DNA of 64,000 bases from Halobacteriales archaeon YIM A00013. Lineage in GTDB: Archaea > Halobacteriota > Halobacteria > Halobacteriales > Haloarculaceae. Positions 1 through 64,000 of this stretch are shown in pieces. The stretch is taken from contig JAKCFM010000001.1 in NCBI GenBank assembly GCA_025041195.1, positions 2,542,001-2,606,000 of the forward strand. The letters are read 5' to 3'. How positions within the stretch are numbered: position 1 is the stretch's first letter; each line of letters begins with the position of its first letter. The notes beneath the pieces were generated by a model. It did not search any database. It was not told the DNA's origin and saw nothing but the letters and a program-made list of their open reading frames with translations. A program made the translations under genes and the position numbers.

Positions 1-1
1 G

Positions 2-79
2 TCTGCAGCGCAAGCCAGAACGTTGGCCACCGAACTCCTTGAGTGTGCAGAAACCGTCGAATCCGCACAGCAGTCCTAG
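2..79 (+). CDS. 3' end of an unidentified gene entering from the left
   Basis: An open frame runs from the window edge to a TAG at 77-79 and encodes an alanine/glutamate-rich helical tail ending in ESAQQS. It meets the minus-strand gene tail to tail with a 4-nt overlap, a common haloarchaeal arrangement. Only about 25 residues are visible, so no function can be given, and it could be a chance open frame. Confidence 0.45.
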   Translation, partial: SAAQARTLATELLECAETVESAQQS

Positions 80-1308
80 ACGACGATCGTCTCGTTCAGT
101 TCGGGAGCACTGGCGTTGAAGCCATCAGTGCTGAGCGCGCTCGCAAACGCAGCGGGATCGTCGCCGTGATTTAAGAGCACTGTTGCGTCGCGGTAGTCGT
201 CCAGAAACCGTTTGAGTCCGGGTCGATCCACGTGTGCCGAGAAATCGAACCGATCGACGCGAGCGCTCACTGGCAGCACCCGTTCGTTGAGTGCAATACG
301 ACCGGTGTCAATGAGCTGTCTGCCGGGTGTCCCGTCTACCTGGTAGCCAGTGAACGCGATCGCGTTCGTTGGATCGTCGTGGACGGCCGGCAGGTAGGTC
401 ATCGCCGGCCCGCCGGTGAGCATGCCGGCGGTGGTGAGTATTGTCTCGTTTCCGTCTGCAATCTGGCGTCGCGTTCCATCCGTTCCAGTCACGACCCTGG
501 CGTTCGACGTGGCGCGATTGAACGCTGCTGGGTCGCGGAGAAAGCTCGGATAGTCGCTGAGCAGATTGGCCACGTGGACACCCATTCCATCCACATAGCA
601 GTTGATATCGTTCGCCGCACAGACGAGCTCTAGCTCCTGTGTTCTCCCGATTGCAAAGACGGGCACGACGACGGTGCCGCCATCGTACGTTCGGGTGCGG
701 ACGAACTCGATGAATTCGCGTTCGACCTCCTTCCGTGGGCGGTGTTCTACGTCGGCGTAGGTTGTTTCACAGAGCAGCACGTCGGCATCCGGTCTGGCGG
801 TCGAGGGACTGACAAGACGCTGCTCGTCGGTGTGAAAGTCGCCGGTGTAGAACAGTCGGGTTTCGCCGTCGTCGACCAGCACGTGGGCGCTCCCTGGGAT
901 ATGGCCGGCGTTGAACAGCGTGATCTCGTGGTCAGCGACGGTGAACGGTTCGTCGTAGCCGTGGACGTGCGACTGTGGGCGCATTCGACCCACGTCCGTG
1001 CTCGTGAACGGACAGCTCGGCGTGTGGCCGTGGAGCTTCAGCGTATCGCGTGCGAGCACGTGTGCCAGCTCTCGTGTTGGTGGCGTCCAGTGGATTTCTG
1101 GGCGATCGCTGCCGGACATGAGTGTTGGCAGCGCGCCAACGTGGTCCAGGTGGCCGTGTGAGACGATGACCGCTTCGGGCGAGATGTCGCCCACCGGATA
1201 GCGCGGTGGCGTCTCTGCGGCCATGCCAAAATCCAAGCAAATCGTCTCATTGACGAGGATGGCACTGCGACCCACCTCGCCAGCGCCACCCAGAAACCGA
1301 AGTTCCAT
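76..1308 (-). CDS. Beta-CASP metallo-beta-lactamase-fold ribonuclease (archaeal CPSF-like)
   Basis: A 410-residue protein of the MBL-fold/beta-CASP family, whose members are zinc-dependent RNA endo- or 5'-exonucleases. The zinc-binding motif HGHLDH lies near residue 51, followed by GHIPGSAH and TGDFH. The segment with VPVFAIGRTQEL starts the beta-CASP insert, and a late SAHVDRPGL region plus NHGD supplies the C-terminal histidine motifs. No N-terminal KH domains are present, so it resembles the short aCPSF2-like haloarchaeal proteins rather than aCPSF1. It probably acts in cytoplasmic RNA processing or decay. The family call is secure; the substrate is not known. Confidence 0.88.
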   Translation of the reverse strand: MELRFLGGAGEVGRSAILVNETICLDFGMAAETPPRYPVGDISPEAVIVSHGHLDHVGALPTLMSGSDRPEIHWTPPTRELAHVLARDTLKLHGHTPSCPFTSTDVGRMRPQSHVHGYDEPFTVADHEITLFNAGHIPGSAHVLVDDGETRLFYTGDFHTDEQRLVSPSTARPDADVLLCETTYADVEHRPRKEVEREFIEFVRTRTYDGGTVVVPVFAIGRTQELELVCAANDINCYVDGMGVHVANLLSDYPSFLRDPAAFNRATSNARVVTGTDGTRRQIADGNETILTTAGMLTGGPAMTYLPAVHDDPTNAIAFTGYQVDGTPGRQLIDTGRIALNERVLPVSARVDRFDFSAHVDRPGLKRFLDDYRDATVLLNHGDDPAAFASALSTDGFNASAPELNETIVV

Positions 1309-1379
1309 CGTGCGTTCTCTCAGAGGGCCAGCCGTTTGCGTTCGTTGATTAGTATGGAGAGTAGAATCAAGATAATACG

Positions 1380-1387
1380 TTTATTAG
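1380..1387 (+). promoter_or_regulatory. TATA box for the HNH-nuclease gene
   Basis: The AT-rich element tttattag lies about 27 nt before the ATG at 1410. This spacing would give a leaderless transcript starting at or next to the start codon, which supports that start. Confidence 0.5.
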
Positions 1388-1409
1388 TTATAATTACATA
1401 CAATAACCA

Positions 1410-3167
1410 ATGGCAGGGGCTCCTCCAGAAGACGAACTTATCAATAGCTTACAGACATTTGCTGAAGCGGTCGATGGTACCCCCACCATCCGAGAAATGG
1501 ACGATGAGGGACCGTACTCTCCATATTACTACAAAAAGACATTTGGGAGTTGGCATGACGCACTCCTTGAAGCAAATATCCAGCCGACACACGGGGTTGA
1601 GCTCGATGCTGATAGGGAGGATTTGATAGATGAATTAAAAAATGTTGATGAAAACATTGATCGTCCACCCAGACGGGTAGATATCGAAGCGCATGGCCAG
1701 TACCCCTTTGAGCTCTATCAGGACGAATTCGAATCATTTGTCCTGGCGCTAGAAGCTGCAGATATCGAACCAGACGAAAAACAGTACAGATTCAGTTCAG
1801 TAGCAGTTCCTGACGATAAAAAGGGGTCGGCTAACATCAAAAAGCTCCGTGCTGACGGGCCAACTCCCTCCTCGGAACTACCGAATGGGCGGAGTACGAA
1901 GGATAGAAACCGTGGAATGTGGAAATTTACCATCAATTCGGGCTCCACCAATCCTTCGAATGCAATTTACTATCTTGATGGTAAACACGCTCCTGAATCT
2001 GTCATCCGGGAATTTTTCGATACGAATCCGCACGTGTTCGAGTATCGTGAACCACACGGCATCAAGATCGATATCAAAAATCACCATTCCTCGTGGCAAT
2101 CCATTGGTAAAAGAATTATTGATGAATATATGGACGGTAATTATGAGGAAGAATCCACATTCGGAAGTTTGGCAATAATACGGACGCATGCGAGCGAAAC
2201 ACAGCAGTATTGTTTTGAACAGTCCGTTTCTGAACCGGTCTCTCCCGACTGCTTAGCGACCGAAACGGGAGATATTCCTGATCCCTGTACTGTTTGGGGC
2301 GTAACGCAGAAGAACAAACCACTCTGGGAAGCGCTATCAGAAAATGATGGGGTGTTGTTCTGCACTCAGGAAGGGACCATTACCCATTATATTTCGGTAA
2401 CCACGACAATTCGTGATTCCGACGGAATGAAGGAGTTATGGGTTGAGTACGAAGACGGCATTCGGAGTGGTGGAATTGAGTCTCCGCGGCCATATTTGAT
2501 CGTCGGTTCGCCTGTAACGGAGGTTTGTATCCCAGAATCAGATATTGCTGACTCTCTCCCCATAGCGTTTGATGCGGAGCCCGTCCAGATCCTCCAGAAA
2601 GAAGTCCTTGAACCTCTATTGGACAAGCATCGGGATTTCGAGTCGTATCTCCACACCGTAGACCCAGCAGCTGATCATCCGTCGGATGGGGGCGCCCCTG
2701 CAACCGAGAAAGTACGCCAGGACGCGGTGAGCGCGTTATTACGGCTCTCTAGGGATGACCTTCCGGTTTATCTTGACGATTCACGGTTCGAACCGTTCGA
2801 TCCCGAAACCCGTGAAGCCGCGTTTCGAGCGGCCATTCATGAGATATATCACGGATGTGCGATCTGTGGAATCCGCATCGAATCTCCCCATGGATCGCAT
2901 AATTTGAAGGCTGTACGCATTCTCTCTCAAGCGCAGGGAGGTCCTCCCGTGTTACAGAACGGTCTTGTTCTCTGTCATCGACACCATTGGGGATTCCAAA
3001 ACGGATGGTTTGATATCACCCCCGAATTCACTATTTCAGTCAATGATCATCCTGATCTGGAGGGATTTGACGCAATGGATCAATATGATGGATCGTTGTT
3101 ACAGCTTCCCCAGAGGAAGAAGCACCGTCCTCACCCAGCGTATTTTGACCAGCGAGACAGTAGATAA
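1410..3167 (+). CDS. HNH endonuclease with N-terminal homing-endonuclease-associated repeats
   Basis: A 585-residue protein. Residues about 8-115 hold two repeats of the homing-endonuclease-associated type, each about 50 residues and centred on F-G/E-S-W/F plus an ALEAAxI-like helix; these are thought to bind DNA. Residues about 125-470 are unassigned. The C-terminus (about 480-550) is an HNH nuclease: a CAICG zinc knuckle, a His-rich stretch, then CHRHHWGFQNGWF. It is more AT-rich than the gene before it, which hints at transfer. It lies 1.1 kb upstream of a type I restriction operon and may be a second defence nuclease, but no partner methylase is adjacent. A solitary homing-type nuclease is the alternative. 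Confidence 0.75.
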   Translation: MAGAPPEDELINSLQTFAEAVDGTPTIREMDDEGPYSPYYYKKTFGSWHDALLEANIQPTHGVELDADREDLIDELKNVDENIDRPPRRVDIEAHGQYPFELYQDEFESFVLALEAADIEPDEKQYRFSSVAVPDDKKGSANIKKLRADGPTPSSELPNGRSTKDRNRGMWKFTINSGSTNPSNAIYYLDGKHAPESVIREFFDTNPHVFEYREPHGIKIDIKNHHSSWQSIGKRIIDEYMDGNYEEESTFGSLAIIRTHASETQQYCFEQSVSEPVSPDCLATETGDIPDPCTVWGVTQKNKPLWEALSENDGVLFCTQEGTITHYISVTTTIRDSDGMKELWVEYEDGIRSGGIESPRPYLIVGSPVTEVCIPESDIADSLPIAFDAEPVQILQKEVLEPLLDKHRDFESYLHTVDPAADHPSDGGAPATEKVRQDAVSALLRLSRDDLPVYLDDSRFEPFDPETREAAFRAAIHEIYHGCAICGIRIESPHGSHNLKAVRILSQAQGGPPVLQNGLVLCHRHHWGFQNGWFDITPEFTISVNDHPDLEGFDAMDQYDGSLLQLPQRKKHRPHPAYFDQRDSR

Positions 3168-3221
3168 TACGTTCCTATTCAAAAATTCTTCAATTTAAAA
3201 TGCTCATCTGTCGTCTGCGTT

Positions 3222-3614
3222 CTATTCCTCGACGAGAACTGCTTCTCCCATGTTGTCGTTCGATCCGACCGGTGGCGCGCCGATCATCAGCCAGTGCTGC
3301 TCATCATTTGATCGGTTGTCGAACCTGCGGGGTGTTTCAGCTGGAACACGGACGACGCCGTTTTCCGGGATTTCAACCGCATCACCGTCAATAACGAGCT
3401 GTCCTGGACCGTCGAGTGCGACGTACAGCTCCTCTTGCGTTTCGTGCTTGTGGTACGGGCCTTTCTCGCCTGGTGCGATCGTACAGCTGTTGATGCGCAC
3501 CTCCTCGCAGTTGAGCACGTCCGTGAGAAACGCAAATCGGGTGGCCGAATTCGGATTCGGATCTTCTTCGTGCGTGATCGTCACAACGTCTGCGGTGTCG
3601 TAGCCCTCAGCCAT
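3222..3614 (-). CDS. Cupin-domain protein
   Basis: A 130-residue single-domain cupin. The first metal-binding cupin motif is visible as GPYHKHETQEELYVALDG (about residues 53-70) and the second around PAETPRRFDN. Proteins of this size are small metal-binding beta-barrels with diverse activities (isomerases, dioxygenases, sensors). No neighbour indicates the substrate. It is transcribed towards the HNH gene and divergently from the RDD gene. Confidence 0.8.
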   Translation of the reverse strand: MAEGYDTADVVTITHEEDPNPNSATRFAFLTDVLNCEEVRINSCTIAPGEKGPYHKHETQEELYVALDGPGQLVIDGDAVEIPENGVVRVPAETPRRFDNRSNDEQHWLMIGAPPVGSNDNMGEAVLVEE

Positions 3615-3680
3615 GACTCGGGCGCTAGTTCACCGAGCAATGGGATAATACTGGGTGCGCCTGTGTTCGTACACCATAGG

Positions 3681-3690
3681 TACTATACAC
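3681..3690 (+). promoter_or_regulatory. TATA box for the RDD gene
   Basis: The sequence tactatacac lies 24-33 nt before the ATG at 3714, fitting a leaderless haloarchaeal promoter and supporting that start over longer upstream open frame. Confidence 0.45.
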
Positions 3691-3713
3691 ACAACAGGAA
3701 AACTGAGAATTGT

Positions 3714-4175
3714 ATGAGTGCCGAAGATTCTTCCTCGCCGACGGTGTGTGGTGTTGGTATTCGTGGCGTATCGATGGCTATTGATACATTTGTCTGGTTT
3801 GCGTTTTTGATGATTGCCATCTCAATCGTTGGTGCAATCACTGGAGAAACGCAGTCGACACCCACTGGATCGGAAACGTACCTGACTGGAACGCCCGCGA
3901 CTATTGCACTACTTCTCTGGCTTTCCCTTTCGATTGGCTACCATACGGTTCTGGAGTGGCAGTTTGGAAAAACGCTCGGGAAATTCCTGGTAAAAATTGA
4001 GGTAACGGCTGCCGATGGATCTCCGCTCACGTTGCGAGCTTCTGCTGTGCGTAACGTGTTGCGACTCGTTGATTATCTCCCACTGGTGTATATTATCGGG
4101 ATCGTTCTTGTTGTTCTATCTGATCGACAACAACGGTTGGGCGACAGGGTCGCCAAGACGGTTGTTGTGCGGTAG
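3714..4175 (+). CDS. RDD-family integral membrane protein
   Basis: A 153-residue membrane protein with about three hydrophobic segments (residues about 20-42, 58-75, 122-142). The N-terminal GIRGVSMAIDTF region is the RDD signature area (arginine, then aspartate in the first helix), and GKTLGKFLVKIEVTAADG is the conserved inter-helix loop. The C-terminus reads QQRLGDRVAKTVVV, also typical of the family. RDD proteins have been proposed as transporters or ion-homeostasis factors, but the substrate cannot be read here. The open frame extends upstream, but the ATG at 3714 with a TATA box in front is the better start. Confidence 0.82.
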   Translation: MSAEDSSSPTVCGVGIRGVSMAIDTFVWFAFLMIAISIVGAITGETQSTPTGSETYLTGTPATIALLLWLSLSIGYHTVLEWQFGKTLGKFLVKIEVTAADGSPLTLRASAVRNVLRLVDYLPLVYIIGIVLVVLSDRQQRLGDRVAKTVVVR

Positions 4176-4259
4176 GATGTTATCAAAGATACATCCTTGA
4201 AATGGCACGATAGGTAGCGCGTTGTCCTCCTGCTCGATCACTTCGGCACGGTTCCGGAG

Positions 4260-4267
4260 AATATATC
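4260..4267 (+). promoter_or_regulatory. Promoter of the hsd operon
   Basis: The sequence aatatatc is centred about 28 nt before the hsdM ATG, the usual TATA distance for a leaderless haloarchaeal transcript. No further promoter is obvious between the overlapping hsd genes, so this probably drives all four. Confidence 0.55.
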
Positions 4268-4291
4268 ATCATCGCTTGAAACAGTTGGAGT

Positions 4292-5788
4292 ATGACTCTT
4301 TCCCTCGATGAACTCGAATCTCATCTGTTCAAGTGTGCGGACATAATTCGGGATGCGGTCGATCCAACGGATTACAAGGAGTACATTCTTCCGCTGGTCT
4401 ACTACAAGTCCATCTCTGATGAGTTCGAAAAGCAGCATTCGCAGAACGTCGAAGAATACGGCGAGGAGTTCGCCCGTCGGGAGAATTTGTACGACATCCC
4501 CGTCGTTTCAGATGGGTATCTGTGGGATGATCTTCGATCAGTTAGCGACAACGTCGATCAAGCGTTAAACGAGGCGTTTGGTGCGCTGACCGAGGCAAAT
4601 CCGGAGCTTGCGGGCGTATTTCGCGCAGACTACATTGACGCCGACGCGCTGGACGATGACCGTCTCGGACGGCTCGTCGAACATCTCTCGAAGCACGATC
4701 TCGACCGCAATAGCGTGCCCCCGGACATGCTCGGAGAGGCGTACATGGATCTGGTTCGCCATTTTGCGGAAGAAGAGGGTAAATCTGGCGGGCAGTTTTT
4801 CACGCCGCCCCACATCGTTCGGCTGTGTGTTCGGTTGGTTGATGATTTTGCGGACGGCGATACGTTCCACGACCCGACCGTGGGATCGGGTGGAATGCTC
4901 ATTGAGGCGGCCGAATATTATCGCGAGGAGCAGGGCGGCGATCCCTCGAAGCTGACGTTCACCGGTCAGGAGGTCAATCCCGACATCGCCGCGATTGCGA
5001 CGATGAACCTCTCGATTCACGGGTTGAACGGCACGATCGAGCGTGAGGATTCCTTATCAAATCCGCAATTTACGGGCGAGGAGGAACTCACGCGCTTCGA
5101 TCGGGTGCTGGCAAACTTCCCATTTTCCTCGGATTGGGCCAAAAGCGAGTTGCAAGACGATCCGTGGGGACGGTTCGACTGGCACGAGAAGCTTCCCAGG
5201 GCTGATCGAGGCGATTACGCCTTTATCATGCACATGGCAGAGCAGTTGAAGACGCCCGAAAAGGATGGCACTGACGGAAAGGCGGCGATCGTCATTCCCC
5301 ACGGCGTGCTGTTTCGCAAGCACGAGAAACGGTATCGAAAGCCGATGTTGGAGTCGGATCTGGTCGAGGCGATCGTCGGGTTACCCGAGAACCTCTTTCA
5401 GAACAACTCGATTCCGTCGGCGATCCTCGTGTTGAATACCGACAAGCCGGACGAGCGTGAAGACGAAGTGCAGTTCATTCACGCGGCTGATGAGGCGTTT
5501 TACGATGAGCTATCGAATCAGAACGAGTTGACCGAGGCGGGTCTCAGCCACATTATCGAGAACTTTCGGGGGTGGGAAACGGAGGAGCGCGTGAGTCGGA
5601 CGGTTCCGCTGGAGGAGATCGAGGAGAACGATTACAACCTGAACATTGCGCTTTATGTCGATACGACCGAGCCGGAAGAGGAGATTGACGTTGCTGAAGA
5701 GCTTGGGAAGTTGCGGGAACTGCAGGAGGAGCGGGCGGCAATTGAGTCGCGAATGAACCAGCACATGGAGGCGTTGAACTATGAGTGA
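4292..5788 (+). CDS. hsdM: Type I restriction-modification methyltransferase subunit HsdM
   Basis: A 498-residue N6-adenine DNA methyltransferase. Residues about 1-120 form the HsdM N-terminal helical domain (begins LDELESHLFKCADIIR). The methylase domain shows GGQFFTPPHIVRL, the SAM-binding motif DPTVGSGGML, and the catalytic motif in the form NFPF where NPPF is usual. A C-terminal helical stretch (EELGKLRELQEER) is suited to subunit contact. HsdM with HsdS methylates the host recognition sequence and forms the core of the restriction complex. First gene of the operon; its stop is overlapped 8 nt by hsdS. Confidence 0.95.
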   Translation: MTLSLDELESHLFKCADIIRDAVDPTDYKEYILPLVYYKSISDEFEKQHSQNVEEYGEEFARRENLYDIPVVSDGYLWDDLRSVSDNVDQALNEAFGALTEANPELAGVFRADYIDADALDDDRLGRLVEHLSKHDLDRNSVPPDMLGEAYMDLVRHFAEEEGKSGGQFFTPPHIVRLCVRLVDDFADGDTFHDPTVGSGGMLIEAAEYYREEQGGDPSKLTFTGQEVNPDIAAIATMNLSIHGLNGTIEREDSLSNPQFTGEEELTRFDRVLANFPFSSDWAKSELQDDPWGRFDWHEKLPRADRGDYAFIMHMAEQLKTPEKDGTDGKAAIVIPHGVLFRKHEKRYRKPMLESDLVEAIVGLPENLFQNNSIPSAILVLNTDKPDEREDEVQFIHAADEAFYDELSNQNELTEAGLSHIIENFRGWETEERVSRTVPLEEIEENDYNLNIALYVDTTEPEEEIDVAEELGKLRELQEERAAIESRMNQHMEALNYE

Positions 5789-7112
5789 GAAGGCTACGTT
5801 GGATGAGTTCGGTCAGACTGAAAAAGAAGTAACGGAGAAACAGAGTGTTGAGGTGGTTGGTATTGGTGAGTTACAACAACTTGAAGAGTCCCCAATTAAA
5901 TCGTGGGACCTTTCGAAGCTCGGTGAGATCCTATCACTCGAATACGGTGATAATCTACCCTCTAATAGCCGCCAAGTTGGTGATATCCCTGTTTATGGTT
6001 CTAATGGACAAGTAGACACTCATTCTGAAGCGGCTGTTGACAGCCCCGGAATCGTGCTAGGACGGAAGGGTTCGATTGGCAAATTCGAATTTAGTGAGAG
6101 CCCTTTCTGGCCAATAGACACAACATACTATATAACCAGTGAAGAGACCAGCCAGAACCTACGCTTTCTTTATTATCTCCTTCAAAATCTCCAATTAGAA
6201 AGGCTAAATGCTGCTTCTGCGATACCTGGATTGAATCGGAACGACGCCTATGGTCTAAACGCTCTTGTCCCACATCCCGAAGAACAGCGCAAAATCGCCA
6301 CCGTACTCCACAACGTTGATCAAGCGATTCAGAAGACAGAAGAAATTGTTGATCAAGCGGAGAAGGTTAAGAAAGGGGTTATCCAGGAGAATATTTTGAA
6401 TAAAATTTCAAAATCGTCGTCACCAACAGCCCTTGGTAATATTCCTAATAACTGGGATAAAGTGAAATTAGAAGATGCCGCAAGTAAACAGGAAGGCTCT
6501 TTTGTTGATGGACCGTTCGGATCAAGTCTCAAGGCTGAAGAGTTCGTGGAGGATGGATTCGCACGAATACTACAGCTACAGAACGTTAAGGAAGGGTGGT
6601 ACTGTGACAGCAATATTCGATATATTACTGAGGAAATTTATACAGAGTTAGAACGACACAGTGCAGAACCTGGGGACTTGTTCATCGCCAAAATGGCATC
6701 TCCGGTAGCAAGATCATGTATATTACCAAGTAAGTATGACCATTATATGCTTGGATGTGCAGATGTAGTAAAGCTAACTCCGAATGAAGAATTCGTCGAT
6801 GAATTCATCATGTACTGTCTAAATTCATATCCCGTCTGGAAACAGGCAGCAGCACATATTCGTGGGAGTGGAAGATTGCGAGTGAATTTGAATCAGCTAA
6901 AAAAGGTTGAATTGCCAAAGCCACCTCGTGATGATCAAGAGAAAATAGTGACAGCTGTTAATGGGATAAGCAATTTTATTGACTCACACAAAAAGGAAAA
7001 ACAGCAATTCCAACGCCTCAAAAAATCCCTCATGCAAGATCTTCTCTCCGGGAAAGTCCGCACAACCGACACATCCATAGCGGTGCCTGACGAAATCAGG
7101 CAACATGGTTAG
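5781..7112 (+). CDS. hsdS: Type I restriction-modification specificity subunit HsdS
   Basis: A 443-residue DNA-recognition subunit with the usual duplicated plan. Target-recognition domain 1 spans about 35-175 and is followed by conserved helix 1 (PEEQRKIATVLHNVDQAI). Domain 2 spans about 215-375 (starts IPNNWDKVKLED; GSGRLRVNLNQLKKVELP near its end) and is followed by helix 2 (DDQEKIVTAVNGIS). The two domains read the two halves of a bipartite site; the site cannot be deduced. The coding sequence is visibly richer in A/T than hsdM and hsdR, as is usual for rapidly exchanged hsdS genes. It overlaps hsdM and hsdR by 8 nt each. Confidence 0.95.
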   Translation: MSEKATLDEFGQTEKEVTEKQSVEVVGIGELQQLEESPIKSWDLSKLGEILSLEYGDNLPSNSRQVGDIPVYGSNGQVDTHSEAAVDSPGIVLGRKGSIGKFEFSESPFWPIDTTYYITSEETSQNLRFLYYLLQNLQLERLNAASAIPGLNRNDAYGLNALVPHPEEQRKIATVLHNVDQAIQKTEEIVDQAEKVKKGVIQENILNKISKSSSPTALGNIPNNWDKVKLEDAASKQEGSFVDGPFGSSLKAEEFVEDGFARILQLQNVKEGWYCDSNIRYITEEIYTELERHSAEPGDLFIAKMASPVARSCILPSKYDHYMLGCADVVKLTPNEEFVDEFIMYCLNSYPVWKQAAAHIRGSGRLRVNLNQLKKVELPKPPRDDQEKIVTAVNGISNFIDSHKKEKQQFQRLKKSLMQDLLSGKVRTTDTSIAVPDEIRQHG

Positions 7113-10077
7113 CATTCCCTCCGAAAGTGGTGTCGAACAATCATTATTATCGTGGCTATCTGATTGTGGGTGGGAAACGCACGGACAGGACGGCAGCCGT
7201 GGCGCGACGGTTCTTGATGACGCCTACAACCGCCAGAGCCACGAAGTGATCTACTGGGAGCTGCTCGAAGAACGGATCACCACGATTAACGACATTTCAG
7301 AAGTCGACGCCAAGCGGTTTATCGAATCGCTCAAACGCGATCTCGACGCCGAGAACCTGATGGACGGGAACCGCGCGTTTCACCGCTTGCTCACGAAAGG
7401 CAAATCATTCACAGTCACGAACGAGGACGGAACGAGCGAAACACGGTATATTCACCTGATCGACCACGACGAACACGAGAACAACCGCTTTCACGCCGTC
7501 AATCAGTTCTCAATCTCCAGAGAAACGACCATCCGCCCGGACGTGAGCCTGTTCGTTAACGGGATCCCGCTGGTGACGATGGAACTGAAAGGCCTCACAC
7601 AGGACAACGACTGGCACGATGCGGTCCGCGACCTCCACGATTACGAGACATCGGTTCCACGGCTGTTCGTCCCCGGCCTGTTCAACGTCGCTGCCGACAC
7701 GATGGAACTGCGCTACGGCGCGGTCGGCGCACCCAAAGCGTTCTACGAACCGTGGAACGACGCCCCCGAAGAGCACACCGACGATAACGAGATGAAACAG
7801 GCGGTCAACGCCCTCTGCAATCCCGATGCCGTCCTCGACCTGCTGAAGAACTTCGTCTTTTACGAACGGCGAGCCGGTGGCGACGCGAAGATCATCCCGC
7901 GCTACATGCAGTACTACGCGGTCAACGCAATCCTCGACCGCGTCCGTGAGGGCGAGCACAAGCGCGGTCTCGTCTGGCACACCCAGGGATCGGGAAAATC
8001 CTTCACGATGCTGTACGCCGCCCAGAACCTGCTATCACGAGACGCCATCAACAGCCCGCAGGTGTTCATCGTCGTGGACACGGATAAGCTCGACAGCCAG
8101 ATGCGCGATCAACTGGGGAATCTCTCACTAGAGCAGTGGACCAGGGCACAGCGCATCGACCACCTCGAACGGCTCATCGAAGACGGCCAGAGTGAGCTCG
8201 TCCTCACGACCATCCAGAAATTCCAGGATGTCGAGCCCGACACGCAAGGCAACGACGAGGTGGTCGTCATGAGCGACGAAGCCCATCGATTCATGGAGGC
8301 CGACCTCGGAAGTCGCCTCGATGCTGCACTCCCTGACAGCTACCACTTCGGATTCACCGGAACACCAGTTCGGGAAGGCCAACGCCACAAGGATCGCAAC
8401 ACGTTCCGCGAATTCTCACCCGAAGGAGAAGATTACCTCCACCGATATTCGATCAAACAGGGCATTGATGATGAATTAATTCTCCCTGTGTACTTTACGC
8501 TCCGCCACGATATGGAGTGGAACATCGACGAATCGGGCCTCGATGAGAGATTCGAACACGAGTTTCAGGGCCTCTCCACCGAGGAAAAACAAGCAGTTAT
8601 ACGTAAAGAGGTAACTGCCACCGATCTCGCTGAAATTGAGCCTCGAGTTGACCACGCTGTCGAGGAGATCGATGGCCACTACGAGGAACACGTCGCGCCG
8701 AACGGCTGGAAGGGGATGGTTGTCACGCCGAGCCGTCGATCGGCGGCAATGTACGGTAAGCGACTCATCGAACGCCGTGGCGAGAATGAGGTGAAAGTTC
8801 TCTACTCCTCAACCAACGATGATCCCGACCTGATCCAGCAGTTTCAAACTGATCCCGAGGAACGTGACGACATCATAACAGCGTTCAAACGAACTGACAA
8901 AGAAGCTGATGAAAAAACGCCGAAGCTGCTGGTGGTCCACAACATGTTGTTGACGGGTTTCGATGCGCCGATTTTGAAGACAATGTATCTGGATCGGAAC
9001 ATCAAAAACCACACCCTCATGCAAGCGATCGCGCGAACGAACCGACCCGCCGAGGGAAAGGAAAATGGTGAGATCGTGGATTTCCAGGGTGTCTTCAAGA
9101 ACGTAGATGAGGCTCTGGACTACGACGCTGAAACGAGAGCCTACGCTGCCCGCGATAAGGACAAACTGTATGACGAGCTCATTGAGCAATTGGAGACGGT
9201 CATGGCGGTCTTTGAGAATATACCAAAAGATGACTCCCAGGAAGCCGTTTCCACAGCCGTCGAGCGCGTCAGTACTCATCCAGAACGACGCACATTCAAA
9301 CAGGGATTTCGACGACTCCAGAACCTCTACGAAGCCGTTGCTCCAGACAAACGACTCGTAAACAAAGGAGTTGAACGTAACTACAAGTGGCTCAGCCGGA
9401 TACACGTTGCGTTCAAACGGACGACAGCGGGCGACGACGATCCCGAAGCGAACATGCGAGAGAAAACGCGGGAGATTATCAGTGAAAATATCGAAATCGA
9501 GAAAATAAAGCGCGATTTTCCGACCTACAAGCTCGGGGAGGAGTACCTCGCGGACGTAGAAGGGTTGGATACTCCCGGCGTAAAGGCCTCGCAGATTGCC
9601 CATGCGACCCGAGAACATTTGCACCCACGTGAGAACCAAAATCCCCGCTATAAGCGTTTGAGCGAGCGTGTTACTGATATCGTCGAACGCTGGCAAGGCG
9701 ACGCCATCGGCGATCCTGAGGCGGTTGCGGCGCTGAAGTCAGTCGAAAAAGCGGTCCTTGATGTGGAAGACGAGGCCGAAGAGCAGGGGATGGATGACGC
9801 GGAGTTTGCCATCTACACGCACTTGACTGAAGAGACCCCCAAGGGGATTGACTCGGAAGCCCAGGCCGAAGCCGTTGCTGAAACGATCGTCTCACAGTTC
9901 CACGAACGTGTCGACCGAAAGTATCACGGATGGAAGACAAACCAACAGACCATCACAGAAATCGAGCGTATTCTATTGGACGTACTGGTCAAAGACTACG
10001 ACCTGGGACATTTGATACGGGAAGACGATGGAATCATAGACACGATGCGAAACTACTGCATCGAGAATTATGAATAG
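7105..10077 (+). CDS. hsdR: Type I restriction endonuclease/translocase subunit HsdR
   Basis: A 990-residue motor and nuclease subunit. The N-terminal PD-(D/E)xK nuclease is seen as RPDVSLFVNGIPLVTMELKG (about 152-171). The SF2 helicase follows: Walker A QGSGKSFTML (about 294), DEAH in VVMSDEAHRF, motif III FGFTGTPV, then the second RecA domain with LLTGFDAP and QAIARTNR. The rest is the helical C-terminal region that docks on HsdM/HsdS. It translocates unmethylated DNA and cuts it far from the recognition site. No frameshift or missing key residue is seen, so the system looks intact. Confidence 0.95.
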   Translation: MVSIPSESGVEQSLLSWLSDCGWETHGQDGSRGATVLDDAYNRQSHEVIYWELLEERITTINDISEVDAKRFIESLKRDLDAENLMDGNRAFHRLLTKGKSFTVTNEDGTSETRYIHLIDHDEHENNRFHAVNQFSISRETTIRPDVSLFVNGIPLVTMELKGLTQDNDWHDAVRDLHDYETSVPRLFVPGLFNVAADTMELRYGAVGAPKAFYEPWNDAPEEHTDDNEMKQAVNALCNPDAVLDLLKNFVFYERRAGGDAKIIPRYMQYYAVNAILDRVREGEHKRGLVWHTQGSGKSFTMLYAAQNLLSRDAINSPQVFIVVDTDKLDSQMRDQLGNLSLEQWTRAQRIDHLERLIEDGQSELVLTTIQKFQDVEPDTQGNDEVVVMSDEAHRFMEADLGSRLDAALPDSYHFGFTGTPVREGQRHKDRNTFREFSPEGEDYLHRYSIKQGIDDELILPVYFTLRHDMEWNIDESGLDERFEHEFQGLSTEEKQAVIRKEVTATDLAEIEPRVDHAVEEIDGHYEEHVAPNGWKGMVVTPSRRSAAMYGKRLIERRGENEVKVLYSSTNDDPDLIQQFQTDPEERDDIITAFKRTDKEADEKTPKLLVVHNMLLTGFDAPILKTMYLDRNIKNHTLMQAIARTNRPAEGKENGEIVDFQGVFKNVDEALDYDAETRAYAARDKDKLYDELIEQLETVMAVFENIPKDDSQEAVSTAVERVSTHPERRTFKQGFRRLQNLYEAVAPDKRLVNKGVERNYKWLSRIHVAFKRTTAGDDDPEANMREKTREIISENIEIEKIKRDFPTYKLGEEYLADVEGLDTPGVKASQIAHATREHLHPRENQNPRYKRLSERVTDIVERWQGDAIGDPEAVAALKSVEKAVLDVEDEAEEQGMDDAEFAIYTHLTEETPKGIDSEAQAEAVAETIVSQFHERVDRKYHGWKTNQQTITEIERILLDVLVKDYDLGHLIREDDGIIDTMRNYCIENYE

Positions 10078-10792
10078 GTTCCAATGCCGAGAAATTGACT
10101 TGTTGGGAAACTCCCTCAAGTACGAGGTACGTCATAGTGCTGACGCCACGGATCCTCGGATCGATATCGATATTCACGGCGTGACGGTTGTTATCCCCGA
10201 GGCCGAGGACGTTCAGCCAACGAAGTTGCTTGAAGAGAATGCAGCGTGGGTCATCGAGACACAACGGAGCTACGACAGCTATCGAGAACAAGCACCTGAT
10301 CGGAATTTCGAGGCTGGTAACTACTTTCCGTATCTGGGTGAAGATCGGGAACTCGTGATCGAATCTTGTAGGAAAAACGAGATAACTGAGAATTCGATTC
10401 GTCTCCGACAGTGTGCTGTCGAGCAGTCATCGGTGAAACAAGCGCTAGAAAACTTCTATCGAAGCCATGCACGGAACCACCTTACTGATCGCGTTGATCA
10501 GTACGCCAATCGGATGGATGTAGGCTACAAGACCCTAGAACTCCGTAATCAGCGTACACGATGGGGAAGTTGTTCGACGAATGGGACGATCAGTCTGAAC
10601 TGGCGGCTTATCATGGCACCACCGGAAATCGTCGACTATCTTGTCGTTCACGAACTCGCACACCTCACCGAACAGCACCACGGACGAGAATTCTGGCAAC
10701 TTGTTGGAGAATACATTACCGACTACAAAACGAAGGCTGAATGGCTCGAAGAGAACAGTGCAAGACTGATATTTAGTGAAGATGATTTGTAA
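10070..10792 (+). CDS. YgjP/SprT-like zinc metallopeptidase in the hsd operon
   Basis: A 240-residue protein of the YgjP/DUF45 (M48-like) metallohydrolase family. Zinc-site motifs are HELAH at 194-198 and a further His at 203-204 (EQHHGREFW); the family marker RTRWGSCS starts at 172. It overlaps hsdR by 8 nt, the same coupling used between the other hsd genes, so it is made with the restriction complex. Such genes are known as type I neighbours. A plausible job is proteolytic control of HsdR, or repair-linked proteolysis as with SprT, but this is inference. Confidence 0.88.
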   Translation: MNRFQCREIDLLGNSLKYEVRHSADATDPRIDIDIHGVTVVIPEAEDVQPTKLLEENAAWVIETQRSYDSYREQAPDRNFEAGNYFPYLGEDRELVIESCRKNEITENSIRLRQCAVEQSSVKQALENFYRSHARNHLTDRVDQYANRMDVGYKTLELRNQRTRWGSCSTNGTISLNWRLIMAPPEIVDYLVVHELAHLTEQHHGREFWQLVGEYITDYKTKAEWLEENSARLIFSEDDL

Positions 10793-10924
10793 GGAAATTT
10801 GAGAATTGATCACCTCTATTTCGCCAAAATCATTTTCCGGATTTGACCCGCAGTCACTCCGCCTTGCTTCAAATCCCTCCGGCTCGTTACTTCAGTTGTT
10901 CACATTGTTCACAGCCGCAGAATA

Positions 10925-10943
10925 TGCCGGCTCGGATTTGAAC
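10925..10943 (-). repeat. Diverged tRNA 3'-end fragment (outer att-site candidate)
   Basis: The 19 bases here match the tRNA-Phe T-arm/acceptor 3' segment except for a 2-base deletion and a base change. Downstream DNA rich in gctcgcttcgct resembles that beside the inner copy at 12384. About 75 nt upstream, ttcaaatcc near 10872 recalls ttcaaatc near 12450, so a longer diverged duplication is likely. Confidence 0.5.
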
Positions 10944-11047
10944 TTCCGTAAGGTTTCGCTGCGCTCGCCTTCCGTAGCCCAGCTCGCTTCGCTCGTGGGG
11001 CTGGAGACAACTCACTCAAACGCTTATAGGGCGATTCGTTAAATCCT

Positions 11048-11709
11048 ATGACGAAGGTCGAACTCGAACCCATTTCGCCGGATACGGCGAAGGAGATGTA
11101 CTTCGACGCGCGGAACCAGAAAGTATTGTAATCGATCCTCGATGGCTATCATTACCGACTTAAGCGTTTCATCCGCTGGTGTCGCGAGATTGGTGGAATT
11201 GAGTTCCTGAATAATCTCTCCGGCGGGACTTTCAGCGATACAAGACTTGGCGAAGAGACGATGATGATTTGAAGCCGGTATCGATTGAGAGTCAACCCAC
11301 CCTCCGAATCTTCATTCGCTGGAGTAGATCCATCGACGCAGTTGAGCCGTACCATCACGAGAAATTTGAGGCTCTTATGCCAAGTCTCGACAAGACCGAC
11401 GTGCAGTGTGAATCTATCCTTAAAATAGGCCGAGACGAGGCACTCATCGAATACCAGCGGAAGTTCGAGTATGAGTTTCGCTCTCATGTCATCATGGAGA
11501 TTCTAATGCAAACTGGGATTCGAGGGGTCTTGCACGCGCTGTATACCGATGAATACGATGAAGTGTGTGAATGCCTGATTATCCACAATCGGTCAGATTC
11601 GGGGACTCCACTCAAGAACGGGGACGTGGGAGAGCGAATCATCGCGATGAACGCCGAAGTCTGCCAAGCTATCGATGCCTGGCGAGACCATCAACACCGA
11701 ACACGGTAG
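11048..11709 (+). pseudogene. Tyrosine recombinase/integrase remnant (XerC/D-like)
   Basis: From the ATG at 11048 the frame reads MTKVELEPISPDTAKEMYF, typical of haloarchaeal integrases, then meets TAA at 11129. The same frame resumes with GYHYRLKRFIRWC (N-terminal SAM-like domain) and shifts near 11222 to the frame encoding PTLRIFIRW. The catalytic domain begins with MQTGIRGVLHAL, which holds the first catalytic Arg, and a TPLKNGDVGERI motif, but ends at 11709 before the His-x-x-Arg and Tyr boxes. With a stop, a frameshift and a missing C-terminus it cannot make an active recombinase. Confidence 0.82.
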
Positions 11710-11992
11710 CAAGGTGATAGAGGCTACTCTTCTGGATGAGATTCGGAATCGTGGCAAAGCGAATTTCTAGATGCTTCGGAGTGTTGGCGTACTGGCTGAC
11801 TCGGAGAGTGGGTAAGTCGGTGAACTCGAAGAGTAGTGGGCCTTCATAAGGATAGTGATTTCTAAGATTCACTGAGCGCGATGAGAGGGCAATTCAATGG
11901 CGAGCAATCGTATTCTGCTCGATAGTTCTTGAATAGCCTTAGAGCGGCTATGGAGAGTGAGAGGTCTGGCTTGAATTTGAACTCTACGGTCG

Positions 11993-12136
11993 TTACGTCC
12001 TCCACTCATTCCCGCAATCTTTGCATTCGTATTCATACCTGTCTGCTCCTCCCGGAACTCTCTCTTTATTGAGTCGATTTCGACTATCGCTCCCACACTC
12101 TGGACATACCTTGATTCGGTCGGGGTCGTGACCCAT
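11993..12136 (-). CDS. 47-residue zinc-ribbon protein in the decayed element
   Basis: An ORF starting MGHDPDRIKV carries two knuckles, CPECG and CKDCG, about 25 residues apart, and ends GNEWRT. This is a complete treble-clef/zinc-ribbon of the size of many haloarchaeal mobile-element proteins. The open frame extends to 12232, but the ATG at 12136 gives the compact domain. The ordered cysteines argue for a once-functional gene; whether it is expressed is unclear. A role in DNA or RNA binding is only inferred. Confidence 0.55.
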   Translation of the reverse strand: MGHDPDRIKVCPECGSDSRNRLNKERVPGGADRYEYECKDCGNEWRT

Positions 12137-12383
12137 AGGTGAATTGTATAGTGTAGTGGTAAAAGTCTTCATGGGATTTATCTGGCACATATTATCAAAG
12201 CTTTTTTCGACACTCCTCTGCGACGACATCAAGATCTAAGCGCGTTCAGTTTCAAATGTAGGAAGAAGTGTCTCAAGGCGTTGGTGCGCGAGCTGAACCA
12301 GGATGAAATCTAATTCGGGAATCTGCGGAGAAATTGCCATACATCGATTCCATCCATTGAATCTGGCGCGAGTAAAATGCGGA

Positions 12384-12405
12384 TGCCACCTCCCGGATTT
12401 GAACC
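12384..12405 (-). repeat. Partial tRNA-Phe 3' end (inner att-site candidate)
   Basis: The 22 bases match the 3' end of the tRNA-Phe gene (12505-12526) with one mismatch, in the same orientation and 121 nt away. This is the expected footprint of integrase-mediated insertion into the tRNA 3' end. Confidence 0.68.
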
Positions 12406-12504
12406 TCGCCAAGACGTGCTCGCTTCGCTGCGCGCGTCTTGTCTGATTCAAATCACGCTCGGCACCATTTTCTCCATTGCTCACTCCGTTCGCGATTCCA
12501 AAAA

Positions 12505-12578
12505 TGCCGCCTCCCGGATTTGAACCGGGGACAGCTCGATCTTCAGTCGAGTGCTCTCCCAGTCTGAGCTAAGGCGGC
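12505..12578 (-). tRNA. tRNA-Phe (GAA)
   Basis: On the minus strand the 7-bp acceptor stem GCCGCCT/AGGCGGC closes a cloverleaf with D-arm AGCTCAGACTGGGAGAGC, anticodon loop CTGAAGA (anticodon GAA) and T-loop GGTTCAAATCC. The discriminator is A (12505) and CCA is not encoded. It is the apparent integration target of the element to its left. The sequence pairs fully, so the gene is intact despite past insertion. Confidence 0.96.
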
Positions 12579-12642
12579 TTACTCAGATCAATGGAGGGTA
12601 ATTGAAAAAGGGTTTCGAATCGCCACGACTGAAACCGCAACA

Positions 12643-12716
12643 TGGGTCCGGGCGGAGTCGAACCACCGATCTCGTCCTTGTAAGGGACGCGTCATAAACC
12701 ACTAGACCACGGACCC
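12643..12716 (-). tRNA. tRNA-Val (TAC)
   Basis: On the minus strand the acceptor GGGTCCG/CGGACCC, anticodon stem CGTCC/GGACG with loop CTTACAA (anticodon TAC), and T-loop GGTTCGACTCC form a standard cloverleaf. The discriminator is A. It lies 64 nt upstream of tRNA-Phe on the same strand, so the two may be co-transcribed. Confidence 0.95.
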
Positions 12717-12839
12717 TATCTACCAAATCAACACACCCCGCCGGAATAACGCTTGTTGTTTCGTGGTTAGCCGACCGAACTGTCACTTCAAATAGAAGGA
12801 TGTCGGGAAACCTTTCCCCACATCCCACCAACGCTGGGT

Positions 12840-13349
12840 ATGCAGCGCCAGGGCCTCCGTGTGCTCGGAGCGATCGTGACGATCGCCGCCATCATCATTG
12901 CGCTTGGAGCAATGGGCTACGTCTCTGTCCCCTACATCACCCCGCAAACAGGCGACTACGACACCACCACCGTCACAATCACAAACTCCACAGCCGGCGA
13001 TCGCCACCACGTCGAGGTACGGATCGCAGACACCCGTCAGAAACGCTACGTCGGGCTGAGCGAGACCGACCAGCTCGGACCAAACGAAGGAATGCTGTTC
13101 ACCTACGACCAGGAGCAAAACCACACCTACGTGATGCGAAAAATGGATTTTGGCATCGATATCGTCTACATCGGGGCCGATAACCGAATCACTACGATCC
13201 ATCACGCACCGAAACCCGACCCTGGCGTCGACGGAAACACGCTCGAATACCCGGGCCGTGGAAAATACGTGCTCGAAGTGCCGTACAACTGGACCACCAG
13301 AAACGGCGTCTCAACCGGCGATCGCGTGCAGATCGACGGCGAAGTGTGA
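12840..13349 (+). CDS. DUF192-family exported or membrane-anchored protein
   Basis: A 169-residue protein with an N-terminal hydrophobic segment (about 8-30) serving as a membrane anchor or signal. The DUF192 domain follows: RIADTRQKRYVGLSETDQL, NEGMLFTYD, and the conserved Met-Asp-Phe strand (RKMDFGIDIVYI). The family is a small beta-rich domain of unknown biochemical function, usually outside the cytoplasm. The gene is flanked by tRNA-Val and the thymidine kinase gene, neither informative. Confidence 0.85.
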   Translation: MQRQGLRVLGAIVTIAAIIIALGAMGYVSVPYITPQTGDYDTTTVTITNSTAGDRHHVEVRIADTRQKRYVGLSETDQLGPNEGMLFTYDQEQNHTYVMRKMDFGIDIVYIGADNRITTIHHAPKPDPGVDGNTLEYPGRGKYVLEVPYNWTTRNGVSTGDRVQIDGEV

Positions 13350-13429
13350 CCCCCATACCTGCCAGCTCACTGTGATTGGTTCGGGCATTCTGACGACAGT
13401 CTTTTTGGGAAGTCTCGCACTTTCCCGGT

Positions 13430-14011
13430 ATGAACGCGATCACCAACGGCGGGTGGATCGAAGTGATCACCGGCTGTATGTTCTCGGGGAAAACCGAAGA
13501 GCTGCTGCGACGAATCCGACGCGCTGAGATCGCTTCGCAGGCGATCGACGTGTTCACCCCAGCGATCGATGACCGCTACGGCACAGCAACAATCGATACG
13601 CACACGGGCGCAACCTGGACCGCGACTGTCGTCGATGACGCAAACCCTAACGAGCTCCTTGAGCACGTTGTGCCCGACTCGGTCGTTGCGATTGATGAGG
13701 CAAACTTCTTCTCGAACGCGCTGGTCGAAGTCTGCGAACGACTGGCGAACGATGGTCACCGTGTCATCATCTCCGGCACCGACCAGACGTTCCGCGGCGA
13801 ACCGTTTGAACCCCTCCCGTCGCTCGCCTGTCGGGCTGAATACGTCGAAAAACTCCAGGCGGTCTGCACCCAGTGTGGCGATCCAGCAACCCGAAATCAA
13901 CGACTGGTAGCGGGCGATCCCGCGCACTACGACGACCCGACGATCGTCGTCGGCGCAGAAGAAACGTATGAGGCACGCTGTCGTGACTGTCACGAACTTC
14001 GTAGTGGCTAA
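13430..14011 (+). CDS. tdk: Thymidine kinase (type II)
   Basis: A 193-residue enzyme that phosphorylates thymidine to dTMP in the salvage pathway. Walker A is GCMFSGKTEEL (about residues 15-25), the Walker B-like VVAIDEANFF is near 82-91, and the lasso/substrate region includes SGTDQTFRGEPFEPLP. A structural zinc site is formed by CTQCG and CRDCH. Length and motif order match bacterial and archaeal type II kinases. It is a single gene with no evident operon. Confidence 0.95.
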   Translation: MNAITNGGWIEVITGCMFSGKTEELLRRIRRAEIASQAIDVFTPAIDDRYGTATIDTHTGATWTATVVDDANPNELLEHVVPDSVVAIDEANFFSNALVEVCERLANDGHRVIISGTDQTFRGEPFEPLPSLACRAEYVEKLQAVCTQCGDPATRNQRLVAGDPAHYDDPTIVVGAEETYEARCRDCHELRSG

Positions 14012-14081
14012 TCAGCAAGCGAGTGGGAACTGCTGTCACAGCTAACCAACGCTTTTACTCACGTCCTCACTATCTTCTGTA

Positions 14082-16010
14082 ATGAGTTTTTCCGCAGAGG
14101 ACGACGACCCGTTTGAAGAACAACGGGAAAACGCGACGAGTCCAATGCGACGGCTATTCGCCAAATACGGGCGGCGAAATCGGCGGGCGCTGGTGAGCGG
14201 CGTTTCCGCGAGCGTGGCCGCTCGTATCCTCGATCTACTTCCGCCGTTGTTGCTCGGACTGGCAGTGGATGCCGTTTTCAGAAACACGAAATCATTCGAT
14301 CTGGTCATCGTCCCACAGTCGTGGCTACCAACCGCACAGGGCGATCAACTGCTGTTGCTGACGTCACTCATCGCCGCGTCGTTTTTCGGCGGTGCTGCAT
14401 TCCACTGGATCCGCAACTGGGGCTGGAACTCGTTTGCACAGACGATCCAGCACGACATCCGCACCGACACTTACGACAACATGCAGCGGCTGAACATGGA
14501 CTTTTTCGCCGACAAACAGACCGGTGAGCTGATGAGCGTCCTTTCGAACGACGTCAATCGGCTAGAGAAATTCCTCAACGAAGGGATGAACTCGGCCTTC
14601 CGACTGTCCGTGATGGTCGTTGGGATCAGCGTCATTTTGCTCACGCTCAACTGGCAGCTCGCGCTCATCGCGCTGTTTCCAGTGCCGCTGATCGGGCTGT
14701 TCACCTACAAGTTCGTGCAGGCAATCCAACCAAAATACGCCGATGTCCGCTCGTCAGTCGGCCAGGTGAACTCCAGACTCGAAAACAATCTCGGTGGCAT
14801 CCAGGTGATCAAAACAACGAACACCGAGTCGTACGAATCAGACCGCGTTGATGGAGTCTCCCAGGAGTATTTCGATGCAAACTGGGATGCGATCGAAACC
14901 CGCATCAAATTCTTCCCGGGACTCAGGGTCATCGCCGGACTTGGATTCGTTCTCACCTTCGTCGTGGGTGGCTACTGGGTGCTCACCTACCAGACGACCG
15001 GCACGGCACCGTGGTTTCTCTCGGGACGATTGCTCCCGGGCGAGTTCGTCACGTTCATTCTCTACACCCAGCGATTCATCTGGCCAATGGCGCAGTTCGG
15101 ACAGATCATCAATATGTACCAGCGGGCATACGCGTCCGCGGCACGGATCTTTGGGCTAATGGACGAACCGAGTCGGATCGAGGAGGATCCGGCGGCGGAC
15201 GACCTTGCGGTAGAAGACGGAACGGTTGCGTACGATTCGGTGACGTTTGGCTACGGCGATGAGGCGATCGTCGAAGACATCTCGTTCGAGATCGAGGGCG
15301 GACAAACGGTCGCGCTCGTTGGCCCGACCGGCGCGGGAAAATCAACCGTGTTGAAACTACTGCTCCGGATGTACGATGTTGACGATGGAACGATACGAAT
15401 CGACGAGCAGGACATCAGAGACGTAACGATTCCGAGCCTCCGTCAGCACACCGGCTACGTCAGCCAGGACACATTCCTGTTCTACGGAACGGTCGAAGAG
15501 AACATAGCGTACGGCTCGTTTGACGCTGACCGATCGGCAATCGTGGAAGCAGCAAAAGCAGCAGAAGCCCACGAGTTCATCACGCAGCTACCTGATGGCT
15601 ACGAGACGAAGGTTGGCGAACGCGGGGTGAAACTCTCCGGTGGGCAACGCCAGCGAATCTCGATCGCACGCGCCGTGCTGAAAGATCCCACATTGCTGGT
15701 CCTCGACGAAGCCACCAGCGACGTTGACACTGAGACGGAGATGCTCATCCAGCGGTCGCTTGATCGACTCACAGAGGATCGAACCACGTTCGCGATTGCC
15801 CATCGGCTCTCGACGATCAAAGACGCAGATCTGATCATCGTGATCGATGACGGACGGATCGTCGAGCGGGGAACCCACGACGAGCTGCTGGAGGACAACG
15901 GCCTATACTCACATCTCTGGGGGGTGCAGGCGGGCGAAATCGATGACCTTCCACAGGAGTTCATCGAACGGGCCAGTCGACGCCAGGCACGAACGGAACT
16001 CACGGACTAA
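14082..16010 (+). CDS. ABC exporter, fused permease and ATPase
   Basis: A 642-residue half-transporter of the MsbA/lipid-multidrug type. The N-terminal membrane domain (about 35-340) has the expected six hydrophobic segments. The ATPase domain carries Walker A GPTGAGKST (about 415), Q-loop YVSQDTFLFYG, signature LSGGQRQRISIARA, Walker B LLVLDEATSDVD and the H-loop AHRLSTI. It would work as a homodimer exporting a hydrophobic substrate; the substrate is unknown. A T-rich TATA-like stretch (cttttactc) precedes the ATG. Confidence 0.93.
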   Translation: MSFSAEDDDPFEEQRENATSPMRRLFAKYGRRNRRALVSGVSASVAARILDLLPPLLLGLAVDAVFRNTKSFDLVIVPQSWLPTAQGDQLLLLTSLIAASFFGGAAFHWIRNWGWNSFAQTIQHDIRTDTYDNMQRLNMDFFADKQTGELMSVLSNDVNRLEKFLNEGMNSAFRLSVMVVGISVILLTLNWQLALIALFPVPLIGLFTYKFVQAIQPKYADVRSSVGQVNSRLENNLGGIQVIKTTNTESYESDRVDGVSQEYFDANWDAIETRIKFFPGLRVIAGLGFVLTFVVGGYWVLTYQTTGTAPWFLSGRLLPGEFVTFILYTQRFIWPMAQFGQIINMYQRAYASAARIFGLMDEPSRIEEDPAADDLAVEDGTVAYDSVTFGYGDEAIVEDISFEIEGGQTVALVGPTGAGKSTVLKLLLRMYDVDDGTIRIDEQDIRDVTIPSLRQHTGYVSQDTFLFYGTVEENIAYGSFDADRSAIVEAAKAAEAHEFITQLPDGYETKVGERGVKLSGGQRQRISIARAVLKDPTLLVLDEATSDVDTETEMLIQRSLDRLTEDRTTFAIAHRLSTIKDADLIIVIDDGRIVERGTHDELLEDNGLYSHLWGVQAGEIDDLPQEFIERASRRQARTELTD

Positions 16011-16086
16011 CGCATCTGGTATGTAACTGCAGAACACTCTTCAATCGGCCCATTCGTTTAAACAGGCTGCAGCCCCTTACAGTGGT

Positions 16087-16815
16087 ATGCAGCTTTCGGA
16101 GAGTACGTGGACGGATGTCGAGGAGGAGGCGCCGGATCTCGCCGTGTTGCCTGTTGGCTCGACCGAACAACACGGGCCACACGCACCACTCGGAACGGAC
16201 AGCCTCATTGCGGAGGCAATCGCCACAGCGGCGGCCGAGGAGTATGATGGTGAGGCTGTGGTTGCCCCGACCGTCCCGGTCGCAATCGCCGAAGAACACC
16301 GCCATTTTCCCGGCACGCTATGGGTGTCATCGTCAACGTTCAGAGCCTACGTCAGCGAAACCATCGAGAGCCTGTTCTATCACGGCTGTTCTCGCGTCGT
16401 GGTTGTCAATGGCCACGGCGGCAACGTGAATGCCCTTCGAGAATGTTGTGCCCGTCTAACACGCGATAATCCGGCGTACGTCGCCCCATTCACGTGGTTC
16501 GAGGCGGTGTCCGGACGGATGGGCCACGGCGGCACGCTCGAAACAGCGCTGATTAGCCAGATTGCGCCTGAGACGATCAAAACTGAGGAACTCGAAGCAG
16601 CCGCTGCCGACGGTGTCGAATACTGGGGAGAGTATCAGTCAGGAACGAATCTCGCGTACGATTCGATCGAATTCACCACCAACGGCGTCGTTGGCGATCC
16701 AACGCAGGCTGATGAGACGCTCGGTGAAGAACTGCTCACCGAAGCAACCGAGGCTCTGCTCGAACTGCTCGCAACCGTCGATCGACGTGGGCTCAAAGCG
16801 CCCGATGCGCCCTGA
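16087..16815 (+). CDS. Creatininase-family amidohydrolase (possibly ArfB-like deformylase)
   Basis: A 242-residue protein. Metal-binding creatininase motifs are visible: GSTEQHGPHAPLGTDSLIA (about 22-40), the EEHRHFPGT loop, NGHGGN, and GHGGTLETALI. Archaeal members include ArfB, which removes the formyl group from an early riboflavin/F420 precursor (FAPy). Haloarchaea make F420 and riboflavin, so ArfB activity is plausible, but the sequence alone does not separate it from other family members. It converges on the DUF5790 gene with 2 nt between stops. Confidence 0.82.
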   Translation: MQLSESTWTDVEEEAPDLAVLPVGSTEQHGPHAPLGTDSLIAEAIATAAAEEYDGEAVVAPTVPVAIAEEHRHFPGTLWVSSSTFRAYVSETIESLFYHGCSRVVVVNGHGGNVNALRECCARLTRDNPAYVAPFTWFEAVSGRMGHGGTLETALISQIAPETIKTEELEAAAADGVEYWGEYQSGTNLAYDSIEFTTNGVVGDPTQADETLGEELLTEATEALLELLATVDRRGLKAPDAP

Positions 16816-16817
16816 AC

Positions 16818-17216
16818 TCACTCCGTTTCGCGCTCGGCTTCGAGGGTTTGCTTGAGCTCGGGAAGCGATCGCGTCAGCGATTCGACTTCTTCGTGTGCAG
16901 AATCGAGCGCTTCAATCGTGGTCTCAAGCGTTTCAATCTCCGCGGCCAGCTCGTCAGTCTCTCCGATTGCGTCCGCTCGCTGTCCGATTACGAACCATTT
17001 TTTGGCATCTCGAAGGTGCTCGGTGGCTGCTGTGGTCTCAAGTGCAGAGTTGAGCCCATTGAGGGCCCCAAGCGTGTTCGTTGCGTTCGTCTCCCAGAGT
17101 GCCTCGACTGCTGGGAGTTCCTCCCAGGCAGCTGTGACACTCGATTCGACGTCATCTTGAATTTCGGTTGCTGCCTCGCCGAACAGTTCGTCGTCGTCGA
17201 GCGTCGCCTGACTCAT
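16818..17216 (-). CDS. DUF5790-type haloarchaeal protein
   Basis: A 132-residue acidic, almost wholly helical protein. The motif TNTLGALNGLNSALE and the conserved EHLRDAKKWFVIGQRADAI centre are followed by a C-terminal heptad-rich region (about 90-130) suggesting a coiled coil. I place it in the haloarchaeal DUF5790 group from memory. No catalytic motif is seen and its function is unknown. The frame is open further upstream, but MSQATLDDDELFGEA is the usual start. Confidence 0.75.
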   Translation of the reverse strand: MSQATLDDDELFGEAATEIQDDVESSVTAAWEELPAVEALWETNATNTLGALNGLNSALETTAATEHLRDAKKWFVIGQRADAIGETDELAAEIETLETTIEALDSAHEEVESLTRSLPELKQTLEAERETE

Positions 17217-17286
17217 GGATGGGCGTTTGCGGTCTATCGGTATAAATATCTCCCCCAAAGCACACGAAACTGGCGAACGTATCACC

Positions 17287-17625
17287 TCACTCCGTGTCGG
17301 TCACATCAACCACGTTCATCAGTGGATAGCCATCCTCCATTGCCATCTCCGCGTGTACAACCGCTCCGTCGGTTTCGATCCGAAGCCGAACATCGAGATA
17401 CTTTCCCGTTAGTTCGGTGTAACCGTGCGTCGTTTCCAGTCGATCCGTATGGATGGTAACGGTCGCGTCCGTACAGGCCGGCTGATTCTCTACGCTCTCT
17501 TCAATTGCCGTTTCGAGACTCGAAGCGGAGGATTCACTCACGGGTGTGCCAGCAAACTGATGATACAACGTGCCAAATTTAATACCGGCCTCGAAACAGG
17601 CCGTTTCCCGATCCGTCGGATCCAT
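17287..17625 (-). CDS. mptD: Dihydroneopterin aldolase MptD (DUF381)
   Basis: A 112-residue protein of the archaeal MptD family, which cleaves 7,8-dihydroneopterin to 6-hydroxymethyl-dihydropterin on the way to the folate-like carrier used in haloarchaea. Family features are ACFEAGIKFGTLYHQF at the N-terminus, ASSLETAIEESVENQP, a TELTGKYLDV strand and the end motif AEMAMEDGYPLMNV. Length matches the family. It diverges from aIF2-beta with about 100 nt between starts. Confidence 0.85.
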   Translation of the reverse strand: MDPTDRETACFEAGIKFGTLYHQFAGTPVSESSASSLETAIEESVENQPACTDATVTIHTDRLETTHGYTELTGKYLDVRLRIETDGAVVHAEMAMEDGYPLMNVVDVTDTE

Positions 17626-17728
17626 ACGCTATCTCATGATTCCAACAGTAAATGGAGCGCGATTCGCCCCCTGCCATGTGGCAGTGTATCTCGCAACGGG
17701 TTTACGGCTAAAGGTCCACATGTACAGT

Positions 17729-18343
17729 ATGGATTACGAATCGAGTCTCGATAGAGCCATGGATGCGGTTCCGGATATTCAATCTGAAGGCGAACGGCTG
17801 TCTATTCCTGATCCAAATGCCCAGAAGGACGGGGCTTTTACCCGGTTGACGAATCTTGAAGACATCGCGCAGACCGTCTCGCGACCACCCGACCACGTAC
17901 ATCGGTTCATCCAGAGAGACTTCGGAACAAACGGCAAACTTTCGGATGGCGTTGGTCGATACAACGGCTCGTTTTCCGACAGCGACTTTGCGGCCGTCAT
18001 CGACGCCTACGTCGAATCGTACGTTCTCTGTGCCGAGTGTGGCCTGCCCGATACACGACTCGTTACAGAAGACGGTACCCCAATGCTGCGCTGTGACGCC
18101 TGTGGTGCGTTCCGTCCGATCTCAAAGCGACAGAGCAGCTCTCAGGCAAGCAAACAGGAGGCGATCAAAGAGGGGAACACCTACACCCTCGAAATCGTCT
18201 CAACTGGACGCAAAGGTGACGGCGTTGCAGAACGCGGCGAGTACACCATTTTCGTCCCTGGCGCAGAGGAAGGTGACGTGGTCGAAGCGTACATCGACAA
18301 CGTCTCAGGGTCGCTTGCGTTTGCTCGACTGGTTACCAACTAA
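17729..18343 (+). CDS. Translation initiation factor aIF2 subunit beta with TRAM domain
   Basis: A 204-residue protein. Residues about 1-135 are the aIF2-beta/eIF5 fold with a C-terminal zinc ribbon (CAECG and CDACG). Residues about 145-204 form a TRAM domain (EIVSTGRKGDGVAERG, then PGAEEGDVVEAYI), an RNA-binding extension common in haloarchaeal copies. With the alpha and gamma subunits it delivers initiator tRNA to the small ribosomal subunit. I chose the ATG at 17729 (MDYESSLDRAMD) because it matches the family N-terminus; tttacgg about 25 nt upstream could be its TATA box. Confidence 0.92.
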   Translation: MDYESSLDRAMDAVPDIQSEGERLSIPDPNAQKDGAFTRLTNLEDIAQTVSRPPDHVHRFIQRDFGTNGKLSDGVGRYNGSFSDSDFAAVIDAYVESYVLCAECGLPDTRLVTEDGTPMLRCDACGAFRPISKRQSSSQASKQEAIKEGNTYTLEIVSTGRKGDGVAERGEYTIFVPGAEEGDVVEAYIDNVSGSLAFARLVTN

Positions 18344-18452
18344 CACTGCTCGATTCGTCACTTTTCCGTCTTGTTTTTCTGAAATTTATTCTACAAAACA
18401 ACGCCGAGCAAACCGCACGATTCTTACTGCACAGACTCATCTATCGAATTGA

Positions 18453-19232
18453 ATGGCTACGTCGGTGTTGCTCACGGGGGCTGCGGGGCGGGTCGGCAGT
18501 GCAATTCTCGGCGGTTTGGGACAAAAATACGACTGGCAGCTCCTCGATCGCGAGCCCCCACCGACCGGACGAGATGAAGAAGTGACATATTCTGACCACG
18601 AATACTCGGTGGCTGATCTCAGCGACCGAGCTGCTGTTCGGGAAGCGATGGCTGACGTTGATGTCGTGATCCATCTGGCGGGCGATCCCAGACCGGAGGC
18701 TCCCTGGGACAGCGTTCTGGCCAACAACATTGACGGCGCGCACACGATTTACGAGCTTGCGATCGAAACTGGCGTCGAGAAAGTGGTTTTTGCCTCCTCA
18801 AACCACGTTGTTGGGCATTACGAGACCAGTCGCACCCCGGAAATTTATCGGACAGCTGATTCCTACCGCCTCGATGGTTCTGAACTTCCCCGTCCATCGA
18901 ATCGATACGGTGTGAGCAAGGCTGCGGGCGAGATTCTGGGCCGCTTTTTCCACGACGAACACGATCTCAGCGTCATCTGCGTCAGGATCGGCAATCTCAC
19001 CAAGGACCATCCGCCGATCGATTACGAGCGCGGACAGGCGATGTGGCTCTCGTATCGCGACTGTGCGCATCTGTTCGACTGTGCGATCACTGCGGACGTT
19101 GGCTTTGAGATCGTCTATGGGATCTCCGACAACGATCGGAAGTTCTACTCGCTCGACCGAGCTCGTGAGCGTCTAGAGTACGCACCGAAAGACAATTCGG
19201 CCGATTTCGCCGAAGTCGAACCGCCCCAATGA
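18453..19232 (+). CDS. azf: NAD-dependent glucose-6-phosphate dehydrogenase Azf
   Basis: A 259-residue extended short-chain dehydrogenase. The nucleotide-binding motif is GAAGRVGSAI (about 9-18), VIHLAGDP follows, and the catalytic pair is in YGVSKAAGE. Length and overall sequence resemble Haloferax Azf ('archaeal zwischenferment'), which oxidises glucose-6-phosphate with NAD and opens the haloarchaeal oxidative pentose phosphate pathway. The related uronate dehydrogenases and general NDP-sugar epimerases are the alternatives. It converges with the DUF309 gene. Confidence 0.82.
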   Translation: MATSVLLTGAAGRVGSAILGGLGQKYDWQLLDREPPPTGRDEEVTYSDHEYSVADLSDRAAVREAMADVDVVIHLAGDPRPEAPWDSVLANNIDGAHTIYELAIETGVEKVVFASSNHVVGHYETSRTPEIYRTADSYRLDGSELPRPSNRYGVSKAAGEILGRFFHDEHDLSVICVRIGNLTKDHPPIDYERGQAMWLSYRDCAHLFDCAITADVGFEIVYGISDNDRKFYSLDRARERLEYAPKDNSADFAEVEPPQ

Positions 19233-19235
19233 GCA

Positions 19236-19859
19236 TCACTCGAAGAGATTTTTCACGTCATCTACCTTCGAGCGACGCCGTCGAACGTGTTCGGACAGTC
19301 GTTGCTGGACCACGGCCGGCTGATCGCGTACGAGCAGATCGATCACCAGCGTGATGAACGGACTGGTCGGCCGGCCATCGTCACGGTCATTCTTTCCGAA
19401 CTGGATAGCCTGCTCAAGGAGTGCATCGTCAGTGTCGGTGCAGACGATTTGCACCGCAATTGCAACTGCGTCGAATGAGAGCAGATCGTAGGTGACGATC
19501 GTGTCGTCGATGCGGATCGGCGGCGGGTCGGTGTCTTCGATCCGTTCTGGCGCGCTAGAAAGCGCGTCGAGATAGTTCCGGATCGGTTTCAGATCGACAC
19601 CGTGATGGGTTGGAGAGAGCCCATCGAGATAGGTCTGTGCCGAACTGGCGAGTCCGGACGTGCCGTCCCAGTTCTTTTCCGTTCCGTGATAGATTGCGCC
19701 CGTGAATTGGATCAATCCCTGTAACAGATCGCGGTCTGGGCCTCTATCGAGATCGAGCCACACCGACTCCCAGGCGTCGTGGGCGTCGTGATACTGTCCG
19801 TCGTTGTAGATTGCGGCGCCGGCATGGAGTGCTGATGAAATTTCAGAGGGGCTGCTCAT
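19236..19859 (-). CDS. DUF309-domain protein
   Basis: A 207-residue protein. The N-terminal half carries the DUF309 signature: AIYNDGQYHDAHDAWESVW (about 16-34), then LLQGLIQFTGAIYH and a helix ending SAQTYLDGL. It is a helical domain of unknown biochemical activity; the conserved His and Glu residues suggest a small buried active site or ligand pocket, which is inference. The C-terminal half is haloarchaea-specific. It lies divergent to the MaoC gene. Confidence 0.85.
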   Translation of the reverse strand: MSSPSEISSALHAGAAIYNDGQYHDAHDAWESVWLDLDRGPDRDLLQGLIQFTGAIYHGTEKNWDGTSGLASSAQTYLDGLSPTHHGVDLKPIRNYLDALSSAPERIEDTDPPPIRIDDTIVTYDLLSFDAVAIAVQIVCTDTDDALLEQAIQFGKNDRDDGRPTSPFITLVIDLLVRDQPAVVQQRLSEHVRRRRSKVDDVKNLFE

Positions 19860-19943
19860 ACGACATGGTCGCGCTCAAGGATGAAATGTCTCTCGTCGGG
19901 GCATATCGGTTCGATTTTGCGTTTGCAGTGTGTTCTGCGTGGC

Positions 19944-20393
19944 ATGTACACGGGCTACTTCGAGGAGATCGAGATCGGAACGACCACCGAATTCGGAACG
20001 AGAACGGTGGATCAGGACGAAATCATCGAGTTTGCCGAGCAGTTTGACCCGCAGCCGTTTCATATCGACCCATCTGCAGCCGAGGATTCCGTTTTCGGCG
20101 AGCTCGTCGCCAGCGGCTGGCATACTGCATCACTCACCATGCAAGTGATGGTTGAAAACGGAATGAACGATTCGCGGGCGATGGGGGCCGTTGGCATCGA
20201 CGAACTCCGCTGGCCAGCACCGGTCCGACCAGGCGATACCCTTACCGTTACTGGAACTGTCGAAGACAAGCAGCCATGGAGTGACGAACTCGGCCTCGTT
20301 CTCGCCCGTACAACCGTTACCGTGGACGAACGTACTGTCATGTCGATGGTTGGTCGCGTGTTGGTTGAGCGACGGCCAGCAGAAACCCAATAG
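19944..20393 (+). CDS. MaoC-like (R)-hydratase/hot-dog-fold protein
   Basis: A 149-residue hot-dog-fold protein. The hydratase motif is visible as IIEFAEQFDPQPFHIDPSAA, which holds the Asp and His used in (R)-specific enoyl-CoA hydration, and GELVASGWHTASL follows. The C-terminus has strands RWPAPVRPGDTLTVTG and later VSMVGRVLVERR-like elements. The substrate (fatty acyl-CoA or a PHA precursor) is not indicated by neighbours. The open frame extends to 19881, but the ATG at 19944 (MYTGYFEEIEIG) fits the family. Confidence 0.87.
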   Translation: MYTGYFEEIEIGTTTEFGTRTVDQDEIIEFAEQFDPQPFHIDPSAAEDSVFGELVASGWHTASLTMQVMVENGMNDSRAMGAVGIDELRWPAPVRPGDTLTVTGTVEDKQPWSDELGLVLARTTVTVDERTVMSMVGRVLVERRPAETQ

Positions 20394-20446
20394 GGCTCCG
20401 GTGTCGGCCGGCATGTTAAAGTGGGCTGACCGAAAATTACCACCAC

Positions 20447-20521
20447 GGGCCCTTAGCTTAGTCTGGTCAAAGCGATCCGCTCATAACGGATTGATCGCTG
20501 GTTCGAATCCGGCAGGGCCCA
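20447..20521 (+). tRNA. tRNA with CAT anticodon (Ile2 or elongator Met)
   Basis: The acceptor GGGCCCT/AGGGCCC, D-arm AGCTTAGTCTGGTCAAAGC, anticodon stem ATCCG/CGGAT with loop CTCATAA, and T-loop GGTTCGAATCC form a normal cloverleaf; the discriminator is A and CCA is not encoded. CAT anticodons occur in initiator Met, elongator Met and the Ile tRNA whose C34 becomes agmatidine. The GGGCCC acceptor end suggests the Ile type, but this is not certain. No intron is present. Confidence 0.93.
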
Positions 20522-20739
20522 TCGCACTCTTCGTAGGTTCGAAATCCGTCAGCTCCTGGAATACGTATCGAAATCGGCCAAATCTCCAACAAAAATTTCA
20601 CTAGCCAAGATCTACATATTGCTGGAATACTGGCGTTTGAAGGGCTATGGGGCAACTTCTACGCATAATCTCCAGCATTCATATTCTGACGAACATACTG
20701 GGCTTTTTGACTATCGAGCCAACGATGCGCTCATACGGG

Positions 20740-21444
20740 ATGAGTCCAAAAGGAAACCGAATGAGCCGACGTCGAAGTCCACGGGGGAGACAGAGAGCTT
20801 CCTCGAATGACAGCAGTCAGAAACTCCTTCAAATGATGCTCGTGGGGGCGGGCGTGTTGTTTTTGCTAGTGGGATTGTTGATCGGAACTGGCATCCCACT
20901 GCCTGGATCGGGATCCTCGGGCGGTGGCGATGCCGGATCCGACGCGACGACACAGCAGCCATCAACGCCACAGGATACGCCACAGCAGTCTACGCAGACT
21001 GATGTAGACGATGATGATGACGACACACCTGAGCAAGAAGACACTGCAACACAGACGGCAACCGAAACGGCGACGCCGACAGTGGAGCCAACACCGGCCG
21101 CCGGCTCGATCCAGATCGTTGATACCGAGGATCCGGACGGAAATGGCTATGTCTCCGCATTTGCGATCGAAACGCCGCCGATAACGGAGTCGGAAACGAT
21201 TCAGGGTTCGGACGAAGTCATGTTCGAAATCTGGGTTAATGACGCCAAGTGGACGACGGACGAACTCGATGTCACCCCTGGCCGTGGTCGACTGTTCGAG
21301 ATTTCGAATGATATGCTCTCGAACGAGAACGTCGTGCGCGGGCAGGCAGCCGTCAGGGTGCGTGCCAACGTCATCAAAGGGAATGGCAATACACAGACAA
21401 TCGAGGAGTGGGCAACGACTGTCAAATACGAGCCCCAGCAGTAA
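20740..21444 (+). CDS. Membrane-anchored protein with Ser/Thr/Asp-rich linker
   Basis: About 234 residues: a short Arg-rich cytoplasmic start (MSRRRSPRGRQR), one membrane helix (LVGAGVLFLLVGLLIGTG), a low-complexity Gln/Thr/Asp linker with a run of six aspartates and TATETATPTVEPTP, and a C-terminal beta-rich extracellular domain of about 110 residues. The linker is typical of haloarchaeal cell-surface proteins and a likely glycosylation region. I do not recognise the C-terminal domain. The start could be 20740 or 20761. Confidence 0.72.
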   Translation: MSPKGNRMSRRRSPRGRQRASSNDSSQKLLQMMLVGAGVLFLLVGLLIGTGIPLPGSGSSGGGDAGSDATTQQPSTPQDTPQQSTQTDVDDDDDDTPEQEDTATQTATETATPTVEPTPAAGSIQIVDTEDPDGNGYVSAFAIETPPITESETIQGSDEVMFEIWVNDAKWTTDELDVTPGRGRLFEISNDMLSNENVVRGQAAVRVRANVIKGNGNTQTIEEWATTVKYEPQQ

Positions 21445-21501
21445 TCTCGAACCCCACGCACTTCGACTGGTGTCGATACCGTTTGGTATCTGTCGGAATA
21501 C

Positions 21502-22500
21502 TCACGCCCCTAGCTCTGCGAGCAGCCGTGAAAGATGGAGTCGCTCGTTCGTCCCCTCCGTGAGATCGAGATCGACGTCGCCCGCCAGCTGATGGACCAT
21601 TGCCAGTTCGTCGCCGGAGTATCGCGATCGTGCGACGGTGAGGACGTCGGCGAGGATCTCTTCGCCGCTATACCCCTGATCGACGAGGAGTTCATCGAGC
21701 TGTTTTCGTGCGTCCGTGAAGTCACCGGCTTCTGCGTCATCGAGCATCGACTCGACGGTGTCAGTCAGTGTAACGCCACCGAGCGTGTCGTAGGCGTTCG
21801 ACATGGTGAGCGTCTCGTGACAGACTACGGTCGTCTGACAGGCAAGCAGTGCCGTTCGAAGGTCGCCACCCGCGTAGCCAGCGACGTATTCGACGCCGTC
21901 TTCGTCGTAGTCGATCCCTTCCGTATCGAGGATGTTCGTGCACACGTCGACGATTTCGTCGTGGGTGGGCGTCCGCACCGGAATCGTGAACGCGCGCGAG
22001 CGCAGCGGTGCGATCAGCTTTGAAGGCTGGCGTGTCGTCAACACGAACTGCGTCGTTCGGTGGTGTTGTTCGATGATCCGCCGCAACGCCTGTTGGAAGT
22101 CTTCACGGACGGATTCGGCGTTGTCGAGGACGATCGTTTTGTACGTTCCCGAAACGGGTGCATAGCCCGTGGATTCCTTGATCACGTGGTTGATCATGTC
22201 GCGTTTCGAGAGGCGGCTCCGGCCGACGAGAAACGGGGCGAATCTGGGGTCGTTTTTGATCTCCGTTTTCGTCCGAGAGAACACGTCGTCGACGTTGATC
22301 TCGATCAGATCACTCTCTGGATCCTCGTGGACGCGTTTGGCGAGTGCACGGACGGCGGCGGTTTTTCCGACGCCGGCCGGTCCAGAAAGGATCAGATTCA
22401 TCGGCTCGTCCACGACGGCGGTAAGCGACTCCCGAACGCTCTGTTGGGGAAGCTCCTCGATCGACGGCTGATGGGATTCGATCCACAGCGGCGGCTCCAT
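21502..22500 (-). CDS. Clamp-loader-type AAA+ ATPase (RFC small-subunit paralogue)
   Basis: A 332-residue AAA+ protein of the clamp-loader group. Walker A is SGPAGVGKTAAV (about 38-49), the Walker B equivalent is TIVLDNAESV where Asp-Glu is usual, sensor 1 is FVLTTRQPSKL, and an SRC-like PLRSRAFTIPV follows. A C-terminal helical collar completes it. Haloarchaea have more than one small RFC-like protein, and this looks like the divergent RfcC type. The DN in place of DE at Walker B suggests reduced ATP hydrolysis or a structural role. Start taken at MEPPLWIESHQP. Confidence 0.83.
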   Translation of the reverse strand: MEPPLWIESHQPSIEELPQQSVRESLTAVVDEPMNLILSGPAGVGKTAAVRALAKRVHEDPESDLIEINVDDVFSRTKTEIKNDPRFAPFLVGRSRLSKRDMINHVIKESTGYAPVSGTYKTIVLDNAESVREDFQQALRRIIEQHHRTTQFVLTTRQPSKLIAPLRSRAFTIPVRTPTHDEIVDVCTNILDTEGIDYDEDGVEYVAGYAGGDLRTALLACQTTVVCHETLTMSNAYDTLGGVTLTDTVESMLDDAEAGDFTDARKQLDELLVDQGYSGEEILADVLTVARSRYSGDELAMVHQLAGDVDLDLTEGTNERLHLSRLLAELGA

Positions 22501-22604
22501 GGAACGAAACTCGCTCCTGCAAAGTAAGAATGGGTCGATTCGGACGTGTCGCTCGCGTCGGGCTTTCGAAGCGGCTATCCGACCGGCCTGGCCACTAGTG
22601 CAAT

Positions 22605-23525
22605 ATGCACGTAACGTTTCTCGGAACGAGCGGTGCGATTCCCTCGGCCGAGCGCAACACCAGTTCGGTGCTGGTCCGTCGGTCGGGCGATCGATTTCTA
22701 TTCGACTGCGGTGAGGGGACCCAGCGACAGATGATGCGGTTTCGAACGGGGTTTGACGTCTCACACGTCTTTCTCTCGCATCTTCACGGCGATCACGTCC
22801 TCGGGCTGCCCGGACTCTGTCAGACCTGGGATTTCAACGAGCGCCAGCGACCGCTCGTGGTGCACACCCCACCGGGAACTCGCGACGATATCGAGTCGTT
22901 GCTCTCTGTCGCCGGGACGGATCCATCGTATTCAGTCTCCGTCCGCGTAGCACAGCCAGGTACGGCCGTGCTCACTCGCGACGATTTCGAGATTCGCGCC
23001 TTCAGAACCGATCATCGGACGAATTCGGTGGGCTATGCGCTCGTCGAGGATGAACGAAAGGGACGATTCGATCGTGAACGCGCAGAAGCGCTGGGCGTCC
23101 CCGTCGGGCCGAAGTTCAGCAAACTCCACCGCGGTGAGGATGTCGAACTCGATGATGGCACCGTCGTTCGCTCCGATGACGTTGTCGGTCCGGCTCGACC
23201 GGGTCGGCGTCTCGTTTACACGGGTGATACGCGACCGACCGATGTAACCGTCTCAGCCGCGCGTGGAGCCGATCTGTTGATCCACGAAAGCTCGTTTGCT
23301 GACGACAATGAGGAGCGGGCAACGATCACGGGCCATTCGACGGCCAGGGAAGCCGCAACAATCGCCAGACGGGCTGGCGTTCGACGGCTCGTGCTGACGC
23401 ACGTGTCGACCCGGTATGGAACGGCGACAGATCGACTCGAACGACAGGCAGCCGATGAATTCGACGGCGAAATCTATCTGCCTGATGACGGTGCCGAGCT
23501 CGAAGTTCCGTTTCCAGACGAGTGA
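22605..23525 (+). CDS. rnz: Ribonuclease Z
   Basis: A 306-residue short-form RNase Z that cleaves tRNA precursors after the discriminator to create 3' ends. MBL-fold motifs are MHVTFLGTSGAIPS at the start, HLHGDHVLGLPGL (zinc motif, about 61-73), DHRTNSVGYA, and YTGDTRP; ESSF and TGHSTAREAA follow, then LTHVSTRY. The tRNA genes in this region lack encoded CCA, which fits processing by RNase Z. Length is normal. It is divergent from the RFC-like gene. Confidence 0.95.
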   Translation: MHVTFLGTSGAIPSAERNTSSVLVRRSGDRFLFDCGEGTQRQMMRFRTGFDVSHVFLSHLHGDHVLGLPGLCQTWDFNERQRPLVVHTPPGTRDDIESLLSVAGTDPSYSVSVRVAQPGTAVLTRDDFEIRAFRTDHRTNSVGYALVEDERKGRFDRERAEALGVPVGPKFSKLHRGEDVELDDGTVVRSDDVVGPARPGRRLVYTGDTRPTDVTVSAARGADLLIHESSFADDNEERATITGHSTAREAATIARRAGVRRLVLTHVSTRYGTATDRLERQAADEFDGEIYLPDDGAELEVPFPDE

Positions 23526-23564
23526 GTGGCGAAGCATTATTTTCATGCAAACCGTGTTACAGGC

Positions 23565-24410
23565 GTGCAATTTCACATTGTCGACGTGTTTTCGGCGGAT
23601 CCGTATGCCGGCAATCAGCTCGCCGTCATCGAAAGCGAACGACGACTCGACGCCGAGGCGATGCAGGCTATTGCTGCGGAGATGAACTACTCCGAGACGA
23701 CGTTCATTGAGTCGTTCGAGACGTTCGACGTGCGGATTTTCACGCCCAGCGATGAAATTCCCTTTGCGGGCCATCCAACGCTAGGGACCGCGAGCGTCAT
23801 TCGTGATCGAACTGACGCGGTCGAGCCAACGCTTTCGCTGCCGGTGGGCTCAGTTCCAGTTCACGTTGAGTCGACCCCAGCAGGTGACGTGCTGTGGATG
23901 ACCCAGCAGCCCCCTACGATGGGCGAGACGATCGACCGGTCTCAGGCGGCAGAGTCGATTGGTGTCGATGCAGAACACATTGATGGACCAGTGCAGGTCG
24001 TCTCAACCGGGCTTCCGACGATCATCGTTCCCGTTGCCGATCGTGAGATTCTTGAGGCGGCTACGATCGATGACGATGCGTACACGGCACTGGTCCAATC
24101 GCGTGACGCAAAGAACGTGCTCGTCTACTGTGATTCTCCCCGATCGGCGGCCAACGATTTCGCCGTCCGTGTGTTCGCACCTGCACTTGGTGTGCCAGAA
24201 GATCCGGCGACCGGCAGCTCGAACGGCTGTCTGGGGGCGTATCTCCACGACCAACGTGGTGAACCGATCGACGCTCGGATTGAACAGGGAGAATCGATGG
24301 GGCGCCCGTCGCTATTGTACATTCGCGCTGACGACGATGGTGTGCAGGTTGGTGGCTCGGTGTCGCGGGTTGCAACCGGGTCGCTCTCACTTCCAAATCA
24401 AAACGGGTAA
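23565..24410 (+). CDS. PhzF-family isomerase-like protein
   Basis: A 281-residue PhzF-fold enzyme. Family markers are HIVDVFSADPYAGNQLAVI at the N-terminus, the conserved catalytic Glu in MNYSETTFI, PFAGHPTLGTA, and DPATGSSNGCLGAYL in the second half. The family includes phenazine-pathway isomerases and many proteins of unknown substrate; nothing nearby suggests phenazine production. The GTG at 23565 (reads VQFHIVDVF) is the likely start; an earlier GTG at 23526 directly abuts rnz and cannot be excluded. Confidence 0.87.
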   Translation: MQFHIVDVFSADPYAGNQLAVIESERRLDAEAMQAIAAEMNYSETTFIESFETFDVRIFTPSDEIPFAGHPTLGTASVIRDRTDAVEPTLSLPVGSVPVHVESTPAGDVLWMTQQPPTMGETIDRSQAAESIGVDAEHIDGPVQVVSTGLPTIIVPVADREILEAATIDDDAYTALVQSRDAKNVLVYCDSPRSAANDFAVRVFAPALGVPEDPATGSSNGCLGAYLHDQRGEPIDARIEQGESMGRPSLLYIRADDDGVQVGGSVSRVATGSLSLPNQNG

Positions 24411-24438
24411 TTGCACACCGGCGTTAGCATCACATCTA

Positions 24439-25314
24439 GTGGCAGTAAACACCGTTGGGGTGGTGATTTCGTCGTCAGTGCTGGTTTCTGGAGTGGCGTC
24501 ACCGATCAGTGGCGGCGCAGACCTCCTCGTCTTTCTGGCGATCGGGCTGTTCGGTGGTGCACACTGCATCGGCATGTGTGGGCCTCTTGTGACGACCTAC
24601 GGTGAACGGATGCAACGCGACGAGGGGTGGGACGGCGCACTCACGATTCACGACGTGCGCCAGCATGCGCTGTTCAACGTCGGTCGTACAATCGGGTATA
24701 GCGTTCTTGGTGGGCTGTTCGGGCTGCTTGGTGCGCTTTTTTATGGAACTGTCAAAATTGGTGGGATTGTCGGTCCCGTTCAGGGGGCGATGGGTCTCGC
24801 CGTTGGATCGCTCATCGTGGTGATGGGCGCAACGCGACTGCTTGGCTATCGGCAGGGCTCGGCGGAGGCACTCATCTCGGGAACGGGTGTCGGGTCGATC
24901 TTTGCCCGCACATATGCCGTCGTCTCCGGCCGACTCGATCGGCTGGTCAACGGAACGGGAATCGTCGGATTGGGTGCGATGCACGCGCTGTTGCCGTGTA
25001 TGCTGCTCTATCCCGCGTTTCTCTACGTCTTCGCGCAGGGTTCGCCGCTGTATGGGTTCATCGCACTCGGTGCGCTTGGTGTCGGAACGATCCCGACAGT
25101 GTTCGTTTACGGCACGCTCGTTCCGTCGGTTGGCCCACGGCATCGACGCCTGCTCCATCGCGCGCTCGGGATCTGTTTCATCGGCCTGGGCTACGTGATG
25201 GTCGGTATGGGTGCCCGACGGTTCGGAATCGGTCTGTGGCTCCCCGACATTCCATTCTACCAACCGCTCTCTGTGACACAACAGATCACTCATGCAATCG
25301 TGTACACTCTGTGA
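24439..25314 (+). CDS. TauE/SafE-like membrane protein linked to copper P-type ATPase
   Basis: A roughly 291-residue membrane protein with six or more hydrophobic segments. The signature GGAHCIGMCGPLV in the first conserved helix is that of the SafE/UreH-like group usually found beside CcoI-type copper ATPases; HALLPCMLLYPAFLYVF is the matching second-half motif. It overlaps the following ATPase gene by 23 nt, so the two are translationally coupled. A role in copper delivery to a haem-copper oxidase is inferred from this pairing. The start is uncertain; GTG 24439 is the earliest sensible codon. Confidence 0.8.
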   Translation: MAVNTVGVVISSSVLVSGVASPISGGADLLVFLAIGLFGGAHCIGMCGPLVTTYGERMQRDEGWDGALTIHDVRQHALFNVGRTIGYSVLGGLFGLLGALFYGTVKIGGIVGPVQGAMGLAVGSLIVVMGATRLLGYRQGSAEALISGTGVGSIFARTYAVVSGRLDRLVNGTGIVGLGAMHALLPCMLLYPAFLYVFAQGSPLYGFIALGALGVGTIPTVFVYGTLVPSVGPRHRRLLHRALGICFIGLGYVMVGMGARRFGIGLWLPDIPFYQPLSVTQQITHAIVYTL

Positions 25315-27652
25315 GCTATCGATCGATGGCGAGCCGATCACTGCTGGCGACGCAGTCTACTGCTGTCGTGGCTGTCAGGAGATCGCAGCCCTGATCGATG
25401 GGTCATCGTCTTCAGTGTCGATCGAGGCCGTTCGTGATCGGGTACAGACCGGCTCCGATGCGACGAGCGTCCCAGACGGCGCAGAGACGGTGTATCGGTC
25501 TGTCGATGGAATGCACTGCAAAACGTGTGAGGGGTTCATCGAGCTGCTCGCCGAGGAGACAGACGGCGTGTACGCCACAGACGCCAGCTATTCGAACGAG
25601 ATGGTTCGGGTGGTGTACGATCCCGACGAACTCGACGAATCGGCGGTGACCGACGCAGTGAGCAAGTTTGGCTATCAGGCCCGCGATCCGGAGTCGACGG
25701 AGGAGCCGTCCTTGCTCGATCGGCTCTCCTTTGATCGGTATCGCTCGGTCATTTCCGTCATTCTCGCGATGCCGGTGATGTTTCCGTATCTGTTGTTCAT
25801 TTATCCAGTGACGCTTGGGGTGTACGATGATTCGTTTCTGCTGGGGCAGACGATGGGGGCCATGGTGTTCGGTCCGCTTGCCGTCTGGAGCACGCTCATT
25901 GTGATTGGGCTTGGCTATCCGTTTTTCCGAGGTGCGTATGTGAGTCTTCGCGTCGGACAGCCGACGATGGACGTGCTCGTTGCAATCGCTGTCCTTGCCG
26001 CGTACGGCTATTCGGTCGTCACCGTCGCCACTGGTGGCACCCATCCGTATTTCGATGTGGCCGTGATGGTGCTGGTGGTGGTGACGGTCGGCAATCACAT
26101 CGAATCGCGTGTCAAGCGCTCGGCTGCGGGCTCACGGGGCTCGCTCACGGAGACGCGCATTACGCACGCCGAGCGACTCCGTGACGGAGGCCAGACGGAG
26201 ACCGTTCCGATCGATGACTGCGCTCCCGGCGATCGGTTACTCGTTCGGCCAGGCGAGCGGATACCCGTCGACGGGACGGTTGTCGAGGGGACGGCCGCGG
26301 TGGATGAGTCGTTGATCACCGGCGAGTCAGTTCCCGAAACGAAGCGTTCAGGTGACGATGTGCTCGGCGGGTCGGTCGTCACCGACAGCAGTCTCACGGT
26401 GGCCGTCGGTCCCAAAGCAACGAGCACGATCGATCGGCTCGTTTCGCTCATGTGGCAGACCAAGAGCCGTGATGGAGGAGTCCAGCGGCTTGTCAACCGG
26501 TTTGCCGTGGTGTTCGTTCCGATCGTCTTGTTGATCGCGCTCGGGACGACGGTTGGCTGGTTGCTGGTTGGCGAATCGCTCGGCACGGCGCTCATGGTCG
26601 GCGTCTCCATTCTCGTCATTTCCTGTCCCTGTTCGCTCGGCATTGCGACGCCGCTTGCGCTGTCGGCCGGCAGTCGAGATGGCGCTGACAACGGGATTTT
26701 GTTGCTCAACGAGACGATCTTGGAGCGGATTGACGACTCGGATGTCATCGTGTTCGATAAGACGGGGACGTTGACCACTGGCGAGATGCGCGTTGCTGAC
26801 GTGGTGGCAGATGATCCGGAGGTGGTTCGTTCTCGTGCGGCCGCCGTTGAGCGCCATTCGAGTCATCCGATTGCTGATGCGATCTGTTCGGCTGCCGATG
26901 GGGCGGCGGTGTCGGCGACGGCATTCGAGCGCTCGGCCCGGTCGGTTTCCGGCGTTGTCGATGGCGAGCGGGTGCGGGTTGGTCATCCCGACGCGTTCGA
27001 TGCGTCGTTTGACACTCCGGATTCGTTGCAGCCCACGATCGACGACGCCTACGACAACGGGCTACATCCCACGGTCGTAGGCTGGGCTGGTGCGGTTCAT
27101 GGCGTCATTCTGTTGCATGATGAGCCTCGCGAGGAGTACGAGCGCGTGCTCAGCTCGCTGGCCACAGCCGATCGAGAGATCGTCGTGTTGACGGGCGATG
27201 ACGAGCGGATTGCGGCGCGCTTTGGTGACCATCCAGCGGTCGATCACGTGTTCGCTGGCGTGCGCCCTGATTCAAAGCGGGCGATCGTCAGCGGGCTTCG
27301 CGAGCGTGGCACGACGACGATGGTTGGCGATGGCACCAACGACGCGCCAGCGCTCGCGAGCGCGGATCTCGGGATTGCGGTCGCCAGTGCAACGGAACTC
27401 GCAGTGGATGCGGCGGATGCGGTCATCGTGGATGATTCACTGGAGGGCGTCGAGCGGACGTTTGAGCTGGCGCGGGCGACCCGTGGTCGGATCAAGCGCA
27501 ATCTCGTCTGGGCGGCGTTGTACAACGTGATCGCCATCCCGATTGCGGTGCTCGGCTGGATCACGCCATTGCTTGCGGCGGCGGCGATGGCGATCAGTTC
27601 GTTGCTTGTTGTGTTCAACTCTCGGCGGCGGTTGCTTTCTGGAGAGCGTTAG
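25292..27652 (+). CDS. CcoI/FixI-like heavy-metal P-type ATPase
   Basis: A 786-residue P1B-type ATPase. The N-terminus has a CTLCE knuckle and CCRGC (the CcoI/FixI-type cysteine module), then a ferredoxin-like HMA domain with GMHCKTC. Eight hydrophobic helices flank the TGES actuator loop, the metal-gating CPC at 445-447, phosphorylated Asp489 in DKTGTLT, and the hinge GDGTNDAPAL. Such pumps export Cu(I) for assembly of haem-copper oxidases rather than for resistance. The coupled SafE-like gene supports that; a general copper exporter is the alternative. Confidence 0.92.
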   Translation: MQSCTLCELSIDGEPITAGDAVYCCRGCQEIAALIDGSSSSVSIEAVRDRVQTGSDATSVPDGAETVYRSVDGMHCKTCEGFIELLAEETDGVYATDASYSNEMVRVVYDPDELDESAVTDAVSKFGYQARDPESTEEPSLLDRLSFDRYRSVISVILAMPVMFPYLLFIYPVTLGVYDDSFLLGQTMGAMVFGPLAVWSTLIVIGLGYPFFRGAYVSLRVGQPTMDVLVAIAVLAAYGYSVVTVATGGTHPYFDVAVMVLVVVTVGNHIESRVKRSAAGSRGSLTETRITHAERLRDGGQTETVPIDDCAPGDRLLVRPGERIPVDGTVVEGTAAVDESLITGESVPETKRSGDDVLGGSVVTDSSLTVAVGPKATSTIDRLVSLMWQTKSRDGGVQRLVNRFAVVFVPIVLLIALGTTVGWLLVGESLGTALMVGVSILVISCPCSLGIATPLALSAGSRDGADNGILLLNETILERIDDSDVIVFDKTGTLTTGEMRVADVVADDPEVVRSRAAAVERHSSHPIADAICSAADGAAVSATAFERSARSVSGVVDGERVRVGHPDAFDASFDTPDSLQPTIDDAYDNGLHPTVVGWAGAVHGVILLHDEPREEYERVLSSLATADREIVVLTGDDERIAARFGDHPAVDHVFAGVRPDSKRAIVSGLRERGTTTMVGDGTNDAPALASADLGIAVASATELAVDAADAVIVDDSLEGVERTFELARATRGRIKRNLVWAALYNVIAIPIAVLGWITPLLAAAAMAISSLLVVFNSRRRLLSGER

Positions 27653-28176
27653 TCCGTGGTGATGCGCGCCAGCGCGGGATGTTGGTCTTCGAGGCCCGTT
27701 GGACAGCCAAGGCTGCGATAACGCCCGTACGAATCGAGGAGTTCAATCAAGCCATTAGCCGCGCTCGCACAGCCAGGTCGGTCGATTGTTTCGAGTGGTG
27801 ACTGTGGATCCGTTGCGGGGAATGTGAGCTGGTGAATCTCGCCAGTTCTCGTTTCATGGTAGCGGACCTTCGCACCGGTGTCGAAGGTTGCTGCGACGAC
27901 CGTTTCTCCCGTTGCGTGATAGCGCGTGATTCGCTCGATGCCGGGCAGATGTTCGTATGCGGTCCGTTCGCTGGCGAGATCAGCCATTGTGAGGATCTGT
28001 TCAATCCGGGTGGCGTGTGGGCAGCTGGTGGATTGGCAGGGACGACACCACGTCCCCTGACCGATATCTACGACGTGGTAGAGCTCCGCTTCAGAGAGTT
28101 CATCGCGTGAATCCACAGTGGAAAGGTTCACGCAGTTGCGGTCTTCGTCCCTGAACAGAAATAGGGGGAGCGTCAT
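27649..28176 (-). CDS. Conserved-looking protein with Cys-rich motif, function unknown
   Basis: A 175-residue protein starting MTLPLFLFRDEDRN. It has a central CRPCQSTSCPH motif that could bind a metal, followed by a helical segment and a beta-rich C-terminal half. The stop overlaps the end of the P-type ATPase gene by 4 nt, tail to tail. I do not recognise the family. Proximity to a copper pump makes a metal-related role possible but unproven. Confidence 0.65.
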   Translation of the reverse strand: MTLPLFLFRDEDRNCVNLSTVDSRDELSEAELYHVVDIGQGTWCRPCQSTSCPHATRIEQILTMADLASERTAYEHLPGIERITRYHATGETVVAATFDTGAKVRYHETRTGEIHQLTFPATDPQSPLETIDRPGCASAANGLIELLDSYGRYRSLGCPTGLEDQHPALARITTD

Positions 28177-28842
28177 CGTCGCCCCCACAGTGGACAGCAC
28201 AGATGATGATCGCGGTGACTGCGGAGCTGTCTGCGACAGACCACACAGCTGTGGCTGTAGTAGTTTATCGAGCCGGTACAATTACGTACGTCTGTGTTCT
28301 CCCATTGCATGGGTGATCTTCCGTTTGAGAGCCCAGTGTCGGGTGTTCCTACCACCCGGCGCGTTCAAACACGAACGCACAACGCCCCGTGGCGCATCTG
28401 TGCTCTCGTGTTGCAATGCCTTCCCGATTGCATATAAAGTTATTTTGGAATAATTGTGAAAGACTGTTTGAGTGATAGCTGTGTGCGGAGTGGGGGTACA
28501 ATTGCGTTCCGTTCCGAAATTGGTGCTTTTGTAGCCAGGATTGTTTTTGTGTGGTTAGGCGATCCCCCAAACAGGTTTCCCTGGTTAGTATTGATGATAC
28601 GATGAAGTTCTGATCCAAGAAATCCATCCTCGCCACAGTTGACAATATTCTTACTAGAAATTGGGATAACAGATAATACTTGATGCTAGGAGTTTCAAAT
28701 ATCTTATACCATTGAAGTATTGATTTCTATTATAAATTTCCAATAATTAAGATAAATGAATTTTATACTGATAATTTGTAGATATTATAAAACCATACAG
28801 ATCAAAACACTTTAGAAGGAAAGTCACTAGCTTGGTCTAAGA
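28177..28842. other. 666-nt intergenic stretch, AT-rich on the right
   Basis: No convincing gene, RNA or repeat is visible. From about 28660 the DNA becomes very AT-rich, as it stays through the next small ORF, marking the left edge of an accessory patch. It may hold remnants of an insertion sequence, but I could not identify terminal repeats. Confidence 0.5.
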
Positions 28843-29127
28843 ATGAATATAAAATCGATTGTCAAAAAATTGATTTCCATCCCGGGCACAAGATTATTGG
28901 AATTGATGATTTTATTATCCGCATCAATTTATATATTTGAAATATGGCTACAACCAATCCTTGTAGGTATTGATCCAATGTTTGCCTGGGGATCTACCTC
29001 TGGTTCTATGGGCCGACGGCCGACGAGTCCTCAAGGCATCACTATTTTAGTAATAACTATGGTTTTATTTTATATATCTCTACGGATTCAAGAGGTGGTA
29101 TTGGACCACCTAGACATCGAAAATTAG
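28843..29127 (+). CDS. Small two-helix membrane protein
   Basis: A 94-residue ORF in AT-rich DNA. Two hydrophobic segments (about 19-42 and 67-84) flank a short polar loop with GSTSGSMGRRPTSPQG. The N-terminus is basic (MNIKSIVKKL), so both ends would face the cytoplasm. It converges with the repeat-protein gene, 13 nt between stops. I do not recognise it. Its place beside a toxin-like gene makes an immunity role thinkable, but immunity genes usually follow the toxin on the same strand. Confidence 0.5.
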   Translation: MNIKSIVKKLISIPGTRLLELMILLSASIYIFEIWLQPILVGIDPMFAWGSTSGSMGRRPTSPQGITILVITMVLFYISLRIQEVVLDHLDIEN

Positions 29128-29140
29128 GGTAAATATGTTA

Positions 29141-31110
29141 CTATTGGGTTGTACCTGTCGAGTTTCCCCCACTCCCTAGGCCCATCTTCTGCTGCATTTG
29201 ACAAATTGTCGCGTCATTTGCTTTATTAGGATGGCTGTCACACCAATTCCTTATGTCTACATATTTACTGGCTGGTATTGATGCTATGTGTCCACCTCTT
29301 GCAATCCGTAGATTTCTTTTTATTTTTCTTGGCGACCATTCAAGATGTTGCCGAAGCCCAGAGACCCATCGGAGATCGATTCCGTATCTCGCGTAGTATT
29401 CGATATCATTGGCGGGGATTTTCTGATGCCGTAGTTTGCTTGCCCGATCTAGATTCTGATTGTTGTCGACGAGTTTTTCAATTGTTTTTGGAGAAAGATC
29501 CTGCTTTCGGAGACGGATGACTCGATCGGGATCTATTCCCTCATCAACGTACCGTCGGATTTGCTTCGGTGCGATGTTTTGATTCCGTAGGTCAGCAACT
29601 TTGTGTAGATTTGCTCCTTCATCGACATACTTCCGGATATCACTTCCAGGAATTCGCACTTCGCGCAACCGTTCTACTCGTCTCAGATCCACCCCTTCGT
29701 CGAGATAATGACTCACGTCATCCATGCGAATCCCGTGGCCTTTGTGTAACTTTTTGTAGACCCATCCGAAGCTGTATCCACTATCAGTGATCCGCTGGAG
29801 ATCGTTAGCACCGAGCCCCTTGTCCATCATGAGATTGATCTGTCTCGGTGAATATCCCTCATCAATATGTTTGTTTATTTGGTCTGCAGAGATCCCCTTC
29901 TCGCGTAACGTCCTGATTTTTCGCAAATCCAAGCCTTTTCCCTTGTATTTTATGACCTGCTTCGTGGAGAATCCCTTGTTAGTAAGCGTTCCAACAGGTA
30001 CATCTGTGAACTTATTGAGTATCTTGGAGGATATCGAATTCGGAAGGTGTCCCAGAAGGTGCTTGGATAACAGTTTAGCAGCCTGTTTGGCTCCTGATGG
30101 GAACTTCTTCGTCCATTTAGTAATTGTTTTAAATATTTGTCCCGTGTCAGCTACTTTTCCTAATCCTGGAATTGCTGCTATACCGTTGATGATGATTCCT
30201 TCGGCATTTTTGGTATATAAACTATGCACTAGTGCTCTGACATCGGATGCCGTGTCCAAACCGGGAACGAACGAAAGGACCACGTTGCCGAGTATGTAGA
30301 ACGGTGAACTTTCGTATCCATCGGGAACCAGCCATTCTAAGATTCCTCCCTTTCCACCCATGCTGCCAGCGAGTCCACCAGCCAGGAATGCTGAAAATTT
30401 ATCTCCGGTAGAGAGTTCGTCCTTTTGATCGTCGGCCTCTTTTTCCCACTCTGGTCCGGATGTGTTTTCGGCCGTTTCATTGCTTCCGTTCTGTTTATTG
30501 CTGCCATCTGATGTATTAGATGTGTTGTCGGAATCTCTTTCCAGTTGTATTCCATCTTCACCCTGTTCATTTTCGTTCGATCCTTTTTGCGTAGCACCCT
30601 CCAGATCCGCATCCGCATTCACGACGAGTTCGGTTTCGAGCGATTGCTCACCTGAATCCGTCGCATCGATTGCCACGCCGACGTAAATGGTGTCGCCGGG
30701 ACTGAGCTGGACGGCATTTTCTTCGGACTCAAACGGCGTTCCGTCCTGCTGGAACTCGACGACGTCGTTCGTGTTTTCGAGCCAGACTCAACGGGCTGGG
30801 TCCCCTGATTCGTGATGGTGAAGATATCAGAAATCACGGTTTGGCTCCCCTGATTGACGCCGCTGCCGGCCGGGCCGTCTTCGAGTGTCCCGTCGAGTCG
30901 GAGCGCAAGCTCCCCGCCTTTGTCGGTTGCGTACTGTCCGTTCTCGCCGTCGGCTGGCTGCAAGCCGAGATAGCCCGCCGCGTCGCCGACCACGTTGACG
31001 TTTGCGTTTCGTTTGGTCGTGGCCGAGTCGAACGCGCCAGTGGCGTAGATGGCGCTCGTCACCAGCCCAACGGCGATCAGACAGATGGCTATGCGTCGCA
31101 GTTGATTCAT
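29141..31110 (-). pseudogene. DUF1102-helical-repeat fusion protein, interrupted by a frameshift
   Basis: The N-terminal frame (31110 to about 30787) encodes 108 residues: signal segment RRIAICLIAVGLVTSAIYAT, then GAFDSA and a DUF1102-like strand region ending TITNQGTQPVE. One base appears missing near 30785; the other frame then continues in register with WLENTNDVVEF and NAVQLSPGDTIYVGVAIDA and runs to 29141. After an Asn/Ser/Asp-rich linker come a hydrophobic helical segment (VLSFVPGLDTASDVRALV, AAIPGLGKVADTG) like pre-toxin regions, eight 26-residue repeats, and a tail with two Cys. The rejoined product would be about 655 residues. True inactivation, programmed shifting and a sequence error are all possible. 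Confidence 0.75.
29348..29977 (-). repeat. Eight tandem 26-residue protein repeats
   Basis: Residues 234-443, counted from the ATG at 30676, contain eight consecutive units with the pattern I-x4-I-x2-Y-V-D-E-G-x-D-L-x-R-V-x2-L-R; seven are exactly 26 residues and one is 28. Each unit predicts two short helices, giving a solenoid. The DNA copies have diverged, so this is an old array and not recent slippage. Confidence 0.85.
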
Positions 31111-31252
31111 AAATTCATGGAATTGGTAGTGTCGTCACTGGGTTCTCACATCGAAAAACCACGACCGAGGGCGCACCAATAACACATGTGAGCACCGGCC
31201 GTGTCAGGAAAACGCTGTGCGAATTACTCGCGTGAGTGAGTTACGGAACTGC

Positions 31253-31864
31253 CTACTCGTCTCCACTCCCGCCAGTCTCGGATTCGCTAGATTCATCAGA
31301 GCTATCCGAATCATCCGCTGATCCAGAGCTACCACTCTCGCCAGCAACTGACCGTTCTGTGTCAGGGCTCACTGCTTCGATGGTGAAATCCTCATCAAAA
31401 TCAGTACCCTCACCTTTTCCTTCTGCATTAATCTCTACACCTACCTTGATGTCATCTCCAGTACCAATTCTTGTCCCATCGATAGACTCTCCAGTTTCAC
31501 TATCGTAGAACGTGATCTTTTTTTCGTCTCCTTCTTTGACCGTAATGTCTACTTCTTGAGTACCCTGATTAACGATGGTGAACACGCCATCGAAAGAGTA
31601 TTTCGAATCCGGATTGACACCTTCTCCTCCTACATCACCACCTGCATTATCGAAATTAATGGAGAGCTTCCCATCTTCGGTATCCGAGAAGACACTATTC
31701 TTTCCTTCATCTACGAGACCGAGATACGCACTTTCATCACCCGTTACCTGAACGCTCGCCGTCCGCTCAACGGAAGCGCTCGAAAATGCGCCCGAGCCCG
31801 TAACAAGGGCCGCCGCAACGACGATCGTAATCAACGCCAGTAGCTTTCCTCGTGGTACGTACAT
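31253..31864 (-). CDS. DUF1102 (TasA/camelysin-like) secreted protein
   Basis: A 203-residue protein. The signal segment LLALITIVVAAALVTGSGAF is followed by SSASVERTASVQVTGDESA and YLGL, the same pattern as the other two secreted proteins of this locus. The middle predicts beta strands with the conserved FTIVNQGTQEVDITV. The last 35 residues are a Ser/Gly/Asp/Glu tail without a membrane helix, so it should be released or polymerised. DUF1102 proteins are related to TasA/camelysin fibre subunits, which are processed by SipW-type peptidases such as the one encoded at 33448. Confidence 0.85.
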   Translation of the reverse strand: MYVPRGKLLALITIVVAAALVTGSGAFSSASVERTASVQVTGDESAYLGLVDEGKNSVFSDTEDGKLSINFDNAGGDVGGEGVNPDSKYSFDGVFTIVNQGTQEVDITVKEGDEKKITFYDSETGESIDGTRIGTGDDIKVGVEINAEGKGEGTDFDEDFTIEAVSPDTERSVAGESGSSGSADDSDSSDESSESETGGSGDE

Positions 31865-31877
31865 GTTTTCATCCGGT

Positions 31878-31898
31878 ACCTACACGCTGCGTGTAGGT
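31878..31898. promoter_or_regulatory. Perfect 10-bp inverted repeat before the DUF1102 gene
   Basis: The arms acctacacgc and gcgtgtaggt are separated by one base and lie 13 nt upstream of the ATG on the minus strand. The near-continuous symmetry suits a dimeric repressor site; in RNA a hairpin over the 5' leader is also possible. The rest of 31865-32180 is AT-rich non-coding DNA between divergent genes, including gatataaagg near 31994, and presumably holds both promoters. Confidence 0.55.
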
Positions 31899-32180
31899 TC
31901 CTACTCCATACCAAATCCTACAGGTACTTTGTATTCGGGTCCGAGAAGATTTTGAGCGAGTCATTACTGATTGTTTAATTCTGTTTATAACTGCCGATAT
32001 AAAGGTCTTGAACCGAAATTGGATAGATCGCACCCCGATCCGCTCGTATGACAATTGATACCCACCGGAAACCGATTGAACTATCGATTAATTCAAATAT
32101 CGTTAGGAGTTACATACCATATCGGTTGGGTCGCCCTCTAGACACCTGATGAGTGTTGTCAGGACGTTTCATGCAGATGT

Positions 32181-32777
32181 ATGAATCAATCACACACGCA
32201 GGCACGACAAGAAACTGGAACTGAACCGTCGGAGTCGTCTCTGGGACGGGACGCGCTGTTTTCGCTTCTCGGCAACCGCCGCCGCCGCTGGACGATCAGA
32301 TATCTCACAGCCAACGGTCGCACACAGCTCAGTGAGCTCGCAGAGCAGATCGCAGCCTGGGAGGCAGGCGTTCCTCGCGACGAAATATCTGCAAAACAGC
32401 GAAAATACGCCTACACATCCCTTCAGCAGCGACACCTCCCCGCGCTCGATGACGCTGGCGTCATCGATTTTTGTCCGGTTGAAGGGGTCATTGAGGTAAC
32501 CGACCAACTCGATTCTCTGGATATCTACCTTGAAATCGTCCCCAGTAACACGATTCCGTGGAGTATCTACTATCTCGGTATCGGCCTGGCCGGCTGTGTG
32601 GTGATGTCGGCAATTGCGATGATCGATTCCTGGCCCGTCACGGCGCTGTCGACCCACGAATGGGCCATTCTGTTCAGCCTCACCGTAACGATCTCTGCGA
32701 TCGTGCACACCTACCGCACACGATCGATGCGGCTCGGGAGCCAGGAACTCCCACCGGAGGTGACCCACGATCCATGA
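32181..32777 (+). CDS. Membrane-tethered winged-helix regulator (DUF7344-like)
   Basis: A 198-residue protein. Residues about 22-115 form a winged helix of the haloarchaeal DUF7344 type, marked by LFSLLGNRRRRWTIRYL and KYAYTSLQQRHLPALDDAGV. Two membrane helices follow (about 125-147 and 157-175). Such proteins are probable transcription regulators anchored in the membrane. The stop overlaps the next start as ATGA, so it is coupled to the secreted-protein gene and probably controls this locus. Confidence 0.82.
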   Translation: MNQSHTQARQETGTEPSESSLGRDALFSLLGNRRRRWTIRYLTANGRTQLSELAEQIAAWEAGVPRDEISAKQRKYAYTSLQQRHLPALDDAGVIDFCPVEGVIEVTDQLDSLDIYLEIVPSNTIPWSIYYLGIGLAGCVVMSAIAMIDSWPVTALSTHEWAILFSLTVTISAIVHTYRTRSMRLGSQELPPEVTHDP

Positions 32778-33358
32778 GTCGTGCGGGATCACAGTCCAGA
32801 CGGCTCGCGATTGTTCTCGTGGTCTGTGCCATCGTTGTCCTGCTCACTGGGACCGGCGCATTCGATTCGGTTTCACAACAGAGAGAGGTGTCTGTCTCGG
32901 TTGCTGAAGACTCGGCATTTCTCTCGTTTGCGGGTGCAGAACCAACGGTTTCGAACACCGGCGTTGAATACGCTGGTCGCCAACCGGCACTGGTCGGCGC
33001 CTTCAGAACGACCGGCGGCAATACGACAACCGTCACGCTCGGCACGATCACCAACGATCTCTCATCGACACTCTCTTCGTTTGACCTCAGCGTCTCCATT
33101 CCTGACAGCTCGAAAATCACCGTTCGCGATCCCACCGTCACCGAACCAGTGGTGCACGCTGACCGTTCGAGCCAGATCATCGCCACCGTTGAATGTCCGG
33201 GCACAGCACCGGCTGACACAACCGTGACGATCGACATCACCGCGGAGGGGTCTGATACATCGGTGTCGACGAGTGCACAGACGACCGTCCATTGTGCCGG
33301 TGGCAATGGAGCGAATGGCTCAGCATCGAACGCTGCTATCTCCCTCCGGCAACGATGA
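32774..33358 (+). CDS. TasA/camelysin-like secreted protein
   Basis: A 194-residue protein starting MSRAGSQSRRLAIVLVV. The signal segment ends LLTGTGAFDSV, then SVSVAEDSAFLSF, the pattern shared with the two minus-strand DUF1102 proteins. The body predicts beta strands; the C-terminus has TTVHCAGGNGANGSA and no second membrane helix. It sits between the regulator and the signal peptidase, overlapping both neighbours' reading frames by ATGA. I infer that it is a substrate of that peptidase. The start at 32774 is set by the ATGA overlap. Confidence 0.75.
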   Translation: MSRAGSQSRRLAIVLVVCAIVVLLTGTGAFDSVSQQREVSVSVAEDSAFLSFAGAEPTVSNTGVEYAGRQPALVGAFRTTGGNTTTVTLGTITNDLSSTLSSFDLSVSIPDSSKITVRDPTVTEPVVHADRSSQIIATVECPGTAPADTTVTIDITAEGSDTSVSTSAQTTVHCAGGNGANGSASNAAISLRQR

Positions 33359-33447
33359 GTGGGACAGCTGACGAGCAGCCACGGACTGAGTCGGAAGGCG
33401 TAGAGCGAATGACAGTGTTGGCAGTTGATCTGGGTGCCACCGCATAA
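33355..33447 (+). CDS. 30-residue micro-ORF filling the gap before the signal peptidase
   Basis: An ATG overlapping the preceding stop (ATGA) opens a frame reading MSGTADEQPRTES and ending LAVDLGATA, with TAA directly followed by the ATG of the signal peptidase. The perfect abutment at both ends suggests translational coupling rather than chance. It has no recognisable domain; it may be a leader cistron or a degenerate leftover. Confidence 0.4.
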   Translation: MSGTADEQPRTESEGVERMTVLAVDLGATA

Positions 33448-34608
33448 ATGAACCGGCGCGTGCTCGGAGCGACTGCACAGTCTGTACTCGTCGTCGTTCT
33501 CGTTGCGGTCGTGATCGGCCAGCTCATCGGCCAACCGGTGTTGTTGGCGTACGTCACAAGCGACAGCATGGAGGATACAATCTCGACCGGAGATGGGTTC
33601 ATCGTCCTCCCCGCTGTCGCAACCGGTGCGCCAGAAGAAGGCGATATCATCGTGTTCAACGCGAAGACGCTGAACGACAACGCTGGTGGCATCACAACAC
33701 ACCGAGTGGAAGAAACCACCAACGAGGGACTGATTACACGAGGGGATAACAACCCGTTCACCGATCAGGATGCCGGTGAACCACCAGTCAAAAACCGGCA
33801 GGTAATCGGCGAAGCCGTCACGATTGGCAGTCAGCCGATCGTCATCCCGCACCTCGGGAGCGCACTGGGTGCAATTCGGGATGGAATCTCGAACATACAG
33901 CGTCAAATCGCAATTGCACTCGGTACGCGATCACTACTTGGAACACAGGGGTTGGCGTATATCCTGCTTGGATTTGGCGTCCTCTTGTACGCCGGCAGCG
34001 CGTTTTTCGAAAGCGGTGGCAATCGATCCAGACGCCGCCGTCGAAAACGAAGCCGAAAACGACGAATCACGAACACGCAGATGGCGGTCATCCTTGGGAT
34101 CGTCCTCGTTGGCTCACTGACGGCGACGATGACGATCGCCGGCGGCGTACAAGAGTTCAGCGTGGTGAGTGCACAGTACAACTCACCAGGACCAACCGTG
34201 ATCGCCAGCGGAGAAACGGAGACAATGAACTATACCGTTCCAAACGGGGGTGTCCTTCCGATGCAGGTGTATCTCGATCCCGCGGGTGAGGGCGTTCGCA
34301 CACCCGATGAGAGCGTACTCGTCGGCCCCGGTGAAACCAAGACGATGGATGTGGATTTCTCGGTCCCCGATGAGACGGGCTACTATCCTCGATACGTCGC
34401 CGAACACCGGTATCTGACCATTATACCCCCATCAGTAATCGATCTGCTCTACCGGATTCATCCTTGGCTGCCAGTGATCGTTATTGATAGCCTGGTGTTC
34501 GTCGTCTTCCTGGCGGTCACGACCAAACTTCTCGGCCGGGGCTACATTCGGTCTCGTCCGAGTCGAAGTAAACTCCTCCGTCGAATCAAACGCCTGTTGA
34601 AATACTAA
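33448..34608 (+). CDS. Sec11/SipW-type signal peptidase I
   Basis: A 386-residue membrane protease. After an N-terminal helix (about 10-36) come the catalytic Ser40 in TSDSMEDTISTGD, His85 in TTHRVEE (His in place of the bacterial Lys), and RGDNN with Asp106/Asp108, the archaeal/ER-type set also used by SipW. A second helix (about 157-176) is followed by an RRRRRKRSRKRR stretch, a third helix, an extracellular beta domain (PGPTVIASGETETMNYTVP) and a last helix. It is over twice the core length. It removes signal peptides, presumably those of the secreted proteins here. Confidence 0.87.
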   Translation: MNRRVLGATAQSVLVVVLVAVVIGQLIGQPVLLAYVTSDSMEDTISTGDGFIVLPAVATGAPEEGDIIVFNAKTLNDNAGGITTHRVEETTNEGLITRGDNNPFTDQDAGEPPVKNRQVIGEAVTIGSQPIVIPHLGSALGAIRDGISNIQRQIAIALGTRSLLGTQGLAYILLGFGVLLYAGSAFFESGGNRSRRRRRKRSRKRRITNTQMAVILGIVLVGSLTATMTIAGGVQEFSVVSAQYNSPGPTVIASGETETMNYTVPNGGVLPMQVYLDPAGEGVRTPDESVLVGPGETKTMDVDFSVPDETGYYPRYVAEHRYLTIIPPSVIDLLYRIHPWLPVIVIDSLVFVVFLAVTTKLLGRGYIRSRPSRSKLLRRIKRLLKY

Positions 34609-34631
34609 CCGGAGTGCTGCAGTCGACAACC

Positions 34632-35777
34632 ATGACCACGAACCAACTCACACGGCTCAAGGTACTGATAGATGACTACTTTTTCGTGTTTGCAGCGGTG
34701 CTCGCGATCCTTGTCGCTGCGGGCGGCTGGACGACGTATTCGACCGTTGTCGACCCTGGAACGCACGTCGAAGAACGGACTGGGGCATCGTGGTCCGTCG
34801 ATGGTGGATTCGACCACCAGGGTCGCGTCGTTGAGAACTCGCTCATCTTCCAAAAGAACGAAACACGGGAGAACAGAATGTTTTACATCACCAATTCGAC
34901 ACCACGTCTTAACACGACGTACTGGTTCACTCTCGGTGGTGAGAACGGATCAGCAAACGTTCACACTCGGGTTTCGCTCGTCGATTTTGCACACTATGAG
35001 CAGGAAGCAGAGGATTCTGAGGAGGTTATTCAGCGACGAATCTGGGAAGAGCGACGGCTATTGCATGTGAAAAACGACACGCTTGAGCCAGGTGAGCGCC
35101 AAAACGTCTCGTTCAAAATCGATGCTGATGCGCTGCGAACGCGAACGAAACGACTCCAGGAGCGCCACAAGTCGTTGTATCAGATCTCACAGATCAGAAC
35201 CCAGGTGTTCGTGACGACGACAGTAAACGGAACCGTCGATTCGCATCCTGTCAACCGACAGTTTAACTACACGCTGCCGATCAACAGCACGATGGATTAT
35301 TTCGTGGTGTCACCGACCCGGAGTCCGGTTGAGCAAATGACCGTAACCCAACAAACAACGGTGCCAAATCAACCCGGGACGGTTCCGCAGGTGGGATCGA
35401 TCGCGTTGTTAGTTCTTTCACTGGTGTCGCTTGGAGGACTGTACTATGGCAAACGGGATGATCGCTTTGTGGTCGAAGAGTCGGTCCGTATGGAGCTCCA
35501 GAACAACAAAATCCAGTCGGAGTTCGAGGATTGGATTACGGTCGGGACAGTCCCGCAGGATGACCCACCGACCACTATCGAGGTTGACTCGCTTGAGGGG
35601 CTTGTGGACGTGGCGTTCGACACGAACCGACGGGTGATCGAGGACGAATCCACGGGGGTGTATTTCGTCCAGGATGCCGATGTCTGGTATCGCTACACTC
35701 CACACTGGCTTGACGACGACGCGGCGGACGACGAGACGGGGGCCAGTGCTCCGTCCGGCGCAGACGACGAACAGTAA
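34632..35777 (+). CDS. DUF5305-type membrane protein
   Basis: A 381-residue protein with one helix near the N-terminus (about 17-37), a large extracellular domain with many N-x-S/T sequons, a second helix (about 255-275), and a cytoplasmic C-terminal domain of about 100 residues ending in an acidic tail. VEERTGASWSVDG and FQKNETRENRMFYI resemble DUF5305 proteins. Its place 23 nt after the signal peptidase suggests a role in surface assembly or processing of the same substrates. The ATG at 34632 is preferred over a GTG 18 nt earlier. Confidence 0.77.
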   Translation: MTTNQLTRLKVLIDDYFFVFAAVLAILVAAGGWTTYSTVVDPGTHVEERTGASWSVDGGFDHQGRVVENSLIFQKNETRENRMFYITNSTPRLNTTYWFTLGGENGSANVHTRVSLVDFAHYEQEAEDSEEVIQRRIWEERRLLHVKNDTLEPGERQNVSFKIDADALRTRTKRLQERHKSLYQISQIRTQVFVTTTVNGTVDSHPVNRQFNYTLPINSTMDYFVVSPTRSPVEQMTVTQQTTVPNQPGTVPQVGSIALLVLSLVSLGGLYYGKRDDRFVVEESVRMELQNNKIQSEFEDWITVGTVPQDDPPTTIEVDSLEGLVDVAFDTNRRVIEDESTGVYFVQDADVWYRYTPHWLDDDAADDETGASAPSGADDEQ

Positions 35778-35936
35778 CCCACTGACCATTCAACCCGCGT
35801 TGGGCTGTCTGATCGCATGCGGACGGCTCCGGTGGGGTGAACTGTGAGCTCCGTATTTAGTCTCTCGTCCCCCGTGCTCCGTGCAGAAGTGGTTTTCCCT
35901 GTAACAGTTAAATCGCAGTGGGGCATAGCCTCGACT

Positions 35937-37919
35937 GTGAGTTCGCGCGCGAGTGCACTCGAATCGGTGGTGTTCGGTGTAGACATCCAGAGCGGTGATG
36001 TCCGTGGCGACGCGCCGTCGTTCGCCGTGGTTGCGTTCGACGGCACGAACACGGACCGCGATGTCATTTCATTACGCAAGCTCCGACGACTGCTCCAGCG
36101 CGAAGCGCCGGACGTGCTCGCTGTCGACAACGTCTACGAGCTGGCGGCTGATAAGGACGCCCTCATTCATTTTCTCCGTGAGCTGCCTGCGGAGACGAAA
36201 CTCGTGCAGGTAACTGGAGACCACGACCCGGAGCCCCTCTCACGGGTTGCTGCCCGCCACGGCGTCGAATACGGCAAAAAGCCAATGCAAGAGGCAGAGG
36301 CCACGGCACGACTGGCGGCCGCAAACGTCGGGCAGGTTGTTCGGGCATTTGGTGATTCGACCACCGTGAAAGTTGCCAGGGGACGCGCAACCGGCAGCGG
36401 TGGCTGGAGTGAAGACCGGTACACACGCCGCATCCACGGCGCGGTCAAAACGACGGCGCGTGAGGTCGAACAAAAGCTGTCGGACGCAGGCCTCTCGTTT
36501 ACTGTTGATCGCACCGAGAAATACGGTGGTCTCTCACGGGCCCTGTTCACGGTTTCTGCACGGCCCGAAGAGCTGCCGGTAGGGGCGATGCGATCGGGCG
36601 ACGTTCGCATCGAAATCGAACGCGAACGCTACGATGGAATCGAGTTCGAACCGCTCGCAAAACGTCGCGATCGAGTCATCGTCGGTGTCGATCCGGGGAC
36701 GACAACGGGTGTGGCGATCGTTGGCCTGGGCGGCACCGTCCTCGACGTCCACTCGACACGAACCGCGGACACAGCGGCGATCATCGAGTGGATCATCGAG
36801 CGCGGCCGCCCGATTCTTATTGCCGGCGATGTGACACCAATGCCTGAAACGGTCGAAAAGTTCCGACGAAGCTTCGATGCGGCCGGCTGGAGCCCAGAGC
36901 GAGATCTCCCGATCGACCGGAAACAACACCATACTCGCGATAGTGGCTACGAGGATGACCATCAGCGAGATGCGATGGCGGCTGCGCTGTTCGCGTTTGA
37001 TGCTCACGAGGACCAGCTTGAGCGGATCAGTGCAAAGATCCCAGCCCAGCTCGACCGTGGTGCTGTTGCCGAACGCGTGCTTGCCGGGGATGACTCGATC
37101 GAATCCGCCGTCGCAGGGCTCACCGACGATGGCCACCCAGACGATGACGATCAGCAACCGGAGCCCACTGAGCGAACGCCAGAAGAAAAAGAAATTTCCC
37201 GGCTTACAGATCGAATCGATCGGCTTGAATCCCACATTGAGACGCTCGAAGCGACGATCGACGACCGCGAGGAGACGATCGACGCGCTAGAGCACGAACT
37301 CAGTGCTGTCCGGCGGGACGAACGACTCACCATCAAGCGAATGGAGACCGTCGCCCGAAAGGAACGTCGGATTGCGGAGTACGAAGGGCGGATTGATTCA
37401 CAACGCGAGGAGATTGATTCGCTGACTGCAAAACTCGAACGGCTCAAGGATCTCTGGAAGATCGATCACTCGAACTTCGAAACTGTATCGAAAAATCGAC
37501 AGGGGCTCGTCCCGGTCAAACCAATCGATCAGTTCACGCTGGAGGCGATCGAGCGGGCCGATACCGCCTACGGGCTGATCGACGGCGACGTGCTGTTGCT
37601 GCGTGATGCCAGTGGGGCCGGCAAACGGACGGCCAAACGGCTGGCTGAGACCGACCCCCGAATTGTTCTCAAGCGCGGTGGCTTGAGTGACGTTGCGGAC
37701 ACGATTCTCTTTGAGCACGGCGTTCCCGTTGGAAATGCCGAGCAGGTCCAAATCAAGGAGATTGATGACCTGGCGGTTGCGCGCGAACACGACGTTGCGG
37801 CGGCGGTTGACGCCTGGAACGAACGGGCAAACCAGCGACGCCGCGAGAATACAGCGGCGATGGTTGATCAGCTCATCAGCGAACACCGGGCGAACGAGGG
37901 TGAGCCAACAAACGGCTGA
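35937..37919 (+). CDS. DUF460 protein with RNase H-like domain and coiled coil
   Basis: About 660 residues. The N-terminal DUF460 part begins VVFGVDIQSGDVRGDAPSFA; a second RNase H-like segment, VIVGVDPGTTTGVAIVGLGG (about 248-267), carries an Asp-Pro-Gly motif as in Holliday-resolvase folds. RDSGYEDDHQRDAMAAALFAF could supply later acidic residues. A long coiled coil spans about 420-520, then a C-terminal domain. The family is archaeal and probably nuclease-like, but no activity is established to my knowledge. I prefer the GTG at 35937; the open frame begins at 35844. Confidence 0.8.
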   Translation: MSSRASALESVVFGVDIQSGDVRGDAPSFAVVAFDGTNTDRDVISLRKLRRLLQREAPDVLAVDNVYELAADKDALIHFLRELPAETKLVQVTGDHDPEPLSRVAARHGVEYGKKPMQEAEATARLAAANVGQVVRAFGDSTTVKVARGRATGSGGWSEDRYTRRIHGAVKTTAREVEQKLSDAGLSFTVDRTEKYGGLSRALFTVSARPEELPVGAMRSGDVRIEIERERYDGIEFEPLAKRRDRVIVGVDPGTTTGVAIVGLGGTVLDVHSTRTADTAAIIEWIIERGRPILIAGDVTPMPETVEKFRRSFDAAGWSPERDLPIDRKQHHTRDSGYEDDHQRDAMAAALFAFDAHEDQLERISAKIPAQLDRGAVAERVLAGDDSIESAVAGLTDDGHPDDDDQQPEPTERTPEEKEISRLTDRIDRLESHIETLEATIDDREETIDALEHELSAVRRDERLTIKRMETVARKERRIAEYEGRIDSQREEIDSLTAKLERLKDLWKIDHSNFETVSKNRQGLVPVKPIDQFTLEAIERADTAYGLIDGDVLLLRDASGAGKRTAKRLAETDPRIVLKRGGLSDVADTILFEHGVPVGNAEQVQIKEIDDLAVAREHDVAAAVDAWNERANQRRRENTAAMVDQLISEHRANEGEPTNG

Positions 37920-38108
37920 TCACAGCATTCCGCCCATTCCAACTGCTTCGAGTCCGTAGCCGATCAGTCCGCGGAGCAAAAGCGCCGTTCCGAGGAGTAT
38001 CAATAACAATCCAGCGGCGACGATCGGACTCTCGATCGCAACGACTGCGAGCCCGATGAGTGCGAGGATGATACCAGCGATGCCGTAGCGTCCAAGTTGT
38101 TTGAACAT
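37920..38108 (-). CDS. Small two-helix membrane protein (DUF7470-like)
   Basis: A 62-residue protein starting MFKQLGRYGIAGI. Two hydrophobic segments with Gly/Ala/Leu-rich content (about 8-27 and 30-48) make up nearly all of it. It resembles small haloarchaeal membrane proteins of the DUF7470 sort, of unknown function. Its stop directly abuts the stop of the DUF460 gene. Confidence 0.62.
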   Translation of the reverse strand: MFKQLGRYGIAGIILALIGLAVVAIESPIVAAGLLLILLGTALLLRGLIGYGLEAVGMGGML

Positions 38109-38159
38109 GCTCGCTGTAGCCCGCCGCACATTGAAAAGGACTCCTGTACGAACTGGGCG

Positions 38160-39227
38160 TTAGAACTCGTTGCAGACCGGAATCCCAACCGTGTCGAACT
38201 CGTCCATCGCTGCCACCTTTTCGGGCACGTCTGAGAGCGAAATCGTCTCGCTGACGATTTTTCCCGGATCGATTTTGTCGGCTTCCATCATGCTGAATAT
38301 CTCATCATACTCGTGGGGGGGCATGCCGTATGAGCCGTAGAATTCGCGCTCATCCTGGACCATCATATCGATCGGCAACGGGATTTCGCCACCTTCATCA
38401 GCAGTCGTCATTCCGATCTGCAGGTGTTGGCCGCCTTTGTTCAACGAGTTCACCGAGTTGCGACACGTCTCTTCGATTCCGAGCGCATCGACGCTCACCG
38501 CGACGCCGCGTGAGCGATCAGTGTAGCCTTTGACAGCCTGTGGAACGTCTTTGACTTCGGCTGCGTTAATTGTGTTCTCCGCGCCCACTTCAGTCGCCAT
38601 CTCCAGACTGCGCTCGTCGAGATCGACCGCGATTACGCGCGCCCCGAGTGCGTCCGCCGTCATGATTGCCGAGAGCCCGACGCCGCCACAGCCATGGACG
38701 GCGACCGTGTCTCCCGGATCGATGTCGACGCGGTGGGAAATGCCGTGAAACGCGGTGGCGAACCGACAGCCCAGCCCCGCCACGTCGACCGGATCCAACG
38801 AGTCTGGGACTTTGATGGCGTTCTGGTCGGCCACCCGGACCGGAAACTCTTCAGCATACGCTCCTTGCTGGAAGGAGAGAAAGCCCATGGGAACCGACCG
38901 CTCACAGATGTTTGCCCGACCCTGTAGACAGTGCGGACAGGTCCCGTCGCTCATGTTGAACGGCGCGGTGATCCGATCGCCTTCGCTGATGTTCTCAACT
39001 TCGGGGCCGACTTCGACAACTTTCCCGCATGGCTCGTGGCCAAAAATCAACCCTGGCGTCATCATCAGCCCAAGCCAGTCCCAGTCGCCTTTCCAGGCGT
39101 GCCAATCGGACCGACAGACGCCACACGCCTCGGTTTCGACGACAACCCCGTCGTCGTCACAGTCCGGTCGATCGACCTCTTCGACCGTCATCGGTTCTTC
39201 CGGTCCCTGAAAGACTACTGCTCTCAT
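38160..39227 (-). CDS. Zinc-dependent medium-chain alcohol dehydrogenase
   Basis: A 355-residue MDR enzyme. Catalytic zinc ligands are in CGVCRSDWHAW and GHEPCGKVVEVG. The structural zinc loop is partly conserved: CPHCLQGRANICE has three Cys. The Rossmann motif is GCGGVGLSAI, and the residues after strand 2 (VDLDERSLEMA) point to NAD(H). The substrate is unknown; NAD-dependent alcohol or polyol oxidation is the general activity. A TATA box 29 nt upstream fixes the start at 39227. Confidence 0.9.
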   Translation of the reverse strand: MRAVVFQGPEEPMTVEEVDRPDCDDDGVVVETEACGVCRSDWHAWKGDWDWLGLMMTPGLIFGHEPCGKVVEVGPEVENISEGDRITAPFNMSDGTCPHCLQGRANICERSVPMGFLSFQQGAYAEEFPVRVADQNAIKVPDSLDPVDVAGLGCRFATAFHGISHRVDIDPGDTVAVHGCGGVGLSAIMTADALGARVIAVDLDERSLEMATEVGAENTINAAEVKDVPQAVKGYTDRSRGVAVSVDALGIEETCRNSVNSLNKGGQHLQIGMTTADEGGEIPLPIDMMVQDEREFYGSYGMPPHEYDEIFSMMEADKIDPGKIVSETISLSDVPEKVAAMDEFDTVGIPVCNEF

Positions 39228-39252
39228 GTGACTGTATGGTACAATTACAACT

Positions 39253-39260
39253 GTATAAAT
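39253..39260 (-). promoter_or_regulatory. Promoter of the alcohol dehydrogenase gene
   Basis: On the minus strand tttatac is centred about 29 nt before the ATG at 39227, the leaderless spacing. It supports choosing that ATG over an upstream in-frame codon at 39263, which would lie beyond the promoter. Confidence 0.55.
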
Positions 39261-39412
39261 CATTGGTGTAAGTTATCAATCACCGCTAACCTGCGGCCTC
39301 GCTTTTTTCAGTGTCCAACGAGCGATTGAATCGCCCGCCCTCGGTGTGAGCAATGGTGGTGGTCGCCATTCGATGGGAGAAACTTAACCGTGCGCCAGTC
39401 GAATGTCGGAAT

Positions 39413-39703
39413 ATGAGCGATAGTGGGAGTCGCAAGAGCCTGCGAATGCCCGACGACGACGAGGTGTTTGCTGTCGTAACGAACATGCTCGGGGCAAACC
39501 GGGTACGGGTACGCTGCATGGATGGCAAAGAACGAACTGCCCGCATTCCGGGCCGAATGCAAAAACGGATCTGGATCCGTGAAGACGATGTCGTTCTCGT
39601 CGAGCCGTGGGACTGGCAGGATGAGAAGGCGGACGTGGCATGGCGGTACAACAAGCAGGACGCAGATCAGCTTCGACGGGAGGGGCATATCCAGGAAATG
39701 TAG
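39413..39703 (+). CDS. Translation initiation factor aIF1A
   Basis: A 96-residue OB-fold protein. The conserved features are [21 protein letters not shown]-type start (read here in two parts), [14 protein letters not shown] with basic [19 protein letters not shown] after it, and a short C-terminal tail. It promotes ribosome dissociation and start-site selection with aIF1. It heads the aIF1A-Rio1-KH cluster common in archaea. A TATA-like aacttaacc about 30 nt upstream supports the ATG at 39413. Confidence 0.93.
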
Positions 39704-39808
39704 CATGGTCGCAACTACAATGCCCACTCTGTCACGTTTCGCCCACCGTTTTTCGTCCGTGGCCGGACTCCCGCCAGCTGGTGGGCGCCACGGTGATGTT
39801 GGTCGGAC

Positions 39809-40645
39809 ATGAGCGACGACTACGGGCTGATTGACTCGGATGCGAGCGACGTTCCAGGCGACGAATGGGAAGCGATCGATGTCAGCGACACGGAGGCAGA
39901 CCGGATCGCCAGGAGACAGGACCGCGAGTTTCTTTCGTTTCGCAAGCGGATCAAAGACGCCGATCAGTTCAAAGTTGAGGCGTCGGTGTTCGATGACGCC
40001 ACCTTTGCCGCTATTTATAAGCTCGTTCAGGACGGCTACATCGATGCGTTTGGTGGACCGATTTCTACTGGGAAGGAGGCGTCGGTCTACTCGGCGAAAG
40101 GGCCTGACGGAACGGTTGCCGTGAAGATCTATCGGATCAACGCCAGCGATTTCCGCCAGATGCGCCAGTATCTCGATGGTGATCCACGATTCGAGGGTAT
40201 CGGCAGCGACAAGAAGAAGGTGGTGCTCTCCTGGGTGAAAAAGGAGTTCTCGAATCTTGGCCGGGCTCGCGATGCGGGCGTGGCGGTGCCTGAGCCGATC
40301 ACCACTGAGCGCAATGTGCTGGTGATGGAGTATCTCGGCGACGAATCACGTGGCCGGCGACTGGCTGAAGTTGAGATTGAGAACCCCCAGACGGCGTTCG
40401 AGGTCGTTCGGGAGTATATGCAGCGATTGTATCGAGCTGGGATAGTTCACGGGGATTTCAGCGAGTACAACGTGGTCGTCCAGAACGGTGAGCTGTACGT
40501 CATCGATCTTGGCCAGGCCGTGACGGTCCATCATCCCAACAGCCGTGAGTTTTTAGAACGCGACTGTCATAACGTGGCACGATTTTTCAGAGAGCTCGGC
40601 GTGGATGTGACGACTGAATCGCTCCTCGACGACGTTACTACGTAG
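39809..40645 (+). CDS. Rio1-type serine protein kinase
   Basis: A 278-residue atypical kinase needed for late small-subunit ribosome maturation. Motifs: the P-loop STGKEASVY (about 86-94), VAVKIYR with the ATP-binding Lys, the hinge VLVMEYLG, catalytic loop HGDFSEYN (Asp is the base) and metal-binding IDLGQAV. The N-terminal acidic region is natural for haloarchaea. In many archaea a KH-domain gene follows directly; here a foreign pair intervenes. Confidence 0.94.
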   Translation: MSDDYGLIDSDASDVPGDEWEAIDVSDTEADRIARRQDREFLSFRKRIKDADQFKVEASVFDDATFAAIYKLVQDGYIDAFGGPISTGKEASVYSAKGPDGTVAVKIYRINASDFRQMRQYLDGDPRFEGIGSDKKKVVLSWVKKEFSNLGRARDAGVAVPEPITTERNVLVMEYLGDESRGRRLAEVEIENPQTAFEVVREYMQRLYRAGIVHGDFSEYNVVVQNGELYVIDLGQAVTVHHPNSREFLERDCHNVARFFRELGVDVTTESLLDDVTT

Positions 40646-40678
40646 GTATTGAGTGGCAAAAATTGATGAGGGATAATG

Positions 40679-40686
40679 ATATAACA
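40679..40686 (+). promoter_or_regulatory. TATA box for the protease gene
   Basis: AT-rich ataacata is centred about 27 nt before the ATG at 40710, so the inserted protease gene seems to carry its own promoter rather than relying on the aIF1A-Rio1 promoter. Confidence 0.45.
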
Positions 40687-40709
40687 TAACGGGAATAAAT
40701 ATCCACTAC

Positions 40710-41867
40710 ATGGAATTATCAAATGAGGGTCGTGAAATTGGTGAAACAAGTGTCTCACGTCGCACATTCCTTACATCGATCCCTGTAACGGTGGGATTTT
40801 CGGCAGCTAGTGTCCATGCAGCATCATCGGCAAACAACCAATCGGCAGAAATTGTCACATTACGAAAGGCAGATGGCTCGCCCGAAAAAATAGAAACGGT
40901 ACCACAAAAGTGGATCAATCACGAACAGAAAGCAAGAAGTGTGGCTAATTCGCTGAAATCCCGTTTTATGCGGAAAAAGAACGTGGAGAGTGTTGGCATT
41001 GGCCCATCCAACACCACTATAGGAGGAAAACCTGGGAGTATTGTCGAAGTAAATTATAAGGCTGGAAAATCAGATAAAACTGTTTCACCACGTATGAAAC
41101 AGGAAATACCCTCCGCTATTGATGGGATTCCCATCCGGATAGGAAAAATTAGGGATAAAAATAAGACAAACTGCGTACATACAGGCGATTATTCTACTGT
41201 ATGGGGTGGTGATTCTATTAAGAGCAGCAATGGAACTACAGGAACTGCCGGATATTTTGTCATAAAAAATGGCAATAGATGGCTTCTAACGGCTAATCAT
41301 GTCTTTGGAGGGTTTTGCAACGACCCTGACGGAATGTATGCGTATCAAGGAGGTAGATATATGGGAAAGGTATTAGGACATCATCGTGATCACGATTGGG
41401 TAGTGATTGAAGATCAATCTTCCAAAACATTCTCTCCAAATGCTAATATTTGGATGAATAATGGTGGTGTTCCTGTAAAATCCTGGGTGACGGAATCAGG
41501 ATTAGCACAATTCAAAAGCAATAATATTTCCGTCTATCAACAAGGTGCCTCCACGGGTCTTACAATAGGTACGATAAGAAATTATGGTACTGCACGTGAT
41601 TACGAATGTTCCGCATGGAACAACGGTGTTGAGATAACTACCAATATCGCACCTGGTGATTCCGGGGGACCAATGTTTATGACATATAATAATAGAAATA
41701 GTATTGGGTTGATAGGTCTTAATTCGATCTCTGTCGACAGGTGGCCGAATGACAATCTTGGACAAGACTGCGATGGAGAAAATATTGAACCCAATTCGTT
41801 CGGCCATCCTACATGGCGATTCGTTCAAAAAGACTTCGGCGGTCAATATACGATAGCTACTGGATAA
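40710..41867 (+). CDS. Tat-exported chymotrypsin-like serine protease
   Basis: A 385-residue S1-fold protease. The Tat signal is VSRRTFLTSIPVTVGFSAA (about 15-34) with cleavage near VHAASSA. A pro-region of about 110 residues precedes the catalytic domain. The triad is visible: His in LLTANHVFGG, Asp in HRDHDWVVIED, and Ser in APGDSGGPMF; a Gly-rich strand after it (LIGLNSIS) forms the pocket. Its coding DNA is markedly AT-rich and Lys/Asn/Ile-rich compared with neighbours, indicating transfer. It is likely secreted folded through the Tat pathway. The substrate is unknown. Confidence 0.88.
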   Translation: MELSNEGREIGETSVSRRTFLTSIPVTVGFSAASVHAASSANNQSAEIVTLRKADGSPEKIETVPQKWINHEQKARSVANSLKSRFMRKKNVESVGIGPSNTTIGGKPGSIVEVNYKAGKSDKTVSPRMKQEIPSAIDGIPIRIGKIRDKNKTNCVHTGDYSTVWGGDSIKSSNGTTGTAGYFVIKNGNRWLLTANHVFGGFCNDPDGMYAYQGGRYMGKVLGHHRDHDWVVIEDQSSKTFSPNANIWMNNGGVPVKSWVTESGLAQFKSNNISVYQQGASTGLTIGTIRNYGTARDYECSAWNNGVEITTNIAPGDSGGPMFMTYNNRNSIGLIGLNSISVDRWPNDNLGQDCDGENIEPNSFGHPTWRFVQKDFGGQYTIATG

Positions 41868-41893
41868 CGCCCCCATACATTGCCAAATAAACT

Positions 41894-42211
41894 ATGAATT
41901 TGTTAAAAAAATCACGAGATTTCATTATCGTCGGATCTATATTACTTTTTGAACTGTCTATCATCTATTACAGTTTCCAATCCACAGGAGCTGGATCGCT
42001 CGTAGAATGCCCTCCAGAACACACCCACTGGAATTTATTAGAGTTTCGTCTGCCAATAATAAAATATATCGGCGTTAATTGGAAGCGAGCTCAAATCATT
42101 TTTTCTAATACCTGCAATTTCTACACGGTGTCTTTCTTCGCTATCGTATTAGCAATCGTGATGCTGTCCGTTACGATATATGCATATTACAACCAACGGG
42201 ATGGGAGCTAG
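41894..42211 (+). CDS. Small membrane protein paired with the protease
   Basis: A 105-residue AT-rich ORF 26 nt after the protease. Two hydrophobic helices (about 10-29 and 76-97) enclose an external loop of about 45 residues with two cysteines (VECPPEHTHW and FSNTCNF) that could form a disulfide. It shares base composition with the protease and probably arrived with it, perhaps as a membrane partner or self-protection factor; that is inference. I do not recognise the family. Confidence 0.68.
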   Translation: MNLLKKSRDFIIVGSILLFELSIIYYSFQSTGAGSLVECPPEHTHWNLLEFRLPIIKYIGVNWKRAQIIFSNTCNFYTVSFFAIVLAIVMLSVTIYAYYNQRDGS

Positions 42212-42284
42212 CAGGAATAGGTATCGAATAGATAGATTGCCATTCCACCGAATGGTTAATGCGTGATCCGCCATTACACCAATT

Positions 42285-42833
42285 ATGCAGCACGTGACGA
42301 TACCGCAGGACCGCATCGGCGTGCTCGTCGGTCAGGGCGGTGAAACGATGCGGGAGATCGAGTCGAAAGCAGAAGTTCGTCTCGACATCGATTCTGAAAC
42401 CGGATCGGTTGCCGTCGAATCGGTCGGTGATCCCGTGCAGGGACTCAAAGGTCCCGACATCGTCAAAGCAATCGGGAGAGGCTTCCGACCGGAGGACGCA
42501 CTGCGGTTGCTCGAAAACGACCTGATGATGTTTGAGATCGTCGACATCGACGCTGTGGCGCGCAACAAGAACGATCTCCGGCGAAAAAAGGGTCGTCTCA
42601 TCGGTGAGGATGGCCGGACGCGAGAGCTGATGGAAGAGCTCACCGGTGCGTCAGTCGTGATTTACGGCACGACGCTGGGCATCATCGGCCGCCCCGAGGA
42701 AGTCGAGGCCGTCCGTCGTGCAGCCGAGATGATCCTGGATGGGGCCCCGCACGGCTCGGTGTACTCGTTCCTTGAACGCCGCCGGACCGAAATGAAACAG
42801 AACGAACTGAGCTACCACGAGTTTCCTGGGTGA
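42285..42833 (+). CDS. KH-domain RNA-binding protein (Pno1/Dim2-like)
   Basis: A 182-residue protein with two KH domains. KH1 shows IPQDRIGVLVGQGGETMREI (GxxG loop as GQGG); KH2 shows GRLIGEDGRTRELMEEL (GEDG) with YGTTLGIIGRPEEV after it. This is the archaeal Pno1/Dim2-like protein of 16S rRNA/30S maturation that usually follows rio1. Here gttaatg about 30 nt upstream may be a private promoter, which would let it survive separation from the cluster. Confidence 0.9.
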   Translation: MQHVTIPQDRIGVLVGQGGETMREIESKAEVRLDIDSETGSVAVESVGDPVQGLKGPDIVKAIGRGFRPEDALRLLENDLMMFEIVDIDAVARNKNDLRRKKGRLIGEDGRTRELMEELTGASVVIYGTTLGIIGRPEEVEAVRRAAEMILDGAPHGSVYSFLERRRTEMKQNELSYHEFPG

Positions 42834-43063
42834 GCGTTTCCGTTTTGCTCACTTCGTTCGTGCGTTGTGAGTGAATACGATAGAGTGTTCCCCATAGATT
42901 GACTCCACGAGCTAGATCTATCGAATTTTGTGCTGTACACCGCGTTTCATCCGATCGAATACTGTGTGGGCCGGACAGATTGAGACGCATCGGTGTCGAT
43001 TGAATCGGATACCCGCTCCTGAACGGGAATCATACTCCTTTCAATACAACAGTCACCGCAACA

Positions 43064-43075
43064 ATTGTATACAAT
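43064..43075. promoter_or_regulatory. 12-bp palindrome overlapping the toxin-antitoxin promoter
   Basis: attgtatacaat is a perfect palindrome that also contains a TATA-like tgtataca centred about 24 nt before the antitoxin ATG. An operator inside the promoter is what autorepression by an antitoxin would need. Confidence 0.55.
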
Positions 43076-43093
43076 GCAAACATAGTAGACGAT

Positions 43094-43384
43094 ATGGGGA
43101 CGATTTCAGCCCGACTCCCTGAGGATATCGAAAATGAACTCGAACTGTATTTAGTAGAAGAAAATCTGGAACGAAGCACTGCCGTACGGAAGCTCTTAAC
43201 CGAGGGACTTGCATCCTGGCGCGAGAACCGTGCACTTACTATGCTTCGTGAAGGTGACGTAACCATTTCACGGGGGGCAGAGATAGCAGATTGTTCTGTG
43301 TGGGAATTTGCACGGTTAGCCGAGTCCCGTGATATCACCTGGATCTCTGAAGACCATCTTGAAGACGATCTGGATGACCTATAG
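43094..43384 (+). CDS. UPF0175-family antitoxin
   Basis: A 96-residue protein. The N-terminal ribbon-helix-helix-like part reads TISARLPEDIENELELYL; the rest (AVRKLLTEGLASWRE, ISRGAEIADCSVWEFARL) is the UPF0175 helical region resembling an HTH. UPF0175 proteins pair with DUF3368 PIN nucleases and are expected both to bind the operator and to neutralise the toxin. The toxin ATG follows the stop directly with no gap. Confidence 0.88.
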   Translation: MGTISARLPEDIENELELYLVEENLERSTAVRKLLTEGLASWRENRALTMLREGDVTISRGAEIADCSVWEFARLAESRDITWISEDHLEDDLDDL

Positions 43385-43900
43385 ATGTGGATTTTCGATG
43401 CGACTCCAGTAATCTATCTTGCGAAATTACAACAGTTCGATATTATCGAGAGCCGGTCTCGTCGCTGTGGTATTCCCGAACCCGTCAAGAATGAGGTGGT
43501 CACAGACGGCATTGCGGCGGGCTATCCTGATGCAAGAGTAATCGAGCGCAGAATCACTGACGGAACTATTTCAGTTGTTTCGGTCCCCGAAACCGATGCC
43601 CACTCCCGTTTGTTGGAGTATCCAGGACTCAGCTGTGCAGATGCCGCGGTACTGGCGTGTGCCGAGGCGTTCGATGGGGTGGCCGTGATGGACGAGTCGG
43701 CTGGTCGCTCAGTTGCGACTGTGGAGTCAATCCCAACACGAGGTACGGCGTATCTCGTTCTGGATGCCGTAAAACGTGGTGACATATCCAAAAAAACGGC
43801 GAGAACCACGATCGATACGATGATTGAAGCAGGGTGGTACTGCGCCCCTGATATGTACGCGAAAATTTGCCAGAAGCTCGAATCGTCCGAATTCCCGTGA
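43385..43900 (+). CDS. DUF3368 PIN-domain toxin
   Basis: A 171-residue PIN nuclease. The first acidic residue is in MWIFDATPVIYLAKL, a second Glu/Asp set is around PVKNEVVTDG, and the third is in LSCADAAVLACAE, with VAVMDESAGR as the last acidic site. The conserved C-terminal GTAYLVLDAVKRG typifies DUF3368. PIN toxins cut tRNA or rRNA and arrest growth. All acidic ligands appear present, so the toxin is probably active and held by the upstream antitoxin. Confidence 0.88.
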   Translation: MWIFDATPVIYLAKLQQFDIIESRSRRCGIPEPVKNEVVTDGIAAGYPDARVIERRITDGTISVVSVPETDAHSRLLEYPGLSCADAAVLACAEAFDGVAVMDESAGRSVATVESIPTRGTAYLVLDAVKRGDISKKTARTTIDTMIEAGWYCAPDMYAKICQKLESSEFP

Positions 43901-44608
43901 TCACACGCCAATGCCGAGGAGTTCGGTCGCCCCTTGCTGGAACTCGAACGGCACGTCGATTCGTGCCGGTTGATAGCCATCTTCTGCCAGCTCCTCGATC
44001 ACGGCATCGAGGTGATCGTACGATTCGGTGTCGAGTCCGACGAGCGGAAAGATCCTGACTTCCTCGCTGGCCACGCGACAGAGCTCTCGGATTGCAGCGA
44101 GATGAAACTCGAAATCCAATCGGTCGCCGTACAGAAAGAGCAGGTGTGCAGACAACACCAGGTCGAACGTCTCATCCGCGAACGGCAACGTTGGCAACTG
44201 CCCGTAGACGTAGCGCCCCTCAGTCCGCCCCGGTGAATAATCCGTACAGAACGTCTCGATTGCGCGTTCCATCAGTTCGAGTCGGTGATCAACCGTGCCA
44301 TAAAACTCCCACTCGAACAGATCCGCTTTTTCCGGAAGCTGATTCGCAATAGCACTACAATCGTCGTGGGCCGCTCTTTTGAGGACCGCTGGTGGCTGGT
44401 CGTAGCGGACATCACACCCCGTTATCTCCACGCCACGATCGGCTGCTTCACGGACGAATGAACCAGCACCCGACGGACAATCAAGCACCGTACGACCCAC
44501 GAGCGAGTCGAGATCCAGATCGAACATCGCTTGATACTCACGGAGTGTACGCCCGGTCAGGAGAAACTCTGCATCAACCATGAACTGCTCGTCAGTCTCC
44601 ATGGACAT
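43901..44608 (-). CDS. SAM-dependent methyltransferase-like protein
   Basis: A 235-residue class I fold protein. Motif I is VLDCPSGAGSFVREA (about 41-55), motif II acidic GCDVRYDQPP, and motif IV is FDLVLSAHLLFLYGD. The substrate is unknown; the HLLFLYGD segment after motif IV is shared with a set of archaeal SAM enzymes of unknown role. The gene converges on the toxin gene with no space. An inverted repeat overlies its start codon. Confidence 0.82.
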   Translation of the reverse strand: MSMETDEQFMVDAEFLLTGRTLREYQAMFDLDLDSLVGRTVLDCPSGAGSFVREAADRGVEITGCDVRYDQPPAVLKRAAHDDCSAIANQLPEKADLFEWEFYGTVDHRLELMERAIETFCTDYSPGRTEGRYVYGQLPTLPFADETFDLVLSAHLLFLYGDRLDFEFHLAAIRELCRVASEEVRIFPLVGLDTESYDHLDAVIEELAEDGYQPARIDVPFEFQQGATELLGIGV

Positions 44609-44633
44609 ATTTGATCATCATTGTACAAATATG
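44606..44633. promoter_or_regulatory. 8-bp inverted repeat over the methyltransferase start
   Basis: catatttg at 44606-44613 and caaatatg at 44626-44633 are perfect inverted arms 12 nt apart. The first arm includes the start codon. The spacing (20 nt centre to centre) is about two helical turns, suited to a dimeric regulator, though AT-rich sequence makes chance possible. Confidence 0.35.
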
Positions 44634-44737
44634 TGTGTGATACAGTCAACTGATCAGTTGGACCGGCACACATCCTGAAGATTGGTCCGCTATCACGGTT
44701 GGATATACCATGACGACGCTCGATTCTCACGAGCACG

Positions 44738-45529
44738 TTACTGCTGGGGAACCGTTTCGTGAGTCCCAGTAGACTGCTCATCGCTGTAGCTATGGTTGAC
44801 AACGAACGGTGACGTTCCACAAATTTCGGTCTTGATTTCAGGCACTTCACCGACCTGATCACTGTACTCCTGGTACGCCTCGGTTTCGGAGATCGCAATC
44901 AGGAAATCAACGAATTCGTCTTCGTCCGGCTCGTCGAAGCCGAGATCTGTGGCCATATCGCTCCACCAGATGTCGAGCACTGCGTAGTGTGACTGTTCGT
45001 CGGTTTCCGCAATGAGAAGTGCGAGATCATCTTCGAGGAGCCCTTCAAGACGCGATTTGTGCTCTGGATCGGCGTGGAACCACTCCTGTACGTCATCGGT
45101 TGTTAGCTCTGGTGTTGGTGGAGACGATCCGAACCGTCGTTGCACCCAGCCAGGTTGGTTTCGATAGTCCGGCGGAACCAGGAACTTCGGTCGATTGACG
45201 GCGTCAACGAGCATTCCAACGATCACACCAGCAATCCCGATTCCAGCAATTACCTGCCCGACAATCATTCCACTCCCTATCAGACTATCAGCGACCGCCA
45301 TCACGCCAATTCCGCCAAACAACAGCAGAAACGCCCCGGCCGTCACCGGCCAGTTGCGCTTGTTCATCCGCACAGTCCGTCGTCCACCACTAAGCTCGGG
45401 AACGTGCTCGCCACACCACACGGCGGGAATCAGTGATGCGTAGACGAAAACCGAGAGGACGCCAATACCCACGGCAACCACGATCCCAACGAGCCGAATG
45501 ATACCTGATTGAAGCAATATCTCTGACAT
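44738..45529 (-). CDS. Membrane protein with acidic cytoplasmic domain, function unknown
   Basis: A 263-residue protein. Three hydrophobic segments lie at about 8-32, 60-80 and 85-110; a soluble C-terminal part of about 150 residues is rich in Asp/Glu and Trp and contains VQEWFHADPEHKSRLEGLL. I do not recognise a family. It stands alone between a methyltransferase and a divergent MaoC gene. Confidence 0.7.
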   Translation of the reverse strand: MSEILLQSGIIRLVGIVVAVGIGVLSVFVYASLIPAVWCGEHVPELSGGRRTVRMNKRNWPVTAGAFLLLFGGIGVMAVADSLIGSGMIVGQVIAGIGIAGVIVGMLVDAVNRPKFLVPPDYRNQPGWVQRRFGSSPPTPELTTDDVQEWFHADPEHKSRLEGLLEDDLALLIAETDEQSHYAVLDIWWSDMATDLGFDEPDEDEFVDFLIAISETEAYQEYSDQVGEVPEIKTEICGTSPFVVNHSYSDEQSTGTHETVPQQ

Positions 45530-45689
45530 GTATTATCGCTTACTGATAAATGGGTGGCTTATAATAATCTTATCATGCTATCATATTATCCCATTACGAT
45601 CGTTTGGTGGATGTTGATTATTATCAACTCCGTCCTGACCGAACATTCGTGTGGTTCGCCGGTAGATTCTTCCCATCGTTCGTTGATAT

Positions 45690-46157
45690 ATGGCTATGCC
45701 GTACAGTTACGAACCCCACTACTTCGAGGAGATGGACGTCGGGAAAACGTTTGAGAGCGCTGGGCGAACGATCACGGAGGCTGATTTCGTGACCCACTCG
45801 ATGCTGACGGGTGACTGGACTGAACTACACACCAACACGGAATACGCAGCCGAGGGTCCCTACGGCGAACGGATCGCCCATGGCCCAATGACGTTCATCA
45901 TGGCGACAGGTCTCGTCCAGCGCTGTGGATTCGTTGAGCGAACGGTGATCGCGTTTCTCGGAATGAACTATATGGACATTCCGAATCCGCTCTTCGTCGG
46001 CGATACGATCACTGCAACGTTCGAAGTGATCGACCGCAGGGAGTTAGAGAGCAGAGACGACGCTGGGCTGGTGGTGGTCGATGCCGACGTCCGCAATCAG
46101 GAAGATGACTGTGTGTTTGCCGGCGACATGAAGTTCCTCTTCAAACGGCAATCCTGA
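45690..46157 (+). CDS. MaoC-like hydratase/hot-dog-fold protein
   Basis: A 155-residue hot-dog protein. The active-site region is ITEADFVTHSMLTGDWTEL followed by HTNTEYA, where the usual Asp and His of MaoC are in the GDWTELHTN stretch; GERIAHGPMTFIMATGL is the conserved central helix region. It differs from the paralogue at 19944 and probably has another acyl-CoA substrate. The start is the ATG at 45690, with a second ATG 6 nt later. Confidence 0.86.
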   Translation: MAMPYSYEPHYFEEMDVGKTFESAGRTITEADFVTHSMLTGDWTELHTNTEYAAEGPYGERIAHGPMTFIMATGLVQRCGFVERTVIAFLGMNYMDIPNPLFVGDTITATFEVIDRRELESRDDAGLVVVDADVRNQEDDCVFAGDMKFLFKRQS

Positions 46158-46222
46158 TCGTGCTGCTGACCGTTCTGATCTGACACAAATATTACTTCTG
46201 TTTCTTTCCAGAATAGTAGTTC

Positions 46223-47698
46223 ATGACGAATCAGCGGGCTCGAACGTCGCGGGAACAATGGGGGAGTAGATTCGGATTCCTGATGGCGATGGTCGGCGCG
46301 ATGGTTGGGGCAGGCAATATCTGGCGGCTGCCCTACGTCACTGGGATCAATGGCGGTGGTGGATTCTTGCTCATCTATCTGCTGTTGCTGTATCTTATTG
46401 CTGTTCCGGGGCTAATGGCCGAAACGCTGCTCGGCCGATACACGAATAAAGGAGTGATCGGGAGCGTTCGTCAGGTAGCCGGCCCTGGTGGCTGGACCGG
46501 TGTCGGTATCGTGGTGCTAGTGGTGAACGTGGCGTTAATGTCCTACTACGCGCCTATTCTCGGCTGGATTCTCTACTACGTCTATCACTCGATACTCGGT
46601 ACGTTTGTGCAACCAGGCTTCAACCCGCTCGTTTTCTGGACGTCGTATACGAACGCGACGGCGTTGGTTATTGCGACGCACACGATCGCCGTCGGACTGG
46701 TGGCGACCGTTCTGTGGTTTGGGATTCGCGATGGTATCGAACGGATTGTGCGATGGCTGTTTCCAGCCCTGTTGGTCGCACTGATCGCAGTGGCAATCCG
46801 GAGTTTGACGCTCCCGGGCGCGCTTTCTGGCGTTCGGTATCTGTTCACCCCCAGGATTGAATTTCTCGTTCGTCCCGCAACGTGGATCGGGGCGCTCGGC
46901 CAAGCGCTGTTTTCGACAGGCCTCGGCTGGGGGATTGCGCTCACCTACGGAAGCTATCTACGCGAGCACGACGACGTTGCTCTTGGTGGCGGATTGTTCA
47001 CTGCCCTCGGCAACACCAGTATTGGACTGCTTGCGCTGTTAGCCGTGTTTCCCGCTGTGTTTGCCGTTGGCCTCCAGCCCACGGCGGGGTCCAGCCTCAC
47101 GTTCATATCGTTGACGTACGTCTTCGGGCAGATGACGGGCGGCTATTTCTGGGCGATCGTGTTCTATCTCGGCTTTTTCTTTGCGGCATTTACCTCCGGG
47201 CTCGCCATTACTGAAGTGGGAGTCACTACCCTTACCGAGGAGACACGCTTCGATCGAAACACAGTGGTCGTGCTGTTTTCGGGGGCAATCTGGCTGCTGG
47301 GCCTTCCGAGTGCGTACTCCGTTGACGTGCTCAATCTGCTGGATTTCATCTTTGGAACCTGGGGACTGCCTGTCGCTGCGCTGTTGCTCATGCTCGTTGT
47401 CGGTTGGAAACTGGGGCGCTCTCCTGGGCTCGGACTTGAGTGGGTCCGACTCGTCGAGCTGAATCGATCCACTGATCTCTACGTTGGTCGGTGGTGGAGC
47501 GTCATCGTCCAGTTCGTCATTCCACCAGTGATCGCAGTGATCATCGTCTACTATGTGCTGTCGAATCTCGTGAGCCATCCAACCCAGACCGTCGGTGGAG
47601 TCGTTCTCATTGGAGCCATCATCCTGGTGAGTGTGCTTGGAATGGCAGTTCTTGAGCGGCCTGGGGCTGATGAGCACGCAAATGGGGGTGGTCAGTGA
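46223..47698 (+). CDS. Sodium-dependent NSS-family transporter
   Basis: A 491-residue transporter with about 12 hydrophobic segments. The hallmark first helix is visible as AMVGAMVGAGNIWRLPYVT (about 23-41), including the unwound Na-binding GNIWR region. Helix 6/8 motifs such as FFAAFTSGLAITEVGVTT also fit. NSS proteins import amino acids or osmolytes with sodium. The downstream gene overlaps by one base (TGATG), the known layout of transporters with a MetS-type small subunit. Confidence 0.92.
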   Translation: MTNQRARTSREQWGSRFGFLMAMVGAMVGAGNIWRLPYVTGINGGGGFLLIYLLLLYLIAVPGLMAETLLGRYTNKGVIGSVRQVAGPGGWTGVGIVVLVVNVALMSYYAPILGWILYYVYHSILGTFVQPGFNPLVFWTSYTNATALVIATHTIAVGLVATVLWFGIRDGIERIVRWLFPALLVALIAVAIRSLTLPGALSGVRYLFTPRIEFLVRPATWIGALGQALFSTGLGWGIALTYGSYLREHDDVALGGGLFTALGNTSIGLLALLAVFPAVFAVGLQPTAGSSLTFISLTYVFGQMTGGYFWAIVFYLGFFFAAFTSGLAITEVGVTTLTEETRFDRNTVVVLFSGAIWLLGLPSAYSVDVLNLLDFIFGTWGLPVAALLLMLVVGWKLGRSPGLGLEWVRLVELNRSTDLYVGRWWSVIVQFVIPPVIAVIIVYYVLSNLVSHPTQTVGGVVLIGAIILVSVLGMAVLERPGADEHANGGGQ

Positions 47699-48015
47699 TG
47701 GTGCTGCCCGCAAGCACAATCGCGGTGTTGCTCATCACGATGGTTGCATTGTGGGGAGTTGGTGGCTGGGCACTCGTGCGCTCGCTCGGCGACGAAGAGC
47801 GAAAGCTCGAACTGCTGGAGAGACAGGAGACGTTCGACACCTACTCGCCACGGGTGCTTTCAGAACTGCGCGAGTGGATCAACTCCCATCCAGACCATCC
47901 GCGTGTCGATGACGCAACAACAGCGTACAACGACTGTGTCGATCGACTAACTCGTATCGAGGAGACGTTTTACGACTGGGACGAGACCACAGTCGACGAT
48001 CTCGAACGGCTCTGA
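47698..48015 (+). CDS. MetS-like small subunit of the NSS transporter, extended
   Basis: A 105-residue protein whose start overlaps the transporter stop by one base. Residues about 5-28 form a single helix (TIAVLLITMVALWGVGGWAL), the feature of MetS small subunits. Unlike the roughly 40-60-residue bacterial MetS it has a further 75 residues, acidic and helical, in the cytoplasm. The assignment rests on position and the helix, not on strong similarity. Confidence 0.68.
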   Translation: MVLPASTIAVLLITMVALWGVGGWALVRSLGDEERKLELLERQETFDTYSPRVLSELREWINSHPDHPRVDDATTAYNDCVDRLTRIEETFYDWDETTVDDLERL

Positions 48016-48035
48016 GACAGGATTTCATTTTCGTG

Positions 48036-49013
48036 TTACTCCAGTGAGGATTGTTCTAGTTTTTGGAGTCGTTCGATCCGCTCGTCTGGGTCCGGATGCG
48101 TTCGAAGGAGCCAGTCGTAATATTTGGCAGCTCGGGGGTACTCCGTTCGAAGGCTGGTTGGTGGGCGATTGCCATCAGGTCCTAGCATAATTTCGGGCGT
48201 AGTATCTCGCTCTGGTGGGAGAAACGAAAATGATGCCATTGTGTCCGTGACGGTTCTCAGGTCCTCACGGTGTTCTTCTTCGAGCGTTCGTATCGCTCCA
48301 GCAAGTGGGCCAATGGATCCCATCAGCGCGACTGCCCCGCGATCTGCTGCAAGTTCACGATCACGTGTGAGCAGACGACTGAACAGTCTTGTTCCATATT
48401 CTGCAATCTGACCCAAGGACAGTTCTTTGCCCTTGTTGCTGTCTGTTTGTGATAAATCGACGAGAGCTTCCCAGAACCGTTCTGGGATCGTCGCAACCGT
48501 CAACACGCCAGTGTCTCGATGTTTGATGTGCGAACATTCGTGAGCGAGCACCGCCGTCAGTTGCGCATCGTCAATCACGTGTAATAATGATTCTGACAGA
48601 ATAATTCGAGCGCTCCTGGGGGTATACCCCGTCGTCATCGCCGTAGGTGTCTCCATAGCAGCGATGACGACGGTTGGCACCGGAATATCGAGCTGCTGGG
48701 AGAGCCGTTCAACCGTCCACAAAACGTCTGGTGGTGGCTCCGCAACCGCTTTGATCTCCATCTGTTGTTGCGGACGGACAATTTCCGCGATTTGATCGTC
48801 GTATCGTCGGAACGCTACTGAGACGATGAACAACCAAACCAAGAACGAAACGCCGAGCGTGAGCGAAAACGAGAGCGTCCCCTCACCGCACACCGCAATG
48901 AAAATGAATACACAGAGAAACGTGAATCCAATCCCGATCAGCCCACTCAAGAAGAGTAGTGCCATCGAGACCACCATCCGAACCAGCAGCCCACGATCGT
49001 ACGACCAGTCCAT
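48036..49013 (-). CDS. HtpX-like M48 membrane metalloprotease (copy 1)
   Basis: A 325-residue protease. Two hydrophobic helices lie in the first 75 residues. The zinc motif is LAHECSHIKHRDTGV, and the third ligand Glu is in TRDRELAADRGAV. The C-terminus THPDPDERIERLQ is shared with the neighbour at 49099. HtpX enzymes degrade misfolded membrane proteins. gttatttgttc about 28 nt upstream on the minus strand supports the start at 49013, where the open frame would allow 49046. Confidence 0.88.
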   Translation of the reverse strand: MDWSYDRGLLVRMVVSMALLFLSGLIGIGFTFLCVFIFIAVCGEGTLSFSLTLGVSFLVWLFIVSVAFRRYDDQIAEIVRPQQQMEIKAVAEPPPDVLWTVERLSQQLDIPVPTVVIAAMETPTAMTTGYTPRSARIILSESLLHVIDDAQLTAVLAHECSHIKHRDTGVLTVATIPERFWEALVDLSQTDSNKGKELSLGQIAEYGTRLFSRLLTRDRELAADRGAVALMGSIGPLAGAIRTLEEEHREDLRTVTDTMASFSFLPPERDTTPEIMLGPDGNRPPTSLRTEYPRAAKYYDWLLRTHPDPDERIERLQKLEQSSLE

Positions 49014-49098
49014 ATCTACTGCTATAGGACAGTGAACAAATAACATCCATGAACTGGCCTATATGGGGACGTGTACTACTGAGAATGGATGGCTCAGT

Positions 49099-50076
49099 CT
49101 AGCGACCTTCATCTGGACCCTGTGCTTGTAGTCGCTCGATCCGCTCGTCTGGGTCCGGATGCGTTCGATAGCACCAGTCACGAAGCCGAATAATCCGAGG
49201 AAAGCATCCGCTGAGCGTTCTCGGCGATCGCGCACCGTCCGGGCCGAGTGCAACGTCGTTGACGTTGTCAGCGCTCGAAGTACTGGAACAAAACGAGAAC
49301 GCTTCGATAGGTTTTGTCCGAAGATCCGTGGGAGACTCGTCGTCAAGCGTTCGAATGGCTCCCACCAGCGGTGCTGTGGTTCCGATGAGCGCCACCGCAC
49401 CTTGATCGGCCACGAACTCACGCGTTCTGCTCACCATTCGTTCGAACACGAGGACGACCGACGCAAACAGTCGCAACAGCCCATAGCAACCCGAACGCAC
49501 CGGATATTGATCGTCAATGCCGCCACCGAGCCGGAAGGCCCAGTCGTATGGAACTGCGGCGATCGTCATCACCATCGCATCCCGATTCACAATGTGAGAG
49601 ATTTCGTGTGCGAGGACGGCCTCCAGCTGTGCATCGGAGAGAATCTCGATGAGTGGCGTAGATACGACGATGGTGGTTCGATCGGGTGCGAGCCCGCATG
49701 TGTAGGCACTCGGTGGCCCGTCGGTCGTGATCAACACCGCCGGGACTGGAATCGACGCCTGGTGGGCCAGTCGATCGACTGCGCGCTGGACGGCTGGCTG
49801 GGAGTGTTTGGCTGGCGTTAGCGCATCCGCATCGAACTGTCGAACGATCGGTGTGGTTTCGATTCCACTGCCCAGCACTGTGTTTGCGAGCAATACAATC
49901 CAGAAGGCGACGCCGAGACCCAGGACGATACCGAGCTCACTGGTCCCAAACAAAATCACGCCAATTCCGATGAACACAAGCGATGGACCAACAATCACGA
50001 AAATCATACTCACGCAGAGCACGCCCAACAACAGCGCCATCCGAACCATGAGTGCTCGACTGGCGGGCAATCTCAT
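49099..50076 (-). CDS. HtpX-like M48 membrane metalloprotease (copy 2)
   Basis: A 325-residue paralogue of the adjacent gene. Hydrophobic helices occupy about 12-60; the zinc motif is LAHEISHIVNRDAMV and the third ligand is in SRTREFVADQGAV. Both copies retain a full zinc site, so both should be active. They differ in much of the sequence between motifs, which implies an old duplication. It follows atpB by 63 nt and may be read from the ATP synthase operon. Confidence 0.88.
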   Translation of the reverse strand: MRLPASRALMVRMALLLGVLCVSMIFVIVGPSLVFIGIGVILFGTSELGIVLGLGVAFWIVLLANTVLGSGIETTPIVRQFDADALTPAKHSQPAVQRAVDRLAHQASIPVPAVLITTDGPPSAYTCGLAPDRTTIVVSTPLIEILSDAQLEAVLAHEISHIVNRDAMVMTIAAVPYDWAFRLGGGIDDQYPVRSGCYGLLRLFASVVLVFERMVSRTREFVADQGAVALIGTTAPLVGAIRTLDDESPTDLRTKPIEAFSFCSSTSSADNVNDVALGPDGARSPRTLSGCFPRIIRLRDWCYRTHPDPDERIERLQAQGPDEGR

Positions 50077-50139
50077 GTCTCACACTCTCGGTGGCGTCCA
50101 AATAAATCCTGGCAGCAACAGAAAGTGATGGCAGAATCG

Positions 50140-51567
50140 TCAGTCAGCAGCCGCTTCGACCGGCTCGGATTCTGCACCGCCAACGTAGTACTCCTCGATG
50201 AGCTCCTCGTCGATCCGGTTGAGCTCAGTCTCTGGCAACATTGAGAGCAGCTCCCACGCGATGTCGAGCGTCTCGTCGATCTCTCGGTCCGTGTGGCCAC
50301 CCTGATCGATGAGCTCCGTTTCGAACCGATCGGCGAAGTCGAGATACCGGTTGTCGCTCTCGGAGAGCGCCTCCCGACCGACAATGTTCACGAGGTCGCG
50401 CAGATCCTGTCCCTCTGCGTAGGCCGCATACAGCTGATCGGAGACATCTGCGTGGTCTTCACGCGTGAGTCCCTCACCGATTCCGTCGTCCATCAGCCGC
50501 GAGAGCGATGGCAGCACGTTGATCGGCGGGCTGACGTCCTGCGAGTTGAGAGCACGATCAACGTAGATCTGTCCCTCAGTGATGTATCCAGTCAGATCCG
50601 GAATGGGGTGCGTCTCGTCGTCACCCGGCATCGTGAGAATTGGGATCTGGGTTACTGAACCCTCACGCCCGTCGATACGACCGGCGCGCTCGTAGATCTG
50701 GGCCAGATCGGTGTACATGTATCCGGGATAGCCACGCCGACCGGGCACCTCCTCGCGAGCGGCACCAATCTCACGGAGGGCTTCACAGTAGTTGGTCATG
50801 TCCGTCAGGATGACCAGCACGTGATAATCCTTCTCGAAGGCGAGATACTCGGCAGTGGTCAACACCATCCGTGGCGTGACCGTCCGCTCGACTGCCGGAT
50901 CGTCCGCGAGATTCATGAAGACGACTGAGCGCTCAAGGGCGCCAGTTCGCTCGAAGTCGTCCATGAACTCGTTTGCCTCTTCTGCGGTGATTCCCATCGC
51001 ACCGAAGACCACTGCGAACTCGGACTCTTCGTCGTCCCCCTCCTCGTCGCTTGCTTCCTCTGGCACCGTCGCCTGACGGGCGATCTGGAGTGCCAGCTCG
51101 TTGTGTGGCAGTCCTGATGCCGAGAAGATCGGCAGCTTCTGTCCACGCACCAATGTGTTCATCCCGTCGATGGCGGAAACGCCAGTCTGGATGAACTCCT
51201 CTGGATACTCACGAGCCGTCGGGTTGATTGCGGCGCCGACAATGTCGTGGCGCTCTTCGGGAACGATGTCCGGGCCACCGTCGATCGGATCGCCCGACCC
51301 ATCGAGCACGCGCCCGAGCAGCTCCTCGGTCACCGGCATCTTCATCGTCTCGCCGAGGAAGCGAACCGAGGAATCCTGATCGATGCCATCGGTTCCCTCG
51401 AAGACCTGAATTGCAACGTAGCCGCTCGCTGCTTCGAGCACCTGCCCGCGGCGGATCTCTCCGGACGGCGTCTCGATGTCCACGATCTCGTCGTAGCCGA
51501 TCGGTTCGTCCGTTTCTACGAACACCAGCGGACCGCTGATCTCCGTAATAGTCTGGTATTCTTTCAT
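50140..51567 (-). CDS. atpB: A-type ATP synthase subunit B
   Basis: A 475-residue non-catalytic nucleotide-binding subunit of the A1 head. It starts [17 protein letters not shown], lacks a full P-loop (has [16 protein letters not shown]), and carries [19 protein letters not shown] and the [21 protein letters not shown] stretch, read here in part. The open frame extends to 51654, but the ATG at 51567 gives the family N-terminus and lies 1 nt after the atpA stop. Confidence 0.95.
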
Positions 51568-51568
51568 C

Positions 51569-53335
51569 TTAGTACTGCTCCTGAAGCTGCGATTCGATCT
51601 CGTCGGTGAGATCTGCGACGAACGCTTCGGCTTCGTCGTCTGGCGTCGTTGCAATCCGGTTCAGGCGTGGGGCGGCGTCGATAGTGGTGATCTCATCGAC
51701 CGGAACACCGGCTTCGAGCGCTGCGAACGCCTCGTCGTTGAACGCCTTGATTGCCGTGAGGATCTGGAATGTTTTCTCAGGCGGACAGTAGCGATCCACG
51801 TCGTGGAACGCGTTCTGTTGCAACCACGCCTCACGGAGATATCGAGCAACCTCAAGGGTGAGTCGCTGGTCGTCCGGTAGCGCGTCCTTACCGACGAGCT
51901 GCACGATTTCCTGTAGCTCACCCTCTTCGTCGAGCGTATCGATCGCCCACTGGCGCGTCTCCGACCAGTCGGCGTCGATCTCGGCTTCGAACCACGGATC
52001 GAGCTGATTCCGATAGAGCGAGTAGGACTCGTCCCAGTTGATTGCCGGGAAGTGACGCCGCTCTGCAAGATCGGAGTCGAGTGCCCAGAACGTCTTCACG
52101 ATACGCAGCGTGTTCTGCGTCACTGGCTCGGAGAAGTCGCCGCCCGGTGGCGAAACCGCACCGATAACCGAAATCGATCCCTCGGTCCCGTTTGCGTTGA
52201 CGAAGTAGCCAGCGCGCTCGTAGAACTCGGACAGCCGTGCGGCGAGATACGCCGGGTAGCCCTCCTCACCGGGCATCTCCTCAAGTCGCGAGCTGATCTC
52301 ACGCATCGCTTCTGCCCAGCGCGAGGTCGAATCTGCCATCAACGCCACGTCGTAGCCCATGTCACGGTAGTACTCCGCGATGGTGATTCCCGTGTACACA
52401 CAGGACTCACGCGCGGCCACCGGCATGTTCGACGTGTTTGCAATAAGACATGTCCGTGCCATCAGCGGGTTGCCGGACTGTGGGTCGGGCAGTTCAGGGA
52501 AGTCATCGATCACTTCCGTCATCTCGTTGCCACGCTCACCACAGCCGACGTAGACGACGATGTCTGCGTCGGCAAACTTCGCGAGTGACTGCTGAGTCAC
52601 CGTTTTCCCCGAACCAAACGGTCCTGGGATTGCGGCCGTCCCACCCTTTGCGAGCGGGAATAGGCCATCGAGAATCCGCTGGCCAGAAACGAGCGGTTTG
52701 GTCGGTGTCTGTTTTTCGACCGTTGGCCGTGCTTCACGGACCGGCCACTCCTGGCGCATCTTGATCTCTTCGCCGGATGAGAGCGTCGTGACGGTCTCTT
52801 CGACGGTGAATTCGCCCTCCTCGATCGATTCGACAGTTCCACCCTCGTATCCTGGTGGAACGAGGACTTTGTGCTCGATGCTGACGGTCTCGTCGACCGT
52901 CCCGACGACATCGCCGGCGCTGACTTCGTCGCCTTCCTCGACGGCTGGCGTGAACGTCCAGGTTTTCTCCAGATCGATGCCCGGGGCGTCAACACCGCGG
53001 TCGAGGAACGCGCCCATCTGCGATTCGAGCACGTCAAGCGGGCGCTGGACGCCGTCGTAAATCGTGTCGAGCATCCCTGGGCCGAGATCGACCGTCAGTG
53101 GCTCACCGGTGTTTTCGACCGGCTCACCCGGTGCAACGTCTGAGGTCTCCTCGTACACCTGGATTGTCGTTACGTTTCCTTCGATCTCGATGACCTCGCC
53201 CATCAGCCCTTCCTCACCGACGTACACCACGTCGTTCATGCGGGCGCCGAGGTCCGTGGCGGTCACAACCGGACCACTCACGCTGTCGATTACACCGTCG
53301 TCGTCGACGGTCTGTTCCTGTGTTGCCTGACTCAT
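51569..53335 (-). CDS. atpA: A-type ATP synthase catalytic subunit A
   Basis: A 588-residue catalytic subunit. P-loop [17 protein letters not shown] (about 234-250) and the conserved [25 protein letters not shown] and [13 protein letters not shown] are all present. The non-homologous A-type insert lies about 115-190. No intein interrupts the P-loop, a known insertion point in some archaea. Genes F (upstream) and B (downstream) are adjacent. Confidence 0.97.
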
Positions 53336-53370
53336 GTGTTGTGTAGTTCGCTGTGAAATGTGTTCGTCGA

Positions 53371-53712
53371 TCAGGATTCGTCCATCAGATCGATGCCGAT
53401 CGCGCGTTTGATCTGTTCGCGCAGTCCACCGCTTCCAGCACCGCCACCGAGTGTGACGAGCACGGGATCGACGCTCGTTTCGACCGCATTGCGAAGCGTT
53501 CGCGAGAGATGGTCGAGATCCGCTTCGTGCATCACGACAATACCGACGCCATCATCTTCGAGCATCGATTCGACGGCGTCGTCGAGCTTTTCTGGTTTGT
53601 CGTCTTCACTGACGGTTTCGAACCGCCGAATGCCGGCCAGTCGAAAGCCGGTCGTGAACTCTTGACTGCCGATCACGCCGATTTCCTTGCTTGCGGATTC
53701 GTGCTGACTCAT
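53371..53712 (-). CDS. atpF: A-type ATP synthase subunit F
   Basis: A 113-residue central-stalk subunit. It starts [19 protein letters not shown] and has [11 protein letters not shown], the usual GxxxTxGFxLAG-type region, and the conserved middle [16 protein letters not shown]. It overlaps atpC by 4 nt (ATGA). Length matches the family. Confidence 0.92.
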
Positions 53713-54764
53713 ACGATCACCAGCTCCTCTTCGATTTCGTCGGTCGACAGTCCGGCCTGTTTCCCCCTGGCGATTGCCCGGATGTTGTCTACTTCGCGCT
53801 CTTTGGCGCGAATGTAGGCGATCACCGGACAGATCGATAGCGGGAAGCGATTCGTCATCGTGTCGGCGTATTCGAGCAGTGCCTGCTCAAGTGCGCGCTC
53901 GAAGTCGATCAGGCCATCTGCCGATTCGAGCTCATCGAGTGCGCCCGACAGATCGCGTCCGTAGGTGCTCTCGCGGAGATACTCCGTCAGCTGGTCCGGA
54001 TTCTGGGTCAGCTGACGCAACTGGTCTGCGTCAAACAGCCGCCCGTCCGGAATGAAATACTCGCTCGGGTCGATCTCCGCCCCGCTGCGTGCCAATCGGA
54101 GCGCGTTCCGGACGTTCCGGAAGTCGATTTCTGCACGGAGCAACTGGACGTACATCGCGGTTCCCTCCGATGGCTCTCGTGGAAATCCACCGAGCATATC
54201 CGAGTAGAACGCGCGATCGACGGCGTTCTCCAGTGCGACGAGCACGCCCGTCTCTTCGTACACCTCGTAGGCATCCGCAAGCGCGGGTCCGTACAGCGTC
54301 TTCGAAAGCTGCTCGACGACCGAATCGATTGACGTGCTCTCGACGAGGCGATCGAGCATCGCATCGGAGAACTCGCCGGCACGGATCAGGTCGTCCTGAA
54401 TCTCCTGGGTCTCCGAGTCGGTGTAGACACCACGGATGATCGTTTTGATGTTCCACGCGTCGAATTTCCGCAGATAACTGGCGATATACTCGTTCAGCTG
54501 GCCGTCGGCAAATCGCAACAGATCGTCAAAATGTTTCGCCAGGTTTTCGTTGAGCGCATATTCGATGAGATCGACGCCATCGTAGCGCGATCCGAGCGCG
54601 TTCATCTCGGTTTCGTACTCGGATTCTTCCATGAACCGGGCGATCTCGCCCGGGCCCATGCGGATGAGTTTCCGATAGTCGTTCTCGTCGAACAGCGCCG
54701 CTCTGCGTGATCGAACGCGGGCAGTGACGTAGCTGTAGTTCGCTGAGCCGACTGTCGTGTTCAT
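53709..54764 (-). CDS. atpC: A-type ATP synthase subunit C
   Basis: A 351-residue helical subunit (V-type d homologue) linking the A1 stalk to the K ring. Family features: SANYSYVTARVRSRRAALF at the N-terminus, NIKTIIRGVY, and the C-terminal ICPVIAYIRAKEREVDNIR. It overlaps atpE and atpF by 4 nt each, so it is translationally coupled. Confidence 0.93.
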   Translation of the reverse strand: MNTTVGSANYSYVTARVRSRRAALFDENDYRKLIRMGPGEIARFMEESEYETEMNALGSRYDGVDLIEYALNENLAKHFDDLLRFADGQLNEYIASYLRKFDAWNIKTIIRGVYTDSETQEIQDDLIRAGEFSDAMLDRLVESTSIDSVVEQLSKTLYGPALADAYEVYEETGVLVALENAVDRAFYSDMLGGFPREPSEGTAMYVQLLRAEIDFRNVRNALRLARSGAEIDPSEYFIPDGRLFDADQLRQLTQNPDQLTEYLRESTYGRDLSGALDELESADGLIDFERALEQALLEYADTMTNRFPLSICPVIAYIRAKEREVDNIRAIARGKQAGLSTDEIEEELVIV

Positions 54765-55345
54765 TGGTCTGATTCGAACAGCTGTTCGCTGACCTCGCGA
54801 AGATTGTCGTCCCAGACGTCCTCGAAGACCGAATCGAACGTGTTGTTCACCCGAACGCGTGATTCATCGCTTTCGAGTACGACACCGCCGAGACAGTCGC
54901 GCTCGCCGGCAAACTCGAACTCGGGGAACTCCGATTCGATGATCGATTCGATCAGCTCCTGGTCGTCGCCACGACCGTAGACGCGAAGCTCGTCGTCCTC
55001 GAACTCCGCTGCGCCGTCTTCGAGCAACGCACGGGTCAGCTCTTCGCGGCCGTCTTCGCGCGTGGCGAGCCGTTCACGAGCGCTCTCTCGGACGCTTTCG
55101 AGCACGTCACGGCGAGCGCCGAGTCGGTCCTGTTTTGCTTCGAGCTTTGCACTCGAGAGGCGCTGTTCACGCTCCTGTTCGATCGTTCGCTCGACCTCAC
55201 GCTCGCGCTCTTCGACGATTCGATCGGCCTCCTCGTTGGCGTCTGCGATGATCTCGTCGGCCTCCTCGTTGGCCTCCTTTCGAATCGTGTCTGCACGCGC
55301 GCGGGCTTCGTCTCGAATGTCCTCTACAACCGTATCAAGGCTCAT
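54761..55345 (-). CDS. atpE: A-type ATP synthase subunit E
   Basis: A 194-residue peripheral-stalk subunit. An N-terminal coiled coil of about 90 residues (RARADTIRKEANEEADEI) pairs with subunit H, and the globular C-terminal half contains ESEFPEFEFAGERDC and GGVVLESDESRVRVNN. It overlaps atpC by 4 nt. Confidence 0.92.
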   Translation of the reverse strand: MSLDTVVEDIRDEARARADTIRKEANEEADEIIADANEEADRIVEEREREVERTIEQEREQRLSSAKLEAKQDRLGARRDVLESVRESARERLATREDGREELTRALLEDGAAEFEDDELRVYGRGDDQELIESIIESEFPEFEFAGERDCLGGVVLESDESRVRVNNTFDSVFEDVWDDNLREVSEQLFESDQ

Positions 55346-55373
55346 AATGTCGGTAGGGAAAGTACGCCGCTGT

Positions 55374-55649
55374 TTAGATAATGAAGACGACCACGAGGCC
55401 GAAAATGACGATCGTTTCCGGAATGACCGTCAGAATCAGCCCTGAGACGAACATGTCGTCGTCTTCGGCGATGGCACCGACAGCTGCCGAACCGATCGAT
55501 CGCTCTGCCATGCCAGCACCGATTGCAGACAGCCCAAAGCCAATTGCTGCTGCGCCTTCTTTGGTGAGCATCGGCTGATTCGCCGCGCCTTCTGCTGCCT
55601 GCATCACTATCGAACTGATGTACGCCAGTGTGAGTTGTAGCTCAATCAT
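55374..55649 (-). CDS. atpK: A-type ATP synthase subunit K (c-ring proteolipid)
   Basis: A 91-residue two-helix proteolipid forming the ion-translocating ring. The first helix includes AAAIGFGLSAIGAGMAERSIG and the second LTVIPETIVIFGLVVVF, in which the Glu of IPET is the proton- or sodium-binding carboxylate. It is not directly joined to atpI: a 321-nt gap with a TATA-like element precedes it. Confidence 0.93.
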   Translation of the reverse strand: MIELQLTLAYISSIVMQAAEGAANQPMLTKEGAAAIGFGLSAIGAGMAERSIGSAAVGAIAEDDDMFVSGLILTVIPETIVIFGLVVVFII

Positions 55650-55970
55650 TGTTGTGAGTGGTCCTAGTGGTTCGCTTGTTTCCGAACAGCCGGATATAGC
55701 TATACAGAACCCATAAAGGTTCTCAAACTGATTTTGCTAAAAATGAACGATCCCCGTCCTAGCGAGGCTGTTGTGTAGATTCATTATGAATTACGCCCGC
55801 GTTTTTGAAGATTATTACCAAAATTTCGCTGGTGTGTGGTAAAATTTGGAACAATCAATAGACATGCCGTCCGAATGGTCGTCAATGCGACCTGTTGGGA
55901 GAATAGATTCGGTTCTGGACTGCTCGCTGCCAAATCGGAATATGTTAGAAATGGAAAGTGAGATCGAACG
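55650..55970. other. 321-nt gap between atpI and atpK with a promoter candidate
   Basis: No ORF is convincing. On the minus strand tttatgggttctgtata (about 55700-55716) is TATA-like and lies about 55-65 nt before atpK, which would give a short leader. The rest is non-coding and moderately AT-rich. The gap suggests that atpK and later genes can be transcribed apart from atpH-atpI. Confidence 0.5.
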
Positions 55971-58181
55971 CTACTCTTTGTTGGTGAATTTCCGAACGTA
56001 GCCGAACGGTTCGTACTTCTCACCACCGCCGTCGTAGAACTTCTGGAAGAACTCCACCCACTCAAGACGAATGGACTGCAATCCGGCGCTCGTCAGCCCA
56101 AGCGCGAGCACGAGGAGATGTGCGAAGATCAAGATCGCGATGCCAGCGATGGCACCGACAAGCAGCTCTGCGCCCGACCCGTTCACGAGGCCGGGGAAGA
56201 TCATTTCTGCGTGGTGATCTGCGGCAATTTTCGCTGGCGTTTTGTCGCTGAAGAAGATGAAGTGATAGACGTCACCGTGTCCGTGGTCGGACTGATACGC
56301 ACCGAACACGAGCAGGTTTGCAGCGAACGCCATCCCTGCCTTTGCGATCAACACGGCTGCAAGCCGTGTGTACGACAGGATGTCTGCAACGACCTTGAGG
56401 AAGGCCGCTTCGATGAACTCGGCGAGCTCCGTCGTCGCAACGAGCGCGAGGCCAACGAAGAACAGCCCGATACCGACGAGTCCAATCGTTTCTGGAAGTC
56501 CCGTAAAGCCAAGCTCCAGTGGATGGCCGCTGAACACACCGTGCTCGGACGTCACGATGAAATCCGGCGTGAGACCGAATGGTGGCGTGTTTGCGAACAC
56601 CCAGGCCCAGAAGCCGATCAACATCATCAACCAGGAACCGGATTCCCGGATTGCATCGCCAACGCCGTGCTGGAGATGCTCGTAGAACGAGAACAGATAG
56701 CCAATGCTCTGGTGAACGATACCGAACACGAGCGAGAGGACGATCCAGAGGCTCGCATAACTATCATGGGCTGGGATCAGTCCTTTGTGCATCGGCGGAT
56801 TGCCGCCCCAGACGAGTTCACCGAGCTGGTGGAGTCCGAAGATTTCGCCGTAGAAGATGCCGAACACACCCGTGAAGATGCCTGCCCAGAGCGCCACCCG
56901 ACCGAGATCAGCGACAATGCCGTCGAACTTACTCGCAATGAAATAGCCAATCCCAGCGTACAGCAGTCCGTAGCCCAGATCGCCGATCATGAAGCCGAAC
57001 ATGAACGGGAACGTCAGGAACATGATCAGCGACGGATCGAGTTCCGTGTAGCTTGGGCGGCCGTAGGAATTCACGAGCGATTCGAAGGATTTGACCGGTG
57101 TCGGATTGCTCTGAATTGAGGGCGGCTCGGAGTAGCTCATCGTTGCTTCGGTGCCACCGTCAGTCCGTGCCGCTTCGCCGCCATCTGTGGCGGTTGCGGT
57201 CGGCTCTGCGCCACCGTGTGAACCGGAGCCGTCCATCCCTTCGCGATCGACGATATGTCCGTCGCTGTTGTACGACGCACGCTCTAGCTCGTCGATCTCG
57301 ATCCGATCGCCGACCGAATCGTGGAGCGTCTCGACGAACTCGCCGAATCGACTCGTCGGAATCCAGCCCTCTGCAACGAACGCGTTTTCGGTCGTCGCAA
57401 ACGAGAGCGGCGCTTCAGTTCGCTGCACGTCGATCGCCAGCTTCTCTTCGGCCGCAAGCAAGAAATCACCGTGTTCGAGCCGGTGATTTTCCATCTCGTC
57501 CTCGACGGTCCGTTGTTTCGATTCGAGCTGCTGGCGCTCGTGTTGTAGCTGTTCGACGTACTCGGAGGGATCGCTGTCGGCCTCTGGAACGTCAAGTGCG
57601 GTGAACGAGGAGCCGACGAGCTGCTCTTCGAGATCGTCTTCTCTCGCTGCGACGGCGATCACGCCGTCTTCGTCGAACAGCTCGTACGTCGAAATCCCGG
57701 CATCTGCGAGCGTCGCTTCGACACCGGAAACGGACCCCTCACCGACGACAACAGAGATCGAGTCGTAGCCGGAGAGTAGCTCAAGATCGATGCCGAGCGT
57801 TGCGAACGGCTCCATCGCGTCGATCTGTTCGTCGACGCGGCGTAGCTCATCGTTCAGCTCGTTGCGCCGGTCGTCAAGCTCGTTGACGGTCTCGCGAATC
57901 TCCTCAAGCTCGGTCTCAAGCGCTTCGTCGGTGACGAGCCGTCCTGGACCCGCATCCGCTTCGTCCACGCCGAGAATGCTCTGGAGCGAGCGCACCGTGA
58001 CGAGCTTTTCGGCGGCGTCGTCAGCTCCCTCGATCGGGTCGCCCGGCTCGAACCCGTCCCATGCGCCGTCGTAGTCGGTCATGTGCAACAGACGCATGTC
58101 GTGAATCGTCCCGATCACGGCGTCCATCACTGACTGTGCGCCGGTGACCGACACCCGGCTCATTCGCTCAGGTCTGAGCAT
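55971..58181 (-). CDS. atpI: A-type ATP synthase subunit I (a-subunit)
   Basis: A 736-residue membrane subunit starting MLRPERMSRVSVTGA. Residues about 1-360 are the soluble stalk-binding part with coiled coils (ELEEIRETVNELDDR); then about eight membrane helices follow with the ion-path arginine region near FADILSYTRLAAVLIAKAG-like sequence (here VVADILSYTRLAAVL). A Gly/Ala/Thr-rich linker of about 40 residues near 315-360 is a haloarchaeal extra. It overlaps the end of atpH by 14 nt. Confidence 0.94.
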   Translation of the reverse strand: MLRPERMSRVSVTGAQSVMDAVIGTIHDMRLLHMTDYDGAWDGFEPGDPIEGADDAAEKLVTVRSLQSILGVDEADAGPGRLVTDEALETELEEIRETVNELDDRRNELNDELRRVDEQIDAMEPFATLGIDLELLSGYDSISVVVGEGSVSGVEATLADAGISTYELFDEDGVIAVAAREDDLEEQLVGSSFTALDVPEADSDPSEYVEQLQHERQQLESKQRTVEDEMENHRLEHGDFLLAAEEKLAIDVQRTEAPLSFATTENAFVAEGWIPTSRFGEFVETLHDSVGDRIEIDELERASYNSDGHIVDREGMDGSGSHGGAEPTATATDGGEAARTDGGTEATMSYSEPPSIQSNPTPVKSFESLVNSYGRPSYTELDPSLIMFLTFPFMFGFMIGDLGYGLLYAGIGYFIASKFDGIVADLGRVALWAGIFTGVFGIFYGEIFGLHQLGELVWGGNPPMHKGLIPAHDSYASLWIVLSLVFGIVHQSIGYLFSFYEHLQHGVGDAIRESGSWLMMLIGFWAWVFANTPPFGLTPDFIVTSEHGVFSGHPLELGFTGLPETIGLVGIGLFFVGLALVATTELAEFIEAAFLKVVADILSYTRLAAVLIAKAGMAFAANLLVFGAYQSDHGHGDVYHFIFFSDKTPAKIAADHHAEMIFPGLVNGSGAELLVGAIAGIAILIFAHLLVLALGLTSAGLQSIRLEWVEFFQKFYDGGGEKYEPFGYVRKFTNKE

Positions 58182-58500
58182 GAACGGTCTCCTCGAACGT
58201 CGCAAGGATCTCTTCGATCACTGCGTCCTCCCGCTCGCTCGCGGTCGCTTCGAGGCGGTCGCGCTCGTCTGTGCCATCCTCGATGATTGATTCGCGCTCG
58301 GCCTCAATTTCTTCGCGCGCGTCGCTGAGCTTGCGCTCGGCGATCTCCTCGGCGTCACGGTCAGCCTCAGCGCGGATCTCTGCAGCCCGGTCGCGGGCCT
58401 CGGCGACGATCTCCTCACGGTCGGCTTTCGCCTCCGCGACGATGTCGTCTACGTCGCCTTCGGCCTGTTTGATTCGATCCAGAACCTCGGGTCTGGCCAT
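58168..58500 (-). CDS. atpH: A-type ATP synthase subunit H
   Basis: A 110-residue coiled-coil subunit of the peripheral stalk. It begins MARPEVLDRIKQAEGDVDDI and is almost wholly heptad-like Ala/Glu/Arg helix (AEIRAEADRDAEEIAER). Pairs with subunit E. First gene of the ATP synthase operon; its end is overlapped 14 nt by atpI. Confidence 0.9.
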   Translation of the reverse strand: MARPEVLDRIKQAEGDVDDIVAEAKADREEIVAEARDRAAEIRAEADRDAEEIAERKLSDAREEIEAERESIIEDGTDERDRLEATASEREDAVIEEILATFEETVHAQT

Positions 58501-58588
58501 AGTTATATCATGATCGAGTTGGATCAGCGGCTATTTGGGCGTTGCGAAGTCCCTCGTCACAAACGGCGAGTCCGTCGCCGTCGCTCAC

Positions 58589-60013
58589 TCACTCACTGGT
58601 GTACGGAGCAAAAATTTCGGAGAACTCGTACTCACTCTGTTCGATCCCGCTTCGGGTGGGTGAGACCATCCCAGAACCGGTGCCACTGTCCCGGTCGACC
58701 GACCAGAACGAGAGTACTCCCACACCGTGCTCGCTTGCGAAGTTGCGCACACGATTGGCGTCCTCCTGGTAGAACGTCCCACCAGCGTTGTTGACGCCGA
58801 TCATCGGCGTGATGCCGACCATCTCCCAGCAGTCGCTGGCCGATTTCGTCTCGAACAACGATTGAAGCTGTTCGTGCAGCTTCGTCGCCGACTGAATCAC
58901 CGTGTCAGCGTTTGGCTCGACCCATCCGTAGTTCATCGTCATGATGTTGACCGTCTCAATGGTGACGCCGGCGTCGATCGCATCGGTAATGACCGACCGG
59001 CCCTGCGAGTTCAACCCCCGTGTGGTCGCTGGGAGCGTAAAGCCGACGGAGACCTCCGGCCGTCGCCGCTGGAGTTCCGCCAGTGCCTTGTTCCGCCGAC
59101 GAACGATACTCATGTCGAACTGCTCCTCGTCAATGTCAAGCGTCGTTGCCCCTGTCGCGTCGACGACTGCCTCGAACCGATCGGCAAGCGTCGTAACGTC
59201 TGCGTTTTTCGCCGCGAGATACGGCCCCGCAGCCCCGCCAAAGGCAACGACGACGTCTCCGCCACGCTCTCGCAACGCCCCAATCTCTGCCGATAACTCG
59301 CTTTCCCCGACGATCATCGAACTGCTACCATCCCAGGCCGGCGCACCAGACGCGGTTCCCAGGACGAACGCGAGATGGAAGTAGTCGGTTCCTGTGCGGT
59401 CTGCCAGCTGCGTGAGCCCGACACCACGCTTGGTTGTGACGTGATCATACGGTGCGAACACCTGCGGAGGAAGCGGTGAACCACTGGGTTGTGGCGTTTC
59501 GCCGGAGTCCGCTGTTTCGACGACTATCGACGTCGTTGTGGTGTCAGAATTGGCCCCGTCACTCACTCGCAGTTCAACCGTGTACTCCCCTGGAGAGTGA
59601 TACTGATGCGTTAGAGCAGGACTACTCGCCGTGGCACCGTCGCCAAACGCCCACTCATACGTTTCAATCGCTCCCTCTGAGCCGCTTGCATCGAACGTCA
59701 CCGGCTCTCCAACCGGCACCGTGCCGTGGGAGGCAGTGATACTGGCCGTTACCGTCGGGTCATCCGTTCCGCCACCGCCGGAGTCCGAAACCACGGCCCA
59801 GAAAACCGATTGTGGCGTCGGCTCAGCGTTTCGAGAGGCAATTTCTGCCTCCCAGATCTTCCCATTGTAGGATACCTTCGCACCAACCTGATACAGCTGG
59901 ACGGGATCCCATTCCGGCGGCGTCTCCGTGGCCGATGCTCCGGTTGAAGCAACGGTGAGCGATGCGACGACGGCCGATGCGTTGCGCAAATAGCTCCGTC
60001 TACTCTGTTTCAT
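58589..60013 (-). CDS. Tat-exported GH18 chitinase-like protein with CBM5/12 and PKD domains
   Basis: A 474-residue secreted protein. The Tat signal is SRRSYLRNASAVVASLTVA; a carbohydrate-binding CBM5/12 (about 33-75, aromatic WDPVQLYQVGAKVSYNGKIW) and a PKD domain (about 87-167, WAFGDGATASS) follow. The catalytic part (about 185-470) is GH18-like: TTLDIDEEQFD carries the DxDxE set (Asp293, Asp295, Glu297), and NIMTMNYGW is another GH18 strand. It probably binds and cleaves chitin or a related GlcNAc polymer. The motif lacks the first Gly/Asp of the classical DGxDxDxE, so activity is likely but not certain. Confidence 0.86.
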   Translation of the reverse strand: MKQSRRSYLRNASAVVASLTVASTGASATETPPEWDPVQLYQVGAKVSYNGKIWEAEIASRNAEPTPQSVFWAVVSDSGGGGTDDPTVTASITASHGTVPVGEPVTFDASGSEGAIETYEWAFGDGATASSPALTHQYHSPGEYTVELRVSDGANSDTTTTSIVVETADSGETPQPSGSPLPPQVFAPYDHVTTKRGVGLTQLADRTGTDYFHLAFVLGTASGAPAWDGSSSMIVGESELSAEIGALRERGGDVVVAFGGAAGPYLAAKNADVTTLADRFEAVVDATGATTLDIDEEQFDMSIVRRRNKALAELQRRRPEVSVGFTLPATTRGLNSQGRSVITDAIDAGVTIETVNIMTMNYGWVEPNADTVIQSATKLHEQLQSLFETKSASDCWEMVGITPMIGVNNAGGTFYQEDANRVRNFASEHGVGVLSFWSVDRDSGTGSGMVSPTRSGIEQSEYEFSEIFAPYTSE

Positions 60014-60205
60014 AATTGCAGTTTGTATGACGATTATCCCCCAAAATCCTCACACGTGGCCCGAAACATATTGTCTATTGATAAAAAGCATTGCTATTTC
60101 TCCCCATTACTAACATTTCATAATTATATTCAACTGATATTTGTGTCTGTCCGAGAGTCACAGTCAATCCGCAGCGTTAATTTACTCTGTTGCGAAGGGT
60201 AGCCG

Positions 60206-60820
60206 ATGGGAATCCTCGAGAACAAGGGTCGCGCTCGCGTTTTCTACAAGTATCTCTCGAAGGTGTACGACGAGGTGAACACGTTCATCTGGACGGAGCA
60301 GATGCGGACTGAGGCGCTCGGTTTGCTCGAGATCGAACCCGACGATCGGGTGCTGGATGTCGGCTGTGGGACGGGCTTTGCCACCGAGGGGTTGCTTGAG
60401 CACGTCGATGGGGTGTATGGGCTGGACCAGTCGGCCCATCAGCTAGCGCAGGCGTACGATAAGTTCGGCAAACGTGGGCCCGTCCAGTTCCACCGCGGCG
60501 ACGCAGAGCGATTGCCGTTTGCCGACTCGACGTTCGATATCGTCTGGTCGTCCGGCTCAATCGAGTATTGGCCGGATCCGGTGACTGCGCTTGCGGAGTG
60601 TCGGCGCGTCGTCAAACCGGAGGGACAGGTGTTGATCGTTGGGCCGAACTATCCGAATCGGACGCTGTTACAGAAACTCGCCGATCTGATGATGCTGTTT
60701 TACGACGAATCCGAGGCCGATCGCATGTTCGAGGCCGCGGGCTTTTCGTCATTCGAACACCATCTCATGGGGCCACCTCACAGTCCGGAGATCGCCATCA
60801 CGACGGTTGCAACGCCGTAA
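60206..60820 (+). CDS. UbiE-like SAM-dependent methyltransferase
   Basis: A 204-residue protein. Motif I is VLDVGCGTGFATEGL (about 49-63), the acidic residue is in YGLDQSAHQ, motif II/IV is FDIVWSSGSIEYWPD, and LAECRRVVKPEGQVLIVGP is motif III. The N-terminus (FYKYLSKVYDEVNTFIWTEQ) resembles MPBQ/MSBQ-type methyltransferases of quinone synthesis. Respiratory quinone methylation is thus plausible but unproven. ttaattta about 25 nt upstream is a TATA candidate. Confidence 0.85.
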   Translation: MGILENKGRARVFYKYLSKVYDEVNTFIWTEQMRTEALGLLEIEPDDRVLDVGCGTGFATEGLLEHVDGVYGLDQSAHQLAQAYDKFGKRGPVQFHRGDAERLPFADSTFDIVWSSGSIEYWPDPVTALAECRRVVKPEGQVLIVGPNYPNRTLLQKLADLMMLFYDESEADRMFEAAGFSSFEHHLMGPPHSPEIAITTVATP

Positions 60821-60828
60821 TTTTCCAG

Positions 60829-61290
60829 CTATACGCTGATTCTGATTCGTTCGACGATCCGTTCATTGTCGAACAGGCGGATCGTCACCTGATCGCCAGG
60901 ACGGATTCTCGTGTTCGTACTGGCCAGTCCGATCGTCGCCGTCGTTCCGGCGTGCCAGCGACCCCTGAAGGCGGCGTTGAACGGGCCTGTCGGTCCGCTC
61001 GCAAACCCTTTCGCGGCGAAAAATGGAATCGGTGGCTGGTGGTCGATCGGGACGCCATTCACGCTGATTCGGAGTCCGAGCCGCTCTGGTTCGAGTGGGC
61101 GACCGCTATGGTGGGTGAGCGCGATCGTCTGTTCGGTCGAATCGACTGTGGCCGTGATGTGGACCGACGCTTCAGTGGGTGCGGCGGGTTCAAATGCCAG
61201 CAATGTACCGGCGACGATCGAAACGAGCACAAGGACGATCGCAAGACAGAGCACGACTCCCAGGACCGATGATTGTCCTCGATCGCGCAT
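60829..61290 (-). CDS. Type IV pilin-like protein
   Basis: A 153-residue protein whose N-terminus MRDRGQSSVLGVVLCLAIVL is that of haloarchaeal pilins: a short basic leader, RGQSSV-type processing site before the hydrophobic helix, then a soluble beta domain. The mature body (SVHITATVDSTEQTIALTHH) resembles DUF1628-class pilin domains. It would be processed by PibD and assembled in a type IV pilus or remain membrane-bound. No pilus ATPase or PilC gene is nearby. Confidence 0.82.
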   Translation of the reverse strand: MRDRGQSSVLGVVLCLAIVLVLVSIVAGTLLAFEPAAPTEASVHITATVDSTEQTIALTHHSGRPLEPERLGLRISVNGVPIDHQPPIPFFAAKGFASGPTGPFNAAFRGRWHAGTTATIGLASTNTRIRPGDQVTIRLFDNERIVERIRISV

Positions 61291-61331
61291 GTACGCGTGT
61301 GGATCTGTCCTCGTTCAAAAACCTTCGCCGG

Positions 61332-62594
61332 CTACCGCCGGAGCACTCGGCGCGTCGTCGCCTCCCCGTTTGTCGATGGGCTCTCATTTGAACCGCCGGT
61401 TGGTGCGATTGAGAATGTGGCACTGTCGGTTTCAATTGTGACGTTCGCCGAGGTCGCCGGTTGCAGAATGGTGGTCTCACCGTTGACCGTCGAGCCCACC
61501 TGTTCACCGTCGACGTACACCTCTCCGTGGGGGGGTTTCCCTCCATCGGGCTTGATCTCGATATGCATGGGACCGCCGCGCATCGATGACCACCACTCGA
61601 CTGTGAGCGGACCCTTGCTAGTTGATTGTATATCGAACAACCGCCTTTTATCTTTGATCGTTAGATGCTCACCGACGGCGCGAGCGGAGACCGATCCAAC
61701 GAAGAGGTCTCGTTCCAGGTTGTCATTATCGTCATACGTCCATTCTAACCAGTTTGAGCCGAGAACATTCCAGTTGCCCACCCCATATCGGTCTTTAAAC
61801 TGCTCGCTAGCATCTTCTTGGGGCGTTCCGTTCGTCAGCGAACTTGACGTCGGAAGATAGGCCTCGCGCTTGTACGTAAATTCCCCGTTGTCCTCCGTCG
61901 TTGCAATAACGACGCCACGACTCGATGCCTGGACATAGTATCGGCCTGGGGTGGTTGTGCTCCCGCGCAAATTCCTCAGTAGAACACCTCGCACCGGGCC
62001 CCCGAGCATCGTTGTGACTGTCTTGAGCTGATTGGTCCGATTATAAATATTCTGGAATGGCTCATTCTCCGCATTCACCCTGACTGGGCCGAGGTCGTCT
62101 ATCCCCCCAGCAGTGGCACTAATTCGATAGGCACCAGCGTCGACGATGGCGAGTTCGATCAGCAAACGCCTGGCATTTTCTTCAGTTGGATTGGAGTAGT
62201 ATCTATCTATTGCCGTTTGTTGGCGCTGGAGGAGCTGTTCTTTTTCCCGTTCAAGTGCTGCGGTGCGGTTTTGAACGTATTTCAGTCCACCATTCGTTTC
62301 GTTGGCTTCGGCAGCACGATATTCACGCTGGATTGTGTTCCCGATGTTGTTCCCATCGAAATCTGCCTTCGACGTCGCAACCGACGCTGCAATATCACCG
62401 TGTATCCGCACGGTCTGGGTCACGTAATCGGAGTGATTCATCTCGAGATATCGCAGTGTGCCAGCGTCTGCTTCGGTGACTGTGCCGCCTCCGGGGCTCT
62501 CCGGAACCGTTGCTGGTCCACTCGCGGGGATGGGGAGCACCGCACAGACAACGAGACAGACCACCCCGACCACCACCAGCGTCGAACGACTCAT
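61332..62594 (-). CDS. Exported haloarchaeal protein with C-terminal Arg tail
   Basis: A 420-residue secreted protein. The signal helix STLVVVGVVCLVVCAVLPIP precedes a helical segment of about 150 residues (coiled-coil-like EREKEQLLQRQQTAIDRYY) and a beta-rich domain ending in PEGA-like HGEVYVDGEQVGSTVNG. It resembles haloarchaeal DUF7096/DUF7094 proteins. It faces the divergent gene at 62724, also an exported protein. Its TATA box at 62618-62627 fixes the start at 62594. Confidence 0.72.
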   Translation of the reverse strand: MSRSTLVVVGVVCLVVCAVLPIPASGPATVPESPGGGTVTEADAGTLRYLEMNHSDYVTQTVRIHGDIAASVATSKADFDGNNIGNTIQREYRAAEANETNGGLKYVQNRTAALEREKEQLLQRQQTAIDRYYSNPTEENARRLLIELAIVDAGAYRISATAGGIDDLGPVRVNAENEPFQNIYNRTNQLKTVTTMLGGPVRGVLLRNLRGSTTTPGRYYVQASSRGVVIATTEDNGEFTYKREAYLPTSSSLTNGTPQEDASEQFKDRYGVGNWNVLGSNWLEWTYDDNDNLERDLFVGSVSARAVGEHLTIKDKRRLFDIQSTSKGPLTVEWWSSMRGGPMHIEIKPDGGKPPHGEVYVDGEQVGSTVNGETTILQPATSANVTIETDSATFSIAPTGGSNESPSTNGEATTRRVLRR

Positions 62595-62617
62595 TGGACG
62601 AAATTTCACGCAGAGGT

Positions 62618-62627
62618 CTATAAATAA
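62618..62627 (-). promoter_or_regulatory. Promoter of the exported protein at 61332
   Basis: On the minus strand ttatttatag is centred about 28 nt before the ATG at 62594. It gives a leaderless transcript and argues against the in-frame codon at 62609. Confidence 0.6.
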
Positions 62628-62723
62628 TGGTGATATGTTGTTCGAGCAGAGCTCCCACTACAACTGAACTCCTCCCCGTAACCGACAGAAAGTGTTTTCC
62701 TACCGGGGATTTCACGAGATAGT

Positions 62724-63845
62724 ATGCGGCCCGTGGTCACAACTGCCCTCTCTGTCGCGGTCTTGATGCTCGCTCTTGGCCTGACCGCCAGCCCAGCGGC
62801 CGCACAAAGCGAGATGGATGAACAGCCCGACCAGACGGTCGTGTTCGACATCCAGCCACAGGGTGACGCACGTGTCTCCGTCACGTTCACCTACCAGCTC
62901 GATACGCCTGCCAAAAAGGATCGGTTCAACGATACGGCAGAGGTGTTGACACAGGGTGGCGATCGGATCGGTAGCAAGGAGTATGCGAAGAACACAGCCA
63001 AAGCCATTGAGAACGCAGCGAAGCGGAAAAACAGCGAGACCGACCGTGAAATTGCGGTTTCGAACAAGACCTACTCCGCCCGCATCGATAACGACGTTGG
63101 CTATCTGAATCAGACGTTCACGGTATCGAATTTCACGCGGATGCCAGCGCACGGCGAGCAGGTCAATCTCACGAAGTCGTTCGTCATCGACAATCGGAGC
63201 TGGTTCCCGCGAACCTACTCGAATCAGCGTCTCTTGATCGTCCGTCCGAAAAATCACAACTTCGCGTATTTCAGTGGCGGGCCGACGAAAAACGGTGACA
63301 CCCTGGTGTATGGTCCGCAGTCCTCGTTCACGGGAACGATAACCCTCGGCCGAGAGCCGATTGGAAATGGAGGTGGCCTTCCCTCCGAGACAGTGCTTCA
63401 GGTGCTCGCGTTCGTCGGGATAGTCCTCCTCACGACCGTCGCGTTCACCCAGCGAGAGCAGTTGCTCGATCGACTGCCGACAACGAGTGGGGCCCCAACG
63501 CCAGCAGAGCGCCCCTCTCCAGACGAAGCATCCCCATCACCAGCTCCCTCGCCCGCTTCCGACGACAGTGAGTCGGACGCTCCTCTTGATATGGAGCTGC
63601 TGAGCGACGAGGAGAAAGTCGTTCGGTTGCTCCAGCAGAACGGCGGACGCATGCGCCAGGCGACCATCGTCAAATCAACCGGCTGGTCGGACGCGAAAGT
63701 TTCACAGCTGCTCTCTGGAATGGATGACGACGAACAGATTGAAAAGCTCAGATTGGGACGAGAGAACCTGATTAGCCTCCCAGACCACGAAACCGACGCC
63801 GAATCATCCACTGACCACGGTTATCACGGTCACAATCGTTCCTAA
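62724..63845 (+). CDS. Exported sensor-like protein with cytoplasmic winged helix
   Basis: A 373-residue protein. A signal peptide (about 1-27, SPAAAQS cleavage) leads to an extracellular domain of about 190 residues with several N-x-S/T sites, one membrane helix (about 226-243, LQVLAFVGIVLLTTVAF), a Pro/Ser/Asp linker, and a C-terminal winged helix (SDEEKVVRLLQQNGGRMRQ, then STGWSDAKVSQLLSGM). This is the DUF7345/DUF7343-type plan: an outside domain joined to a DNA-binding one. It may sense cell-surface state and regulate genes directly. Confidence 0.82.
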   Translation: MRPVVTTALSVAVLMLALGLTASPAAAQSEMDEQPDQTVVFDIQPQGDARVSVTFTYQLDTPAKKDRFNDTAEVLTQGGDRIGSKEYAKNTAKAIENAAKRKNSETDREIAVSNKTYSARIDNDVGYLNQTFTVSNFTRMPAHGEQVNLTKSFVIDNRSWFPRTYSNQRLLIVRPKNHNFAYFSGGPTKNGDTLVYGPQSSFTGTITLGREPIGNGGGLPSETVLQVLAFVGIVLLTTVAFTQREQLLDRLPTTSGAPTPAERPSPDEASPSPAPSPASDDSESDAPLDMELLSDEEKVVRLLQQNGGRMRQATIVKSTGWSDAKVSQLLSGMDDDEQIEKLRLGRENLISLPDHETDAESSTDHGYHGHNRS

Positions 63846-63883
63846 ACGTTTATCACACGACGGTAGCGAGCTTATAGTGTCTA

Positions 63884-64000
63884 TGAAGATACTCGTCACC
63901 GTAAAGGAGGTGGCCGAGGCCGAGGATGATTTCGACATCGCCGGACTCGACATCGACGAACGCTATCTGGAATTCGATCTCAACGAGTGGGACGAGTACG
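63884..64000 (+). CDS. etfB: Electron transfer flavoprotein beta subunit, 5' end
   Basis: The first 39 residues of an ORF cut by the window edge. It starts MKILVTVKEVAEAEDDFDI, the EtfB/FixA N-terminus with the KEV strand and nearby DERYLEFDLNEWDEY. EtfB with EtfA carries electrons from acyl-CoA dehydrogenases to quinones. A TATA-like gcttatag ends about 6 nt before the ATG and is too close, so the promoter is probably further upstream (aaacgtttatc, about 32-40 nt before). Confidence 0.85.

Follow-up and report, generated by a model that had tools for sequence, protein, structure and literature searches.

An hsdR-linked YgjP-like zinc metallopeptidase as a probable partner of type I restriction enzymes in archaea and bacteria

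In a haloarchaeal type I restriction-modification operon, the restriction subunit gene hsdR is followed by a gene for a predicted YgjP-like zinc metallopeptidase, here called P, and this linkage of R and P spans archaea and several bacterial phyla. Since P remains next to hsdR in many archaea and bacteria among those compared, a role as an inbuilt control or partner of HsdR is probable. More specifically, and with slightly less than even confidence, we propose that P is a dedicated metalloprotease partnered with HsdR, its putative substrate, which would remove or limit DNA-engaged HsdR as ClpXP does in enteric bacteria. A protease gene inherited with hsdR across archaea and bacteria would equip many systems with their own safety device.

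The operon and its fourth gene

The window is a stretch of 64,000 nucleotides from Halobacteriales archaeon YIM A00013, in which the following features were located.

4292..5788, + strand: hsdM, type I N6-adenine methyltransferase subunit, 498 aa (Pfam HsdM_N 87 bits, N6_Mtase 272 bits; PADLOC MTase_I)
5781..5788, + strand: hsdM/hsdS overlap, 8 nt (ORF coordinates)
5781..7112, + strand: hsdS, specificity subunit, 443 aa (Pfam Methylase_S, two stretches; PADLOC Specificity_I)
7105..7112, + strand: hsdS/hsdR overlap, 8 nt (ORF coordinates)
7105..10077, + strand: hsdR, restriction/translocase subunit, 990 aa (HSDR_N 146 bits, SWI2_SNF2 192 bits, T1R_D3-like, T1RH-like_C; TIGR00348 hsdR 487 bits, cut-off 285)
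10070..10077, + strand: hsdR/P overlap, 8 nt, sequence ATGAATAG (ORF coordinates, sequence read)
10070..10792, + strand: P, predicted zinc metallopeptidase, YgjP-like, 240 aa (Pfam PF01863 188.8 bits, cut-off 26)
10649..10681, + strand: active-site segment of P, H194-E195-L-A-H198 ... H204, metal ligands and catalytic Glu by analogy (all four residues invariant in 21/21; motif in 85/85 hsdR-linked P)

The four genes form an end-to-end array, each opening with ATG. Judged by domain content, the locus holds a full type I restriction-modification operon (M-S-R), to which P is added as a dedicated fourth gene: hsdM carries N6-adenine methylase domains (Pfam), hsdS two target recognition domains (the two Methylase_S stretches), and hsdR an N-terminal nuclease domain and a SWI2/SNF2-type translocase (Pfam, TIGR00348). 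In the whole genome, PF01863 and HSDR_N match at this locus only (E <= 0.001). When nine HsdR proteins were compared with NCBIfam, the general hsdR model alone scored above its cut-off. None of the component families in the PADLOC 2.0.0 catalogue matches P at E <= 0.001, and P would add a component missing from that catalogue.

The first-pass annotation had reported 8-nt overlaps at all three junctions, which the ORF coordinates confirm, and had reasoned that such constant coupling shows the peptidase to be integral to the system. That reasoning does not hold. The triple 8-nt overlap is an inherited trait of the window's haloarchaeal HsdR clade, and the Haloquadratum walsbyi homologue, as annotated by NCBI, likewise has 8-nt overlaps at M-S, S-R and R-P. 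Among 85 R-P pairs, the junction is a 4-nt overlap in 28 and an 8-nt overlap in 23, while P is convergent in three, all from Bacillota, where it is kept despite its orientation. For a background, co-directional overlaps outside hsd genes were counted by eye in three 50-kb stretches of annotated haloarchaeal plasmids, whose gene table is incomplete. Of these 13 overlaps, 10 measure 4 nt and three measure 8 nt, and a proline operon has two of the 8-nt ones in succession. As 8 nt is a common overlap class and the R-P junction varies, the overlap by itself has little weight and is ruled out as proof of function. The conclusion that the peptidase is an integral part of the system is nevertheless supported, by the linkage, tree and co-divergence data set out below.

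The predicted zinc-protease site of P is intact, with the spacing HExxH(5-6)H in the hsdR-linked proteins. In the structural model (pLDDT 92.3), a beta-rich N-terminal domain precedes a C-terminal zincin domain. The closest solved folds to the catalytic domain are the minigluzincins, with Z 12.4-14.7 over about 100 residues (abylysin, Z 14.7; tetrameric selecase, Z 7.0). The minigluzincins abylysin, jannalysin and selecase are catalytic domains of about 105-110 residues that lack the N-terminal part of P, and we know of no restriction link for them. The N-terminal domain (model pLDDT 87.5) has no clear relative in the PDB, where its best match reaches just Z 3.9; three bacterial hsdR-linked P, of about 120-130 aa, consist of the catalytic part only. 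Spartan (SprT domain; Z 9.0, with an rmsd of 2.5 across 95 residues) and Wss1 (WLM domain; Z 8.1), DNA-protein-crosslink proteases that also have zincin catalytic domains, rank lower than the minigluzincins; their identity to P is low (16-21%), and S. pombe Wss1 matches the family profile at E=0.008. Spartan is described as a protease for DNA-bound proteins and as having a third His ligand (PMC7213743). Since the peptidases BlaR1 (Z 8.6), Ste24p (Z 8.4) and BepA (Z 8.4) match these scores, DNA-dependent proteolysis is not specifically indicated by the fold. Plasmid records label relatives as 'SprT family zinc-dependent metalloprotease'.

Linkage and co-divergence of P and hsdR

Across 194 genomes of Halobacteria, P follows 48 of the 58 strong HSDR_N sites (one of them a broken gene), in all 48 downstream and on the same strand. 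In one bacterial class (143 genomes), it adjoins 23 of 74 such sites. The first-pass annotation had named consistent unlinkage as evidence against its view. Such unlinkage does not hold in Halobacteria, where 48 of 64 P sites are linked to hsdR, but it prevails in a wider scan of bacterial genome contigs, where 74 of 80 YgjP loci have no HsdR in the surrounding sequence covered. P is a clear member of the YgjP-like family and differs in this respect from most of it.

The closest neighbour of P is R. The nearest ATG of P lies between 20 nt before and 15 nt after the R stop in 49/49 haloarchaeal loci, and P is still beside R where the S-R gap exceeds 150 nt (13/49); no S is visible in 3/49. In some hsd loci Fic, AbiE, DarT or Abi genes lie between S and R, the inserts differing by locus. 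Eight ORFs located after P-less hsdR, taken from 8 of 13 such haloarchaeal loci, were compared with Pfam, and none of them matched a peptidase. It is this physical linkage, not the overlap, that carries much of the weight for P as a partner.

On plasmids, P occurs with hsdR in 12 of 15 regions, which had been picked for viewing around P. In the viral contigs, a same-strand HsdR match ends 0-435 nt upstream of P at 47 of 55 loci, and five of the remaining eight (L271, L301, L317, L320 and L325) have fewer than 700 bases of upstream sequence available. A virus-borne P acting as an anti-restriction weapon is not favoured, given that these 47 sit behind HsdR. PHROGs and phage records gave weak or distant matches to P only. 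P could bear on the spread of type I systems through plasmids and viral elements.

Of the HsdR lineages sampled, only some are accompanied by P, and three changes suffice to explain its presence over a tree of 102 HsdR (82 with P, 20 without). Two HsdR, L220 and L221, branch basally in the window's clade and lack P. Most R subclades recur in the P tree, and R-P distances are strongly correlated (r=0.955, n=79), with none of 2000 permutations reaching as high a value. As the M-P correlation (0.950) is at the same level, R is not singled out by correlation as the partner of P; within the window's subclade (n=23) the R-P correlation is just 0.546 versus 0.893 for M-R. hsdR-linked YgjP mostly branch apart from unlinked ones, in a tree whose backbone is weakly supported. 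Nested among linked P are seven solitary haloarchaeal P that look intact, of which five belong to the window's group; P is thus able to persist without an adjacent R, although the HExxH motif is absent from one of the seven (L092). The use of EcoKI HsdR as a yardstick gave no discrimination, being too distant from P-linked and P-less HsdR alike. No P-specific motif that might serve as a docking signal was seen by eye in the HsdR C-terminal tails, which vary by clade.

Candidate roles for P

The 74 of 80 YgjP loci without an hsdR link might be taken to mean that P is only a passenger, placed by chance beside hsdR and unrelated to it. The linkage frequencies, the three-change distribution, the co-divergence across archaea and bacteria and the retention of P in the three convergent Bacillota loci make this highly improbable, and on linkage and co-divergence we reject it. 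A functional alternative is that P helps restriction, stripping virion proteins, anti-restriction proteins (DNA mimics, for instance) or crosslinked proteins off invading DNA so that HsdR could translocate and cut. The presence of Spartan and Wss1 among the matches of its catalytic domain and its travelling with R on viral contigs are consistent with this. A helper against phage proteins should, however, serve every HsdR lineage, whereas P is found in some of those sampled; P diverging in step with the restriction enzyme is also easier to understand if that enzyme is what P partners, and the Spartan likeness is not distinctive. We consider such a helper unlikely.

P might instead be an effector acting downstream: once HsdR has engaged foreign DNA, P would become active and cleave host or phage proteins, halting growth in abortive infection. 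The operon already senses foreign DNA, and other defence or toxin genes often lie inside such hsd loci, but these vary among the loci viewed while P is directly after R in most, and solitary P persist, so that an effector role seems distinctly improbable. P could also be a chaperone, assembly factor or binder whose zinc site serves another substrate, for example in nucleotide hydrolysis, which has reportedly been seen for E. coli YgjP; no paper with the term 'UTP pyrophosphatase' stands among the full-text matches listed. In favour of such a role is ArdC, an antirestriction protein that, like P, has a metalloprotease domain and that counters HsdRMS without needing protease activity, although, unlike P, it is a plasmid-borne inhibitor with an ssDNA-binding domain (PMC7213743). 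Conservation of HExxH...H in every linked P, and the three linked P that retain the catalytic part alone, stand against this role, which we regard as improbable.

We return to P as a protease acting on HsdR. ClpXP is known to degrade HsdR during translocation (PMC4231737), and it is plausible, by analogy, that P limits HsdR in the same manner, as the first-pass annotation had suggested. P would act on HsdR, or on an R-containing complex, engaged on DNA. The trigger could be HsdR that has stalled on the DNA of its own cell or does not leave it, as when the operon has newly entered a naive host, when unmodified sites are left after replication or repair, or when a translocating complex is unable to finish. 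Cleavage of HsdR by P would then free the DNA and limit self-damage. The outcome would be a built-in restriction alleviation resembling that of ClpXP on EcoKI, with a small single-chain metalloprotease replacing an ATP-driven machine. ClpXP restriction alleviation of EcoKI and EcoAI (types IA and IB) is alike in tying a protease to the control of a type I system, but ClpXP is an unlinked, ATP-dependent host machine, whereas P is encoded beside hsdR and has no ATPase domain by Pfam, PF01863 being its sole match.

In the window's genome (96.5% complete), the best match to ClpX scores 32 bits against a family cut-off of 371, and ClpP has no match. The sampled bacterial class with P-linked hsdR is expected to have ClpXP. 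Since P also adjoins hsdR there (23/74), P is not simply a ClpXP substitute, and the idea that P exists solely to replace ClpXP is weakened.

It is tempting to speculate further that a large share of type I systems, archaeal and bacterial, are four-component, with an ancient, co-diversified metalloprotease that would be switched on by DNA-engaged complexes and dispose of stalled or self-directed HsdR; this is possible, though we lean against so broad a statement. If true, it would explain how such systems can enter hosts that have no ClpXP control and be safe there. The way in which type I enzymes are kept from killing a new host is known mainly for EcoKI and EcoAI, where host ClpXP is at work, and EcoR124I differs in this respect (PMC4231737, PMC12707154). 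The hsdR-linked P would open restriction alleviation to testing beyond enteric bacteria. No link between hsdR and YgjP or SprT is described among the full-text matches listed, and we do not claim its absence from print; COG1451 does appear next to hsd COGs in one figure legend (PMC3861447).

The hsd cluster and its predicted metallopeptidase

The genome under study (G000), haloarchaeal as judged by its relatives, holds a single match to PF01863 and a single match to HSDR_N, the Pfam domain used to find hsdR (profile search, E <= 0.001). Both fall in one cluster:

Window 4292-10792: four genes, hsdM, hsdS, hsdR and a gene (here P) for a YgjP-like predicted zinc metallopeptidase of 240 aa

An 8-nt overlap is present at 3/3 junctions, with ATGAATAG at that of hsdR and P. 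This arrangement, described in the first-pass annotation, was borne out by ORFs and Pfam. Genes for hsdR and P are already annotated in public records, as separate genes, and none of the papers listed by full-text literature searches was seen to describe their link.

P matches PF01863 at 188.8 bits, and none of the NCBIfam and PADLOC models match it at E <= 0.001. An alignment of 21 rows shows H194, E195, H198 and H204 without variation, and the zinc-site motif (HExxH...H) occurs in 85 of 85 hsdR-linked P. The predicted structure (pLDDT 92.3) is best matched by minigluzincins, with abylysin at Z 14.7 (rmsd 1.7, 96 residues). Structure comparison gave no clear match for the N-terminal domain; at three bacterial loci (L247, L248 and L249) the hsdR-linked P is the catalytic part alone, of about 120-130 aa.

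Linkage across genomes, plasmids and viruses

Among 194 Halobacteria genomes, P lies on the same strand, 2.3-4.2 kb downstream of the HSDR_N domain start, at 48 of the 58 sites scoring at least 100 bits (one, in G180, broken) and at 0 of the 11 sites scoring 45-53 bits, weaker rows being unused. From the P side, 64 of 78 PF01863 rows were kept (at least 78 bits, 14 weaker left out), and 48 of these are linked to hsdR; a 49th (L115) stands behind an hsdR interrupted by the contig end. The 15 unlinked P form three sets: five beside a divergent gene of about 800 aa, three broken or fragmentary (L091, L123, L124) and seven solitary, one of which (L092) is without the HExxH motif.

Paraburkholderia's class (that of G194) was sampled in 143 genomes, at cut-offs of at least 77 bits for HSDR_N, partial genes included, and at least 88 bits for P, with 11 weaker P rows left out, one a fragment beside HsdR. 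Here 23 of 74 HSDR_N sites and 23 of 106 P sites are linked, 21 of the 23 pairs in the order hsdR then P on one strand. On plasmids, P adjoins hsdR in 12 of 15 regions chosen for viewing from 558 records in which P was matched; the 12 come from Rhodothermota, Bacillota, Pseudomonadota, Cyanobacteriota, Bacteroidota and Deinococcota, and the other three are a HATPase-type locus, a Peptoclostridium megaplasmid and Synechocystis pSYSG, the last close to the record's end. In viral contigs a same-strand HsdR match ends 0-435 nt upstream of P at 47 of 55 loci. By contrast, when genome contigs of bacteria and archaea were scanned with a pattern, only 6 of the best 80 P loci among the matches listed had HsdR within the retrieved sequence, by comparison with eight HsdR (a profile search gave these six again). 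Taken as a whole, the YgjP-like family does not mostly consist of restriction genes.

Junctions, descent and possible roles

The constant overlap had been taken as proof that the peptidase is integral to the restriction system. As evidence it is weak, and the 8-nt overlaps mean only a little, because 8 nt is also common outside hsd genes and junction length follows clade. Three annotated plasmid stretches from haloarchaea, each 50 kb long, hold thirteen co-directional overlaps outside the hsd genes by a count made by eye: ten are 4 nt long and three are 8 nt, with two of the 8-nt ones consecutive in a proline operon. Junction lengths are inherited by clade, as recounted at 49 haloarchaeal hsdR-P loci. 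In the window's HsdR clade the ATG is at 8 nt in 32/32 M-S junctions (one, L063, behind an M fragment), 21/29 S-R junctions (the remaining 8 are gaps of at least 234 nt) and 22/33 R-P junctions (the remaining 11 at 20, 17, 11, -1 or -2). In a second haloarchaeal clade, 14/14 M-S junctions are 4 nt, 12/14 S-R junctions are gaps of 1-10 nt (the other 2 being longer gaps) and 15/16 R-P junctions are 4 nt. Of 85 R-P pairs, 23 overlap by 8 nt and 28 by 4 nt, and three Bacillota loci have P convergent to hsdR. The independent NCBI annotation of Haloquadratum walsbyi gives 8 nt at each of M-S, S-R and R-P.

What upholds an integral peptidase is linkage and descent. P presence requires three changes on a quick-method tree of 102 HsdR with several long branches (82 with P; without it, 12 haloarchaeal and 8 bacterial, the latter picked from 51 unlinked sites). 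The P-less HsdR form separate groups, and two of them, L220 and L221, branch basally in the window's clade. A 169-row FastTree of P, weakly supported in its backbone and omitting three short P, mirrors most HsdR subclades and places nearly all linked P in two groups, L246 being an exception. Pairwise distances of HsdR and P correlate at r=0.955 (n=79 pairs; 0/2000 permutations as high), and the 70 pairs with HsdM give 0.950 for M-P and 0.977 for M-R, values that include shared host descent and are silent on which subunit P contacts. Within the window's subclade (n=23) they are 0.546 for R-P, 0.539 for M-P and 0.893 for M-R. From the overall and subclade values together, the three genes descend together across archaea and bacteria, P more loosely at short range. 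Among the 49 haloarchaeal loci, hsdS lies more than 150 nt from hsdR in 13 and was not found in three, and the nearest P ATG falls from 20 nt before to 15 nt after the hsdR stop in 49/49. Because P stays by that stop even where hsdS is distant or not found, its position suggests HsdR as the partner.

Type I enzymes threaten their own host when unmodified sites arise. Because P is a predicted protease tied to certain HsdR lineages, the simplest reading is that it would act on HsdR engaged on DNA. A ClpXP-like role, as the first-pass annotation envisaged, is plausible. PMC4231737 describes degradation of EcoKI HsdR by ClpXP during translocation, and translocation without regulation that can be toxic even absent cleavage. 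For EcoR124I, PMC4231737, PMC3874165 and PMC12707154 describe restriction alleviation without ClpXP. In the window genome, a profile search found no match to ClpP, and none to ClpX that exceeded the cut-off. P is not simply a ClpXP replacement.

The main rival to action on HsdR makes P a helper that removes proteins from invading DNA. Below the minigluzincins, the P model also matches Spartan at Z 9.0 (rmsd 2.5) and Wss1 at Z 8.1 (rmsd 3.8), each over 95 residues; both are tied with BlaR1 (8.6), Ste24p (8.4) and BepA (8.4); by sequence, the PF01863 profile matches Wss1 weakly (E 0.008) and abylysin more strongly (E 1e-7). Weaker rivals would have P act as an abortive-infection effector or without proteolysis; for the latter ArdC is a caution, which opposes HsdRMS with its protease site dispensable (PMC7213743).

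Neighbouring genes and variant loci

About 1.1 kb upstream of hsdM, window 1410-3167 encodes a protein of 585 aa that carries an HNH domain as well as homing-endonuclease-associated repeats; it weakly matches a phosphorothioate-DNA restriction enzyme model, under the model's cut-off. Three loci (L068, L069, L070) have the order M-S-M-R-P. Their two methylase-like genes make them similar to non-canonical type I systems with two methylases, and 8-nt overlaps occur at S-M and M-R as well. Five of the solitary P, all of the window's type (L062, L065, L082, L107, L109), sit within a linked group of the P tree, nested among restriction-linked P, and three of their genomes (G074, G090, G146) carry a linked P too.

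The P beside the oppositely oriented gene of about 800 aa (L089, L090, L120, L121, L122; L090's P a fragment) mark a second haloarchaeal context. That gene has HATPase domains (Pfam, on L120, the one of five scanned), and genes of about 340 and 280 aa adjoin. In a plasmid region of the same type (L135 6965-7693) an N-6 DNA methylase lies downstream. This context is possibly another defence or regulatory system.

Bacterial P-linked loci (L126, L128, L129, L133, L134, L268, L270) carry varied genes between hsdS and hsdR: Fic, an AbiE pair, DarT with a reverse transcriptase, YecA, a HAD hydrolase, an ATP-binding protein, Abi and a NucS-domain protein. In some haloarchaea TATA-binding protein genes stand immediately behind the hsd genes, P present or absent (L222, L223, L263 24386-24940); compare the 'transcription factor' annotated at two plasmid-record hits, H4 and H5.

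Follow-up and report, generated by a model that had tools for sequence, protein, structure and literature searches.

The interval between two ribosome-maturation genes, rio1 and the downstream KH-domain gene, in the window (the whole 64,000-nucleotide stretch of DNA analysed here) is filled by AT-rich DNA that encodes a predicted secreted serine protease and a small membrane protein, and the gain of this DNA by horizontal transfer is well supported. The explanation that we tentatively favour, without regarding it as probable, is that the transferred protease is accompanied by a co-transcribed membrane partner which docks or restrains it at the cell surface. The features of the locus are as follows.

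39809–40645, plus strand: rio1, left flank (Pfam RIO1, 2e-57)
40646–42284, plus strand: AT-rich segment, rio1-KH interval (GC 41.1% versus 57.0%; 68-bp spacer in the nearest relative)
40710–41867, plus strand: serine protease of alpha-lytic/streptogrisin fold, 385 aa, with Tat signal, NAL1-like N-terminal domain and triad H197/D229/S318 (Pfam, family alignment, AF2, Foldseek)
40755–40772, plus strand: Tat motif S-R-R-T-F-L, signal peptide residues 16–21 (sequence; Arg conservation in homologues)
41894–42211, plus strand: membrane protein of 105 aa with two predicted helices, the loop between which holds Cys39 and Cys74 (profile search, alignment, AF2)
42244–42284, plus strand: conserved putative KH promoter/5′ region, beginning TCCACCGAATGGTTAATGCG, right edge of the insert (41 bp identical to A. 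halophilum)
42285–42833, plus strand: KH-domain (Pno1/Dim2-like) gene, right flank (Pfam KH_1, KRR1/PNO1 KH domains)

From the rio1 stop codon to the KH start codon the interval measures 1639 bp at 41.1% GC, which bears out the description given in the sequence-only reading of about 1.6 kb of AT-rich DNA separating the two genes. Genome windows of the same size, of which 1068 were taken from 20 sampled genome regions (a 400-kb sample) and from the window itself, have a GC content of 57.0 ± 3.6%, placing the insert at about −4.4 standard deviations, and 0.2% of them are equally low. The GC3 values of the protease and membrane genes are 0.33 and 0.43, respectively, as against 0.69–0.71 for rio1 and KH. 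The two genes lie on the same strand with a gap of 26 bp, an arrangement that fits one operon. A second AT-rich island, with GC as low as 34%, was observed at 28000–30700, containing a 511-aa minus-strand ORF (29141–30676) of no clear family and an adjoining 94-aa ORF with hydrophobic stretches.

The host, a salt-loving archaeon, belongs to the Halocatena/Actinarchaeum group, and its close kin Actinarchaeum halophilum forms hyphae and spores (PMC10067837). In the closest genome compared, that of A. halophilum YIM 93972 (G001), Rio1 and KH are 95% and 98% identical to their window counterparts, respectively, and the rio1-KH spacer is only 68 bp. The corresponding spacers of five further genomes (G002–G006) measure 219–349 bp, and tblastn revealed no trace of either the protease or the membrane gene in them; G002 and G006, which have in common a contig of equal length and gave identical match coordinates, do not count as independent genomes. 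The 41 bp preceding the KH start codon are 100% identical between the window and G001, and a core of this upstream sequence, CCACCGAATGGTTAA, is kept in the compared congeneric loci with the exception of that of H. marina. The conserved stretch looks like the KH promoter, and its conservation indicates that the insert ends at the 5′ edge of that putative promoter, so that the cassette proper would have its 3′ limit at about position 42243; the left edge lies at the rio1 stop codon or just past it.

The simplest history, which these sequence comparisons support well, would be a single gain in the window lineage after its split from A. halophilum YIM 93972. Horizontal gain, proposed earlier from composition and position, is supported by the empty site in the sister genome, the absence of both genes at this site in all congeners, the odd composition of the insert and the placement of the protease off the branch of the resident paralogue. 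Comparison of the related genomes established that the insertion is not common to all relatives, since no other congener carries either gene at this site; loss from A. halophilum is for the same reason disfavoured. The locus provides a clean case of recent gain, in which the empty site can be seen in a relative, and it does so in a genus noted for hypha and spore formation among archaea.

Several routes of entry and possible donors were considered. Entry by a mobile element was rejected, as there are no convincing flanking repeats, no adjacent tRNA and no recombinase ORF inside the insert, while a viral origin was set aside because viral contigs and phage records held no relatives. The proteases of eight haloarchaeal plasmids are just 25–30% identical to that of the window and there was no DNA match, which does not point to a plasmid donor. 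A pattern scan of 84,980 species yielded no close donor genome, and outside the haloarchaea only very weak matches, in other members of the phylum, were obtained. Local duplication of the resident protease is ruled out by the tree, in which the window protease and the resident genus paralogue fall into different supported clades (split support 97).

The sequence-only reading had taken rio1 and the KH gene to be usually adjacent, an expectation that is not dependable in haloarchaea. Among 30 haloarchaeal loci, about eight have the two genes within 350 bp of one another, four have them 571–716 bp apart and eight 1.5–5.5 kb apart, while at the remaining ten KH loci (two of them at contig edges) no rio1 is in reach. 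Since rio1 and KH are often apart, the insertion site is better viewed as a permissive spacer than as a broken operon: the insert does lie between rio1 and KH, as had been noted, but this position carries little functional weight as the cluster is not fixed and the KH promoter appears intact. Directly downstream of KH, at 43094–43900, are genes for a UPF0175-like antitoxin and a DUF3368/PIN-type toxin; of the latter, G001 retains a C-terminal remnant alone (43% over residues 124–171), which indicates that the surroundings of KH are variable on both sides.

The identification of the first inserted gene product as a chymotrypsin-like protease proved right, its export being a prediction. Pfam matches above the cut-offs were obtained to Trypsin_2 (E=3e-7) and Trypsin (E=4e-5). 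In an alignment of 58 homologues, nearly every sequence retains the triad His197/Asp229/Ser318, which comes in the order H-D-S and with GDSGG around the serine. The motif SRRTFL followed by a hydrophobic stretch and VHA, the putative cleavage site, constitutes a predicted Tat signal, the Arg pair of which is conserved in 93–95% of homologues. An AF2 model based on 58 sequences (pLDDT 85, pTM 0.84) has the two-barrel chymotrypsin fold, preceded by an N-terminal domain of about residues 45–145. Foldseek matched the catalytic domain to alpha-lytic protease (TM 0.83, target-normalised) and almost the full length of the protein, with the N-terminal domain, to rice NAL1 (best 8pmg and 8pme, TM ~0.5). 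The family profile, when compared to the PDB, matched glutamyl endopeptidase (1hpg) and streptogrisin B (E 2e-5 to 6e-5), and the single sequence found no match among solved structures.

The protease family is patchy, being present in 71 of 392 genomes and in 37 of the 95 genera of the order, with at most four candidates scored per genome, and it also occurs in eight plasmid records. The nearest relatives of the window protease are 30–37% identical to it. All seven genus genomes carry a resident S1 protease with a Tat signal (L018 at G000:C1:244127; orthologues L007, L009, L014, L016, L019 and L020). The window protease has the highest pI of 74 homologues (9.0; median 4.9), with values of 6.2–8.6 in those resident paralogues that were measured, and such a high pI would favour binding of the protease to the acidic archaeal surface.

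The second gene product was likewise correctly described as a small disulfide-capable membrane protein, the disulfide itself being putative. Its AF2 model consists of a helix (residues 2–29), a beta loop containing Cys39 and Cys74, and a second helix (residues 81–104), and the positive N-terminus suggests that the loop faces outward. A fold search returned no significant match. Single-sequence matches to congeneric proteins, with E-values down to 2.5e-9, are the basis of its kinship, and a profile built from these found the family in 16 of 392 genomes; the score of the window protein against this profile is partly circular, as that protein is included in it. Across 17 aligned members both cysteines (Cys39, Cys74) and the Asn75 following the second are invariant, and most members have the motif WYDGCN ahead of the second helix. 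The window protein has FSNTCN at this position, and most of the motif is thus lost. It is a diverged representative of a haloarchaeal family of small disulfide-loop membrane proteins which has no name and is uncatalogued, having no entry in Pfam, NCBIfam or PHROGs.

The notion that the two genes form a pair fared less well. Both families occur in six genomes, five of which belong to the genus, and, with at most four protease candidates scored per genome, they are adjacent in the window only. No protease of the same family as that of the window stands beside any copy of the membrane family in the 15 other genomes that contain it. When the remaining membrane-family loci were all scanned with a profile, none had a protease closer than about 1.5 kb. 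By homology, therefore, the membrane gene does not accompany the protease elsewhere, which speaks against a pair; this is softened by the frequent presence of an unrelated small envelope gene downstream of the family's proteases. A lipoprotein or membrane gene of at most 300 aa lies directly downstream at 14 of 57 non-redundant protease loci as opposed to 5 of the 104 genes that served as controls (Fisher test, p ~5e-4), in an exploratory count that used a simple ORF rule, included the window among the 14 and had its 300-aa limit set after the data were seen. Without the size limit the proportions are 15/57 and 16/104 (p=0.10), which is not significant.

None of the downstream partners of other proteases is homologous to the window membrane protein. 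Partners akin to one another across genera were observed (L117, L120 and L123; L083, L100, L084 and L119); these carry a Tat motif or lipobox directly downstream of family proteases in several genera, and it is possible that they are surface-anchored inhibitors or substrates. One partner gave a weak match, below the cut-off, to a bacterial Ig-like domain. At L146 (G267:C1:277667–284650) tandem two-helix Cys-loop proteins were seen, with two copies around the protease and LTLDFY..C before helix 2, and L235 (G470) has tandem small two-helix Cys-loop proteins with no protease nearby. The motif of these look-alikes is suggestive only, and they were not accepted as kin of the window membrane family, the best of them, L146, reaching hhalign P=0.024 with a probability of 2%.

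In the explanation that we favour, a cassette of two genes would have arrived by horizontal transfer in the spacer, permissive of insertion, that runs from the stop codon of rio1 to the promoter of KH, and the membrane gene would be co-transcribed with the protease. The protease would fold in the cytoplasm, presumably kept latent by its N-terminal domain, and leave, still folded, through the Tat pore, to become active outside the cell, where it may cut proteins. The loop of the membrane protein, closed by a Cys39-Cys74 disulfide, would be directed outward, and the protein might dock the protease, which is basic, at the surface of the cell or restrain it there. Against such a joint role, the families are not co-located elsewhere, the partners of other proteases are not homologous to the membrane protein and its WYDGCN motif is largely lost, and the pair as a functional module is unproven.

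Almost as likely is the possibility that the two genes are independent passengers, the protease having been transferred and the membrane gene having come along or relocated within the genus, with no joint function. The lack of co-location outside the window fits such a history, as do the membrane-family relatives that stand alone, for example adjoining trm5 in three congeners (L028–L031, L184–L186). G000 and G001 have a membrane-family copy on the second replicon (L032, L067) and none was found on their trm5 chromosome arm. In the tree, the very long branch of the window membrane protein attaches to the Halocatena clade from the trm5 locus, which is again in keeping with independent passengers, while the shared strand, the 26-bp spacing, the common AT-rich composition and the tendency of the family towards a small downstream envelope gene speak for a partnership.

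A broader version of the docking explanation, which we consider rather unlikely, holds that the exported S1 proteases of haloarchaea are a mobile family with exchangeable envelope partners (a Tat lipoprotein or a small Cys-loop membrane protein) that dock or inhibit them, the window representing a partner newly captured through swapping across the family. If the trend towards envelope partners is real, it offers a route into the control of surface proteases in haloarchaea.

Two further proposals appear very improbable. One, put forward in the sequence-only reading, is that the protease attacks neighbouring strains while the membrane protein shields the producer. A haloarchaeal extracellular serine protease, halolysin HlyR4, can create antagonism by cleaving a precursor (PMC12893001), and the patchy, apparently horizontally moved protease would suit such a role. 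Neither a toxin domain nor an adhesin is seen, and the membrane family exists without proteases and does not recur beside the protease outside the window, unlike a dedicated immunity gene. HlyR4, moreover, is a subtilase and so of another family, and if the N-terminal domain acts as a latency pro-domain, as presumed here, the producer would need no guard of its own. The proposal is unsupported.

The other, which we hold to be just as doubtful, is that the protease matures the strain's own surface proteins or hyphae, as in Streptomyces development, in which secreted proteases and inhibitors take part (PMC12466573). In its favour, the genus holds hypha- and spore-forming haloarchaea in which many gained genes encode secreted or membrane proteins (PMC10067837), and the second family protease with an export signal, likewise basic or near neutral, is present throughout the genus; however, the window copy is absent from A. 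halophilum, the best-studied hypha former, and so cannot be required for hyphae, and proteases of the family are found across many other haloarchaeal genera.

Among known systems, the alpha-lytic/streptogrisin-type proteases are alike in catalytic fold (TM 0.83), H-D-S triad order, GDSGG and profile matches, whereas the window protease is ~17–20% identical to them, haloarchaeal, and has a Tat signal and another N-terminal domain. That subfamily possesses a removable pro-region which catalyses folding, and the N-terminal domain of the window protease may or may not play such a part. Rice NAL1 (NARROW LEAF 1), a plant intracellular protein, is matched in structure over nearly the whole length including the N-terminal domain, although with a TM of about 0.5 overall and 15–18% identity, and the window protease differs from it in having an export signal; this marks out a second uncatalogued family, of patchy haloarchaeal exported proteases with plant-NAL1-like architecture. 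Halolysin HlyR4 does not have the chymotrypsin fold. The protease-precursor antagonism of Haloferax mediterranei in which it acts (PMC12893001) resembles the present case in involving a haloarchaeal serine protease with export (predicted for the window protein), and differs in that the protease there cleaves its partner, a precursor that is secreted, whereas here the partner would be a membrane protein. A further comparison is the resident Halocatena/Actinarchaeum S1 protease, which shares family, Tat signal, high pI and intact triad with the window protease, but which belongs to another clade, is inherited vertically in the genus and has no small Cys-loop partner seen downstream.
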